Shown here: piece by piece, positions 1 to 35,128 of the stretch
Position numbering within the stretch: position 1 is the first letter of the stretch
Layout of the letters: every line of letters starts with the position of its first letter
NCBI GenBank assembly: GCA_035948415.1
Contig: DASZJD010000028.1
Span: 1-35,128 of the forward strand
DNA: 35,128 bases
Origin: Acidimicrobiia bacterium
GTDB lineage: Bacteria; Actinomycetota; Acidimicrobiia; IMCC26256; PALSA-555
Reading direction: 5' to 3'
The notes under the pieces: model-generated
What the model saw: the letters and a program-made list of their open reading frames with translations, nothing else
Told to the model about the DNA's origin: nothing
Databases searched by the model: none
Program-made: the position numbers and the translations under genes

Positions 1-1326
1 CGCCCGCGGACCCGCTACGCCACGAGCGGCGATCTCAACATCGCCTACCAGGTGGTGGGAGAGGGACCCCTCGATCTCGTGGTCGTGCCGCCCGGTCTCT
101 CGCTGCTGGAGTCGGGCTGGGACGACGCCGCGCTCGCGCGCTTCTGGCGTCGCCTCGCCTCCTTCAGCCGGCTGGTCCTGCTGGACAAGCGCGGCACGGG
201 CCTGTCCGATCGGGTCACCGGGGTCCCGACGCTCGAGGAGCGGATGGACGACGTGCGCGCGGTCATGGACGCCGTCGGATCGGAGCGGGCGGCGGTGCTC
301 GGCGGATCCGAAGCCGGCCCGATCACGACGTTGTTCGCGGCCACCTACCCCGAGCGGACCGCGGCGCTGATCCTCGTGGGCGCGATCGCGAAGTGGCTGG
401 CGACGCCGGACTTCCCGTGGGGCTTCACCGCCGAGCAGCTCGAGAGCCAGCTCAACTACTTCGAGCGGGCCTGGGGCAGCGGCCGGTCGGCGCCGCGCTG
501 GTTCGCGCCCAGCCTGGCCGGCGACCCCCGGGCGGAGGAGTGGGCCGGGCGGGTCGAGCGCCAGACCGGCACGCCGTCGGCGATGGCCACCTTCCTGGCG
601 ATGAACGAGCGCATCGACATCCGACCGATCCTCTCGACCGTCTCGGTGCCGACCCTCGTGATCCACCGGGTCGGGGACCTCGTCGCGGACGTGCGGCAGG
701 GCCGGTACTACGCCGAGCACATCCGCGGCGCGAAGTACGTCGAGCTCCCGGGGAACGACCACTGGTGGTGGGTCGGCGACGCGGACGCGGTGATCGACGA
801 GGTCGAGGAGTTCCTCACCGGCCATCGCCACGAACCTGAGGCCGAGCGGGTCCTCAAGACGGTCCTGTTCACGGACATCGTCGGATCGACCGAGCGGGCG
901 TCGGGGCTCGGGGATCGCCGCTGGCGGGAGCTGCTCGACTCCCACGACCGGGCGATCCGCGGCGAGCTCGACCACTACCGAGGCGTGGAGATCAACACGA
1001 CCGGCGACGGGTTCGTCGCCTGCTTCGACGGTCCGGCGCGCGCGATCCGCTGTGCCCAGGCGATCGCCGCCCGCGCGCCCGAGATCGGCCTCGAGATCCG
1101 GGCCGGGCTCCACACCGGCGAGTGCGAGCTCCGCGGCGACAACCTCGCCGGCATCGCGGTGCACGTCGGCGCCCGCGTGGCGGCCCTCGCCGGCCCCGGT
1201 GAGGTGCTCGTGACCAGCACCGTTCGCGACCTGGTCGCCGGATCGGGAATCGAGTTCGACGCCCACGGCCGCTCCGCCCTGAAGGGCGTGCCCGGCGAGT
1301 GGGAGATCCTGACCGCCCGGACGTAG
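1..1326 (+). CDS. Alpha/beta hydrolase fused to class III adenylate cyclase (5' partial)
   Basis: The reading frame is open from base 1, so the N-terminus lies outside the window; 441 codons are visible. The first visible residues (TRYATSGDLNIAYQ) are typical of the start of this fusion family, so little is missing. The N-terminal ~260 residues are an alpha/beta hydrolase with a nucleophile elbow GGSEAG (Ser ~103) and a late His in GNDHWWW. The C-terminal ~165 residues are a class III nucleotide cyclase catalytic domain with metal-binding aspartates in FTDIVGST (~292) and TTGDGF (~336). The family is common in mycobacteria and other actinobacteria and probably couples small-molecule sensing or hydrolysis to cAMP synthesis; the ligand is unknown. 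It ends 27 bp before a convergent ligase gene and is probably not part of the catabolic operons. Confidence 0.9.
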   Translation, partial: RPRTRYATSGDLNIAYQVVGEGPLDLVVVPPGLSLLESGWDDAALARFWRRLASFSRLVLLDKRGTGLSDRVTGVPTLEERMDDVRAVMDAVGSERAAVLGGSEAGPITTLFAATYPERTAALILVGAIAKWLATPDFPWGFTAEQLESQLNYFERAWGSGRSAPRWFAPSLAGDPRAEEWAGRVERQTGTPSAMATFLAMNERIDIRPILSTVSVPTLVIHRVGDLVADVRQGRYYAEHIRGAKYVELPGNDHWWWVGDADAVIDEVEEFLTGHRHEPEAERVLKTVLFTDIVGSTERASGLGDRRWRELLDSHDRAIRGELDHYRGVEINTTGDGFVACFDGPARAIRCAQAIAARAPEIGLEIRAGLHTGECELRGDNLAGIAVHVGARVAALAGPGEVLVTSTVRDLVAGSGIEFDAHGRSALKGVPGEWEILTART

Positions 1327-1353
1327 ACGAGGCCCGGCGCCCGGAACGGACCC

Positions 1354-2931
1354 TCAGATCGCTCGCTCGCGGTCGGCCCAGTACGGGTCGCGCAGCTTGC
1401 GCTTGTAGAGCTTGCCGTTCGGGTCGCGGGGCATCTCCTCGACGAAGTCGATCGAGCGCGGCGTCTTGAACTTCGCCAGCTTGTCGGCGGACCAGGCCAC
1501 GATCTCGGCCTCGAGGTCCGGACCGGGCGCCACGCCGTCGATCGGCTCCACGACCGCCTTGATCTCCTCGCCCCAGTCCTCGTGCGGGATGCCGAAGACG
1601 GCGACGTCGGCGACCTTCGGGTGCAGGATGAGGACGCTCTCGATCTCGGCGGGGTAGATGTTCGCGCCCCCCGAGATGATCATGTCGGCCTTGCGGTCAC
1701 GCAGGAACAGCCAGCCGTCGTCGTCGAGGTAGCCGACGTCGCCGACGGTGAAGAACCGCCCTTGCCGGCTCTGCTCGGTCTTGGCCCGGTCCTTGTAGTA
1801 CTCGAAGTTGCCGGTCTGCATGTGCATGTACACGGTGCCGACCTCGCCGCGAGGAAGCTCGTTGCCGTCGTCGTCGAGGATCACGACCTCGGCGATGGGC
1901 CACGCCCGCCCGACGGTGCCCGGGTGCTCGAGCCACTCCTCGGCGAACACGATCGTGCCGCCACCCTCGCTGGCGGCGTAGTACTCGTCGATCACCGGCC
2001 CCCACCAGCCGAGCATCGCCCGCTTCACTTCAGGCGGGCACGGCGCGGCGGCGTGCACCATGTGCCGCAGCGACGACACGTCGTAGCGCGCCTTCACCTC
2101 GGGCGGCAGGGCGAGCAGCCGGACGAACTGGGTCGGCACCATGTGGGTGTTCGTCACCCGGCGGTGGTCGATGAGCGCCAGCATGTCCTCGGGCGTCCAC
2201 TTGTCCATGACGACGACGGTGTGCCCGATGTGGATGGCGCCGCCGGCGAACACGAGCACCGCGGTGTGGTAGAGGGGCGAGCCGCAGATGTGCACGTTGT
2301 CGTCGAAGGGCTGCAGCCGGAAGAGGAAGAGCATGCCCCCGAACGAGGTGGCCATCGTCTCGGGCGGGACCCCCGGCAGCGGCCGCCGCACCCCCTTCGG
2401 CCGGCCGGTGGTGCCGGACGTGTAGTTCATGACCGCGCCGGTCGTGCGCTCCGGGGGCGTGCTGGTCGGCTGGCCCGCCTGCAGCTCGGCGTAGGGCCGG
2501 AACCCGGGGATGTCCCCGCCGACCGCGACGCGGCCGGCGGCGGGGAAGCCGATCTCGTCGGCGGCGGCGCGGGCGACGTCGGCGAAGCGGGCGTGGGCGA
2601 CGAAGGCCTTGGCCTCGCAGTCCTGGAGGATGTACGCGATCTCGGGCCCGACCAGGTGCCAGTTGATCGGCACCAGGTAGAAGCCGGCCTGGAGGACGGC
2701 GAGGTACAGCTCGAAGACCTCGCGCGAGTTCGGGAGCAGCATCGCCACCGAGTCCCCGGTCTGCAGCCCGAGGGCGCGCAGCCCGTGCACGAGGCGGTTG
2801 GCGCTGGCGAGCAGCTCCCCAGCCCGAACCTCGCGCCCGTCGGGGTCGACGAGCGCCAGGTGGTCCGGGCGCGCCGCCGCCAGTGCCCAGAACCCGAGCG
2901 GCGGCGCGTCGCCGCCGTTGCCGCCGGTCAC
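1354..2931 (-). CDS. Acyl-CoA synthetase (AMP-forming, FadD-type)
   Basis: A 525-residue ANL-superfamily ligase that would activate a carboxylic acid to its CoA thioester through an acyl-adenylate. Visible motifs are the P-loop YTSGTTGRPKG, YYAASEG (A5), GDVGYLDDDGW with RKADMIISGGANIYPAEIE (A7/A8), and the C-terminal catalytic lysine in PNGKLYKRKLR. The length is normal for the family. The GTG start at 2931 is chosen because it forms a GTGA overlap with the stop of the upstream ligase gene and places MTGGNGG just before the first conserved block. It is co-transcribed with that ligase, away from the KstR-like site at 4591. Substrate is inferred to be a fatty, branched or sterol-derived acid and cannot be read from sequence. 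Confidence 0.9.
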   Translation of the reverse strand: MTGGNGGDAPPLGFWALAAARPDHLALVDPDGREVRAGELLASANRLVHGLRALGLQTGDSVAMLLPNSREVFELYLAVLQAGFYLVPINWHLVGPEIAYILQDCEAKAFVAHARFADVARAAADEIGFPAAGRVAVGGDIPGFRPYAELQAGQPTSTPPERTTGAVMNYTSGTTGRPKGVRRPLPGVPPETMATSFGGMLFLFRLQPFDDNVHICGSPLYHTAVLVFAGGAIHIGHTVVVMDKWTPEDMLALIDHRRVTNTHMVPTQFVRLLALPPEVKARYDVSSLRHMVHAAAPCPPEVKRAMLGWWGPVIDEYYAASEGGGTIVFAEEWLEHPGTVGRAWPIAEVVILDDDGNELPRGEVGTVYMHMQTGNFEYYKDRAKTEQSRQGRFFTVGDVGYLDDDGWLFLRDRKADMIISGGANIYPAEIESVLILHPKVADVAVFGIPHEDWGEEIKAVVEPIDGVAPGPDLEAEIVAWSADKLAKFKTPRSIDFVEEMPRDPNGKLYKRKLRDPYWADRERAI

Positions 2932-4580
2932 GCTGTCGCCCCGGTGCGAGTGGGCTTGCGCGCCGGGGCCGAGTGCTCGGCCAGCCGGCGGGCCCACCGG
3001 TAGTCGGGCTTGCCGACCGGCGTGCGGGGGATGTCGTCGGTGAGCTCGAGCTGGCGGGGCACCTTGTAGCCGGCGAGCCGGGCGCGGCAGCAGGCCTGCA
3101 GGTCGGGGAGCGACGGGCGGGCGTCGCCCCGAGGGGTGACGATGGCCGCCACCCGCTCGACCAGCCGGTCGTCGGGGACCCCGACCACGACGGCGTCGAA
3201 GACGCCGGGGTGGGCCTTCAGGGCCGCCTCCACCTCCTCGGGGTACACCTTCTCGCCGCCGGTGTTGATGCAGACCGAGCCGCGCCCGAGCAGGTTCAGG
3301 GTCCCGTCGGCCTCGACGACGGCGAAGTCGCCGGGGACGACCCACCGCACGCCGTTGGGGTCGGTGACGAACGTCGCCGCCGTCTTCGCCGGGTCCTTGT
3401 AGTACGCGAGCGGGATGTGGCCGCGACGGGCGAGCCGGCCGACCTGGCCCGAGCCCGGCTCGACCCGGCGCCCGTCGTCGTCGAGCACCGCGACCCAGTC
3501 GCTGATCGTGAACCTCGGGCCCGCGGCGGGGCCGTCGAAGTCGAGGACGGTCCCGGCGGCGCCGGTCTCGGAGGCGCCGAACGAGTCGGTCACGCGGACG
3601 CCGGGCAGGCGGGCCCGGAGCTCTTCCTTCACCGCCTTCGAGAGGATGGCCCCGCCCGACCCGATGGCGGCGAGCGACCCTAGGTCGTAGCGGGCCGCCG
3701 GGGCGGCGAGGGCGTCGGCGAGCGGGCGGGCCATCGCGTCGCCGACGACCATGATTGACGTGGCGCGCTCCCGCTCGGCCAGCCGAAGGACGGCGTCGCC
3801 GTCGTAGTGCCGGTCGCAGTTCAGCACCACGGTGTCGCCCGCGTAGAAGCCGATGAAGCTGACCCACTGGCCGCCGCCGTGCATCATCGGGGCGTTAACG
3901 ACGCCGACGGCCGGCGCCGGCGCCACCCGGTCGGCGAGCTCCTCGGGCCGGGTGATCGGCGGCAGGCCGAACCCGCCACCGCCGAGGGCGGCGAAGAAGA
4001 TGTCCTCGGCCCGCCACACCACGCCCTTCGGGACGCCAGTCGTCCCGCCCGTATAGAGAAGGTACGGGTCGTCGGCGGCGCGGGGCCCGAACCCCCGGGC
4101 CGGGCTCGCCGCCGCCAGCGCGTCCTCGTACCGGACCGCGGCCAGCGCGCCGGTGGCCGCCCCCGAGGCTGGATCGTCGCCGCCGTCCTCGAGGACCAGG
4201 ACGTGCCGCAGCCTCGGCGCCGAGGCCCGGGCCTCGAGGAGCACCGGCGCGAACGACCGCTCGACGACGACCGCGACCGCGTCGGAGTTCTCGAGGATGT
4301 AGGCGAGCTCGCCGGCCACGTACCGGTAGTTCACGTTGACGACCGCGGCGCGGGCCTTGTAGATCCCGAGCTCGGCCTCGATCCACTCGGCCCGGTTCCA
4401 GGCGTACACGGCGACGTGGTCGCCCGGCCCCACCCCGGCGGCGGCGAGGTGGTGCGCCACCCGGTTCGACCGCTCGTCGAGCTCCCGGTAGGTGCGCCGG
4501 GCCTCGCCGGCGACCAGGGCCAGCCGGTCCGGGACCCGGTCCGCGACGACCTCGAAGAGGTCGGCGAGGTTGAACTCCAT
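2928..4580 (-). CDS. FadD19-like acyl-CoA synthetase (paralogue 1)
   Basis: A 550-residue AMP-forming acyl-CoA ligase. It shares the opening MEFNLADLFE and the blocks LLYTGGTTGVPKGV, FGASETG, GRGSVCINTGGEKVYPEEVE and GKPDYRW with the mycobacterial FadD19 group, which activates C24 carboxylates of sterol side chains. The ATG at 4580 matches the start of the second paralogue at 23174; an alternative ATG lies 18 bases upstream at 4598, inside the palindromic operator-like site. The gene is the first of a two-gene minus-strand unit, overlapping the next ligase by 4 bases (GTGA), and diverges from the SDR/P450 operon across only 57 bp. Likely repressed by a KstR-type TetR regulator (inference from the site at 4591-4604). 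Confidence 0.9.
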   Translation of the reverse strand: MEFNLADLFEVVADRVPDRLALVAGEARRTYRELDERSNRVAHHLAAAGVGPGDHVAVYAWNRAEWIEAELGIYKARAAVVNVNYRYVAGELAYILENSDAVAVVVERSFAPVLLEARASAPRLRHVLVLEDGGDDPASGAATGALAAVRYEDALAAASPARGFGPRAADDPYLLYTGGTTGVPKGVVWRAEDIFFAALGGGGFGLPPITRPEELADRVAPAPAVGVVNAPMMHGGGQWVSFIGFYAGDTVVLNCDRHYDGDAVLRLAERERATSIMVVGDAMARPLADALAAPAARYDLGSLAAIGSGGAILSKAVKEELRARLPGVRVTDSFGASETGAAGTVLDFDGPAAGPRFTISDWVAVLDDDGRRVEPGSGQVGRLARRGHIPLAYYKDPAKTAATFVTDPNGVRWVVPGDFAVVEADGTLNLLGRGSVCINTGGEKVYPEEVEAALKAHPGVFDAVVVGVPDDRLVERVAAIVTPRGDARPSLPDLQACCRARLAGYKVPRQLELTDDIPRTPVGKPDYRWARRLAEHSAPARKPTRTGATA

Positions 4581-4590
4581 CGGAGCGCAG

Positions 4591-4604
4591 TAGAACATGT
4601 TCTC
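4591..4604. promoter_or_regulatory. KstR-like operator between divergent operons
   Basis: TAGAACATGTTCTC contains a perfect 12-base palindrome AGAACATGTTCT. It matches the KstR consensus TnnAACnnGTTnnA of mycobacteria and rhodococci at all defined positions except the final base (C instead of A). It sits in the 57-bp gap between the FadD19-like ligase (start 4580) and the SDR gene (start 4638), so one bound dimer could control both directions. No KstR gene is visible in the window. Confidence 0.7.
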
Positions 4605-4637
4605 GTCTCGGCCGGCAACCGCGCCGCGGGGGTGCCA

Positions 4638-5441
4638 GTGAGCGACGACGACACCACGGGCCTCCTCGACGGCCGGGTAGGGATCGTGTCGGGTGTCGGC
4701 CCCGGGCTCGGCCGCGCCATCGCGCTCGCGCTGGCGCGCGCCGGCGCCGACGTCGGCCTCGGTGCCCGCCGCCCCGACGCGCTCGCCGCCGTCGCCGCCG
4801 AGGTCGAGGCGCTGGGCCGACGGGCCTGCGCCGTGCCGACCGACGTCACCGACGCCGGCCAGTGCCGCCGGCTCGCCGACACCGTGGCCGCCGACCTCGG
4901 CCGGGTGGACGTCCTCGTCAACAACGCGTTCACCGAGGAGGACTGGCGGGAGCCCTTCGACGGCCTCGACCCCCAGCGGTGGCGGGCGCCGATGGCCGTC
5001 AACTGCTTCGGCTCCCTCACGCTCACCCAGGCCACCCTCCGGCACCTGCGCGCCGCCGGCGGCGGGTCGGTGGTCATGATCACGACCCTGTCGATCAAGA
5101 ACCCGATCCCGCTCCTCGCTGGCTACGCGGCGTCGAAGCGAGCCCTCACCACCGCCGCCCACGTCCTGGCCCAGGAGCTGGGACCGGACCGGATCCGCGT
5201 CAACTGCGTCGCCCCGGGCCACATCCGGGGCCCGGTCCTCGACGAGTACTTCACCTGGATCGCGGCGCGGCGGGGCGTCGAGCCGGCCGACGTCGAGGCC
5301 GAGGTCGTGGCGCTGCACGCGCTCCCCACGATCCCGACGCCGACCGAGATCGCGGGTGCGGTCGTGTTCCTGGCCAGCGACCTCTCGCGCGCGATCACGG
5401 GCCAGACGCTGAACGTCAACTGTGGCCGGACCCTGGACTGA
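4638..5441 (+). CDS. Short-chain dehydrogenase/reductase (SDR), paralogue A
   Basis: A 267-residue classical SDR, predicted NAD(P)-dependent alcohol/ketone oxidoreductase. The Rossmann motif is SGVGPGLGRA (Ser replaces the usual Thr), followed by DVTDAGQC, NNAF, and catalytic YAASK (Tyr163, Lys167). The GTG at 4638 is preceded by GGGGG about 6 bases upstream and gives a short leader (MSDDDTTGLLDGRV) before the fold. It is the first gene of a plus-strand operon starting just downstream of the KstR-like box. It closely resembles the next gene (shared GVGPGLGR and DVTD.xQC blocks), suggesting tandem duplication. Substrate is inferred to be a hydroxyacyl-CoA or hydroxysteroid. Confidence 0.88.
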   Translation: MSDDDTTGLLDGRVGIVSGVGPGLGRAIALALARAGADVGLGARRPDALAAVAAEVEALGRRACAVPTDVTDAGQCRRLADTVAADLGRVDVLVNNAFTEEDWREPFDGLDPQRWRAPMAVNCFGSLTLTQATLRHLRAAGGGSVVMITTLSIKNPIPLLAGYAASKRALTTAAHVLAQELGPDRIRVNCVAPGHIRGPVLDEYFTWIAARRGVEPADVEAEVVALHALPTIPTPTEIAGAVVFLASDLSRAITGQTLNVNCGRTLD

Positions 5442-5454
5442 AAGGGGTCGGCTC

Positions 5455-6231
5455 GTGCTGCTGGGCGACAAGGTGGCGATCATCTCGGGCGTCGGGCCCG
5501 GCCTCGGCCGGCAGCTGGCGCTCGCCTACGCCCGGCACGGCGCCAGCCTGCTCCTCGGCGCCCGTCGCGAGGCCCGACTCGCCGCGGTGCAGGCCGAGGT
5601 GGCCGCGCTCGGCGGACGCGCCGTCGCGGTGCCGACCGACGTCACCGACCCCCGCCAGTGCGAGCGGCTGGCGCAGACGGCGATCGACGAGTACGGCCAC
5701 CTCGACGTCCTCGTGAACAACGCCGCCGCCGCGAGCCGGGCCCAGCGGTTCGAGGACGCCGACCTCGACGACTGGCGGCAGGCCGCCGAGGTCACGCTCT
5801 TCGGCAACCTGCAGATGACGCACGCCGCCATCCCCGCCCTGCGCGCTCGGGGCGGCGGGTCGATCCTGTTCGTGAACTCGATGATCGTCCGCGCCCCGAG
5901 GCCCCTCGAGGGCGCCTACGCCACCGCCAAGGCCGCGCTGCTCACGGCGGCGCAGGCCCTGGCGCGCGAGCTGGGCCCCGACCGCATCCGCGTGAACACG
6001 ATCGTGCCCGGGTGGCTCTGGGGGCCGACGGTCGAGCACCACCTCGAGGCGGTGGCGTCCCGGACCGGCAGCACCGTGCAGGAGCAGTACGACGAGCTCG
6101 CCTCGCACATCCCGCTCGGCCTCCCGACCGACGCCGACTGCGCCGACGCCGCCGTGTTCTTCGCCTCCGACCTGTCGTCGGTGGTCACCGGCCAGGCCCT
6201 CGACGTCAACGGCGGCGAGGTGTGCCACTGA
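5455..6231 (+). CDS. Short-chain dehydrogenase/reductase (SDR), paralogue B
   Basis: A 258-residue classical SDR with SGVGPGLGRQ in the cofactor-binding turn, NNAA after strand 4, and catalytic YATAK (Tyr155, Lys159). The GTG at 5455 has a strong ribosome binding site AAAGGGG at 5441-5447, so it is preferred over an in-frame GTG at 5422 that lies inside the previous gene. It follows paralogue A by 13 bp and is probably co-transcribed with it. The two may form a heteromer or act on successive or epimeric substrates; that is inference. Confidence 0.88.
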   Translation: MLLGDKVAIISGVGPGLGRQLALAYARHGASLLLGARREARLAAVQAEVAALGGRAVAVPTDVTDPRQCERLAQTAIDEYGHLDVLVNNAAAASRAQRFEDADLDDWRQAAEVTLFGNLQMTHAAIPALRARGGGSILFVNSMIVRAPRPLEGAYATAKAALLTAAQALARELGPDRIRVNTIVPGWLWGPTVEHHLEAVASRTGSTVQEQYDELASHIPLGLPTDADCADAAVFFASDLSSVVTGQALDVNGGEVCH

Positions 6232-6285
6232 CCCCCCGCCCCTCGACACCGTCCCGGTACGCTGCCGGCGACGAAGGAGGTCGTG

Positions 6286-6777
6286 ATGTCCCGACTCGAG
6301 CTGCCCCCCGGCGACCAGCCAGAGATCGTGCGGGTCTGGGACCTGCGACCCGAGATGGGCGCGGCGGTGCAGGGCCTGTCGTACGCCGTGTACTCGAAGA
6401 GCCAGCTGCCGGCCCGCGTCCGCGAGGCGGCCCGGATGCGGATCGCCGAGCTCAACGACTGCGCCGTGTGCCGCGGCTGGCGCATCCCCGAGCTCGCCGA
6501 GCAGGGCGTCACCGAGGATCTCTACGCCCACGTCTCCGACCCGGAGTCCGGCGACTACTCCGCGCCGGAGCGCCTCGCCATCGAGTACGCCGAGCGGTTC
6601 GCGCTCGACCACCGCTCGATCGACGACGCCTTCTTCGCCCGGCTCCGCGAGCACTTCACCGACCCCGAGATCCTCGACCTCACCATCTGCGTCGGGAACT
6701 GGGTCGCCTTCGGGCGCCTCACGATGGTGCTCGACCTCGACGAAGCCTGCGCGGTGCGGCCACGCGTCTCGGTGTGA
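6286..6777 (+). CDS. Carboxymuconolactone decarboxylase (CMD/AhpD-like) protein, CxxC form
   Basis: A 163-residue protein of the all-helical CMD/AhpD-like family. The redox motif is CAVC (Cys59, Cys62) in RIAELNDCAVCRGW, the same place as the AhpD thioredoxin-like cysteines, so a thiol-disulfide or peroxidase-type role is plausible; true decarboxylase activity is not implied. An AAGGAGG ribosome binding site (6274-6280) lies 5 bases before the ATG at 6286; a GTG at 6283 is too close to it. This is the first of three CMD paralogues in the operon, and the only one with both cysteines. Its stop codon overlaps the P450 start (GTGA). Confidence 0.85.
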   Translation: MSRLELPPGDQPEIVRVWDLRPEMGAAVQGLSYAVYSKSQLPARVREAARMRIAELNDCAVCRGWRIPELAEQGVTEDLYAHVSDPESGDYSAPERLAIEYAERFALDHRSIDDAFFARLREHFTDPEILDLTICVGNWVAFGRLTMVLDLDEACAVRPRVSV

Positions 6778-7997
6778 CGACCGCGACGGTCGACCTCTTC
6801 GACCTCGACCGGTTCGCCGACGGCCCGCCGCACGAGCTCTTCCGGAGGCTGCGCGCCGAGCAGCCGGTCTGCTTCCTCCCCGAGCCGGCCGGCCCGGGCT
6901 ACTGGGGCGTGTTCGGCTACGACGACGTCGTCACGGTCTCGCGGCACCCGGACCGATTCGGCTCGCACCCGAACACGATGATCCGCGACCCCGCCGGCGG
7001 CGACGCCGGCGCGGGCGCGCTGATGCTGAACCAGGACCCGCCGCGCCACACCCAGCTGCGCAAGCTCGTGAACCGGGGGTTCACGCCGCGGCAGGTCGCC
7101 ACGCTCACGCCGCGCGTCCAAGCCATCGTCGACCGCCTCCTCGACGGCGTCGCCGCCCGGGGCCGCTTCGACCTGGTCGCCGACGTCGCCGTCGAGCTGC
7201 CCCTCCAGGTCATCGCCGAGCTCGTCGGCGTGCCCGAGGAAGACCGGCACCGCGTGTTCGCCTGGACCGAGCGGATGATGAGCCTCGACGACCCCGAGCT
7301 CGGCGGCACCGAGGCGGACGCGCACGAGGCGATCCAGGCGATGTTCGCCTACGCCGACCGGTTGGCCGCCGAGCGCGCCGGCGGCGGCGGCAGCGACCTG
7401 CTCAGCGTGCTCCTCGCCGCCGAGGTAGAGGGGGAGCGGCTCGGGCCGCACGACGTCGACCTCTTCTTCCTGCTCCTCATGAACGCCGGGAGCGAGACGA
7501 CCCGGAACCTGATCACGGGCGGGACGCTGGCCCTGTTCGAGCACCCGTCCGAGCGCGCCCGGCTGCAGCGCGACCTCGACCTGGTGCCGAGCGCGGTGGA
7601 GGAGATGCTGCGCTTCGTGACCCCGGTGCTGCACTTCCGGCGAACCGCCCGGGAGGACACCGAGCTCGGCGGCCAGCACGTCCGGGCCGGCGACAAGGTC
7701 GTGGTGTGGTACGCGTCGGCCAACCGGGACGAGGCCCAGTTCCCGAACGCCGACCGCTTCGACATCATGCGGGCGCCGAACGACCACGTCGCCTTCGGCG
7801 CCGGCGGCCCCCACTTCTGCCTCGGCGCGGGCCTGGCCCGCCTCGAGGCCCGGCTGCTCTTCCAGGGCCTGCTCCGCCGATTCCCGGACCTGTGTCCCGA
7901 CGGCCCGGTGCGCCGGCTGCGGTCGAACTTCATCAACGGCATCAAGTCCTTGCCGGTGGCGGTCACCGCCGCGCCCGGCCCCGCCGACGCGTCCTAG
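6774..7997 (+). CDS. Cytochrome P450 (CYP125/CYP142/CYP124-like)
   Basis: A 407-residue soluble bacterial P450. Visible landmarks are the I-helix AGSETT (~238-243), the K-helix ExxR as EEMLR (~276-280), VLHFRRTA after it, and the heme loop FGAGGPHFCLG with ligand Cys349. The phrases NAGSETTRN, FRRTA and HVAFGAGGPHFCLGA are characteristic of the CYP125/142 group, which oxidises the terminal methyl of cholesterol side chains to C26/C27 alcohols and acids. GTG start at 6774 overlaps the CMD stop by four bases (GTGA), indicating translational coupling. The ferredoxin and reductase partners are not in the window. The exact subfamily would need a tree. Confidence 0.92.
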   Translation: MTTATVDLFDLDRFADGPPHELFRRLRAEQPVCFLPEPAGPGYWGVFGYDDVVTVSRHPDRFGSHPNTMIRDPAGGDAGAGALMLNQDPPRHTQLRKLVNRGFTPRQVATLTPRVQAIVDRLLDGVAARGRFDLVADVAVELPLQVIAELVGVPEEDRHRVFAWTERMMSLDDPELGGTEADAHEAIQAMFAYADRLAAERAGGGGSDLLSVLLAAEVEGERLGPHDVDLFFLLLMNAGSETTRNLITGGTLALFEHPSERARLQRDLDLVPSAVEEMLRFVTPVLHFRRTAREDTELGGQHVRAGDKVVVWYASANRDEAQFPNADRFDIMRAPNDHVAFGAGGPHFCLGAGLARLEARLLFQGLLRRFPDLCPDGPVRRLRSNFINGIKSLPVAVTAAPGPADAS

Positions 7998-8012
7998 GGA
8001 GGGGCGGCGCCG

Positions 8013-8759
8013 ATGAGCGCGCTCACGGGCCGCGTCGCGGTGGTCACCGGCGCCGAGCAGCCGCTCGGCCGCGGCCTCGCCCTCGCGCTCGCCGACGCCG
8101 GCGCGTCCGTGGCGCTGGTCGGCGACGCCGCCACCCTGGCCCCGCTGACCGCCGACCTCGAGGCCCGCGGGAGCCGCGCCGTCGCCATCGACGCCGACCT
8201 CGAGCGTCGGGACGAGCTCGAGGACGCGTTCGCCACCGCCGCCGACGAGGTCGGCGGTCCCGTCGACGTCCTCGTGCACGCCGCGATGGACCCCGCCGCG
8301 TACCAGCGGCGGCCGTTCGAGACCGTCGACGACGAGGGCTGGCACCGGGTCTGGGAGGGCACGATGCGCGCCGCGCTGGCGGTGCTCCAAGCCGCGTACG
8401 GGCAGATGCGGGGTCGGGGCGGACGGATCGTCTTCGTGACGCCGACGGTGTCGATGTCGGGCGCGGCCGGTCTCGTGCCGTACGCGACCGCGCTCGAGGG
8501 GCAGCGGCTCCTCGCCAAGGCCGCGGCCCGCCAGTGGGGCCCGGACGGGATCACCGTCAACTGCGTGGCGCCGGCGCCGGAGCAGGTGCCGATCGACGTC
8601 GAGAGCCTCGAGGTCTCGCTCGCCGCTCCCGCCCTCGGCGGCCCCGGTGACGTCGAGGCCGACGTCGGCCCGGTCGTGGCCTTCCTCGCCAGCGACGCCG
8701 CCCACTTCGTGACCGGCGCCACCGTCGGCGCGGACGGCGGCGTGTGGATGGCGCCGTGA
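8013..8759 (+). CDS. SDR-fold protein lacking the catalytic lysine
   Basis: A 248-residue SDR-fold protein with a TGAEQPLGRG cofactor turn and a C-terminal VTGATVGADGG end typical of the family. The active site is degenerate: the YxxxK motif reads YATAL (Tyr157, Leu161 instead of Lys), and the usual NNAG is HAAM. It is therefore probably catalytically impaired on its own. GGGAGGGG ends about 8 bases before the ATG at 8013. It overlaps the next SDR gene by four bases (GTGA), and that protein has an intact active site, so a heteromeric complex with one structural and one catalytic subunit is a reasonable inference. Confidence 0.82.
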   Translation: MSALTGRVAVVTGAEQPLGRGLALALADAGASVALVGDAATLAPLTADLEARGSRAVAIDADLERRDELEDAFATAADEVGGPVDVLVHAAMDPAAYQRRPFETVDDEGWHRVWEGTMRAALAVLQAAYGQMRGRGGRIVFVTPTVSMSGAAGLVPYATALEGQRLLAKAAARQWGPDGITVNCVAPAPEQVPIDVESLEVSLAAPALGGPGDVEADVGPVVAFLASDAAHFVTGATVGADGGVWMAP

Positions 8760-9529
8760 GCGTCGACGGCCCGCTCGCGGGGCGCACCGCGGTCGTGACC
8801 GGCGCCGGCCAGGGCGTCGGGCTCGGCATCGCCCACGCCCTCGCCCACCGGGGCGCTCGGGTCGTGCTCGCCGCCCGCCGGGCCGAGACCGGCGAGCCCG
8901 CCGCGGCCGAGATCCGCGCCCGTGGCGGCGACGCCACCTGCGTCGTCACCGACGTGACCCGACGGGAGGACATGGAGCGGTGCGTCGCGCTCACGGTCGC
9001 CGCCACGGGGAGCCTCGAGATCATGGTGCACAACGCGTTTCAAGGCGGGCGGGCGCACCGGCTCGAGGAGGTCGACGACGCCCTCTGGACCACGAACTCC
9101 CGCACCGCGGTGTGGGGCTCCTACTACGCGGCCCGCTTCGCCTCGCCGCACCTGCGCGCCGCCGGGCCGCGAGGCCGACTCGTCCTCGTGACGTCGCCGG
9201 CGGGCGTCGAGGGGAGCGCGCTCCGCCCCGTGTACTCGCCGGTGAAGGCGGCCCAGCGGGCGATGGCCAAGAGCCTGGCCCGGGAGTGGGGCGGCCACGG
9301 GATCACGGTCAACTGTCTGGCTCCGGTCGCCGACACGCCCGCGCTCGCCGGCGCGTTCGCGGCGAGCCCCGCGCTGCGTGCGCGCGTCGAGGCCCGCACC
9401 GCCCTCGGCCGCATCGGCGACGCCGAGCACGACGTCGGCGTCGTCGCTGCCTTCCTCGCCAGCGACGACGGCGGCTACATCACCGGGCAGACCATCGTCT
9501 GCGACGGCGGCAGCTTCATGGGGCTGTGA
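8756..9529 (+). CDS. Short-chain dehydrogenase/reductase, catalytically intact
   Basis: A 257-residue classical SDR with TGAGQGVGLG for cofactor binding, VHNAF in place of NNAG, Ser in TSPAG, and YSPVK (Tyr160, Lys164) as the active site. The GTG at 8756 forms a GTGA overlap with the upstream degenerate SDR; an in-frame ATG at 8744 lies inside that gene and is less likely. Its TGA shares one base with the ATG of the next CMD gene. Predicted hydroxyacyl-CoA or hydroxysteroid dehydrogenase, possibly paired with the upstream SDR. Confidence 0.87.
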   Translation: MSVDGPLAGRTAVVTGAGQGVGLGIAHALAHRGARVVLAARRAETGEPAAAEIRARGGDATCVVTDVTRREDMERCVALTVAATGSLEIMVHNAFQGGRAHRLEEVDDALWTTNSRTAVWGSYYAARFASPHLRAAGPRGRLVLVTSPAGVEGSALRPVYSPVKAAQRAMAKSLAREWGGHGITVNCLAPVADTPALAGAFAASPALRARVEARTALGRIGDAEHDVGVVAAFLASDDGGYITGQTIVCDGGSFMGL

Positions 9530-10044
9530 TGAGCTGGCTCCCCGACGCCGCCGAGGGCGACACGCCGCTGGAGCGCGTCTTCGGGCTGCGCCCCGACCTC
9601 TACGAGCCCTTCCGGGCCTTCTACGACGTCTTCTGGACCGAGGGCCTGCTCGACCCGGTCGTGCTCGAGCTGTGCCGCCTGCGCGTCGCGCAGCTGCTCG
9701 GCTGCGAGAGCGAGCAGCGCCTGCGCTACCGGCCGGCGCGGGACGCCGGGCTCGCCGAGGACCAGGTCGCCCAGCTCCCCGGGTGGCCCCAGGGTCCCGC
9801 GTTCACCGACGCGCAGCGGGCGGCGCTCGCCGTCGCCGAGCAGTTCGTGCTCGACCCGCACCGGATCGACGACGAGCGACGCGACGCCGTGATCGACCAC
9901 TTCGGCCTGCCCGGGCTCGTCGCGCTCTGCGAGGTCCTCGCCCTCTTCGACGGGTTCTGCCGCTTCCGCACCATCCTCGGCGTCGCCGCGCCCCCCACGG
10001 TGACCGTCGTCCCGGCGCCGGCGCCCGGGACGTCCCTCGCCTGA
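9529..10044 (+). CDS. CMD/AhpD-like protein with CxxE in place of CxxC
   Basis: A 171-residue CMD/AhpD-like protein. The region aligning with the CxxC of the first paralogue reads LGCESEQRLRY, so Cys59 is kept while the second redox residue is Glu62. The ATG at 9529 overlaps the preceding stop by one base (TGATG). With a single Cys it cannot form the intramolecular disulfide expected of AhpD; it could be a partner subunit of the neighbouring Cys- and Sec-containing paralogues, or use a different chemistry (the glutamate might act as a base). CMD proteins form oligomers, so mixed assemblies are possible (inference). Confidence 0.82.
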   Translation: MSWLPDAAEGDTPLERVFGLRPDLYEPFRAFYDVFWTEGLLDPVVLELCRLRVAQLLGCESEQRLRYRPARDAGLAEDQVAQLPGWPQGPAFTDAQRAALAVAEQFVLDPHRIDDERRDAVIDHFGLPGLVALCEVLALFDGFCRFRTILGVAAPPTVTVVPAPAPGTSLA

Positions 10045-10057
10045 ACCGGAGGAGCCC

Positions 10058-10561
10058 ATGACCGGTCCCCGACACCCGATCCGCGGTGACGCGCTCGGCA
10101 CCCAGCCCGAGGCGATCGCCGCCTTCTGGCGCCTGTACGGGCAGCTGTGGAGTCACGGCACCGTCGAGCACGCCGTGAAGGAGATCGCCCGGATCCGCAA
10201 CGCCCGGATCACCGACTGCGGGTACTGACGCAACGTCCGCTTCGCGGTCGCGAGGCAGCAGGGCCTGACCGAGGCGCGCGTCGCGCTCGTCGACGAGGGG
10301 TTCGAGGCCAGCGACCTGTCGCCCCGCGAGAAGGCGGTGGTCCGGTACGTCGACACGTTCCTCACCGACCCCAGCGGCCTGACCGAGGGGCAGCGCCAGG
10401 AGCTCCTCGAGCACTTCACGGCCGGGCAGCTCGTCGAGCTGACGGCCGCCGCGGCGCTGTTCGTCGGCTTCTCGAAGATCGCGATCGCCCTCGGGCCGCC
10501 CCCCGACATGCCGACCCAGGTCATCCCGACGCCCGACGTGCCCGACGAGGGCGGGTCGTAG
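10058..10561 (+). CDS. CMD/AhpD-like selenoprotein, CxxU (UGA read as selenocysteine)
   Basis: Reading through the in-frame TGA at 10226-10228 gives a 167-residue CMD/AhpD-like protein of normal family length. The residues around it are RITDCGY-U-RNVRF, so UGA (residue 57) falls exactly on the second cysteine of the family CxxC, with Cys54 before it. The frame continues with every one of the next fifty codons ending in G or C, as expected for real coding sequence here. A hairpin just after the UGA has the layout of a bacterial SECIS (listed separately). The ATG at 10058 has GGAGGAG at 10048-10054. It ends the plus-strand operon. Likely a thiol/selenol oxidoreductase or peroxidase in the cytoplasm. 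The alternative is a TGC-to-TGA nonsense mutation, which the hairpin and the second selenoprotein in this window argue against. Confidence 0.87.
10226..10254 (+). promoter_or_regulatory. UGA-Sec codon and SECIS-like hairpin of the CMD selenoprotein
   Basis: After TGA (10226-10228) a hairpin forms at 10240-10254: C40-G54, T41-A53, a single bulged T42, then C43-G52, G44-C51 and C45-G50, closing a four-base loop GGTC at 10246-10249. The SECIS upper stem of E. coli fdhF has the same design: three pairs below a GGUC loop, then one bulged U followed by a U-A pair. The loop begins 18 nt after the UGA, against 19 nt in fdhF. SelB recognises the loop GU and the bulged U. Confidence 0.82.
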
Positions 10562-10576
10562 CCGGCGCGCCGCGGC

Positions 10577-11986
10577 TCAGGCGTCGCCGACGCGGGTGGC
10601 GAGGTCGGCGCGCACGGCCCGGCGCAGCACCTTGCCCGTCGCCGTGTGAGGCAGCTCGTCGCGGATGGCCACGACCTCGGGGGTCTTCAGGGAGCCGAGC
10701 TGTGACCGGACGAAGTCGCGCAGCTCCTCGACGTCGACGGTCGCCCCCGCCCGGGGCACGACCATCGCCCCCACCCGCTCGCCCCACTCCTCGTCCGGGA
10801 CGCCGACGACCGCGGCGCCGGCGACCCCCGGGTGACGCAGCAACGCGTCCTCGATCTCAGCCGGCGCCACGTTCTCGCCGCCGCGGATGATCGTGTCGTC
10901 GCCGCGGCCCTCGACGAACACGTACCCGTCGCCGTCGACGAAGCCGCGGTCACCGGTGCGGAGCCACCCGTCGCGGTCGCGCTGCGACCCGCCCTCCAGG
11001 TACTCGCCGGACACCTGCTCGCCGCGGACCCAGATCTCTCCGTCGACGACCCGAAGCTCGACCCCGGGGACCGGGCGCCCGACGGAGCCGAGCCGGGCCC
11101 GGGCCACGGGGTCGTCGCTGCCGTGCGCGGCGCGGTGCTCCGCCGGCCCCAGCACGCACACCGTGCTGCTCGTCTCGGTCAGGCCGTACGCGTTCACGAA
11201 CCCGGTGTCGGGCCAGAGCCGGAGCGCGTGCTCGAGCACGGGCGTCGGCATGCGGGCGCCGCCGTAGGCGAGGTGGCGGAGCGTCGGGACCCGCGCCGCG
11301 GGGTCCAGCTCCATGGCCGCGACGATCCGGGCCAGCATGGTCGGGACCACGAAGGCGTGGGTGACCGCCTCGTCCCGGGCGGTCGCGAGCCAGGCCTCGG
11401 GGGAGAACCGGGGCAGCGCCACGATGCGGCGGCCGGCGTAGGTCGACGAGAGCACCCCGGCGACGCCCGCGATGTGGAAGGGCGGCACCGCCAGCAGCAC
11501 GGCCTCGTCCTCGTCGGCGGCGGCGAAGTCGACCGTGTTCAGCACGTACGCGGTCAGCTGGTCGTGGGTGAGCGTGGCCGCCTTCGGCGACGCGCTCGTG
11601 CCGCTCGTGAAGAGGAGCACCGCCGGCGCCGCGGGGTCCTCGGGATAGGCGCGGCCGGGGTCGGCCGGGAGGTCGAGCCACGTGTCGTCGGCGAGCACCG
11701 CCGGTGCCAGGCGGGCGAGGAGCGCCTGGCGGGCGTCGGGCGGGAGGCGGAAGTTGAGGGGCGCGTACGCCGCGCCGGCCCACGCGGCCCCGAACAGCGC
11801 CGCCGGGACGAGGGGCGACGTCTCGCCGAGCAGCGCGACGGTGCGGGCCTCGGGCTCGAGCGCGGCCGCGATCGCGGTGGCCCGGTCCCGGAGCGCGGCG
11901 TAGGTGAGCCCGCCGTCGCGGGGCCCGATCGCGACGCGGTCGCCGAGGCCCTCGGCGGCCATCTCCAGGAGCATGCCGATGTTCAC
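10577..11986 (-). CDS. AMP-forming acyl-CoA synthetase (class I ANL ligase)
   Basis: A 469-residue ANL ligase, shorter than the other three in the window. It shows a P-loop LLFTSGTSASPKAATLTH (SASPKAA departs from the common TGxPKGV), NAYGLTETSS, TGDRGFVDGDGYVFVEGRGDD, IIRGGENVAPAEIE, and the C-terminal lysine in TATGKVLRR. It probably activates a small or aromatic acid rather than a long chain, judged only from its compact form. The GTG at 11986 makes a GTGA overlap with the stop of the upstream crotonase gene; it is the last gene of a minus-strand unit that begins with two desulforedoxin-like genes. It is convergent with the CMD selenoprotein gene, 15 bp apart. Confidence 0.88.
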   Translation of the reverse strand: MNIGMLLEMAAEGLGDRVAIGPRDGGLTYAALRDRATAIAAALEPEARTVALLGETSPLVPAALFGAAWAGAAYAPLNFRLPPDARQALLARLAPAVLADDTWLDLPADPGRAYPEDPAAPAVLLFTSGTSASPKAATLTHDQLTAYVLNTVDFAAADEDEAVLLAVPPFHIAGVAGVLSSTYAGRRIVALPRFSPEAWLATARDEAVTHAFVVPTMLARIVAAMELDPAARVPTLRHLAYGGARMPTPVLEHALRLWPDTGFVNAYGLTETSSTVCVLGPAEHRAAHGSDDPVARARLGSVGRPVPGVELRVVDGEIWVRGEQVSGEYLEGGSQRDRDGWLRTGDRGFVDGDGYVFVEGRGDDTIIRGGENVAPAEIEDALLRHPGVAGAAVVGVPDEEWGERVGAMVVPRAGATVDVEELRDFVRSQLGSLKTPEVVAIRDELPHTATGKVLRRAVRADLATRVGDA

Positions 11987-12999
11987 AGCGAGTCCGCGAT
12001 CTCGAGGCAGCGGGCCCGGAGCTCGGCGCGGGGGACGACCTCGTCGACGAGACCCCACTCGAGCGCCGCGGGGGCCGGGATCGTACTGTCGACGAGCAGG
12101 AGCGCGAGGGTCCGGTGCCGGCCGATCCGCGCCGGGAGCGAGACGGTGCCACCGGCGCCGGGCACGAGCCCGAGCGCCAGCTCAGGGAGGCCGAGGCGGG
12201 CGTCGACGCTGGCGACGACGTGGCCGGCGAACGCGGGGAGCTCGATCCCGGCGCCGAGGCAGGCGCCGTGCAGGCCCGCGACGACGCGGTCGCGGGCCTG
12301 GGCGACCTGCGCCGCGAGCGACCGGCTGAGCCGGACGAGGTGGGCGAGCGCCGGGTCCGGAAACGTCCCGAACTCGTCGAGGTCGCCGCCGGAGCAGAAC
12401 GACGGCCCGTCGCCGAGCAGGACGACGGGGCCGGTCGCGGCGGCGAGGGCGGCGTGCAGCTCGTCGCGCATGCGCCGGTCCAGCGCGTTGTGGCGGGCCG
12501 GACGCGCGAGCGTCAGCTCGGTGACCCGGCCGTGGGTGCGGACGCGGACCCGGGGCTCGGCGTCATCGCTCGGGGTGGCGGCGTGCTCGTCGCGCCAGCG
12601 CCGGAACTCGGCGCTGCCCTGCAGCATCGAGTAGGTGGTCGACTCCCGGACCAGGCCGTCCCACCAGTCGTCGTCGCCGGCGCGGAGCAGCACCGCGGCC
12701 GCAGTGGCCGCCGCCGGCGCTCGGGCGAACCCGGCGGCGACGCCCGCCTGCTCGGCGTCGTCGCGGAGGACCAGGTCGACCGCCACGGCCAGGGCCGCCT
12801 CGACCGGCTGCCGGGCGGCGACGACGACCGGGAGCTGCCGGAGCGCGTCGGCGACGCCGAGCGGGAGCGCGGTGCCGTCGCGGAGCACGACGAGCGCGGG
12901 CTCGCCGAGCCGGTCGGCGAGGGCGGCCGTCAGGCCGGCGGCCCCCGCAGCGAGGAGCCGGGCGTCGAGCTCGACGACCGGCGCGGGCGCGTCCGTCAG
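11983..12999 (-). CDS. Enoyl-CoA hydratase/isomerase-family (crotonase) protein with N-terminal extension, probable CTG start
   Basis: A crotonase-fold domain occupies roughly residues 165-338: RVTELTLARPARHNALDRRM, then FCSGGDLDEFG (oxyanion region), and CLGAGIELPAF with a conserved Glu, followed by ELALGLVPGAGGT. About 160 residues precede it, Ala/Leu-rich with a WWDGLVRESTTYSML segment, so the protein is longer than a plain hydratase. There is no ATG/GTG/TTG near the N-terminus that avoids a long overlap with the upstream gene. A CTG at 12999 gives a CTGA four-base overlap with that gene's stop, like the GTGA junctions elsewhere, so it is preferred. In-frame GTG codons further upstream lie inside the zinc-ribbon gene. 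Predicted hydratase, isomerase or related acyl-CoA enzyme. Confidence 0.8.
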   Translation of the reverse strand: MTDAPAPVVELDARLLAAGAAGLTAALADRLGEPALVVLRDGTALPLGVADALRQLPVVVAARQPVEAALAVAVDLVLRDDAEQAGVAAGFARAPAAATAAAVLLRAGDDDWWDGLVRESTTYSMLQGSAEFRRWRDEHAATPSDDAEPRVRVRTHGRVTELTLARPARHNALDRRMRDELHAALAAATGPVVLLGDGPSFCSGGDLDEFGTFPDPALAHLVRLSRSLAAQVAQARDRVVAGLHGACLGAGIELPAFAGHVVASVDARLGLPELALGLVPGAGGTVSLPARIGRHRTLALLLVDSTIPAPAALEWGLVDEVVPRAELRARCLEIADSL

Positions 13000-13139
13000 T
13001 CCGAGGACGGGAGCGGCTTGGCCGTGGCGACGTCCATCGCCTGACCGTGGCACTCCAGCTGGCCCTCGCCCGCCTTCGTCACGAGGACGGTCGCCTCGCA
13101 CACCGGGCACCGGTATCGCTTCCCGAGCAGGTTGGCCAC
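12996..13139 (-). CDS. Small desulforedoxin-like metal-ribbon protein 2 (47 aa)
   Basis: A 47-residue protein with GKRYRCPVCEATVLV and LECHGQAM. The layout (CxxC, about 15 residues, then a second metal pair) matches the desulforedoxin fold, but the second pair is Cys-His rather than Cys-Cys, which might favour zinc over iron. Every third base is biased to G/C and the frame is bounded by a TAG just upstream and the CTGA junction with the crotonase downstream. The GTG at 13139 gives MANLLGKRYRC. It resembles the adjacent 41-residue gene, so the two are probably a tandem pair. Function unknown; a metal-binding accessory or electron carrier is possible. Confidence 0.7.
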   Translation of the reverse strand: MANLLGKRYRCPVCEATVLVTKAGEGQLECHGQAMDVATAKPLPSSD

Positions 13140-13148
13140 GCCGGCGGC

Positions 13149-13274
13149 CTAGGCCTCGCGCTCGACCATCGGCTGCCCGCAGCAGGTCACGGCGTCGTCG
13201 GCGGCCTTCACGACGATGATCTCGGTGCCGCAGCGCTCGCACCGGAGACGCGAGCCGACCTTGGTCGCTGCCAC
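13149..13274 (-). CDS. Small desulforedoxin-like metal-ribbon protein 1 (41 aa)
   Basis: A 41-residue protein, VGSRLRCERCGTEIIVV followed by AVTCCGQPM, with the four-cysteine CxxC...CC pattern of desulforedoxin and the N-terminal domain of desulfoferrodoxin, which bind one Fe or Zn. The GTG at 13274 lies 7 bases after a TAGTCT -10 element, so the mRNA is probably leaderless. The stop is TAG, nine bases before the GTG of the second ribbon gene, which is in the same frame; a single ancestral two-domain gene or a duplication would explain this. It is first in the minus-strand unit that continues to the crotonase and ligase. Confidence 0.72.
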   Translation of the reverse strand: MAATKVGSRLRCERCGTEIIVVKAADDAVTCCGQPMVEREA

Positions 13275-13281
13275 GCCGGCC

Positions 13282-13287
13282 AGACTA
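13282..13287 (-). promoter_or_regulatory. -10 element for leaderless desulforedoxin-like operon
   Basis: On the minus strand this reads TAGTCT, matching the actinobacterial -10 pattern TANNNT. Its last base is 7 nt before the GTG at 13274, so transcription should begin at or next to the start codon. The gap to the divergent crotonase gene (start 13293) is only 18 bp. No clear -35 was found. Confidence 0.5.
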
Positions 13288-13292
13288 CCTGG

Positions 13293-14107
13293 GTGGACCC
13301 GGGCGACGACCTCCAGGACCTGACCGTCGCGGTCGAGCGCGGGGTGGCGGTGGTCACGCTGAGCCGCCCCGAGCGTCGGAACGCCTTCACCGGCGCCATG
13401 GGCGAGAGCCTCGGTCGCGTGTACCGGCGCTGCGACGAGGACGACGACGTCCGGGCGGTCGTGGTGACCGGCGCCGGGGACGCCTTCTGCGCCGGCGCCG
13501 ACCTGAGCCCGGCCGGCGACACGTTCGCGGCGCCGACCGGGGCGTTCAGCTCGTCCCCGGTGCGACCGCCGGCGTTCGCGGTGCGCAAGCCCGTCCTCGC
13601 GGCGGTGAACGGGCACGCGATCGGCATCGGGCTGAGCCTGGCCATGCAGTGCGACGTGCGCATCGTCGCCCAGGGCGCCAAGTACGGGTTCGTGCACGTG
13701 CGGCGCGGCGTGATCCCCGACGCCCACTCGCACTGGACCGTGCCCCGCGCCGTCGGGTTCGCGCACGCCGCCGAGCTCCTGCTGACCGGGCGCCACTTCA
13801 CGGCCGACGAGCCGTCGCGATGGGGCTGGCCAGCCGGGCGGTGCCGGCGGCGGAGGTGCTCCCGATCGCGCTCGCGCTCGCCCGCGACGTCGCCGTCCAC
13901 GCCGCGCCGCTGTCGGTCGCGATCACGAAGCGGCTGCTGTGGGCGAGCCCGCCGCTCGACGCCGAGGCCGCGGACCGGCTCGAGAGCGCCATGCACCGGC
14001 ACGTCATGGGGCGCGCCGACGCCGGGGAGGGCGTCCTCGCCTACCTCGAGCGGCGCGAGCCTCGCTGGTCGGCGTCCGTCACGCGGGACTGGCCCGAAGC
14101 CTGGTGA
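13293..14107 (+). pseudogene. Enoyl-CoA hydratase-family gene with a 1-base deletion near 13811
   Basis: A crotonase of about 271 residues if repaired. The first 173 codons read LTVAVERGVAVVTLSRPERRNAF, AFCAGADLSPAG (oxyanion loop) and NGHAIGIGLSLAMQCDVRI up to LLLTGRHFTADE at 13811. Homologues continue with AVAMGL, and exactly that sequence, AVAMGLASRAVPAAEVLPIALA, is found one frame over and runs to a stop at 14107. Inserting one G after 13811 restores the whole gene, so this is either a true single-base deletion or an assembly error. The second catalytic acid is Asp (GVIPDAHSHW) rather than the usual Glu. The GTG at 13293 starts it. Confidence 0.8.
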
Positions 14108-14109
14108 CG

Positions 14110-14124
14110 CGCCCGCGGCGGGCG
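14110..14124. terminator. Hairpin between convergent genes
   Basis: CGCCCG-CGG-CGGGCG forms a perfect six-pair stem with a three-base loop, placed between the end of the frameshifted crotonase and the end of the DyP gene. There is no T-tract, so intrinsic termination is uncertain. Confidence 0.35.
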
Positions 14125-14132
14125 ACGCTCGG

Positions 14133-15050
14133 TCACGAGGCCGACGGCTCGGCGCCGACGCCCTCGAGGTCCTGCAGCGACGGCGCGAAGTAGTAGGAGC
14201 CGCTCACCGGGTGGGAGAAGTCGGTTAGGCGGTCGCGGACCCCGTCGGGGCCGGTGCCGAACATCCGGGCGAGCATCTTGTCGAACCGACTGGGGTCGGC
14301 GCTGAACGCGACGAAGAACAGCCCGTGCTCGTGCACGGTCCCGTAGGGGACGCTCCGCCGGTAGATGTGGAGCTCCTCGCCGTCCTCCTCGATGCTGACG
14401 CGTGCGATGTGCGCGGTCGGCGGCTTCGCCGCCTCGTCGAGCTCGACGCTGTCGGGCTTCGTGCGTCCGAAGACCCGCTCCTGGTCGACCAGCGAGAGCC
14501 GGTCGAAGGCCTCGAGGTCGTGGACCCAGCGCATCGCCATCGCGTACGAGCCGCCGGCGCCCGGCGCGTCGTCGGGCACGACGGCGACGGACGGAGCCTC
14601 GTAGGTCGGCGGGTTCTCGGTGCCGTCGATGAACCCCGTGAGGTCGCGGCTGTCCCGGTAGACGAAGCCCGGCTGCTCCGCCGCCAGCGCCGCCGCCGGC
14701 CCCATGGCGCTGGTCACGGCCCGAGCGGCGTCGAGGGCGAGGTCCGGTCCGGTGCCGTGCACCCACACCCAGACGTCGTGCTGCGTCGCCGGGGCCCGCG
14801 GCGGCCCCGGTCCTCCGACCGGCTGGAAGGCGCCCCAGCCGCGGTCGGCGCCGCCGGGGGCGAGGCGGGCCCAGAGCGCGGGCCCGAACGCGATGATCAG
14901 GTTGAAGCCGCCGACGGTCACCGACGGCTCCCGGAGCGCCTGGACCGCGGCGCGCACGTCCCGGTCGGCGGCGCCGTCGACCAGGTCGAACTCGAGGTGG
15001 TAGTGCGCCCGGGTGCCCTGGGCGAAGATGCCCGGTTGCGCGTCCGCCAT
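14133..15050 (-). CDS. DyP-type heme peroxidase (YfeX-like, class B)
   Basis: A 305-residue dye-decolorizing peroxidase: a heme enzyme that uses hydrogen peroxide to oxidise diverse substrates. The family motif GFIDGTENP carries the distal Asp142; His214 in TAHIARVSI fits the proximal heme ligand, and YRRSVPYGT holds the conserved distal Arg. The protein starts MADAQPGIFAQGTRAH without a signal peptide or twin-arginine motif, so it is cytoplasmic, and its C-terminal tail does not resemble an encapsulin-targeting peptide. GGAGGG precedes the ATG by 7 bases. It lies 83 bp after the APH-like gene and may be the last gene of the racemase unit. Confidence 0.9.
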   Translation of the reverse strand: MADAQPGIFAQGTRAHYHLEFDLVDGAADRDVRAAVQALREPSVTVGGFNLIIAFGPALWARLAPGGADRGWGAFQPVGGPGPPRAPATQHDVWVWVHGTGPDLALDAARAVTSAMGPAAALAAEQPGFVYRDSRDLTGFIDGTENPPTYEAPSVAVVPDDAPGAGGSYAMAMRWVHDLEAFDRLSLVDQERVFGRTKPDSVELDEAAKPPTAHIARVSIEEDGEELHIYRRSVPYGTVHEHGLFFVAFSADPSRFDKMLARMFGTGPDGVRDRLTDFSHPVSGSYYFAPSLQDLEGVGAEPSAS

Positions 15051-15133
15051 CGACGATCCCTCCGCGTGCCGAGCGAGGTGCCGCAGCCTAGAGGCGCCGC
15101 CCTCGGTGCTCGGCGGCGGCGCGCCGGTCCTCG

Positions 15134-18738
<3,605 letters not shown>

Positions 18739-18756
18739 CGCCGCGAGCCGGCGGCG
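18739..18756. terminator. GC-rich hairpin between convergent genes
   Basis: CGCCGC (18739-18744) pairs with GCGGCG (18751-18756) around a six-base loop, directly after the thiolase stop and before the end of the convergent esterase gene. No T-tract follows, so this is only a possible terminator. Confidence 0.3.
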
Positions 18757-18775
18757 ACGCCCGCGCCCGCGGTCG

Positions 18776-19711
18776 TCAGCCGCCGAGGTGCCGGCGGAGG
18801 AACGAGCCGAGTCGCGCCATGGCCGAGTCGGCCTCGGGCACCCACGCGTCCATCCCGAGGAAGCCGTGCAGCATCCCGTCGAAGCGGTGGAGCTCGACCG
18901 GGACGTCGGCGCCGTCCAGGCGGCGGGCGAGCTCCTCGCCTTCGTCGCGGAGGGGGTCGTACTCGGCGGTGATGACGATCGTCGGGGGCAGCCGGCCGAG
19001 GTCGGCGGCGCGGAGCGGCGACGCGTACGGGTCGTCGGGGTCGCCGCCGGGACCGAGGTAGCACTCCCAGAACCAGCGCATGTCGCGGGCGGTGAGCAGG
19101 AAGCCCTCGCCGTTCGTCTCGTAGGAGGCGGTGTCGCCCGCGGCGTCGCACGCCGGGTACACGAGCGCCTGGGCCGCCAGCGGCGGACCCTCGGTCCGGG
19201 CCCGCAGGGCCGCCGCCGCGCTCAGGTTGCCGCCGGCGCTGTCACCGGCGACGGCGAGGCGGGTCGGGTCGCCCCACAGCTCGGCACCGTGGTCGGCGAG
19301 CCATCGGATCGCGGCGGAGCAGTCGTCGAGCGGGGCGGGGAACCGGTGCTCGGGCGCGAGGCGGTACTCGACGCTGACGACGATGGCGCCGCTGGCGTTG
19401 GCGAGCCGGCGGCACACGCGGTCGTGGGTCTCGACGCCCATGAACACCCAGCCGCCGCCGTGGAAGTAGCAGACGATCGGCGCGGCGTCGCCGGCGGCCG
19501 CGGGCCAGTACACGCGCGCCGGCACCGGGCCACCGTCGGTGTCGAGGTGACGGTCCTTGACCGCGGCCACCGGCTGCGCGGGCTTGGCGCCGGCGTCGGC
19601 GAACGCCTGCGCGCTCAGGCGCAGGAGCTCGAGCGGCTGCTCGTCGAGCGGCGGGAGCTCCAGGCGGGCGGCTTCGTCGAGGAAGGCCTGCAGCGGCGCC
19701 GCGAGGGGCAT
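18776..19711 (-). CDS. Alpha/beta hydrolase esterase, hormone-sensitive-lipase family
   Basis: A 311-residue esterase/lipase of family IV. The oxyanion motif HGGGW starts at His84, the nucleophile Ser158 is in GDSAGG, and the acid and base are Asp252 (EYDPLRDEGEEL) and His282 (DGMLHGF). No signal peptide is seen, so it probably hydrolyses a cytoplasmic ester or lactone. The ATG at 19711 shares one base with the stop of the upstream hydrolase gene (TGATG). It is last in the minus-strand FadD19-type unit. Substrate unknown; it may remove an ester group from the imported compound or open a lactone formed during catabolism (inference). Confidence 0.9.
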   Translation of the reverse strand: MPLAAPLQAFLDEAARLELPPLDEQPLELLRLSAQAFADAGAKPAQPVAAVKDRHLDTDGGPVPARVYWPAAAGDAAPIVCYFHGGGWVFMGVETHDRVCRRLANASGAIVVSVEYRLAPEHRFPAPLDDCSAAIRWLADHGAELWGDPTRLAVAGDSAGGNLSAAAALRARTEGPPLAAQALVYPACDAAGDTASYETNGEGFLLTARDMRWFWECYLGPGGDPDDPYASPLRAADLGRLPPTIVITAEYDPLRDEGEELARRLDGADVPVELHRFDGMLHGFLGMDAWVPEADSAMARLGSFLRRHLGG

Positions 19712-20424
19712 CACGCACCGGCCCAGAGACGCTCGAGGGCGACCGCGGCCTCGTCGGGGCGTTCGACGATGCTCCAGTGACCGGCGTCGAGCTCGACGAA
19801 CTCGGCCCCGGCCAGCTCGGCGGCGGCCCGCCCGTACGAGGATGGCCCGTACGGGTCGCGCGCGCCCCACAGCACGAGCGCCGGGGGCCCGTCGACCGCT
19901 CGGTCGGGCGTCCACTCCGTCGCGATGTCGACCGCCGAGCGGTAGAGGGCGAGGATCGCCGCCTTCATCGTGTCGTCGGCGCGGGCGGCGGCGCCGCCCG
20001 CGTCCGGGTGCCCGGCCTCGCGCAGCGCCGCCTCGACGGCGTCGGGAGTCATGAGCGCCATGATCTGCTCGCCGACGCCGCTGGTCTGCCACTGGTGCGC
20101 GAGCTCGTGCCACCGGAACCGCGCGCTGACGGCGCCGTCGGCGAGGACGAACGTGCGGGCCAGCTCGGGTCGGGTGGTGGCGACGCGCTGGGCGAGCAGC
20201 GACCCCCAGTCGTGGCCCACGAGGTCGACCGGCTCCCCGATCGCGGCGAGCTCGCCCGCGAGCCACTCGGCGTACTCGTCCTTCGTGCAGCCGAAGCCGG
20301 CGGGGACCGGCGCGCCGAAGCCGGGGAGCCGCGGGCACACCAGGTCCTTCCGGCGGAGCGACGCCAGGAGCGGTGACCAGAGCTCGGCGGTGTCGGGGAC
20401 GCCGTGGACGAGGACGGCCGGCAC
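19711..20424 (-). CDS. Alpha/beta hydrolase with aspartate nucleophile (epoxide hydrolase/dehalogenase-like)
   Basis: A 237-residue alpha/beta hydrolase. It begins at the first core strand (VPAVLVHGVPDTAELW) with the nucleophile elbow GHDWGS, placing Asp72 as nucleophile, the acid Asp190 in WGARDPYG, and His216 in AGHWSIVERPDEA. An Asp nucleophile in GHDWG is typical of epoxide hydrolases and haloalkane dehalogenases, not esterases. The protein is short for those families because it lacks extra N-terminal residues, but all catalytic parts are present. The GTG at 20424 lies 3 bases after the TAG of the preceding gene. The job may be opening an epoxide or removing a halide from a pathway intermediate. 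Confidence 0.85.
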   Translation of the reverse strand: MPAVLVHGVPDTAELWSPLLASLRRKDLVCPRLPGFGAPVPAGFGCTKDEYAEWLAGELAAIGEPVDLVGHDWGSLLAQRVATTRPELARTFVLADGAVSARFRWHELAHQWQTSGVGEQIMALMTPDAVEAALREAGHPDAGGAAARADDTMKAAILALYRSAVDIATEWTPDRAVDGPPALVLWGARDPYGPSSYGRAAAELAGAEFVELDAGHWSIVERPDEAAVALERLWAGA

Positions 20425-20427
20425 CGG

Positions 20428-21546
20428 CTAGTCCTCGTCGCGAAGCGTGTCGAGCCGCTGCGTGGCGTCCACGAACTCCTCCATGAGGTCCAGGACGACG
20501 TCCCGGACCGGGCGCACCGACGTCATCCGGCCGACGATCTGGCCGACCGGCATCACGCGCAGCTCGTCGACGCCGTACTTGGCGACGCGTCGCTGCGCGT
20601 CGGCCGTGGCCATGTACTGGAGCGGCATGGGCAGGTAGCCGGGGGAGTCGGGCCGCTCCCAGGCGTCGGTCCAGGGCGTGCGCAGCTGGCGGGCCGGCTT
20701 GCCGGTCAGGACCCGCGAGCGCACCGTGTCCCGCGAGCCGGCGGCGATGAGCCGGTCCATCACCGGCGGGGCCGTGTCGCTCTCGGTCGTCGTGAGCCAG
20801 ATCGAGCCCGTCCACACCCCGTCGGCGCCCAGCGCCATCGCGGCCGCCATCTGTCGGCCCGAGCCGATGCCGCCGGCGGCGAGCACCGGCACCCGGTCGC
20901 CCACCGCGTCGACCACCTCGGGCACGAGCACCATCCCGGCGACGTCGCCGGTGTGGCCACCGGCCTCGTAGCCCTGGGCGACGATCACGTCGACGCCCTG
21001 GTTCACCTGCCGCTCGGCGTGGGCGAGGCTGCCGACGAGGGCGGCGACGCGCACGTCGTGGTCGTGCGCGAGGTCCACCACGTCCTTCGGCGGGGGGCCG
21101 AGCGCGTTGACGAGCAGGCGGGTCGGGTGGGCGAGCGCGATCTCCACCTGGGGCCGGGCCCCCTCGTGGGTCCAGCCGAGGAGGCCGCTGCGCTCCTCGT
21201 CGTCGCTGAGGGGCGGGACCTCGTACTCGCTGAGCACGCGCTCGATGAAGTCCGTGTGCTCCTTCGGGATCATCTCGGCGAGCTGCTGCTCCATGCGGTC
21301 GGGGTCGAGCTGGCCGCCCGAGCCGGCGTAGCTGGCCGGCATGACGACGTCGACGCCGTACGGGCGGCCGTCGACGTGCTCGTCGATCCAGTGGAGCTCG
21401 ACCTCGAGCTGCTCGGGCGTGAACGCGAGCGCGCCGAGCACTCCCATGCCGCCGGCCTTGCTAACCGCGGCGACGACGTCGCGGCAGTGGCTGAACGCGA
21501 AGAGCGGCAGGTCCAGGCCGAAGAGCTCGGTGACGCGGGTGCGCAT
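20428..21546 (-). CDS. NAD(P)H-dependent flavin oxidoreductase / nitronate monooxygenase family
   Basis: A 372-residue TIM-barrel FMN protein of the 2-nitropropane dioxygenase family. It shows AAVSKAGGMGVLGALAF near the N-terminus, QGYEAGGHTG with the conserved active-site His, and PVLAAGGIGSGRQMAAAMALGADGVWTGS for phosphate and FMN binding. Members include true nitronate monooxygenases and reductases such as IpdC of steroid degradation; this sequence does not obviously match IpdC, so the reaction is left open. The ATG at 21546 follows AAGGAGGT by 4 bases, a near-perfect ribosome binding site. It sits 11 bp after the FadD19-type ligase. Confidence 0.87.
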   Translation of the reverse strand: MRTRVTELFGLDLPLFAFSHCRDVVAAVSKAGGMGVLGALAFTPEQLEVELHWIDEHVDGRPYGVDVVMPASYAGSGGQLDPDRMEQQLAEMIPKEHTDFIERVLSEYEVPPLSDDEERSGLLGWTHEGARPQVEIALAHPTRLLVNALGPPPKDVVDLAHDHDVRVAALVGSLAHAERQVNQGVDVIVAQGYEAGGHTGDVAGMVLVPEVVDAVGDRVPVLAAGGIGSGRQMAAAMALGADGVWTGSIWLTTTESDTAPPVMDRLIAAGSRDTVRSRVLTGKPARQLRTPWTDAWERPDSPGYLPMPLQYMATADAQRRVAKYGVDELRVMPVGQIVGRMTSVRPVRDVVLDLMEEFVDATQRLDTLRDED

Positions 21547-21557
21547 CGGGACCTCCT

Positions 21558-23174
21558 TCAGACGGGGGAGACGGCGCCGGTGGCGACGTCCTTCGCCCAC
21601 CGGTAGTCGGGCTTCCCGGACGGCGACCGCACGATGCTCGCCACCACGTGCAGCTCCCGGGGGACCTTGTAGCCGGCCAGCTGCCGACGGCAGTGCTCCT
21701 GGATCGCCTCGAGGGTCGGCGCGCTGGCGTCGCGCGGCTGGATGACCGCGGCGACCCGCTGGCCCCACCGCTCGTCAGGCACGCCGACCACGGTGCAGTC
21801 GTACACCTCGGGGTGCGACTTGATCGCCGCTTCCACCTCCTCGGGGTAGATCTTCTCGCCCCCGGAGTTGATGGAGATCGAGCCCCGGCCGAGGAGCACG
21901 ATGCGGCCGTCGGCCTCGACGGTCGCGTAGTCGCCCGGGATCGAGTAGCGGGTGCCGTCGGGGCCGCGGACGAAGGTGTCCGCCGACTTCTCGGGGTCCT
22001 TGTAGTACTCGAGCGGGATGTTGCCGGTGCGGGCGAGCCGGCCGACGGCGCCGGACCCCGGCGCCACCGGCCGCAGGTCGTCGTCGACCACGACGGTGTC
22101 GAGGATGGCGGTGACGCGGGGCCCCCGGGCCTCGGCCTGCCCGGCCTGCACGAGCGTGTAGCCGTTCGAGCCCGTCTCGGAGGCGCCGATGGCCTCGCTC
22201 ACGACGACGCCGGGGAGGCGGGCGAGCAGCCGCTCCTTGACCGAGGGGGAGAAGACGGCGGCGGTGCTCGAGATGTTCACGAGCGACGACAGGTCGTAGT
22301 CGGCGCCGGGCTCGTCGAGGGCCTCGACGAGGGGACGGCCCATGGCGTCGCCCGTGATCATGATGCTGTTGACCCGCTCCTCGCCGACCAGCTGCCAGAC
22401 CCGGACCGGGTCGAACCGGGCGACGAGCACCACCTTGTTGCCCTGGAAGCCGCCCCCCATCACCGACCACTGCGTGGCGCCGTGCATGAGCGGGGCGATG
22501 GGCAGCATCGTCGCCGGCTCACGCTCCTCGGCCCGCTCGACGAGGGCCTCCGGACGGTCGACGCGGGTGTTCGTCGTGGGGTCGATGCCGCCGCCCAGCG
22601 CGAAGAACACGTCCTCGTGGCGCCATACGACGCCCTTCGGCATCCCGGTGGTGCCGCCCGTGTAGAGGATGTAGCGGTCGTCCGGGGAGCGAGGCCCGAA
22701 GTCCCGCTCCGGTGACCCGCTCGCCATCGCCGTCTCGTACTCGACCGAGGCCAGGCCGGCGAGGTCGGCGCCGCTGCCGTCGTCGACGACCACGGAGTGG
22801 GTCAGCATCGGGAGGTTGCCGAGGACGTTGCGGACCCGCGGCGCGAACTCCCGCTGGTAGACCAGCGCCCGTAGGTCGGCGTTCTCGAAGAGGTAGGCGA
22901 GCTCGCCCTCGACGTACCGGTAGTTGATGTTGACCCAGACCGCCCGCAGCTTGAACACGGCCCAGAGGGTCTCGACCCACTCCACGGAGTTCGAGGCGTA
23001 GATGCCGACGTGGTCCCCGGGTCCGATGCCCTGCGCCGCGAGGTGGTGGGCGAGGCGGTTCGCCCGCGCGTCCAGCTCGGCGTAGGTCCGGCGCTGGCCC
23101 TCGGCGACCACATACTCCCGAGGTCCGAAGTGGTCGGCGGCGTGCTCGAAGAGGTCGGCGAGGTTGAACTCCAT
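21558..23174 (-). CDS. FadD19-like acyl-CoA synthetase (paralogue 2)
   Basis: A 538-residue AMP-forming ligase of the FadD19 group: MEFNLADLFEHAADHFG, ILYTGGTTGMPKGVVWRHED, IGASETGSNG, LGRGSISINSGGEKIYPEEVE and SGKPDYRWAK. FadD19 activates the C24-branched or C26 carboxylate of sterol side chains. It is closely related to the ligase starting at 4580, so the window holds two such enzymes, perhaps for different chain lengths or branch types. The ATG at 23174 is preferred to the GTG at 23180 because a TAGAGT -10 element ends 8 nt before it, suggesting leaderless transcription. It heads a four-gene minus-strand operon with the flavin oxidoreductase and two hydrolases. Confidence 0.92.
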   Translation of the reverse strand: MEFNLADLFEHAADHFGPREYVVAEGQRRTYAELDARANRLAHHLAAQGIGPGDHVGIYASNSVEWVETLWAVFKLRAVWVNINYRYVEGELAYLFENADLRALVYQREFAPRVRNVLGNLPMLTHSVVVDDGSGADLAGLASVEYETAMASGSPERDFGPRSPDDRYILYTGGTTGMPKGVVWRHEDVFFALGGGIDPTTNTRVDRPEALVERAEEREPATMLPIAPLMHGATQWSVMGGGFQGNKVVLVARFDPVRVWQLVGEERVNSIMITGDAMGRPLVEALDEPGADYDLSSLVNISSTAAVFSPSVKERLLARLPGVVVSEAIGASETGSNGYTLVQAGQAEARGPRVTAILDTVVVDDDLRPVAPGSGAVGRLARTGNIPLEYYKDPEKSADTFVRGPDGTRYSIPGDYATVEADGRIVLLGRGSISINSGGEKIYPEEVEAAIKSHPEVYDCTVVGVPDERWGQRVAAVIQPRDASAPTLEAIQEHCRRQLAGYKVPRELHVVASIVRSPSGKPDYRWAKDVATGAVSPV

Positions 23175-23182
23175 CGCCACGC

Positions 23183-23211
23183 ACTCTACGGCCGACCTGA
23201 CGGTGGGTCAG
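23183..23211 (-). promoter_or_regulatory. Promoter with inverted repeat for the FadD19-type operon
   Basis: On the minus strand, CTGACC (-35 like, 23206-23211), a 17-base spacer, then TAGAGT (-10, 23183-23188) form a sigma-A-type promoter whose start should fall at the ATG at 23174. An inverted repeat CTGAC-N5-GTCAG at 23197-23211 covers the -35 and spacer and could be a repressor site. It is not a KstR-type box. Confidence 0.55.
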
Positions 23212-23464
23212 ATGCGCTGGGCGCGATCACCGGCCCGGTGGGGCGCGCCGCGCCCCCGTTCGCTCCGGCCACATGGCTCCGTCGACGTCAAGGAGTTCTT
23301 CATCACCGACGACCGCGGAGGCGAGGGCGGCTCGTCACCGACCCGCCCGACGTCGGAGCCTCAGGAATCTCTCCGAGCAACGCCAGTCATCAACTCCGGG
23401 GCCGGTCGCGACCTCAACCACAACGCCGGCGACTCGCTTCAGCGCGACATCCCGCGCCCAGCCG
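23212..23464. other. Gap without a supported gene
   Basis: About 250 bases between the FadD19-type promoter and the end of the hypothetical gene. Short frames exist on the plus strand, but their third positions are not G/C-biased like the real genes and no domain is recognisable. No repeat or RNA gene was seen. Confidence 0.4.
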
Positions 23465-23959
23465 TTACCGGTTTGAGGAGGGATGAGGCGGCAAACCGAG
23501 TATGGCGGCGGCGACCCGCGCCGCGGCCTCGCCGTCGACCTCCGGGAGCAGCCTGCGATAGGGGGCCCAACCCTCGAAGGGCTGAGGGTCGGCCCTTCGA
23601 CACGCCTTGATCAGGCGGATGGCCGTCGCCTCCCAGTTATCGACTGCACGCATGCGAGCACGGTTCCGGATGTCCTCCATCAAGCTTCCGTCGTCGCGGA
23701 GGAGGATGTCTCGCCCTGGGATTCGTTCGGCACCGTGCGCAAGAGCCATGAAGGTCCGCTCAGGACCGACGGCCACGAGAATGAGCTTGTCGAGGATCTC
23801 CTCGGAAGCCTCCGGCACCAACGAGGCATCGCGTCGCGTCACCTGCTTGGAGCGTTCGAGACCCTCGGACAGCGATCGAAGGAACAACGCCCGCCGTGCG
23901 TACCGGCGCCGCGACCATGCGGTCTGGCGACCGCAGCCACAGGGACAGGGCCTCGCCAC
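23465..23959 (-). CDS. Hypothetical protein with CPCGCGR motif (164 aa)
   Basis: A 164-residue protein that begins MARPCPCGCGRQTAWSRRR. The N-terminal CPCGCGR cluster is seen in actinobacterial proteins of unknown function and suggests a small metal-binding knuckle (Cys5, Cys7, Cys9). The rest is mainly charged and helical, with no membrane segment. The GTG at 23959 is chosen because TTGAGA/TATCGT promoter elements end 6 nt before it; a TTG at 23995 would lie at the -35. Codons are less G/C-biased at third positions than in the neighbours (for example ATA, TTG, CGT), which suggests recent acquisition. No role in the pathway is evident. Confidence 0.7.
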   Translation of the reverse strand: MARPCPCGCGRQTAWSRRRYARRALFLRSLSEGLERSKQVTRRDASLVPEASEEILDKLILVAVGPERTFMALAHGAERIPGRDILLRDDGSLMEDIRNRARMRAVDNWEATAIRLIKACRRADPQPFEGWAPYRRLLPEVDGEAAARVAAAILGLPPHPSSNR

Positions 23960-23965
23960 CGCGGC

Positions 23966-23995
23966 ACGATACTTTTTTGGGCCCCAAGTTCTCAA
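23966..23995 (-). promoter_or_regulatory. Sigma-A-type promoter for leaderless hypothetical gene
   Basis: Minus-strand TTGAGA (23990-23995), an 18-base spacer and TATCGT (23966-23971) lie 6 nt before the GTG at 23959. The spacer contains the near-palindrome TTGGGCCCCAA (plus strand). An AACCGGTT palindrome at 23994-24001 overlaps the -35 but lacks the outer bases of a KstR box. Confidence 0.5.
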
Positions 23996-24225
23996 CCGGT
24001 TCCGCCGAGCGGCGGAGCGCCGACGCCGGCGATCGTCACCCGCGGCGACGTCGAGACCTGGCCGAGGTCACGCACCACGGCGCCGCCGATCCGCCCGTCG
24101 GGGAGTCGCAGCTCGAAGGACGGCTCGACGCCCGCCGAGATCGCGATCCCGGGCCCGGCGGGCGCGGGCGCGCCGCCGTGGCACCCCGCGCGACCGGTGT
24201 GCTTCACTGACACGCCCGTCACCAT
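23992..24225 (-). CDS. Small hypothetical protein (77 aa), uncertain
   Basis: A 77-codon frame with almost all third positions G or C. It encodes a Gly/Ala/Pro-rich sequence with GVEPSFELRLPDGRIGGAVVRDLG in the middle. The strong codon bias suggests real or recently real coding sequence, unlike the flanking bases. There is no clear ribosome binding site before the ATG at 24225, and the end runs into the promoter of the next gene, so it may be the remnant of a longer gene cut off on its 3' side. No family was recognised. The gap to the divergent Ltp-type gene is 23 bp. Confidence 0.4.
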   Translation of the reverse strand: MVTGVSVKHTGRAGCHGGAPAPAGPGIAISAGVEPSFELRLPDGRIGGAVVRDLGQVSTSPRVTIAGVGAPPLGGTG

Positions 24226-24248
24226 CAGAGGCCGCGAGGGAGCAACCC

Positions 24249-25418
24249 GTGGACCGCACGCCCGTGATCGTCGGGACCGGCCTGTCCGACTACCCGAAGG
24301 CGCCGCACCTGGATGGGGTGCAGCACCACGTCCAGGCCATGCAGCGCGCGCTCGCGGACAGCGGCGTCGAGAAGGCCGACATCGACGGCTACGTGAGCGC
24401 AGGCGGCGGCGGCCTGATGATCGACGACGCCGTCACCATGGCCGAGTACCTGCGGATCGACCACCGCTACATCGACGGCACGATGACCGGCGGTTCGTCG
24501 TTCGAGTTCCACGTCCAGCACCTGGCCGCCGCCATCCGGGAGGGCCTCTGCGACGTGGCGCTGGTGACGTACGGCTCCGACCAGCTCAGCCGCATGGGCC
24601 GACGCCTCGGCACCGGCGGGTTCCAACGGCCCGGGGCCCGCGTCGGCGGGCCGATCCAGTACGAGGCGGCCTACGGGAACTCCCTCGTCGGCTCCTACGC
24701 CATGCACGCGGCCCGGCACATGCACGAGTTCGGGACCACACCGGAGCAGCTGGCGGAGATCGCCGTCGGCGTCCGCGAGTACGCGACGCTCAACCCGCAC
24801 GCGATCTACCGCGACCCCATCACCGTCGACGACGTGGTGAACAGCCGGGTGATCGCCGACCCGCTCCACAAGCTCGACTGCTGCGCGATCACCGACGGGG
24901 GTGGCGCGTTCATCATCACCACCGCCGACCGGGCCAAGGACCTGCGTCAGCCCCCGGTGTACGTGCTCGGTGCCGCCGGGGGTGAGACCCACTGGAACGT
25001 CAGCCAGCAGCCCGACTTCACGAGCTGCGCCGGCGCCACCGCCGGCCCGGCCGCGTTCGCCCGGGCTGGGATCGGCCCCGATGACGTCGACATGCTGATG
25101 TTCTACGACTCGTTCACGATCACCTGCCTGATCCTGCTCGAGAGCATCGGGTTCGTGCCGAAGGGCGAGGGCGGGCCGTTCGTCGCCGCCGGCAACCTCA
25201 AGCGAGGCGGCCGGTGGCCGCTCAACACCGACGGCGGTGGCCTGTCGTCCTGCCACCCCGGGATGCGCGGCATCTTCCTGATCATCGAGGCCGCCCGCCA
25301 GCTGCGCGGGCAGGCGGGGGAGGCCCAGGTCCCGGACTGCGAGGTGGCCCTCTGCGCCGGGTCGGGGGGCTGGCTCAGCTGCATCGGGGTCGCCATCCTC
25401 GGCGCCGAGCACCCGTGA
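24249..25418 (+). CDS. Ltp-type (SCP2-thiolase-like) protein, probable side-chain aldolase or thiolase
   Basis: A 389-residue non-canonical thiolase of the SCP-x/Ltp group. It resembles Ltp2 of cholesterol degradation, which cleaves a 17-hydroxy steroid side-chain CoA by retro-aldol reaction. Family phrases are PVIVGTGLSDYPK, NSRVIADPLHKLDCCAITDGGGAFIITT, MLMFYDSFTITCLILLESIGF and LNTDGGGLSSCHPGMRG. The position of the classical nucleophilic Cys reads GGSSFEFHVQH, with no Cys, as expected for a lyase rather than a true thiolase. The GTG at 24249 follows GAGGGAG by 6 bases. The DUF35 partner gene starts 10 bp downstream, the usual arrangement for the Ltp2/DUF35 complex. Confidence 0.87.
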   Translation: MDRTPVIVGTGLSDYPKAPHLDGVQHHVQAMQRALADSGVEKADIDGYVSAGGGGLMIDDAVTMAEYLRIDHRYIDGTMTGGSSFEFHVQHLAAAIREGLCDVALVTYGSDQLSRMGRRLGTGGFQRPGARVGGPIQYEAAYGNSLVGSYAMHAARHMHEFGTTPEQLAEIAVGVREYATLNPHAIYRDPITVDDVVNSRVIADPLHKLDCCAITDGGGAFIITTADRAKDLRQPPVYVLGAAGGETHWNVSQQPDFTSCAGATAGPAAFARAGIGPDDVDMLMFYDSFTITCLILLESIGFVPKGEGGPFVAAGNLKRGGRWPLNTDGGGLSSCHPGMRGIFLIIEAARQLRGQAGEAQVPDCEVALCAGSGGWLSCIGVAILGAEHP

Positions 25419-25428
25419 GAGGAGCGCG

Positions 25429-25854
25429 ATGGGTGAGGTCCTGACGCCGGAGGAGTGGCAGAAGCCGCTGCCGGTGATCGACGAGGTGAACGGCGCCTAC
25501 TGGGCCGCCGCGGCCGAGGGCCGGCTCCTGATCCAGGAGTGCCCGCAGTGCCACCACCGGCAGTTCTACCCCCGCGCCCTCTGCACCCGCTGCGGCGGCG
25601 AGCCGGACTGGCTCGAGTGCCGCGGGCGCGGGACGGTGCACACGTTCACGGTCGTGCGCCAGATGGGCATGCGGCCGTTCCGGGACGAGCTGCCGTACGT
25701 CGTGGCGATGGTCGAGCTCGAGGAGGGGCCCATGATGATGGGCAACGTGACCGGCTGCGACCCCGACGCGGTCCGGATCGGCCTCCCGGTCGAGGCCTAC
25801 TTCGTGCGCGCCGCCGAGGACGTCGGGGTCGTCATGTGGCGGCCGCCCGCTTGA
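25429..25854 (+). CDS. DUF35 OB-fold zinc-ribbon protein, partner of the Ltp-type enzyme
   Basis: A 141-residue protein with a rubredoxin-like zinc ribbon (Cys38, Cys41, Cys52, Cys55 in CPQC...CTRC) followed by an OB-fold of about 75 residues, the standard DUF35 layout. DUF35 proteins bind acyl-CoA and form stable complexes with thiolase-like enzymes, as ChsH2 does with Ltp2 in cholesterol side-chain cleavage. The ATG at 25429 has GAGGAG shortly upstream. It is convergent with the thioesterase gene; a weak TGACG...CGTCA hairpin spans 25852-25867. Confidence 0.9.
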   Translation: MGEVLTPEEWQKPLPVIDEVNGAYWAAAAEGRLLIQECPQCHHRQFYPRALCTRCGGEPDWLECRGRGTVHTFTVVRQMGMRPFRDELPYVVAMVELEEGPMMMGNVTGCDPDAVRIGLPVEAYFVRAAEDVGVVMWRPPA

Positions 25855-25869
25855 CGGCGCGTCGTCACG

Positions 25870-26526
25870 TCAGCGGGGCCGGCTCCCGTCCCGCGGCGCG
25901 ATGAACACGATCGACGCCTCGGCGAGGAGCTCGCCGCCGCACGACGAGGTGGCGCGCACCCAGATCTTGCGTCCCTCGACCCGGTCGACGTGGGCCTCGT
26001 AGTCGATCCGTCGCTGCAGCGGCGTCGGCCGGATCATCCGCACGGTGAGCGTCCCCGTGTAGCCGGCCTGTCCCGACGCCACCTGGGCCGCCCCCATGAG
26101 GTCGTCGAACGCCGCCGCCACGAAGCCGCCGTGCACGTGCCCGATCGGTCCCTCGTACGCGGGCGTGTAGACGGCGCCGCCGCGGGTGCCGTCGTCGGTC
26201 ACCGTCCACTGCACCGGCGGGGCCAGCGGGTTGCTCCGCCCGCTGATGCCGCTGCGCTCGAGGAGGGCGCCCTGCGCCCCGGGCTGGGCCCCGAGCCCGC
26301 CGGAGGCGTGGAGGCTCGGGAAGGCGGCCAGGGTGTCGGCGAGCGCGCGCACCTTCTCGGTGGCGGTGTCGACCGCGGTCGGGTCGGCCGCGGCGCTGTC
26401 GAGGTGCGCGACCAGCTCGATCACCCGCTTCACCTCGCGGACCAGCCGATGCTTGCCGGCCCGGCGGTCGGTCTCGGGGGGATCGAACGCGACGTAGGTG
26501 CTGCGGGCGTCGGGCGGCAGGGTCAC
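25870..26526 (-). CDS. Hotdog-fold thioesterase (PaaI-like)
   Basis: A 218-residue protein whose C-terminal ~110 residues form a PaaI-type hotdog domain: GPIGHVHGGFVAAAFDDLMG with the characteristic HGG, then LTVRMIRPTPLQRRIDYEAHVDRVEGRKIWV. The first ~100 residues are helical and charged without a recognised domain. Predicted to hydrolyse acyl-CoA thioesters, perhaps rescuing CoA from dead-end intermediates. The GTG at 26526 starts it, 16 bp after the SDR gene, making it the last of the long minus-strand operon. Confidence 0.85.
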   Translation of the reverse strand: MTLPPDARSTYVAFDPPETDRRAGKHRLVREVKRVIELVAHLDSAAADPTAVDTATEKVRALADTLAAFPSLHASGGLGAQPGAQGALLERSGISGRSNPLAPPVQWTVTDDGTRGGAVYTPAYEGPIGHVHGGFVAAAFDDLMGAAQVASGQAGYTGTLTVRMIRPTPLQRRIDYEAHVDRVEGRKIWVRATSSCGGELLAEASIVFIAPRDGSRPR

Positions 26527-26542
26527 CGGCGCAGACTATGGG

Positions 26543-27313
26543 TCAGCCGGGACTCGAACCGGGCCCCCTCGGCCCCGGGACGCCCCGGAACTCGTAGCGC
26601 TCGGCGCCGCGGCCGGCGACGATCGTGCGCACGACGCCGGCCTCGTCGGCGGCGAGCAGCGCCGCCACCGCCTCGGCGACCTCGGCGGGATCGAGGATCG
26701 GCCGTCCCTCGTCGAGGATCCGCCGCTTCTGCTCCGGCGTGAGCAGCCCGGTGTCGACGCCCCCCGGGCAAATGGCCTGGAGGCGCACGCCGCGCGCCGC
26801 GAGCTGCGGCGCGGCGCTGCGCACGAAGCCGACGACGGCGTGCTTCGTCGCCGCGTACATCGGGTCCTGCTCGTAGGGGCCGAGCCCGGCCAGCGACGCC
26901 GTCGCCACGATGGCGCCCCCGCCGCCACCGGCGATGATCGGGGCGAGGGCGCGCACGCCGAGCAGCACCCCGTCGAGGTTCACGCCCCGCACGCGCTCGA
27001 GCCGGGTCCAGGGCACGTCGAGGACGTCGGTGGGCACGGCCGCCGTCAGCACCCCCGCGTTCAGGAGCGCGCCCACGACCCGTTCCTCGCGGCGGCCGAG
27101 CTCGTCGACGAGCCGGCCCCAGGCGGCCTCGTCGCTGACGTCCAGGGCCACGAACCTGCCGCCGACGTCGTCGGCGACCCCGCGGCCGGCCTCGTCGGCG
27201 ACGTCGCAGCACACGACGGCGCGGCCGTCGCGGGCCAGCCGCCGCGCCGAGGCGGCGCCGATCCCGGACGCGGCGCCGGTCACGACGACCACCGGCGCCG
27301 CCGACCCGCTCAG
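26543..27313 (-). CDS. Short-chain dehydrogenase/reductase, probable CTG start
   Basis: A 256-residue classical SDR with TGAASGIGA, LLNAG, Ser140 in ATASLAG and YAATK (Tyr153, Lys157). The N-terminus needs a few residues before strand 1 (SGSAAPVVVVTG). The only start that provides them is a CTG at 27313, which overlaps the stop of the small CxxC gene as CTGA; a GTG at 27292 would begin directly at strand 1. The end (GVPGPRGPGSSPG) is in a GC-rich stretch. Predicted NAD(P)-dependent oxidoreductase of unknown substrate. Confidence 0.83.
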   Translation of the reverse strand: MSGSAAPVVVVTGAASGIGAASARRLARDGRAVVCCDVADEAGRGVADDVGGRFVALDVSDEAAWGRLVDELGRREERVVGALLNAGVLTAAVPTDVLDVPWTRLERVRGVNLDGVLLGVRALAPIIAGGGGGAIVATASLAGLGPYEQDPMYAATKHAVVGFVRSAAPQLAARGVRLQAICPGGVDTGLLTPEQKRRILDEGRPILDPAEVAEAVAALLAADEAGVVRTIVAGRGAERYEFRGVPGPRGPGSSPG

Positions 27314-27570
27314 GCGGCCTCCCGCGGGTCGTCGAGCCGCACCGCGCGCACCGCCGGCTCGTGCTCGCGGAGGGCGTCGAGGAGCAGCCGGTCGAGCAGC
27401 GGTCGGGGCACCACGCACTCGGCGCAGTCGGCCGACTCGAGCTCGAGGCGCAACGACAGCTCGCCCGCGGCCCCGTCCCACCCGACCACGACGACCTGGG
27501 CGCCGTCGGGCCCGAGGAAGCGGGCGACGGCGGCGAGCCCGGCGGCGAGCCCGGGCGGCGCCGAGCTCAC
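27310..27570 (-). CDS. Small CxxC protein, NifU C-terminal-domain-like (86 aa)
   Basis: An 86-residue protein with LRLELESADCAECVVPRPLLDRLLLDALREHEPAVRAVRL. The strand-CxxC-helix-strand order (Cys49, Cys52) resembles the NifU C-terminal domain, which holds Fe-S clusters, but the likeness is limited and another thiol function is possible. It starts at GTG 27570 in a GTGA overlap and ends in a CTGA overlap, so it is fully embedded in the coupled operon. Its position between two SDRs, downstream of a selenoprotein, suggests a redox or cluster-related role (inference). Confidence 0.65.
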   Translation of the reverse strand: MSSAPPGLAAGLAAVARFLGPDGAQVVVVGWDGAAGELSLRLELESADCAECVVPRPLLDRLLLDALREHEPAVRAVRLDDPREAA

Positions 27571-28361
27571 GTCGTCTCCAGGCGGGGCCGGTTGCGGGCC
27601 AGGTGGGCGCCGTTGTCGGAGAGCACGAGCTGCCCGGTCACCCCCCGCCCGAGGTCGGAGGCCAAGGCCACGACGAGGCGGGCGAGGTCGTCGGGCTCGT
27701 TCATCCGTCCGAGCGGGATCGAGGTCACGAGCGCGGCGAGATAGTCGTCCGACAGCGCGTCGCGGGTGCTGGGGGTCAGGGTCGTGCCGGGCGCCACCGC
27801 GTTCACGCGCACGCCGTGCGGGCCGAGCTCGACCGCCAGGGTCTGCGAGAGGTGGTTGATGGCGGCCTTGGCCGCGCCGTAGGCGGCGAGGTCGAGGGCC
27901 GGGCGCGTGCTCTCACCCGAGCTGACGTTGAGGATGACCCCGCCGACCCGCGCGGCGACCATGGCCGCGCCCTCGGCCCGGCAGCACGCCGCGGTCACGA
28001 GGAGGTTCTGGGTCACGACCTCCGCGACGTAGCCCGGGTCCTGGTCGAGGAACGGGGCCGGGGCGAGCCCGGCCAGGCTCCCGACGTTGTTGACGGCGAC
28101 GTCGAGCCCGCCGAGCGCGGCGACGGTCGCCTCGACGGCGTCGGCGGCGGCGCCGTCGCGCCGGAGGTCGGCCTCCACGGCGGCGACCCGCGTGCCCTCG
28201 CGTCCGGCCTCGGCCGCGGCCGACGCCAGGGCCGCGGCGTCGCGGTCCACGAGCGCGACGTCGCACCCGGCGCGGGCCAGCCAGGACGCGACCGCCCGTC
28301 CGATGCCGGCGCCGGCGCCGGTGACGAGCGCGGCGCGGTCCGCCAGTCGCAGGTCGATCAC
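27567..28361 (-). CDS. Short-chain dehydrogenase/reductase
   Basis: A 264-residue classical SDR: TGAGAGIGRA, NNVGSLAG, Ser148 in NVSSGES and YGAAK (Tyr161, Lys165), ending with GVTGQLVLSDNGAHL. All catalytic residues are present. GTG at 28361 overlaps the upstream alcohol dehydrogenase stop (GTGA), and its own stop overlaps the next start. Predicted to oxidise or reduce a hydroxyl/ketone intermediate. Confidence 0.88.
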   Translation of the reverse strand: MIDLRLADRAALVTGAGAGIGRAVASWLARAGCDVALVDRDAAALASAAAEAGREGTRVAAVEADLRRDGAAADAVEATVAALGGLDVAVNNVGSLAGLAPAPFLDQDPGYVAEVVTQNLLVTAACCRAEGAAMVAARVGGVILNVSSGESTRPALDLAAYGAAKAAINHLSQTLAVELGPHGVRVNAVAPGTTLTPSTRDALSDDYLAALVTSIPLGRMNEPDDLARLVVALASDLGRGVTGQLVLSDNGAHLARNRPRLETT

Positions 28362-29296
28362 GGCTCGAGCACGACCTTGATCGCGCCCGAGCCCCGGTCG
28401 GCGGCGACGCGGAAGGCCTCGGCCGCGTCCTCGAGCGGGAAGCGGTGGGTCACGAGCGCGGCGACGATCTCCGGTTCCCGAGCCAGGAGCGCGGCGGCGT
28501 CGTCGAGGTCGCGCCCGCCCGGATGCCACCCGTACGTGTACGACCAGCGGAACTCGAGCTCCTTCATGAGCGCCGGGATCCCCGGCACCGGGACCGGGCT
28601 CCAGTGCGTGCTGAGGAGCAGGACGAGCCCGCCCGGCCGGCACAGCGACGCCGCGCGCGCGAGCGCGCTGTCGGTGCCGGCGGCCTCGACGACGACGTCG
28701 TACTCCTCGTCGCCGACGCCGGACGCGCCGAGCCGCTCGCCGGCCTCCTGCTGGTGGCGGTGCCGTGCCGCCAGCCCGATCGTGGTGACGCCGCGGCCGC
28801 GGGCCGCGGCCACCGCCGCCAGCCCGATGGCGCCGCCCCCGACGACCGCGACTCGAACGGCAGGGTCGACGGCGGCGAGCCGCAGCCCGTGCCCGGCGAC
28901 GGCGAGCGGCTCGACCAGGCAGCCGTCGGCGACCGGCACGCCCGCGGGCAGCGGCACGAGGGCGGTCGCGCCGACGAGGACGCGCTCCGCCATCCCGCCG
29001 TCGACCGCCACCCCGAGGGCTCGCTCGGCGCCGGTGCGGCAGCGGTGCGGGGCGCCGGCCCGGCACTGGTCGCAGGCGCCGCACGGCTGGCTGGGGTCGA
29101 TCGCGACCGCGGTGCCGTCCTCGAGCCGGCCCGCGAACTCGTGGCCCAGCGTGAACGGGAGCGGGCCGTGCTCGAGCAGGTGCAGGTCGCTGCCGCAGAT
29201 CCCGGCCGCGACGACGTCGACGCGGCGGCCGGGTCCCGCCGGCTCGGGCCGATCGACGACGGTGACGCCGTCGGGGGAGTCGCGGACGGCCCTCAC
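28358..29296 (-). CDS. Zinc-dependent alcohol dehydrogenase (MDR family)
   Basis: A 312-residue medium-chain dehydrogenase. Catalytic zinc ligands include Cys34 in GICGSD and His52-Glu53 in GHE; the structural zinc is held by Cys72, Cys75, Cys78 and Cys86. The Rossmann motif GGGAIG lies at ~153-158. It is shorter than the usual ~350 residues, with trimmed loops. The GTG at 29296 gives MRAVRDSPDGVTVVDRPEP and overlaps the stop of the UGSC selenoprotein gene (GTGA). Predicted NAD(P)-dependent alcohol oxidation. Confidence 0.88.
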   Translation of the reverse strand: MRAVRDSPDGVTVVDRPEPAGPGRRVDVVAAGICGSDLHLLEHGPLPFTLGHEFAGRLEDGTAVAIDPSQPCGACDQCRAGAPHRCRTGAERALGVAVDGGMAERVLVGATALVPLPAGVPVADGCLVEPLAVAGHGLRLAAVDPAVRVAVVGGGAIGLAAVAAARGRGVTTIGLAARHRHQQEAGERLGASGVGDEEYDVVVEAAGTDSALARAASLCRPGGLVLLLSTHWSPVPVPGIPALMKELEFRWSYTYGWHPGGRDLDDAAALLAREPEIVAALVTHRFPLEDAAEAFRVAADRGSGAIKVVLEP

Positions 29297-29826
29297 GGGT
29301 GACCGGTCAGGAGCCCGAGCACCGCCTCGACCGCCTCGTCGGCGCGGCTCGTGACGTCCGCGGCGGCGATCCCGCCGAGCGGGTGCGTGACCACCGCGAT
29401 GCGGGCGCTCGGCAGCCCGGACGCGGCCGCGACCTGGCGGGCGAGCGCCGCGAACGCGGTCGTGGCCACGAGGACGGTCGGGCGCCCGGCGGCTTCGAGC
29501 CGCACCAGGTCGTGGACACTCCACGACGTGCACGACCCTCAGTCGGCGGATCCGGTCACGACGACGTGCGCGGCCTCGAGCTGGCGCAGGATCTCCGGCT
29601 CGGCGGGCTCGGCCGCGGTCGCCTTGGCCGCGACGATGGCCACCTCGGCGCCGGTGCGGGCGGCGAGCCGCTCCGCGATGCCGGTCAGCAGGGCGCGGGC
29701 GTTCGGCTTCCCGTTGTCGAGCACCGCGATGGCCCGGCCGCTCAGGCTCGGCACCGCCGGCGCGGCGGCGGCCGGCGTCGGCGCCACCGCCCCCTCGGGG
29801 GAGAGCAGCTCGAGGGCGCGGGTCAT
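29293..29826 (-). CDS. UGSC-family selenoprotein (UGA read as selenocysteine)
   Basis: A 177-residue protein when the TGA at 29539-29541 is read as Sec. Around it the frame reads VVTGSAD-U-GSCTSWSVHD, exactly the UGSC motif that names this selenoprotein family (Sec96, Cys99). Before it are AIAVLDNGKPNARALL and an alpha/beta-type domain; after it PTVLVATTAFAALARQVAAASGLP and the conserved VVTHPLGGI. Both halves are in frame and share the same codon bias. The ATG at 29826 overlaps the upstream stop as ATGA, and the end overlaps the alcohol dehydrogenase start as GTGA. The biochemical function of the family is not established; a selenol/thiol redox role is likely. Gene callers that treat UGA as stop would split it into a 95-residue and a ~70-residue piece. 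Confidence 0.93.
29509..29541 (-). promoter_or_regulatory. UGA-Sec codon and SECIS-like hairpin of the UGSC gene
   Basis: After UGA (29541-29539, minus strand) a perfect seven-pair stem GTCGTGG/CCACGAC (29527-29521 with 29515-29509) closes a five-base loop AGTGT. The loop begins 19 nt after the UGA and contains GU, like bacterial SECIS elements recognised by SelB. Unlike the CMD gene's hairpin it has no bulged U. A competing pairing GGTCGTG/CACGACC is also possible. Confidence 0.75.
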
Positions 29827-30887
29827 GGCTCGACCGCCACCGTGACGCTCCTCGTCATGCCCCAGCTCGGGATCACGCAGGAGTGCTTGCCGGGGCCGCC
29901 GGCGACGAGGACCCGCACGTTGTCGGGATCGTCGGTCATCGGGAGGAGGGCGTCGTCGTCCTCGATGGCCGCCAGCCACGGCGCCCACGCCACCGCCTCG
30001 AAGGCGCGGCGGAGCTCGCCCCGCGGCCGCCGGGCTCGCTCGTACAGGAACGACTGCACGTCGCCCCGCGACCAGCCGTGCGCGGCGATGGTCGCCGCGT
30101 GCTCCGGGCCCAGCACGACGAAGAACTCGCCCTGGGAGATGCAGGCGTTGTTGGACCCGAGGGTCGCCATCACCGAGGCGGCCTTCGTCAGCAGCCGGAC
30201 GGGCTCGTCGCTCTCCATGTCGTGAACGTTGTGCGGGTTCTCCCCGCAGGCGACGGTCACCGCGCTGGCGGCGTCGACGCCGCGGCTGCGGTGGTACGCG
30301 GGCCACGGGCTGGCGGCGGCGTGCTCGGCGACGCAGTACGTGTACTTGCTCGGCTGGCCCTGCGTGGCGGCGTCGCCGGCGCCGGGTCGGGCCCCGCCGA
30401 CGTGCAGCAGGACGAAGCGCACGGCGCGGCCGACGGTGGCGTTGGCGCGGTGGCCGGGACCGAACGCGCCAACACCGGCGTTGAACCCGCCGCGCTCCAC
30501 CGCGTCCCCGTGCACGATCACGAGCGGCGCCACCGGGTGCGTCGTCGCCTGCACCCCCCGCAGGTTCACCTCGGGTCGCGTGAGGGCGCGGACGGCGGCC
30601 GCGACGACCGGCAGCACCGACGGCGGGCAGCCGGCCAGGACCGCGTTCACTGCGACCGTGCGCAGCGTCGCGGCGCCGTCGCGCGGCGGCACCACGCCGA
30701 GCAGCTCGTCGGGGTCCCCCGCGGCGGCGAGCATGCCCTCGACCCGCGCCCGGGTCGGCGCGACCACCGGCAGGCCGTCACCCCACCCGCGCGCGTCGAG
30801 CAGCCCCCACAGCGCCTCGGGCGACTCGTCCGCGACCTCGACCACCTCGTCGGGGTGAGCGGTGAGCGCGTGGTCCGGAAGTGCCAT
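29823..30887 (-). CDS. Cysteine-containing protein of unknown function, partner of the UGSC selenoprotein
   Basis: A 354-residue cytoplasmic protein that I do not recognise as a named enzyme. It starts with an acidic segment and LLDARGWGDGLPVVAPTRARVEGML. It has five cysteines (87, 185, 214, 249, 337) in motifs such as LAGCPPS, KYTYCVAEH, ACGENPHN, NNACISQGEF and KHSCVIPSWGM, plus several His and Asn residues that could form an active site or bind metal. No signal peptide or membrane segment. It is first in the long operon, preceded by TACACT and AGGGGATC, and overlaps the UGSC gene by four bases (ATGA), so the two are probably made in fixed ratio and may act as a complex (inference). Confidence 0.8.
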   Translation of the reverse strand: MALPDHALTAHPDEVVEVADESPEALWGLLDARGWGDGLPVVAPTRARVEGMLAAAGDPDELLGVVPPRDGAATLRTVAVNAVLAGCPPSVLPVVAAAVRALTRPEVNLRGVQATTHPVAPLVIVHGDAVERGGFNAGVGAFGPGHRANATVGRAVRFVLLHVGGARPGAGDAATQGQPSKYTYCVAEHAAASPWPAYHRSRGVDAASAVTVACGENPHNVHDMESDEPVRLLTKAASVMATLGSNNACISQGEFFVVLGPEHAATIAAHGWSRGDVQSFLYERARRPRGELRRAFEAVAWAPWLAAIEDDDALLPMTDDPDNVRVLVAGGPGKHSCVIPSWGMTRSVTVAVEP

Positions 30888-30913
30888 GATCCCCTGCGGC
30901 GTGAGCCACGCGC

Positions 30914-30919
30914 AGTGTA
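30914..30919 (-). promoter_or_regulatory. -10 element of the UGSC operon
   Basis: Minus-strand TACACT fits TANNNT and lies 26 bases before the ATG at 30887, leaving a short leader with an AGGGG ribosome site. No convincing -35 was found. The gap to the divergent alcohol dehydrogenase gene is 68 bp and contains no KstR-type box. Confidence 0.45.
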
Positions 30920-30955
30920 CGGGGGAGGTCCCTTGGGCGCGACGGGGACGCGGCC

Positions 30956-32047
30956 GTGACCAGCACCGTGCGGGCCGGCGTGTTCACCGGTGATTCGCGT
31001 CACGAGGTGCGGAGCTTCCCCGAGCCGGACCCGCCGCCCGGCGGCGCGGTGCTGCGCGTCGAGGCCTGCGGGCTGTGCGGGAGCGACCTGGCCCAGCACG
31101 AGGGCGGGGTCGGCGTCCCGGGCGAGCGGTTCCCCGTCGTGCCCGGGCACGAGATCGTCGGGCGGGTGGCGAAGCTCACCGACGCCGGGGCCTCGGCCTG
31201 GGGCCTCGCCGAGGGCGACCGCGTCTGCGTCGACGAGATCCTCCGCTGCGGGACGTGCTCGGCGTGCCGGGCCGGCGAGCCCGACTGCGTCGCCATGCAG
31301 GTCTACGGCTACACGATGGGCGTCGACGACGGGCCCGGGCTGTGGGGCGGCTACGGGGAGCTGATGGCGGTGCGGCCCGGCACGAACCTGCACCGGGTGC
31401 CCGACGACGTCCCCGCGGCGGAGCTGACGATGTTCGAGCCGCTCGCCAACGCCGTCCACTGGGTGGGCCGGGCCGGGGTGGCGCTCGGCGACACCGTCGT
31501 CGTCGAGGGGCCCGGCCACCAGGGCCTGGCCTGTCTCGTCGCCGCGCTCGCGGCGGGGGCGGCCCGCGTCGTCGTGACCGGAACCGGCGACGACGCCGTC
31601 CGCCTCGACGCCGCCCGCCACCTCGGCGCGGCGGCGACCGTCGACGTCGACGCCGAGGACCCGGTGACCCGGGTCGCCGAGCTGACCGACGGCCGGATGG
31701 CCGACGTCGTGATGGACCTCGCCGCGGTCGCGACCGCGACGGTCCCGCTGGCCCTGAAGCTGGCTCGGACCCGCGGCACGGTGCTGCTCGCCGGGCTCAA
31801 GCACTTCCGCCCCGTCGAGGGCCTGGTCTCGGACCTGATCGTCCTGCGCCAGCTGACCCTGGTCGGGGGAGCGGGATACACGCCGACGGCGATGGCGCGC
31901 GCGGTCGCCCTCCTCGTCTCGGGCGCGGTCGACCGCGGGCCCCTGGTGGGGGAGACCGTCACCCTCGACGCCCTCGACGAGGGCGTCGCCCTGCTCGCCC
32001 GCGCCGCCGACCACGACGCGGTGCACGTCAGCCTCGTGCATCCCTGA
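30956..32047 (+). CDS. Zinc-dependent alcohol dehydrogenase (MDR, threonine/sorbitol dehydrogenase-like)
   Basis: A 363-residue medium-chain dehydrogenase with catalytic zinc ligands Cys41 (LCGSD) and His65-Glu66 (GHE), structural zinc ligands Cys98, Cys101, Cys104 and Cys111, and a cofactor turn VVVEGPGHQGLACL in place of the usual GxGxxG. Normal length. The GTG at 30956 follows GGGGA by 7 bases. It diverges from the UGSC operon and is followed after 9 bp by an SDR, suggesting a two-step alcohol/hydroxyacyl oxidation unit. Confidence 0.9.
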   Translation: MTSTVRAGVFTGDSRHEVRSFPEPDPPPGGAVLRVEACGLCGSDLAQHEGGVGVPGERFPVVPGHEIVGRVAKLTDAGASAWGLAEGDRVCVDEILRCGTCSACRAGEPDCVAMQVYGYTMGVDDGPGLWGGYGELMAVRPGTNLHRVPDDVPAAELTMFEPLANAVHWVGRAGVALGDTVVVEGPGHQGLACLVAALAAGAARVVVTGTGDDAVRLDAARHLGAAATVDVDAEDPVTRVAELTDGRMADVVMDLAAVATATVPLALKLARTRGTVLLAGLKHFRPVEGLVSDLIVLRQLTLVGGAGYTPTAMARAVALLVSGAVDRGPLVGETVTLDALDEGVALLARAADHDAVHVSLVHP

Positions 32048-32056
32048 GGGGTGGGG

Positions 32057-32929
32057 GTGGGCGCGCTCGACGGCCGGGTGGTGGTGGTCACGGGCGCGGG
32101 TCGCGGCATGGGGCGCGAGCACGCCCGGCTCCTCGCCGCCGAGGGAGCGGCGCTCGTCGTGAACGACACCGGCGCCGAGCGGGACGGCACCGGCGGCGAC
32201 CCCGCCGTCGTCGAGGCGGTCGCGGCCGAGCTCGCGGCCCGGGGGGCGGCGGTGGTCGCCACCGCCGATGACGTCAGCACGATGGACGGCGCCGAGCGGA
32301 CCGTCGCCGCCGCGGTCGACGGGTGGGGCCGGCTCGACGCGCTCGTCAACAATGCCGGGATCCTGCGGGACCGGATGTTCGTGAACATGACCGAGGACGA
32401 CTGGGACGCGGTCGTGCGCGGCCATCTCCGCTCCACGTTCTGCACGACGCGGCGGGCGGCCGGGCACTGGCGCGACCGGTCGAAGGCCGGCGAGGAGGTC
32501 CGCGCCGCGGTCGTGAACGTCTCGTCGACCTCGGGGCTGCTCGGGTCGGTCGGCCAGACGAACTACGGAGCGGCCAAGGCCGGGGTCGCCGCCCTCACCG
32601 TCATCCTGGCGCAGGAGCTCGGCCGGTACGGGGTGCGGGTGAACGCCATCGTGCCGGTCGCCCGCACCCGCATGACCGAGGAGGTCGCGGGCATCGCCGA
32701 CGTGGTCCGCGCCCCCGCCGACCCGGCCGCCTTCGACGTCTACGACCCCGCCAACGTGTCGCCGGTGGTCGCCTGGCTCGTCAGCGAGGCCTGCCCCGCG
32801 ACCGGTCGGGTGCTGTACGTCCGGGGCGGGGAGGTCCGGGTGATGGACGGCTGGCACCACGGGCGGACGGTCGAGCGGGACGGCCGCTGGACCGTCCCCG
32901 CGCTCGGGGCGGCGCTCGGCGACCTGTGA
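32057..32929 (+). CDS. SDR, multifunctional-enzyme type (17-beta-HSD4-like)
   Basis: A 290-residue SDR with TGAGRGMGREHARLLAAEGA, VVNDTGA, LVNNAGILRDRMFVNMTEDDWD, Ser157 in NVSSTSGL and YGAAK (Tyr170, Lys174). The NDTG and NAGILRDRMF blocks resemble the dehydrogenase domain of peroxisomal MFE-2/17-beta-HSD4, which oxidises 3-hydroxyacyl-CoAs including bile-acid intermediates. GTG at 32057 has GAGGGG 5 bases upstream; a GTG at 32051 is too close to that site. It ends 105 bp before the transport genes. Confidence 0.87.
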   Translation: MGALDGRVVVVTGAGRGMGREHARLLAAEGAALVVNDTGAERDGTGGDPAVVEAVAAELAARGAAVVATADDVSTMDGAERTVAAAVDGWGRLDALVNNAGILRDRMFVNMTEDDWDAVVRGHLRSTFCTTRRAAGHWRDRSKAGEEVRAAVVNVSSTSGLLGSVGQTNYGAAKAGVAALTVILAQELGRYGVRVNAIVPVARTRMTEEVAGIADVVRAPADPAAFDVYDPANVSPVVAWLVSEACPATGRVLYVRGGEVRVMDGWHHGRTVERDGRWTVPALGAALGDL

Positions 32930-32940
32930 CCGGGGTGCCT

Positions 32941-32954
32941 TGCAACACGTTTCA
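32941..32954. promoter_or_regulatory. KstR-like operator upstream of ABC transport genes
   Basis: TGCAACACGTTTCA matches the KstR consensus TnnAACnnGTTnnA at every defined base, with the AACACGTT core seen in mycobacterial sites. It overlaps a plausible -35 (TTGCAA, 32940-32945), with AAGACT 17 bases downstream as -10, in the 105-bp gap before the binding-protein gene. Binding would block transcription. Confidence 0.68.
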
Positions 32955-33034
32955 GTTCCGACAAGACTGCGGCCCGTCTCGGCGCCGACAGCGCGAGCGG
33001 CCCGTGCGGGGCCCCGGGCACAGGGGGGATCAGC

Positions 33035-34381
33035 GTGAGACGTTTCCGGTGGACGGCCATCCTGACCGTCGTCGCGCTCGCCAGCGTCGGGAGCGCCACC
33101 GCCGCCGTGGCCGCCTCCAGCGGCGGCCGGGCCGCCGCCGGGCCGCCACCCACCGCCACCGAGGTCGGCGTCACCAGCAGCGAGATCCACATCGCCGTCG
33201 TCGCCGACGTCGACAACACCCTCCAGCCCGGGCTCTTCCGCGGCTCGGTCGCGGGGGTCCGGTCCTTCGCCAGCTACATCAACTCCCTCGGCGGGATCGG
33301 CGGGCGCAAGGTGGTGGTCGACTTCATCGACTCGCACCTCAGCAACAGCGAGGCCCGGAACGCCGTCATCCGGGCCTGCAGCCAGGACTTCGCCCTCGTC
33401 GGAACCTCGGCGCTGTTCCTGAACAACGTCGACGACCTGCTTTCCTGCAAGGACCAGAGCGGCCAGACGACCGGGCTGCCCGACATCCCGGTCGTGGCCA
33501 CCGAGATCGTCCAGCAGTGCTCGCCGACCTCGTTCCCGATCAACCCGCCCCAGATCGTCTGCGGGACCAGGGCCCAGCACCCGCAGACCTACCAGGCCAA
33601 CGCCGGCCGGTACTTCTACTACGCGAAGAAGTTCGGGAAGAACCTCCACGGCGTCTACCTCTACACGGGCGACCTCAAGAGCGCCCACGACGCCAACCAG
33701 GTGACGGGGACGGCGCTCCAGAACCTCGGGGTCAAGGCCGACCTGGCCACCTCGATCTCCGCGCTCGCGCCCCAGAGCGGCTACACGCCCGCGGCGCAGT
33801 CGATGAAGTCGAAGGGCTCGAACTTCGCCGAGGTCGAGCTCGCCTACAGCCAGACCGTGGACCTGCGGAAGGAGGCGGCGCTCCAGGGGGTCACCGACCC
33901 GAAGATCCTCTGGTCCTGCACCGTCCAGTGCTACAACCCGCAGTTCCTGTCCCAGGGCGGCGCCTCGGTCGAGGGCCAGCACATCTCGCTCGGCTTCCTG
34001 CCCTTCGAGGAACCGAAGGCGAACAAGGCCGTGGCCGCGTTCGACAAGTACACGCCCGCCGACGAGCGGGACGGCTTCGCCGCCGACGGCTTCGCCGCCG
34101 GGCTGGCGCTGCGCGACGCGGCGAACGCGGTCGTGAAGCAGAGCGGCACGAACGGCCTCACCCGGAAGGCCCTGCTCAGCGCGCTGAACAACCTCACCGC
34201 CTTCAACGGCGACGGGATGTTCGGCACCACGAACATCGGCGGCCGGGTCCCGTCGGACTGCTACATGATCGTCCAGGTGAAGAACGGGAAGTACGTGCGG
34301 GAGTTCCCGACGAAGCCCGGGACCTTGGACTGCACCAAGCGCAATGTCGTGAACTTCAAGCTCGATCTCGGAACTGGGTGA
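33035..34381 (+). CDS. ABC transporter substrate-binding protein (branched-chain amino acid/LivK type)
   Basis: A 448-residue exported protein. The start MRRFRWTAILTVVALASVG, continuing to AVAAS, is a Sec signal peptide with a likely cut near residue 27. There is no lipobox cysteine, so anchoring is unclear. The mature part is a type I periplasmic-binding fold: IHIAVVADVDN, FASYINSLGGIGGRKVVVDFIDS, and FNGDGMFGTTNIGGRVPSDCYMIVQVKNG near the end. Relatives bind amino acids, aromatic acids, amides and other small acids. AGGGGGG lies 6 bases before the GTG at 33035. It precedes the ATPase gene by 13 bp and is downstream of a KstR-like box, suggesting uptake of the catabolic substrate or a side product. 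Confidence 0.9.
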   Translation: MRRFRWTAILTVVALASVGSATAAVAASSGGRAAAGPPPTATEVGVTSSEIHIAVVADVDNTLQPGLFRGSVAGVRSFASYINSLGGIGGRKVVVDFIDSHLSNSEARNAVIRACSQDFALVGTSALFLNNVDDLLSCKDQSGQTTGLPDIPVVATEIVQQCSPTSFPINPPQIVCGTRAQHPQTYQANAGRYFYYAKKFGKNLHGVYLYTGDLKSAHDANQVTGTALQNLGVKADLATSISALAPQSGYTPAAQSMKSKGSNFAEVELAYSQTVDLRKEAALQGVTDPKILWSCTVQCYNPQFLSQGGASVEGQHISLGFLPFEEPKANKAVAAFDKYTPADERDGFAADGFAAGLALRDAANAVVKQSGTNGLTRKALLSALNNLTAFNGDGMFGTTNIGGRVPSDCYMIVQVKNGKYVREFPTKPGTLDCTKRNVVNFKLDLGTG

Positions 34382-34394
34382 TCCGCACGGCGTC

Positions 34395-35128
34395 ATGAGC
34401 CTCCTGTCCTGCCACGAGGTGTCGGTCAGCTTCGGGGGCCTGAAGGCGCTCGACGAGGTGACGCTCGACGTCCCGCCGGGCCAGGTCACGGGCCTCATCG
34501 GACCGAACGGGGCCGGCAAGACCACGCTCTTCAACGCCATCTGCGGGCTCCAGCCCCTGAACGAGGGCGGCATCCAGCTCGACGGGCGTGAGATCAGCAC
34601 CGAGCGGCCGCACAAGCGGGCCCGGCTCGGCATCGCGCGGACGTTCCAACGACTCGAGACCTTCGGCACCCTGTCGGTGCGCGACAACGTCCTCGTCGCC
34701 GCCGAGATGCGGCGAGGGTGGTCGCGGGAGCGGTTCCGGCCCGGGGCGCTGACCGACCAGCTCGTCGAGCGCGTCGGCCTGGCCTCGGTCGCCGGGGAGC
34801 GGGTCGACCAGCTCCCGACCGGGACCCAGCGGCTCGTCGAGGTGGCCCGGGCCCTCGCCACCAAGCCCCGCGTGCTGCTGCTCGACGAGCCGTCGGCGGG
34901 CCTCAACGAGGAGGAGACGACGGAGCTGGCGGCGCTGCTCCGCGAGCTGGCCGCCACCGGCCTCGGCATCCTCCTCGTCGAGCACGACATGGGCCTGGTG
35001 ATGAGCGCCTCCGACGGCATCCACGTCCTCGACTTCGGGCGGATCATCGCCGTCGGGACCCCCGAGGACGTGCAAGCCGACCCGCTCGTGCGCGCCGCCT
35101 ACCTCGGCGAGGGGGAGGCCGAGGAGGA
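34395..35128 (+). CDS. livG: ABC transporter ATP-binding protein, LivG type (3' partial)
   Basis: At least 244 codons, open to the window end. Walker A is GPNGAGKTT (36-44), the Q-loop lies in ARTFQRL, the signature reads LPTGTQRLVEVARAL (140-154) in place of LSGGQ, Walker B is LLLDEP (161-166), and His197 is the switch His. The LPTG-type signature and RTFQ are normal for the LivG branch. It energises uptake with membrane subunits that are not in the window. The start ATG at 34395 is 13 bp after the binding protein. The end EGEAEEE may lead to a fused second ATPase or simply a short tail. Confidence 0.9.
   Translation, partial: MSLLSCHEVSVSFGGLKALDEVTLDVPPGQVTGLIGPNGAGKTTLFNAICGLQPLNEGGIQLDGREISTERPHKRARLGIARTFQRLETFGTLSVRDNVLVAAEMRRGWSRERFRPGALTDQLVERVGLASVAGERVDQLPTGTQRLVEVARALATKPRVLLLDEPSAGLNEEETTELAALLRELAATGLGILLVEHDMGLVMSASDGIHVLDFGRIIAVGTPEDVQADPLVRAAYLGEGEAEE

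Follow-up and report, generated by a model that had tools for sequence, protein, structure and literature searches.

The stretch of DNA analysed here (35,128 nt from an Acidimicrobiia bacterium; hereafter, the window) raises the question of why one run of genes should carry three proteins of the CMD/AhpD fold that differ at a single aligned motif position. The run comprises eight genes on the + strand, SDR1-SDR2-CMD1-P450-SDR3-SDR4-CMD2-CMD3 (Table 1), most of which overlap their neighbours or are separated from them by short gaps: the stop codon of CMD1 overlaps the beginning of the P450 gene, SDR3 and SDR4 overlap by 4 bases and SDR4 and CMD2 by 1 base, and 13 bases lie between CMD2 and CMD3. 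This spacing and the common strand suggest that the eight genes form one operon, in agreement with the original prediction that the three CMD genes reside in a single operon. The operon is flanked by genes for acyl-CoA ligases, an enoyl-CoA hydratase, a thiolase and a Dyp-type peroxidase, and a catabolic setting is therefore likely. The best PDB sequence match of the P450 was CYP125MRCA (E = 1e-130), and an orthologue of SDR1 occurred at the equivalent place in three related loci (L054, L056 and L063).

Table 1. Features of the gene run and of the CMD3 recoding site, in window coordinates
Feature	Description	Position	Strand	Support
SDR1	short-chain dehydrogenase, first gene of the inferred operon	4653..5441	+	Pfam PF13561, E 3e-49
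SDR2	short-chain dehydrogenase	5464..6231	+	Pfam PF13561, E 2e-51; equivalent place in relatives
CMD1	CxxC AhpD/CMD-fold protein (C59, C62, R66)	6286..6777	+	PF02627, barely above cut-off
P450	cytochrome P450, CYP125/CYP124-like	6774..7997	+	Pfam PF00067
SDR3		8013..8759	+	Pfam; equivalent place in relatives
SDR4		8756..9529	+	Pfam; equivalent place in relatives
CMD2	degenerate CMD-fold partner	9529..10044	+	Pfam PF02627, E 2e-13
CMD3	Sec-containing CMD-fold protein (E42, C54, U57, R61)	10058..10561	+	PF02627, E 7e-8
UGA, codon 57 of CMD3	read as selenocysteine	10226..10228	+	translation; Cys in homologues at this position
Putative bacterial SECIS hairpin	GCUUCGC-GGUC-GCGAGGC, 13 bases downstream of the first UGA base	10239..10256	+	

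All three CMD proteins passed the curated PF02627 cut-off of 23 bits (CMD1, 23.2; CMD2, 50.5; CMD3, 32.8), and CMD1 was 29% identical to CMD2 and 29% identical to CMD3. Their motifs aligned as C59-A-V-C62, C59-E-S-E62 and C54-G-Y-U57, respectively, which confirmed the predicted C59/C62, C59/E62 and C54/U57 positions; all three also share an arginine four residues past the second motif position, where solved AhpD relatives have histidine. For these proteins the Pfam search returned no match besides CMD, and CMD3 fell below the curated cut-offs of TIGR01926 (42.4 against 81.8 bits), NF053654 (35.0/310), NF041238 (27.1/175) and NF041047 (17.7/110); when four NCBIfam names or numbers were checked against the literature, one of the four was found, in the available part of PMC13188914. 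In the original prediction, the three motifs were taken as a graded set of thiol, acid and selenol versions, acting as subunits of a mixed oligomer or in sequential steps.

Probable selenocysteine in CMD3

The genome from which the window derives contains 10 CMD matches, 3 of them with an in-frame TGA, and in all 3 the TGA occupies the second CxxC position (CGYU, CHYU and CHYU), which is more than chance. The same genome carries selA (470 bits), selB (287 bits, together with its neighbours in the frame) and tRNA-Sec (anticodon listed as tca), all on one contig. A genome-wide scan for CMD3 recovered 49 loci, which by their record names came from Actinomycetota, Pseudomonadota, Myxococcota, Chloroflexota and Binatota among others, most of the records being MAG drafts. 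Together with L056 and the window these loci made up a set of 51 rows (L054, L055, L057 and L058 duplicate L065, L066, L113 and L111, and were excluded from the 51-row counts). Glu42, Cys54 and Arg61 were each present in 51/51 rows, and the second motif position was Sec in 30 rows and Cys in 21, with no other residue.

A hairpin with a stem of 7 bp and a loop of four bases, placed 13 bases downstream of the first UGA base, was fully paired in 24 of the 30 Sec loci and formed 4 to 6 pairs in the remainder, as compared with 2 to 5 pairs, and in no case a full stem, in the 21 Cys loci (p = 3.6e-10, Mann-Whitney, relatedness of loci ignored). The second base of the loop was G in 30/30 Sec loci, and one pair of the stem was C-G in 26 Sec loci and T-A in two, a change on both sides. 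The effect on folding energy was modest (mean z of -1.10 for Sec loci and 0.07 for Cys loci), and the window's own hairpin was not unusually stable (z = -0.37; z = 0.25 in a test of a 69-base stretch). When all 49 genomes were counted, tRNA-Sec was detected in 23/28 with a Sec CMD3 and in 10/21 with a Cys CMD3 (p = 0.012, Fisher, one-sided); the search, with its stricter filters and mostly draft records, returned none for 5 of the 28.

Because the genome holds selA, selB and tRNA-Sec, and because the UGA-containing relatives carry a downstream hairpin that has no counterpart in the Cys versions, the CMD3 UGA very probably encodes selenocysteine. The unexceptional folding energy of the window's hairpin, taken alone, would fit a plain stop codon or a sequencing error in a broken gene; however, UGA recurs at the equivalent codon in those 30 rows across phyla, with Cys in all others, the protein is conserved on both sides of it, and the machinery is in the genome, which makes a broken gene scarcely credible. 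Gene prediction that treats UGA as a stop would cut CMD3 short, and could thus miss the arrangement described below.

CMD2 and CMD3 as a pair, and CMD1 apart

In all 49 loci of the scan a CMD2 match was found upstream of CMD3, and in 48 of these it was directly upstream or fused; in the remaining locus (L110) it lay ~2.6 kb away. A possible CMD3 start overlaps the CMD2 stop by four bases in 27/51 loci. The same picture emerged when 395 genomes of the class were surveyed: CMD3 was present in 20 genomes (21 matches, 17 with TGA), a listed CMD2 stood beside 15 of the 21 matches, and the other six were seen on reading to have a CMD2-like frame upstream, so that CMD2 accompanies CMD3 in 21/21. In four of the 51 loci (L056, L075, L077 and L079) no stop codon intervenes and the two are joined in the order CMD2-CMD3, giving proteins of ~330-350 residues. 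Three of these form one clade on the CMD3 tree and L056 lies elsewhere; thus, at least two fusions are likely to have occurred. Outside the window's family, representatives of the neighbour clusters included a Ni-insertion protein, a PP2C, a PASTA kinase, a methylmalonyl-CoA mutase, an ABC transporter and an amidohydrolase, among others; these clusters had no common theme, and a shared pathway for the pair was set aside.

CMD1 behaves differently. The class has many CMD1-like proteins (75/395 genomes at E 1e-30), and several relatives carry Sec as residue 62. A CYP125-like P450 adjoins CMD1 in 9 of 30 fetched loci (whose flanks extended only ~1.5 kb), all nine from the window's family, and these account for 9/9 of the family genomes that have CMD1. 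The CMD1 operon also persists without the pair: three family genomes (G008, G009 and G011) carry a Cys CMD1 and gave no match in the CMD3 search, and in three others (G002, G004 and G007) neither gene was found. In a tree of 60 rows (22 CMD3 loci chosen from the 51, their CMD2 rows scoring at least 95 bits, 8 CMD1 and 11 other CMD proteins), the CMD2 and CMD3 clades were each supported (100/94 and 97/93), and CMD1 stood apart from both, grouping with a paralogue on another contig of the same genome. Judged by these neighbourhoods and this tree, CMD1 belongs to the P450/SDR oxidation operon, separate from the pair, and the functional unit is the pair and not the trio.

The identity of the redox residue was not fixed. 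Within the window's family all four CMD1/CMD3 combinations occur: C/U in the window, C/C in G006, U/C in G005, and U/U in G010 and G003, as well as in G001, where the two genes are on separate contigs. G006 retains selA and tRNA-Sec though both of its proteins have Cys. When the CMD3 tree was computed with the Sec column and the columns encoding the hairpin left out, the Cys/Sec label required 8 changes (7-9 over bootstraps), only 4 of them forced by the starred branches alone, suggesting about eight switches between Sec and Cys at the second motif position. CMD1 and CMD3 thus switch independently within one operon, and CMD3 offers a natural experiment in which a single active site has repeatedly changed between Cys and Sec beside the same obligate partner.

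The acid version did not hold up as a conserved state either. A motif survey found that the CESE hairpin of CMD2 (residues 59-62) is not conserved: it reads NESE in L054 and CASE in L055, is partly missing in L057 and L058, and farther afield is replaced by Gly- or Ala-containing hairpins that lack Cys, or deleted. The best-kept part of CMD2 is the second half of the fold, and in a sponge-associated group the match is mainly to the C-terminal half. We therefore rejected CMD2 as a conserved acid version, its hairpin being altered or deleted across lineages.

These observations bear on the proposal that the thiol, acid and selenol versions (CMD1, CMD2 and CMD3) work as a trio, whether by forming a mixed oligomer or by acting in three successive steps. 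That one operon holds all three in 5 of the 12 genomes of the window's family, always with the P450 next to CMD1, argues against a chance insertion. Nevertheless, three family genomes hold the CMD1 operon without the pair, the pair occurs elsewhere without CMD1, the Cys and Sec identities are interchangeable, the Glu of CMD2 is not conserved, and CMD1 groups apart from the other two; we therefore consider a functional trio improbable, and the graded design does not survive. Since CMD2 and CMD3 form a fixed pair and CMD1 is part of the oxidation operon, the locus probably encodes a selenium enzyme of two parts and not a graded series of three. The mixed oligomer of the original prediction stands for CMD2 and CMD3, which are universal neighbours, were likely fused twice independently and give a confident two-domain model (see below), and falls away for CMD1.

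Predicted architecture and possible function of the pair

Among solved structures, PA0269/AhpD of Pseudomonas aeruginosa (2o4d, 2ijc and 7xw1) lies nearest in sequence to CMD1, CMD2 and CMD3 alike. According to the available part of its description (PMC3141380), PA0269 forms a ring of identical subunits with a proton relay of Glu36, Cys48, a Tyr, Cys51 and His55, the His being invariant among the proteins compared. The Glu and CxxC positions of PA0269 match those of CMD3, which keeps the Glu and the Cys/Sec pair; the counterpart of His55, however, is Arg in 51/51 rows, so that CMD3 does not carry the AhpD relay as described. As this departs from every AhpD compared in the portion of PMC3141380 available to us, AhpD chemistry may not carry over.

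We modelled the naturally fused L056 protein, rather than separate chains, with AlphaFold. The model was a compact pseudo-dimer (pLDDT 90.1, pTM 0.91), obtained from an input of 16 rows (L056 and 15 others), only four of which cover the CMD3 half; two joint alignments, one of them combining the fusions with all single-domain rows, were set aside as they placed CMD2 rows on the CMD3 half. The top whole-length solved match by VIA-align was Sestrin2 (Z = 22.8, 3.1 A, 262 residues, 10% identity), followed by single-domain AhpD-like chains, of which 7xw1 ranked highest (Z = 17.2); Foldseek E-values for the model were weak, with none at or below 0.001. Like the fused pair, human Sestrin2 combines a catalytic AhpD-like half with a non-catalytic one, but the identity over the match is only ~10% and the halves are ordered active-inactive in Sestrin2 and inactive-active here. 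The DDYDY hinge motif of the inactive Sestrin half, as given in the accessible text of PMC11429811, was absent on reading from the window's CMD2 and from the fused L056 protein. In terms of the predicted fold, then, the Sestrin2 match shows a common two-domain AhpD arrangement and not a common function.

Building on the pairing, the fusions, the Cys/Sec switching and the selenocysteine machinery that are evident in the sequences, and on the predicted two-domain fold, we infer how the separate chains may associate and what each may do. CMD2 and CMD3 would be the two subunits of one AhpD-fold heterodimer, which are fused into one chain in some lineages. CMD3 would carry the chemistry, through Glu42, the Cys54-x-x-Sec57 thiol/selenol pair and Arg61, the latter replacing the catalytic His of AhpD; Sec57 would be inserted at the UGA with the aid of the hairpin 13 bases downstream. 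The fold and the CxxU pair suggest that CMD3 is most likely a selenol/thiol redox enzyme reducing hydroperoxides or disulfides via a Sec57-Cys54 Se-S intermediate. CMD2, having lost the active-site hairpin, would be an obligate, non-catalytic subunit that is structural or shapes the substrate site. In the window's family this pair sits at the end of the SDR/P450 operon, to which CMD1 belongs as another protein of this fold, with a thiol or a selenol, distinct from the pair. We regard this division of labour, with CMD1 acting separately, as reasonably probable, if well short of certain. A dehalogenase-like function was also considered, as the debrominase Bmp8 was a weak sequence match and a structural match, and was discarded with nothing else in its favour.

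Two other roles for CMD2 were weighed against this heterodimer. CMD2 could be an enzyme in its own right, for example a cofactor-free decarboxylase or isomerase acting via Glu62, with CMD3 as its redox partner. Non-redox CMD proteins do exist, 4-carboxymuconolactone decarboxylase being one, and Glu is kept at position 62 in the L054, L055 and L056 rows of the window's family; yet the hairpin is unrecognisable or deleted in other lineages, and an active CMD2 is in our judgement quite unlikely. Alternatively, CMD2 might be a ligand-sensing pseudo-subunit that regulates CMD3, akin to the leucine-binding inactive domain of Sestrin. The full-length match to Sestrin2 fits this role, and the loss of the hairpin in some CMD2 proteins resembles a change described for the inactive Sestrin domain in the part of PMC11429811 at hand. 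The order of the halves is reversed, however, and the same source, as far as available, reports that a fused AhpD homodimer likewise superposes on Sestrin, so that the Sestrin2 match is no proof of sensing; a regulatory CMD2 is therefore doubtful. The broader version of this idea, a widespread bacterial two-part Sestrin-like redox sensor in which a ligand-binding CMD2 gates the Sec/Cys site of CMD3, is speculative and on the unlikely side. If true, such a sensor would link peroxide or thiol chemistry to the sensing of a metabolite, Cys and Sec having been exchanged repeatedly in the same partner context.

Sec in CMD/AhpD proteins is known, as CxxU proteins of the PF02627 or AhpD-like type with Cys homologues appear in the available parts of PMC1088965, PMC2398784 and the 2026 review PMC13188914; for the Sec CMD/AhpD-like selenoproteins of the Sargasso Sea and GOS data, those parts describe no obligate degenerate partner, fusion or CxxU-xxx-R variant. 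Our literature search, which operated mainly at the level of titles and abstract openings, returned no description of an obligate CMD2+CMD3 pair, mostly split and often Sec-containing. Fused AhpD proteins with an inactive N-terminal half are also known: in Corynebacterium ureicelerivorans and Comamonas aquatica, a cysteine-free N-terminal domain precedes a CxxC C-terminal domain (PMC11429811, in the part available), the same order of inactive and active halves as in CMD2-CMD3. By that partial description, CMD2/CMD3 differs in usually being two genes, often with Sec, and in having Arg in place of His. As a bacterial system that exists as two genes in most lineages and as a fusion in two of them, the pair may serve as a model for how an AhpD dimer becomes asymmetric, a step that has been proposed for the origin of Sestrins.

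Protein sequence at the CMD3 hairpin

At CMD3 residues 66-68, which are encoded by or next to the putative SECIS hairpin, loci with Sec at position 57 mostly carry K/R-Q-Q, whereas those with Cys mostly carry R-D/E-D/E, a sequence difference that reads as if the RNA hairpin were constraining the protein.

Other Sec-type CMD genes of the source genome

The genome from which the window derives encodes two further CMD proteins with a CHYU motif, at loci on contigs C3 (L003) and C92 (L007). Judged by eye, short hairpins also occur 3' of each UGA, with loops that resemble those of CMD3 and CMD1.

Gene neighbourhoods and a record title

SDR2 and CMD1 are separated by a CoA-transferase family III gene in family genome G010, in which CMD2 and CMD3 are fused, but by only a 54-base gap in the window.

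Genes near CMD loci
Gene	Position	Strand	Context
CoA-transferase family III	L056:12704-13708	-	G010, between SDR2 and CMD1
Dyp-type peroxidase	window 14136-15050	-	near the operon
selA	L110:16741-18156		Candidatus Hopanoidivorans, ~6.7 kb downstream of Sec-containing CMD3

Another locus found through the CMD3 scan, L070, comes from a record titled Klebsiella pneumoniae; this title is probably wrong, because in the CMD3 tree its sequence clusters tightly with uncultured Gammaproteobacteria.

Follow-up and report, generated by a model that had tools for sequence, protein, structure and literature searches.

The window analysed here, a 35,128-nucleotide stretch of an Acidimicrobiia genome, contains a reading frame interrupted by one in-frame TGA, which raises the question of whether this is a single gene for a selenocysteine (Sec)-containing enzyme and, if so, what that enzyme does. 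A sequence-only reading of the locus had proposed a CMD/AhpD-like selenoprotein of the CxxU type, with the UGA at the second Cys of the active site and a coding frame continuing beyond it. Coordinates of the features discussed below are presented in Table 1.

Table 1 Coordinates of the selenoprotein gene, its signals and the surrounding operon in the window.
Feature	Position	Strand	Remarks
Short-chain dehydrogenase (SDR)	about 4640-5441	+	Upstream of 5455; missed by GC-based gene caller
Short-chain dehydrogenase	5455-6231	+	
CMDa, third CMD-type gene	6283-6777	+	CAVC (Cys form) in window; UGA form in relatives' operon copies
Cytochrome P450 of the same operon	6774-7997	+	
Short-chain dehydrogenase	8013-8759	+	
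Short-chain dehydrogenase	8756-9529	+	Overlaps CMDb start
CMDb, degenerate CMD paralogue, proposed non-catalytic partner	9526-10044	+	CESE replaces CxxC; CMD-fold match 50.5 bits
Ribosome-binding GGAGG	10048-10052	+	5 nt ahead of ATG 10058; from sequence
Candidate selenoprotein CMD gene	10058-10561	+	167 codons; motif C54-G-Y-U57-x3-R61; CMD match and homologues
In-frame UGA, putative selenocysteine codon (U57)	10226-10228	+	Cys or UGA in 55/55 distinct homologues
SECIS-like hairpin	10239-10256	+	7-bp stem 10239-10245/10250-10256; loop GGTC 10246-10249
Steroid 3-ketoacyl-CoA thiolase equivalog	17560-18738		7 kb from selenoprotein gene

An in-frame UGA at the second cysteine of a CxxC site

The TGA at 10226-10228 was the sole interruption between the ATG at 10058 and the TAG at 10559-10561, and it replaces the second Cys of the CxxC site. 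GC content per codon position was typical of coding sequence both upstream (0.66/0.54/0.93) and downstream (0.75/0.46/1.00) of the UGA and, when the window gene was compared with four relatives, dN was lower than dS both before and after it. The 167-residue read-through protein matched Pfam CMD (PF02627) with 32.8 bits (cut-off 23), and the match, at residues 17-98, spans the UGA. These observations agree with the proposal that the frame remains coding past the UGA, and no decayed frame was found behind it among the relatives compared.

Searching genome contigs with a single-protein query found no loci, whereas an alignment query did. The set of 55 distinct homologues combined same-order orthologues with loci from further orders and phyla. 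As the sequence-only reading had anticipated, the column of U57 held either UGA (34) or Cys (21), with 7 UGA and 4 Cys among the same-order orthologues. The Sec/Cys label changed six times on the maximum-likelihood tree, and at least four of these changes were forced by well supported branches.

All of the Sec machinery looked for was present in the window's genome (3.4 Mb, 98% complete). This included selA (470 bits) adjoining selB (259 bits), selD (389 bits) and a tRNA-Sec with the anticodon UCA (66.7 bits). Genomes with the UGA form carried selA in 21/21 cases, compared to 6/12 genomes with the Cys form (Fisher test, P = 0.0008, phylogeny ignored). Two further CMD/AhpD-like UGA genes were observed in the same genome, one at L014:1216-1809 (minus strand; G000:C3) and one around 1501-1692 of L018 (G000:C92). 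Both have an NRCHYU-x3-H site and, unlike the window selenoprotein, keep the relay His; with them, the genome holds at least three CMD-fold selenoprotein candidates.

A hairpin associated with the UGA codon

A hairpin with GGTC in its loop had been claimed just downstream of the UGA, with a bulged T as in the fdhF-type design. The hairpin and its loop were found, the loop starting 17 nt after the UGA, whilst comparison of the homologues supported a continuous 7-bp stem and not the bulged design. The window has 539 TGA triplets when all frames of both strands are counted, and only the one at 10226-10228 had a complete 7-bp stem at this offset. Across the UGA genes, the hairpin spanned +13 to +30, counted from the U of the UGA, and had the sequence GCUUCGC-NNNN-GCGARGC or close variants. 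Its loops were GGUC, AGGU, AGUU or CGUG, the second loop base being G in 25/25 aligned rows.

At least six of the seven stem pairs were formed in 32/34 UGA genes but in 0/21 Cys genes, even though the Cys proteins resemble the UGA proteins in their amino acids at the hairpin region. Stem pairing amounted to 95%, compared to 30-55% in slid registers, and both-sided (compensatory) changes were present at two stem pairs. In L067/L068, a G-C pair was exchanged for an A-U pair, and two Ala residues were replaced, one by Thr and the other by Val (RFAVA to RFTVV). A base pair kept through paired amino-acid changes in this way clearly illustrates how an RNA signal can shape a protein sequence. The hairpin also tracked Sec in 4/4 phylogenetically independent Sec/Cys pairs (sign test, P = 0.125, n being too small to reach 0.05). 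Two divergent UGA genes, L093 and L104, had no stem at the shared register, and L104 offers an alternative 8-bp stem with a 6-nt loop. The folding energy of the window's 56 nt was no better than that of shuffles (z = 0.43) and an Rfam search gave no match, so the case for a SECIS rests on comparison.

The E. coli fdhF SECIS has a GGUC apical loop and a bulged U. The window hairpin resembles it in its GGUC apical loop and its nearly equal distance from the UGA. Unlike the fdhF element, the family hairpin is a continuous stem without a conserved bulged U, and loops other than GGUC also occur in the UGA homologues.

In the closest relative, a member of the same genus with 74% identity, the codon aligned with the UGA reads TGC, as a sequencing error for TGC/TGT might suggest, but both this reading and that of a true stop followed by a pseudogene are highly improbable and were rejected, since 34 distinct homologues from independent assemblies share the UGA at the same codon with intact downstream frames, coding bias and dN < dS persist downstream, the hairpin was seen only together with the UGA, and the genome has the full Sec machinery. 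Homologues, hairpin and machinery thus support the proposed CxxU selenoprotein, and we infer from sequence that positions 10058-10561 are one whole CMD-fold selenoprotein gene. SelB would deliver Sec-tRNA(UCA) to the UGA, guided by the 7-bp hairpin.

Active site and operon context

CxxU AhpD-like/CMD selenoproteins, which the sequence-only reading had taken to be known already, have been known since 2005 from the Sargasso Sea and GOS surveys (PMC1088965, PMC2398784) and are covered in reviews (PMC9312934, PMC13188914). The window gene is a new member of this described kind (COG2128, PF02627), with which it shares a Sec replacing the second cysteine of CxxC and the existence of Cys homologues. 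Unlike the known members, its protein scored below the NCBIfam cut-offs (in bits: TIGR01926, 42.4 versus 81.8; NF053654, 35.0 versus 310; NF041238, 27.1 versus 175; NF041047, 17.7 versus 110), carries Arg, not His, four residues past the Sec, and is encoded beside a degenerate paralogue in a P450/SDR operon. Less usual are its Arg-type active site, the degenerate partner that almost always accompanies it and the Sec/Cys mosaic at two sites of the P450 operon, none of which the sequence-only reading had picked up. Within the open-licence PMC literature, no paper on the window gene was found for Acidimicrobiia selenoproteins, and none was found for Hopanoidivorans.

Residues E42, C54, C/U57 and R61 were invariant in a 20-row alignment, and an Arg stood four residues after the second Cys/Sec in 55/55 homologues. 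In AhpD-like proteins, two Cys and a His four residues past the second Cys are reported to be invariant (PMC3141380). Comparison with Mycobacterium tuberculosis AhpD and Pseudomonas aeruginosa PA0269 (PMC3141380) revealed the same fold, the CxxC dyad and a Glu 12 positions ahead of the first Cys, but Arg in place of His137/His55 and Sec for the second Cys. The nearest solved folds to the model of the catalytic subunit (predicted structure, pLDDT 87) were the AhpD-like proteins 2gmy, 2o4d and 7xw1. The absence of the relay His from every homologue weakens a direct AhpD peroxidase reading, and no AhpC gene was seen in the P450/SDR operon. With an AhpD-like fold and dyad but a different proton relay, the protein was not filed as an AhpD peroxidase; the earlier 'AhpD-like' label holds for the fold, whereas for the peroxidase chemistry it would be premature. 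Since the Cys forms carry Arg too, this residue characterises the subfamily as a whole and does not result from the use of Sec.

By analogy with AhpD, U57 is likely to be the attacking residue and C54 the resolving one, which would convert the selenenic acid into an S-Se bond. With Arg61 in the place of the AhpD relay His, the base may be different or not needed, and the selenol would presumably not require a His base for its ionisation at neutral pH.

The proposed placement of the gene in a P450/SDR operon was confirmed. The order of the operon is SDR, SDR, CMDa, P450, SDR, SDR, CMDb, selenoprotein, followed by a convergent acyl-CoA ligase and enoyl-CoA hydratase, and the steroid 3-ketoacyl-CoA thiolase equivalog lies in the same window. 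Elsewhere in the window, a DyP-type peroxidase C-terminal domain is encoded on the minus strand (14133-15050), and the protein encoded at 52-1326 resembles the model of the bifunctional lipase/adenylate cyclase LipJ, scoring 444 bits against a cut-off of 800. We tentatively suggest, at somewhat less than even confidence, that the substrate may be a hydrophobic hydroperoxide, or an oxidised intermediate like it, from the surrounding P450/SDR/acyl-CoA lipid- or steroid-type pathway. Alternatively, the CxxU site could perform another reduction for the P450/SDR pathway, e.g. reductive dehalogenation or thiol-disulfide exchange. The CMD-fold debrominase Bmp8 was among the structural matches and the replacement of the relay His of peroxidatic AhpD by Arg fits such a role; however, the Bmp8 match was weaker than those to AhpD-like proteins and no halogen-related genes were seen beside the operon, making this chemistry unlikely.

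Sec/Cys exchange was also apparent at a second site of the operon. CMDa has CAVC in the window and in the same-genus relative, and is a UGA gene (CPIU or CPVU) with a hairpin in G041, G036, G034, G032 and G027; in G041, G036 and G034 this form sits in copies of the same operon. The combined CMDa/CMD states in the five operon genomes were Cys/Sec (window), Cys/Cys (G037), Sec/Cys (G036) and Sec/Sec (G041, G034).

A degenerate partner and its resemblance to sestrins

The stop codon of CMDb is separated from the ATG of the selenoprotein gene by 13 nt. This arrangement was conserved across the genome collection, with CMDb directly upstream of CMD in 45/46 loci, including Actinomycetota, Myxococcota, Pseudomonadota, Chloroflexota and Binatota; in the sole exception, L114, CMDb was located 2.6 kb upstream. 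The Cys pair was kept in no CMDb row of the alignment. One pair, in L077 (titled Klebsiella pneumoniae MAG), was nearly identical to that in L078, an uncultured Gammaproteobacterium MAG, and L077 is probably a mislabelled bin. Outside the window's family, the CMDb-CMD pair was kept and the P450/SDR operon was mostly absent, so the operon's substrate cannot explain what the family as a whole does. Recurrent neighbours of the pair there were lineage-specific and indicated no shared substrate. These differing neighbours suggest the pair is a general tool, of which the P450 operon is one use.

A single reading frame covered both CMDb and CMD in L084 and L086 (Yinghuangia) and in L082 (Acidimicrobiaceae). 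Structure prediction for the fused protein of L082 gave a fold with a pTM of 0.86, albeit from a shallow alignment (11 rows, 3 covering the C-terminal half). Its best solved match over both domains was human Sestrin2 (Z 22.8, 267 residues, 3.1 Å), with single-domain AhpD-like proteins ranking behind (Z 17.2 and below). Sestrin2 has one active and one degenerate AhpD-like half (PMC4674687), and fused AhpD-like proteins whose N-terminal half is devoid of Cys have been described from bacteria (PMC11429811). The active and degenerate domains are arranged as a pseudo-dimer in the predicted L082 structure, and the unfused window pair may be expected to adopt the same arrangement. Sestrins and bacterial fused dimers (PMC4674687, PMC11429811) likewise combine a redox-active and a degenerate AhpD-like domain, with the same predicted packing. 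Unlike these, CMDb and CMD are mostly two genes and the catalytic half is often a Sec form. The degenerate half precedes the active one, as in the bacterial fused forms and opposite to Sestrin2, and CMDb, unlike sestrins, lacks the DDYDY hinge motif. No description of the unfused pair or of its selenoprotein form was found in the open-licence PMC literature.

Synteny, natural fusions and predicted structure all point to a CMDb-CMD heterodimer, which we consider probable and in which the subunits would pack like the two halves of human Sestrin2. Homo-oligomers are usual for AhpD-like proteins, commonly as single-chain hexamers or trimers (PMC3141380), and the catalytic subunit model folds well alone, as would befit a selenoprotein acting by itself as a homo-oligomeric AhpD-like peroxidase with CMDb as an independent protein that happens to be encoded in the same operon. 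We judge this improbable, given that CMDb stays adjacent in several phyla while the other neighbours vary, is naturally fused to CMD in three loci and has no Cys pair.

The heterodimer fits our overall explanation, in which we have good confidence, that the CMD-fold selenoprotein is the catalytic subunit of a two-subunit CMDb-CMD module, which may act on a hydrophobic hydroperoxide or similar substrate. On balance, we also lean towards a fuller evolutionary account, in which the module is an unfused sestrin-like redox heterodimer with a selenoprotein as its catalytic half. CMD would have been duplicated, one copy becoming Cys-less yet remaining adjacent in different phyla; in some lineages the two would have fused later, and Sec and Cys would have been freely exchanged. 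In the Acidimicrobiia family, the module would have been coupled to a P450/SDR pathway containing a second Sec/Cys-toggling CMD enzyme.

With standard annotation, the window gene and the UGA forms among its orthologues would be overlooked or cut short, and the active member of a widely distributed pair would stay hidden. With all four Sec/Cys combinations at two sites, the one operon constitutes a natural experiment on the benefit of selenium to an enzyme. Finally, the occurrence of the degenerate partner as a separate protein in most lineages and in fused form in others bears on the possible origin of the two-domain sestrins.

What the first reader, a model, noticed from the sequence alone, without database searches (positions are those of the whole stretch)
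29293..29826. Second selenoprotein: a UGSC-family gene interrupted by UGA in the long operon
The frame reads D-U-G-S-C-T-S-W-S-V-H-D, the diagnostic UGSC motif, with a perfect seven-pair hairpin 12-30 nt after the UGA and GU in its loop. Four-base overlaps on both sides show that the full-length frame is the functional unit. With the CMD gene, this means two independent UGA-Sec genes within 20 kb, which makes nonsense mutation an unlikely explanation for either.
Basis: partly seen in the sequence, partly recalled or inferred. Interest (0 to 1): 0.85.

Follow-up and report, generated by a model that had tools for sequence, protein, structure and literature searches.

The report
UGSC selenoprotein gene with constant partner
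The in-frame stop codon in this actinobacterial gene almost certainly codes for the rare amino acid selenocysteine; the protein belongs to an already known family (UGSC), and it sits next to an unnamed partner gene that accompanies the family at nearly every place examined.

Summary
Confirmed. On the minus strand, 29826-29293 encodes a 177-residue protein with one in-frame UGA (29541-29539) in the motif D-U-G-S-C; it matches the UGSC family in Pfam and NCBIfam. The stated refutation fails: the same genome has tRNA-Sec(UCA), SelA, SelB and SelD. Of 151 UGSC genes examined in the class, 127 have TGA at this codon and 24 have Cys. The hairpin after the UGA is complete in 88 of 127 TGA genes against 1 of 24 Cys genes and is kept through synonymous codons. 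So this is a genuine selenoprotein gene of a known family (in print since at least 2008). Three things go further: an unclassified partner gene lies beside 149 of 151 UGSC genes, and 102 of the 107 genomes with either family have both; profile comparison links UGSC to the Sec region of GrdB/PrdB, with the Sec columns coinciding; the predicted fold alternates strand and helix, unlike the Trx-like fold suggested in print. Function is inferred only: a two-subunit Sec-dependent reductase.

The parts
29293..29826 (-). UGSC-family selenoprotein gene, 177 residues plus stop, Sec at residue 96
   Evidence: translation with TGA as Sec; PF24696 151.8 bits, NF041046 125.1 bits
29539..29541 (-). UGA codon read as Sec96; Cys99 follows (UxxC)
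   Evidence: TGA at this codon in 127 of 151 genes examined
29509..29527 (-). bacterial SECIS-like hairpin, 7 pairs, loop AGUGU, 12-30 nt after the UGA
   Evidence: seven pairs in 88 of 127 TGA genes, 1 of 24 Cys genes
29823..30887 (-). partner gene, 354 residues, unclassified; overlaps the UGSC start by 4 bases
   Evidence: no Pfam/NCBIfam/PDB match; next to 149 of 151 UGSC genes
28358..29296 (-). zinc-dependent alcohol dehydrogenase family gene, GTG start overlapping the UGSC stop by 4 bases
   Evidence: PF08240, PF00107; overlap
27567..28376 (-). short-chain dehydrogenase, same strand (start uncertain)
   Evidence: PF13561 171 bits
27310..27570 (-). 86-residue CxxC protein, unclassified; relatives lie near other UGSC genes
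   Evidence: no Pfam match; tblastn in UGSC loci
26543..27310 (-). short-chain dehydrogenase, same strand (start uncertain)
   Evidence: PF00106 135.7 bits

Best explanation
The gene encodes a genuine selenoprotein. SelB, carrying Sec-tRNA-Sec(UCA), reads the UGA at codon 96 with the help of the hairpin 12-30 nt downstream; Sec96 and Cys99 lie at the start of a helix that follows a central strand. This is shown by comparative sequence evidence, not by protein chemistry. The UGSC protein is a distant relative of the Sec-bearing domain of GrdB/PrdB (remote homology shown by profiles) and acts together with the 354-residue product of the overlapping upstream gene (linkage shown, complex inferred). 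Most likely function, inferred: a two-subunit oxidoreductase in which the selenolate of Sec96 attacks an activated substrate held by the partner, and the resulting bond to Se is resolved by Cys99 and reduced by a cellular dithiol; the substrate is probably an intermediate of the CoA-linked catabolism encoded around it. I put the Sec reading and the two-gene module at about 0.9, the reductase mechanism on its own at about 0.35.
For: Complete Sec machinery in the genome. TGA in 127 of 151 genes, Cys in the other 24, with at least five Sec/Cys changes on the tree. tRNA-Sec in 76 of 83 genomes with a TGA gene against 3 of 11 with Cys genes only, Fisher p = 7.6e-6. Hairpin kept at synonymous sites: 88 of 127 against a mean of 5.7 and a maximum of 12 in 500 synonymous resamplings; 0 when slid. 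Loop serine AGT in 109 of 114 TGA genes against 1 of 12 Cys genes. Partner beside 149 of 151 genes and in 102 of 107 genomes with either family. GrdB/PrdB: hhalign score 71.6 against at most 21.3 in 100 column shuffles, Sec on Sec, still 56-63 with the motif masked; open NCBIfam scan ranks GrdB-type models directly after UGSC. UGSC model mean pLDDT 91.4, helix 97-112 after strand 88-94.
Against: No peptide evidence. Seven TGA genomes lack a recognisable tRNA-Sec. All GrdB/PrdB family hits are far below the curated cut-offs and the window protein itself shows only a PrdB hit at E 0.35. The partner shows no likeness to one GrdE-like protein, so the pyruvoyl chemistry of glycine reductase is not supported. 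The partner's faint fold neighbours are not redox enzymes.
Confidence: 0.85

Rival explanations
1. The UGA is a nonsense mutation or an assembly error in a gene that should have Cys, or a real stop; the gene is dead or makes a short product.
For: Cys forms exist in 24 of 151 genes examined, and by the standard code the frame ends here.
Against: The same TGA in 127 of 151 genes of the class, including the nearest relative G060 (74% identical); intact reading frame after it; 4-base overlaps; hairpin kept at synonymous sites; full Sec machinery in the genome.
Confidence: 0.03
2. Sec is inserted, but the UGSC-partner pair is a thiol/selenol redox device for proteins or peroxides (a thioredoxin- or peroxidase-like role), not a substrate-cleaving reductase.
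For: UxxC at the start of a helix is the arrangement used by thiol oxidoreductases (recalled); PMC2398784 suggests a Trx-like fold (passage).
Against: The model alternates strand and helix five times; the closest sequence families are GrdB/PrdB; a constant 354-residue partner is not typical of thioredoxins (recalled).
Confidence: 0.3
3. Sec is inserted, but the pair catalyses a non-redox reaction (hydrolysis, hydration or decarboxylation), Sec acting as a nucleophile.
For: The partner's faint fold neighbours are class I fumarase and cyclic amide hydrolases (E from 0.0016, TM about 0.2).
Against: Those fold matches are weak (best VIA-align Z 5.5). Cys99 is invariant in 34 sequences, which fits a redox pair.
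Confidence: 0.2

Closest known systems
UGSC family (seleno)protein, PF24696 / NF041046 (UGSC-containing protein of PMC2398784)
   Same: Profile match over the cut-off, UxxC motif, UGA with hairpin, Sec and Cys forms.
   Different: Nothing essential. The published suggestion of a Trx-like fold is not borne out by the model, and in the passages read UGSC is not linked to GrdB/PrdB or to a constant separate partner gene.
Glycine/sarcosine/betaine reductase selenoprotein B (GrdB, GrdF, GrdH) and D-proline reductase PrdB
   Same: Remote homology over 83 columns with the Sec columns aligned.
   Different: UGSC lacks the long N-terminal part of GrdB; scores are far below the family cut-offs; the partner does not resemble the one GrdE-like protein tested; no PF07355 match in the window's genome.
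'Unknown_1' domain fused to UGSC in ocean samples (PMC2398784, passage)
   Same: A second domain physically tied to UGSC; it may be the partner described here.
   Different: [quoted passage not shown] here the partner is a separate gene at nearly every locus. The supplementary alignment was not available, so identity is untested.

Membership tests
UGSC family (PF24696 / NF041046) | profile score over the curated cut-off | tested here: met
   151.8 bits (cut-off 25) and 125.1 bits (cut-off 125)
UGSC family (PF24696 / NF041046) | U/C-G-S-C motif with UGA or a Cys codon at the first position | tested here: met
   D-U-G-S-C at 95-99; aligned with 33 relatives
Bacterial selenoprotein | tRNA-Sec, SelA, SelB and SelD in the genome | tested here: met
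Bacterial selenoprotein | hairpin just after the UGA, selected as RNA | tested here: met
   88 of 127 against mean 5.7 and maximum 12 in 500 synonymous resamplings
Bacterial selenoprotein | Sec present in the protein | not testable with these tools
   needs mass spectrometry or 75Se labelling
GrdB / PrdB selenoprotein B | homology of the Sec-bearing domain, Sec at the same column | tested here: met
   hhalign E 1.2e-10, controls; open NCBIfam scan
GrdB / PrdB selenoprotein B | family score over the curated cut-off | tested here: not met
   best E 7e-5 among 34 members, all below cut-off; window protein only PrdB at E 0.35
GrdB / PrdB selenoprotein B | pyruvoyl-type second subunit (GrdE/PrdA) | tested here: inconclusive
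   partner profile against a single GrdE-like sequence: probability 0.23; one sequence only
Thioredoxin-like fold | Trx order of strands and helices | tested here: inconclusive
   the model runs strand-helix five times, which argues against it, but it is a model, and the fold searches do not exclude a family

The most novel reading that the evidence does not exclude
UGSC and its unnamed partner are the two subunits of an unrecognised class of Sec-dependent reductase, related to glycine/D-proline reductase selenoprotein B but built with a different second subunit, used by Acidimicrobiia-type actinobacteria (and, in a Cys form, by Streptomyces relatives, Conexibacter and Methanobacteriaceae) in catabolism rather than in Stickland fermentation.
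Probability: 0.35. Interest if true: 0.75.

Novelty: new member of a known kind. Interest (0 to 1): 0.45.

Why it matters
UGSC is among the commonest selenoproteins in aquatic metagenomes (255 sequences in the 2008 survey), and a 2026 review still counts it among selenoproteins whose functions are largely uncharacterised (PMC13188914, passages). A constant partner gene and remote kinship with GrdB/PrdB make its function testable: co-purify the two products and look for a substrate among intermediates of the neighbouring CoA pathway. The Sec reading also matters for annotation, because by the standard code the gene ends at codon 95.

Tried and rejected
Nonsense mutation: rejected on conservation. 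Reading the given coordinates on the plus strand: no UGSC protein. Partner as a known family: no Pfam or NCBIfam family convincingly matched in 36 members (best E 0.019 and 0.03), no PDB sequence match. Partner fold: Foldseek gives class I fumarase and cyclic amide hydrolases from E 0.0016 with TM about 0.2, VIA-align Z at most 5.5; not used as evidence of function. UGSC fold: the top VIA-align rows are mixed flavodoxin/CheY/cobalamin-domain-like chains, Z up to 11.4 (8s7v_H, MCR activation complex; 3.0 A rmsd over 130 residues); I take only the fold class from it; no thioredoxin is among the 50 rows shown. The first hhalign attempts gave nothing because the GRDB profile ends just before the Sec and a slip in my script cut the tails; the corrected run is. 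The genome-contig scan used a pattern with Cys in place of Sec, so it could find only Cys forms (14 loci). The seven TGA genomes without tRNA-Sec were searched again; the six best hits that I fetched, from five of the seven genomes, are tRNA-Ser or tRNA-Cys. This is unexplained, perhaps assembly gaps; two of the seven (G239, G251) also carry TGA in their CMD gene.

Errors of mine: the CMD gene was first sent in the wrong frame (start 10062; one protein each), so those lines are void; corrected. An earlier count gave the UGA one base off; it is 29541-29539. In one search the Cys group of 16 holds one gene twice (L022 and L055 are the same place).

Full report
Observation. The coordinates name a gene on the minus strand, 29826 to 29293. 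Read with TGA as Sec it gives 177 residues with one U at position 96, in GSAD-U-GSCTSWSVHD. The UGA is 29541-29539. Bases 12-18 after it pair with bases 24-30, seven pairs, loop AGUGU. The gene overlaps its upstream neighbour by ATGA and its downstream neighbour by GTGA.

Family. The protein matches PF24696 (UGSC) with 151.8 bits and NF041046 (UGSC family (seleno)protein) with 125.1 bits, the latter just over its cut-off of 125. The family has been in print since at least 2008, with 255 Sec and 21 Cys sequences in ocean samples (PMC2398784, passages read), and is listed in reviews of 2022 and 2026 (PMC9312934, PMC13188914, passages); the 2026 review says that the functions of such selenoproteins remain largely uncharacterised. 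UGSC-motif selenoproteins in Geodermatophilaceae, whose tRNA-Sec has anticodon CUA, are mentioned in PMC5330540 (passage).

Sec machinery. The genome (G000, 3.4 Mb, 133 contigs, 98.3% complete) has tRNA-Sec with anticodon UCA at C17:64832-64921 (66.7 bits), SelB at C17:43320-45074, SelA at C17:45101-46399 and SelD at C85:16859-17803, all over their cut-offs. It has three UGSC genes, each with one TGA, and a CMD-family gene with one TGA in the window. Two contigs of relatives have the lengths of named records: G188:C262 (same family as the window's genome) and JALHSW010000386.1, G215:C162 and JAPSGP010000104.1, both records titled Acidimicrobiia bacterium (not needed). From this I infer that the class is Acidimicrobiia.

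Conservation of the codon. In 296 genomes of the class, 105 have a UGSC match. I examined all 150 places listed there (the list was cut, so weaker matches were not seen) and the third copy of G000: 151 genes, of which 127 have TGA, 21 TGC and 3 TGT at the codon (one TGA gene, L164, reads U-A-A-C instead of U-G-x-C and was added by hand). Genomes with at least one TGA gene have a tRNA-Sec in 76 of 83 cases, genomes with Cys genes only in 3 of 11 (Fisher p = 7.6e-6). This leaves 11 of the 105 genomes unclassified because their matches were not listed. The seven TGA genomes without tRNA-Sec are unexplained. On a FastTree tree Sec and Cys change at least five times, four of these forced by well-supported branches.

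The hairpin. Seven pairs are formed in 88 of 127 TGA genes (86 distinct 33-nt sequences among the 127) and in 1 of 24 Cys genes; slid by 1-3 nt the count is 0 in TGA genes; with synonymous codons drawn from each gene's own usage the mean is 5.7 and the maximum of 500 draws is 12. The two commonest forms differ at one pair: where the protein has Trp (TGG) the later Val codon is mostly GTC, where it has Cys (TGC) it is nearly always GTG, so that bases 18 and 24 still pair; they pair, G-U included, in 122 of 127 TGA genes and 4 of 24 Cys genes. The Trp and Cys types are old subfamilies, so this is retention rather than many independent changes. The loop serine uses AGT in 109 of 114 TGA genes and in 1 of 12 Cys genes; elsewhere in these genes AGT is 5% of serine codons. 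A folding test on 28 TGA and 16 Cys genes agrees (mean z -1.68 against -0.17 for TGC and -0.50 for TGT, Mann-Whitney p = 2e-6; one Cys gene counted twice). The window's own hairpin taken alone is only moderately unusual against synonymous resampling (z -1.97, p 0.033).

The partner. The gene upstream, 29823-30887, has no Pfam or NCBIfam family. Relatives lie within the fetched stretch of 149 of 151 UGSC genes, 148 of these on the same strand, 115 upstream and 33 downstream. One miss is at a contig end (L195); in the other (L026, G205) a partner lies about 3.8 kb upstream on the same contig. Searched on its own over the same 296 genomes, the partner family occurs in 104, of which 102 are UGSC genomes; G100, G150 and G196 have a UGSC match only, G088 and G158 a partner match only. 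Beyond the class, it accompanies Cys-type UGSC genes in Yinghuangia, Embleya, Streptomyces, Conexibacter and Methanobacteriaceae: 13 of the 14 named loci have it, L065 does not. It may be the 'Unknown_1' domain once seen fused to UGSC; I could not compare the two.

Kinship and fold. The PF07355 (GRDB) profile ends just before the Sec, so I extended 20 GRDB-type proteins found in the class past their TGA and compared their profile with that of 34 UGSC proteins: score 71.6, E 1.2e-10 over 83 columns, Sec on Sec. The best of 100 column shuffles scores 21.3; the reversed profile 13.8; with the UGSC motif masked 56-63; the partner profile 15.7. An open scan of NCBIfam with the 34 proteins puts GrdB, GrdF, the mixed selenoprotein B model, GrdH and PrdB directly after UGSC itself (18, 16, 10, 5 and 4 members at E up to 0.05; best E 7e-5), all below their cut-offs. 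None of the passages that I read on UGSC makes this link; the 2008 authors list the families apart and suggest a Trx-like fold. I searched 'UGSC' with 'selenoprotein', with 'PrdB', alone, and two further term sets. The description texts of the Pfam and NCBIfam entries were not available, so the link may be stated there. AlphaFold2 gives UGSC a five-stranded alternating fold (mean pLDDT 91.4), with residues 96 and 99 at the start of the helix 97-112 after strand 88-94. The partner model (mean pLDDT 87.5) has no convincing match.

Function. The genes downstream on the same strand are a zinc-type alcohol dehydrogenase, two short-chain dehydrogenases and a weakly matching thioesterase-like gene; an 86-residue CxxC protein among them has relatives in 17 or more other UGSC loci. 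A branched-chain-type binding protein and a nitronate monooxygenase-like gene are also in the window. The setting looks catabolic. From this and the GrdB/PrdB kinship I infer a two-subunit Sec-dependent reductase; no step of that chemistry is shown.

Verdict. A real selenoprotein gene, a new member of a known family. What a specialist may not expect is the constant unnamed partner, the kinship with GrdB/PrdB, and the clear record of the hairpin at synonymous sites.

Noticed in passing
window 10058-10561 (+): The other UGA gene of the window (UGA 10226-10228, motif C-G-Y-U) is a CMD-family gene; 11 of 16 closest listed relatives in the class, itself included, have one TGA, four have none and one has two. 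Nearest NCBIfam models are peroxidase- or AhpD-related, below cut-off.
   Followed up: partly
window 27310-27570 (-): An 86-residue unclassified protein with a CxxC motif recurs near other UGSC genes, mostly those of the Cys type; no Pfam match.
   Followed up: partly
genomes G020, G032, G115, G178, G194, G239, G251: These carry UGA-type UGSC genes but no tRNA-Sec that I could recognise; G020 is listed as 100% complete and G251 has six UGSC matches.
   Followed up: partly
L061 4242-7583 (Conexibacter sp. CPCC 206217): A Cys-type UGSC gene lies between two different partner paralogues, followed by a thiolase-like gene and a ChsH2-type zinc-ribbon/OB gene; a ChsH2-type gene also lies in the window at 25429-25854.
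   Followed up: no
L055 2125-3988: A second, divergent UGSC-like gene with its own partner and the small CxxC gene stands beside the first pair.
   Followed up: no
L078 to L094: Short GRDB-type proteins of the class with a TGA in the motif U-P-x-C just after the end of the Pfam model, apparently a further set of selenoprotein genes.
   Followed up: no

Follow-up and report, generated by a model that had tools for sequence, protein, structure and literature searches.

UGSC proteins rank among the most abundant families of bacterial selenoproteins in nature: GOS yielded 255 sequences, and in several freshwater samples UGSC was the commonest selenoprotein family (PMC2398784). For some 18 years the family has lacked a function, and none is given in its NCBIfam, Pfam or literature entries. 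It is already known as a family (PF24696/NF041046) and has been proposed to be thioredoxin-like (PMC2398784). The family's entries describe no partner beyond an unnamed domain, 'Unknown_1', fused to UGSC in the GOS data (PMC2398784), which may or may not correspond to the protein considered here. The window analysed in this study, a stretch of 35,128 nucleotides from an Acidimicrobiia bacterium, holds a UGSC gene directly preceded by a 354-residue gene without a nameable domain, hereafter P2. The locus raises the question of whether the two proteins are parts of one enzyme, and which chemistry such an enzyme might perform.

Open reading frames in this very GC-rich DNA were called by a codon-usage model. 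Re-reading the locus bore out the layout described in the original prediction: P2 heads a minus-strand operon, with a divergent gene upstream, and its stop overlaps the UGSC start in an ATGA, while UGSC overlaps the following gene in a GTGA (29293-29296). Genes for a zinc alcohol dehydrogenase, an SDR, a CxxC mini-protein, a second SDR and a thioesterase-like protein follow in this order, the gene set that had been stated (Table 1).

Table 1. Features of the P2-UGSC locus and its surroundings, in window coordinates.
Feature	Position	Strand	Evidence
P2, 354-aa partner of UGSC, unnamed family	29823..30887	-	No Pfam/NCBIfam match; 65 related loci; AF2 model
UGSC family selenoprotein (PF24696/NF041046), putative resolving Cys98	29293..29826	-	Profile matches; remote GRDB homologue
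UGA (predicted Sec) codon of UGSC, in-frame TGA	29539..29541	-	tRNA-Sec and SelB in same genome
Putative SECIS-type hairpin GUCGUGGA-GUG-UCCACGAC, 3' of UGA	29509..29527	-	Stem conservation; selection at synonymous sites; W-to-C codon changes compensated; stem disrupted in Cys homologues
Zinc-dependent alcohol dehydrogenase (MDR), local operon	28358..29296	-	Order kept in L001
SDR oxidoreductase, local operon	27567..28361	-	Profile match; order kept in L001
CxxC mini-protein, 86 aa, weakly NifU-like, recurrent third component	27310..27570	-	Near ~10 UGSC-P2 loci; Arthrobacter fusion
Second SDR oxidoreductase, local operon	26543..27292	-	Profile match; order kept in L001
4HBT-like thioesterase, local operon	25870..26526	-	Sub-threshold Pfam match
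Divergent zinc-dependent alcohol dehydrogenase	30956..32047	+	Profile match
Divergent SDR (NF005861)	32051..32929	+	Profile matches
Peripla_BP_6 solute-binding protein of ABC importer, candidate substrate receptor	33035..34381	+	Profile match; SBPs recur beside UGSC-P2
ABC transporter ATPase, continues past window edge	34395..35126	+	Walker A GPNGAGKTT in translation
ChsH2-like zinc ribbon/OB-fold protein, convergent neighbour	25429..25854	+	Profile match
SCP-x-like thiolase (PRK06158), convergent neighbour	24249..25418	+	Profile matches

Read through the TGA, the UGSC gene encodes a protein of about 177 residues with the U-G-S-C motif at residues 95-98. This protein belongs to the family by curated cut-offs, matching PF24696 at 2.5e-44 and 151.9 bits (cut-off 25) and NF041046 at 125.1 bits, barely over the cut-off of 125. 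The window's genome also contains a tRNA-Sec (66.7 bits; called SeC by ARAGORN, anticodon tca) and, on the same contig, SelB. Because Rfam gave no match to a SECIS family within the window, the 8-bp hairpin following the TGA was tested by codon-aware shuffles. Across 65 distinct Sec sequences 7.77 of its 8 pairs are formed, whereas 500 synonymous-codon shuffles averaged 4.96 and never exceeded 5.6, and pair 20-26 is broken in all six Cys homologues, placing the hairpin beyond chance. Serine is encoded by AGT in 59 of the 65 Sec genes and by AGC in 5 of 6 Cys genes, and a Trp-to-Cys codon change is compensated by the opposite arm. Together, tRNA-Sec, SelB and the SECIS-type hairpin indicate that the UGA is very probably decoded as selenocysteine. 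At this position 73 family members have TGA (67) or a Cys codon (6), and the second cysteine of the motif, Cys98 (UxxC), is invariant (n = 41). UGSC-P2 fusions of Sporomusa and Vibrio have Met in place of Sec, indicating that some members work without a chalcogen and that the chemistry has been abandoned there.

The association of the two proteins extends far beyond this locus. A UGSC lies within 300 nt of 73 of 86 P2 domain hits, the exceptions being mostly hits at contig ends, fragments with a broken frame, or second copies of P2. Among 296 Actinobacteriota genomes searched, all 22 with a UGSC above cut-off also have P2, which adjoins UGSC, in either order, at 33 of 36 above-cut-off loci; the window's genome itself has three UGSC genes, each with an adjoining P2. 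In a plasmid collection, P2 occurs on 18 of 18 UGSC-bearing plasmids. At 16 loci the two are fused in frame and the Sec UGA is the sole TGA; one of these fusions has the reverse order. Chloroflexota frames run from the Sec codon into P2 with no stop between. Within a single genome, the trees of the two proteins mirror each other across 62 pairs of paralogues, at r = 0.885, where permutation gave no more than 0.11. The original prediction had coupled UGSC to an unrecognised partner and had named gene-neighbourhood analysis beforehand as its check; the neighbouring positions, the fusions in either order, the joint occurrence and the co-evolution agree with it, and we regard it as settled that P2 is a near-obligate partner of UGSC.

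What kind of protein P2 is was approached through its family, its conserved residues and its predicted fold. As had been claimed, it has no nameable domain: neither Pfam nor NCBIfam gave a match at E<=0.1, none of 51 family members has a meaningful Pfam match, no PDB entry matches by sequence, and NCBI names its plasmid relatives 'hypothetical protein'. A search of 84,980 species genomes yielded 65 loci in Actinomycetota, Rokuibacteriota, Chloroflexota, Pseudomonadota, Binatia, Acidobacteriota and others. The window's P2 has exactly five cysteines (87, 185, 214, 249 and 337), and the suggestion of conserved motifs around all five proved mostly wrong. C87 is conserved at 95% across the loci and 98% among paralogues of a groundwater Chloroflexota genome discussed below, and C185 at 82% and 64%, respectively (roughly 60-80%); C214, C249 and C337 are minority residues, unconserved across the family. 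Since only C87 and C185 are conserved, five cysteines are not a signature of P2, and a five-cysteine thiol catalyst is rejected. C214 and C337 occur together in only nine sequences, all from the window's own subclade, where they perhaps bind a metal or form a disulfide locally. Conservation is highest at D37-G38-x-P40, G86, G127, N149, R154, E188 and W195, and the best-conserved polar residues (D37, N81, N149, R154, E188, W195) include no cysteine. This pattern points to a polar pocket more than to a thiol relay.

An AlphaFold2 model of P2 (pLDDT 90.9, pTM 0.91) gave no Foldseek match below 1e-3. Its best matches were weak: class I fumarase at 1.6e-3 and cyclic amide hydrolases (Toblerone), up to 1e-2, with TM-scores of 0.2-0.28; VIA-align returned fragments at Z <=4.6, below 5 and not significant. 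At the sensitivity used, the predicted fold has no clear relative. The likeness to both enzyme groups is weak and is not matched by sequence similarity. In class I fumarases, three cysteines hold a 4Fe-4S cluster, whereas P2 has no conserved three-cysteine set; given only a weak fold match and a third Cys missing in most members, kinship with [4Fe-4S] class I fumarases is doubtful. Comparison by hhalign also ruled out that P2 and UGSC are homologues of each other.

The clearest lead to the chemistry of UGSC comes from its own profile. GRDB-family sequences with Sec-containing C-termini were drawn from related genomes, where their operons are reductase operons with adjoining GrdG-, GrdC- and GrdA-like genes. 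Aligned to these, UGSC reached an hhalign probability of 97.7% (E 1.8e-12, 94 columns), Sec on Sec, the alignment extending through LE..GIP to an HPLG(G) motif, against 0.05-2.9% in four control comparisons between presumably unrelated families. Such a score, with Sec on Sec and controls below 3%, places UGSC as a remote homologue in the GrdB/PrdB superfamily, related to its Sec domain and not evidently thioredoxin-like. Direct profile search gave no PF07355 match in 41 UGSC members at E<=1, and neither UGSC nor GRDB matched anything significant in the PDB by sequence.

The superfamily comprises D-proline reductase (PrdB/PrdA) and glycine/sarcosine/betaine reductase (GrdB/F/H, PF07355/TIGR01918, with GrdE/G). 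Its GrdB- and PrdB-type enzymes break carbon bonds via a Se-C intermediate and a selenenylsulfide (reviewed in PMC10298544). UGSC shares the UxxC motif with a short PrdB-like set, and both systems have a second dedicated subunit and, in some operons, thioredoxin genes; the reductive role of the GrdB/PrdB systems on small solutes may extend to UGSC as well. There are differences as well. UGSC, at about 170 aa, lacks the N-terminal GrdB domain; its partner is not homologous to the pyruvoyl subunit, P2 having been ruled out as a GrdE/PrdA homologue (hhalign against GrdG-like, 0.1%); and no GrdA or GrdC genes were seen beside the window's pair. GrdB/PrdB-type chemistry is unusual in aerobic hosts, whereas UGSC occurs also in aerobes and, in its Cys form, in haloarchaea.

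In several cultured hosts the pair lies beside thioredoxin genes and importers. Arthrobacter has trxB-trxA-P2-UGSC behind an ABC importer, the CxxC motifs of both Trx and TrxR being confirmed; Roseovarius has P2-UGSC-trxB with a TRAP transporter and CaiB; Variovorax SRS16 has TctC-trxB-TctC-SDR-P2-UGSC. In Amycolatopsis, Trx/TrxR genes lie five to six genes from the pair, and trxA/trxB proximity amounts to about four to five loci only. Haloarchaeal Cys forms adjoin TAXI or TctC receptors. Among 125 neighbouring proteins at loci other than those of the groundwater genome, TctC was commonest (11), followed by SDR, amidohydrolase and acyl-CoA dehydrogenase. The receptor-rich context is consistent with an enzyme acting early on imported solutes, but genes of the TctC and SBP families are common in any case, and P2 co-evolves only weakly with the SBPs (r = 0.18).

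The operon had also been read as a possible catabolic module. Of its downstream genes, the one for the 86-aa CxxC mini-protein is found again close to about ten UGSC-P2 loci, and in Arthrobacter the mini-protein is fused to the UGSC C-terminus (BLASTP 1e-5; profile 81 bits). Its best family member scores 15.6 bits against the NifU-like PF01106 (cut-off 27), which the window's protein does not match; it may act as a dithiol relay. The alcohol dehydrogenase, both SDRs and the thioesterase belong to a local operon kept in the close relative L001 and are not part of a general UGSC-P2 module.

From the computed obligate pairing, fusion, co-evolution, Sec use, GRDB homology, thioredoxin operons and receptor co-localisation, we infer the chemistry, the role of P2 and the kind of substrate, and consider it somewhat better than an even chance that P2 and UGSC form a thioredoxin-linked reductive selenoenzyme for imported small molecules. 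The two proteins would make up a selenol enzyme as its subunits, in some cases fused into a single chain. P2 would bind and polarise the solute and set specificity, standing in for the pyruvoyl subunit (GrdE/PrdA) without sharing its descent. The UGSC selenolate would then attack the activated carbon, in a reductive cleavage like that of proline or glycine reductase, or another electrophilic centre; Cys98, three residues past Sec, would free the reduced product by forming a Se-S bond, and thioredoxin/thioredoxin reductase would reduce this bond and recycle UGSC. The original prediction of a two-component selenol/thiol enzyme thus stands as to the pairing, with a selenol enzyme as the best reading, and falls as to a five-cysteine thiol part.

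That the proteins are mere neighbours in catabolic islands, with separate functions, is scarcely credible. The widely varied contexts, and a tandem of P2 genes without UGSC at one locus (L159), would suit it, but in-frame fusions in two orders, the adjacency in Actinobacteriota, the co-occurrence on plasmids, and the mirrored trees among paralogues of a single genome all contradict it. A different rival reading concerns the chemistry. In the selenoproteome literature, UGSC would be a thioredoxin-fold thiol:disulfide oxidoreductase or peroxidase, with P2 as its protein or small-molecule substrate module. We judge this unlikely: UxxC is a classic redox motif and trxA/trxB are neighbours at some loci, but none of 41 UGSC members has a Trx-family Pfam match, the alignment to GRDB runs from Sec on through LE..GIP and HPLGG, and the surrounding genes serve catabolism and import, not oxidative stress.

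Improbable to a similar degree is a non-redox selenol/thiol enzyme resembling Asp/Glu racemases (a racemase, maleate-type isomerase or decarboxylase), with Sec as nucleophile or base and P2 binding a carboxylate in a class I fumarase/Toblerone-like arrangement. One UGSC member weakly matches Asp_Glu_race (E 0.03), the best Foldseek matches of P2 are of this kind, and the Met-for-Sec fusions adjoin aconitase X/DUF126 dehydratase genes; those fold matches, however, are not significant, and the invariant UxxC cysteine and dedicated trxA/trxB operons imply redox cycling.

The pair has expanded most in Chloroflexi bacterium NC_groundwater_644 (G469), a 5.0-Mb groundwater MAG. Of 208 first-look candidates 150 were scored, and all 150 were UGSC, giving at least 150 copies, about 146 of them with an in-frame TGA. 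A 674-kb sample contained 90 UGSC (87 with TGA) and 89 P2, forming 86 pairs, 65 of them in a single TGA-read frame. SBP_bac_5 solute-binding proteins make up 40 of 77 neighbours, and one lies within 1.5 kb of 63 of the 86 pairs. Relatives of this genome carry UGSC in 43 of 148 cases, with up to at least 22 copies. Because no tRNA-Sec above threshold was found in the MAG (the best match being a tRNA-Ser), Sec use there rests on the presence of SelB, on the UGA codons and on a hairpin signal of moderate strength (mean z -1.0). We propose tentatively, with rather less confidence than the mechanism itself, that UGSC-P2 makes up a large class of reductive selenoenzymes that are driven by thioredoxin and have gone unrecognised, diversified in substrate like the reductive dehalogenases and often placed beside a solute receptor, and that the more than 150 selenoprotein genes of some uncultured Chloroflexota would be the largest selenoproteome known in any organism.

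New to this study are the GrdB/PrdB homology, operons of the trxB-trxA-P2-UGSC type, the proximity of SBPs, the recurrent CxxC mini-protein and the MAG with at least 150 copies. With a universal partner, homology to a family of known chemistry, cultured hosts with thioredoxin operons and candidate receptors, the function of UGSC can be tested directly. If one genome does carry at least 150 copies of UGSC, the published limit of bacterial selenoproteomes, a maximum of 39 selenoproteins (PMC5029168, PMC9312934), would be overturned, and selenium chemistry would have to be under strong selection in uncultured degraders of organic matter.

A large expansion of the selenoprotein family UGSC was observed in Chloroflexi bacterium NC_groundwater_644, with at least 150 UGSC genes, about 146 of them carrying an in-frame TGA. 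This number lies well beyond 39, the published maximum for a bacterial selenoproteome (PMC5029168, PMC9312934). The majority of these genes are paired with or fused to P2, the partner protein of UGSC, and SBP_bac_5 solute-binding receptors are frequent neighbours.

UGSC and P2 are also joined in a Sporomusa and a Vibrio protein, where the Sec/Cys site reads DMGTS, with Met in place of Sec or Cys; genes for aconitase X and DUF126 adjoin both fusions. The Arthrobacter fusion of UGSC to the CxxC mini-protein domain lies in a trxB-trxA-P2-UGSC operon.

UGSC-P2 loci and fusions outside the window
Feature	Location	Source
Additional UGSC-P2 pair	C55:48369-49918	Window's own genome
Additional UGSC-P2 pair, gene order reversed	C84:15479-17117	Window's own genome
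UGSC loci	L021, L043, L047, L065, L173-L212	NC_groundwater_644 (G469)
UGSC-CxxC mini-protein domain fusion	L223 7982-8797	Arthrobacter sp. ERGS1:01 plasmid
UGSC-P2 fusion, one ORF	L216 8320-10041	Sporomusa termitida
UGSC-P2 fusion, one ORF	L218 7374-9056	Vibrio europaeus

Tandem or duplicated P2 genes occur at L159 (genome G365) and L042, the contig portions examined containing no UGSC; these copies may represent a heterodimeric or diverged form. UGSC, P2 and mini-protein genes resembling those of Acidimicrobiia were found on a contig labelled Bifidobacterium breve (L013), which is probably mis-binned.

Homologues of the GrdB/PrdB selenoprotein family (GRDB) occur in numerous genomes of the window's class (L085-L104); some are short PrdB-like selenoproteins with a UPxC motif, and complete operons resembling those of sarcosine/glycine reductase are present as well. 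Within the window, positions 1354-23174 hold further catabolic genes, encoding acyl-CoA ligase(s), a cytochrome P450, and nitronate monooxygenase-like and Dyp-type peroxidase proteins, and have the look of a larger catabolic region.
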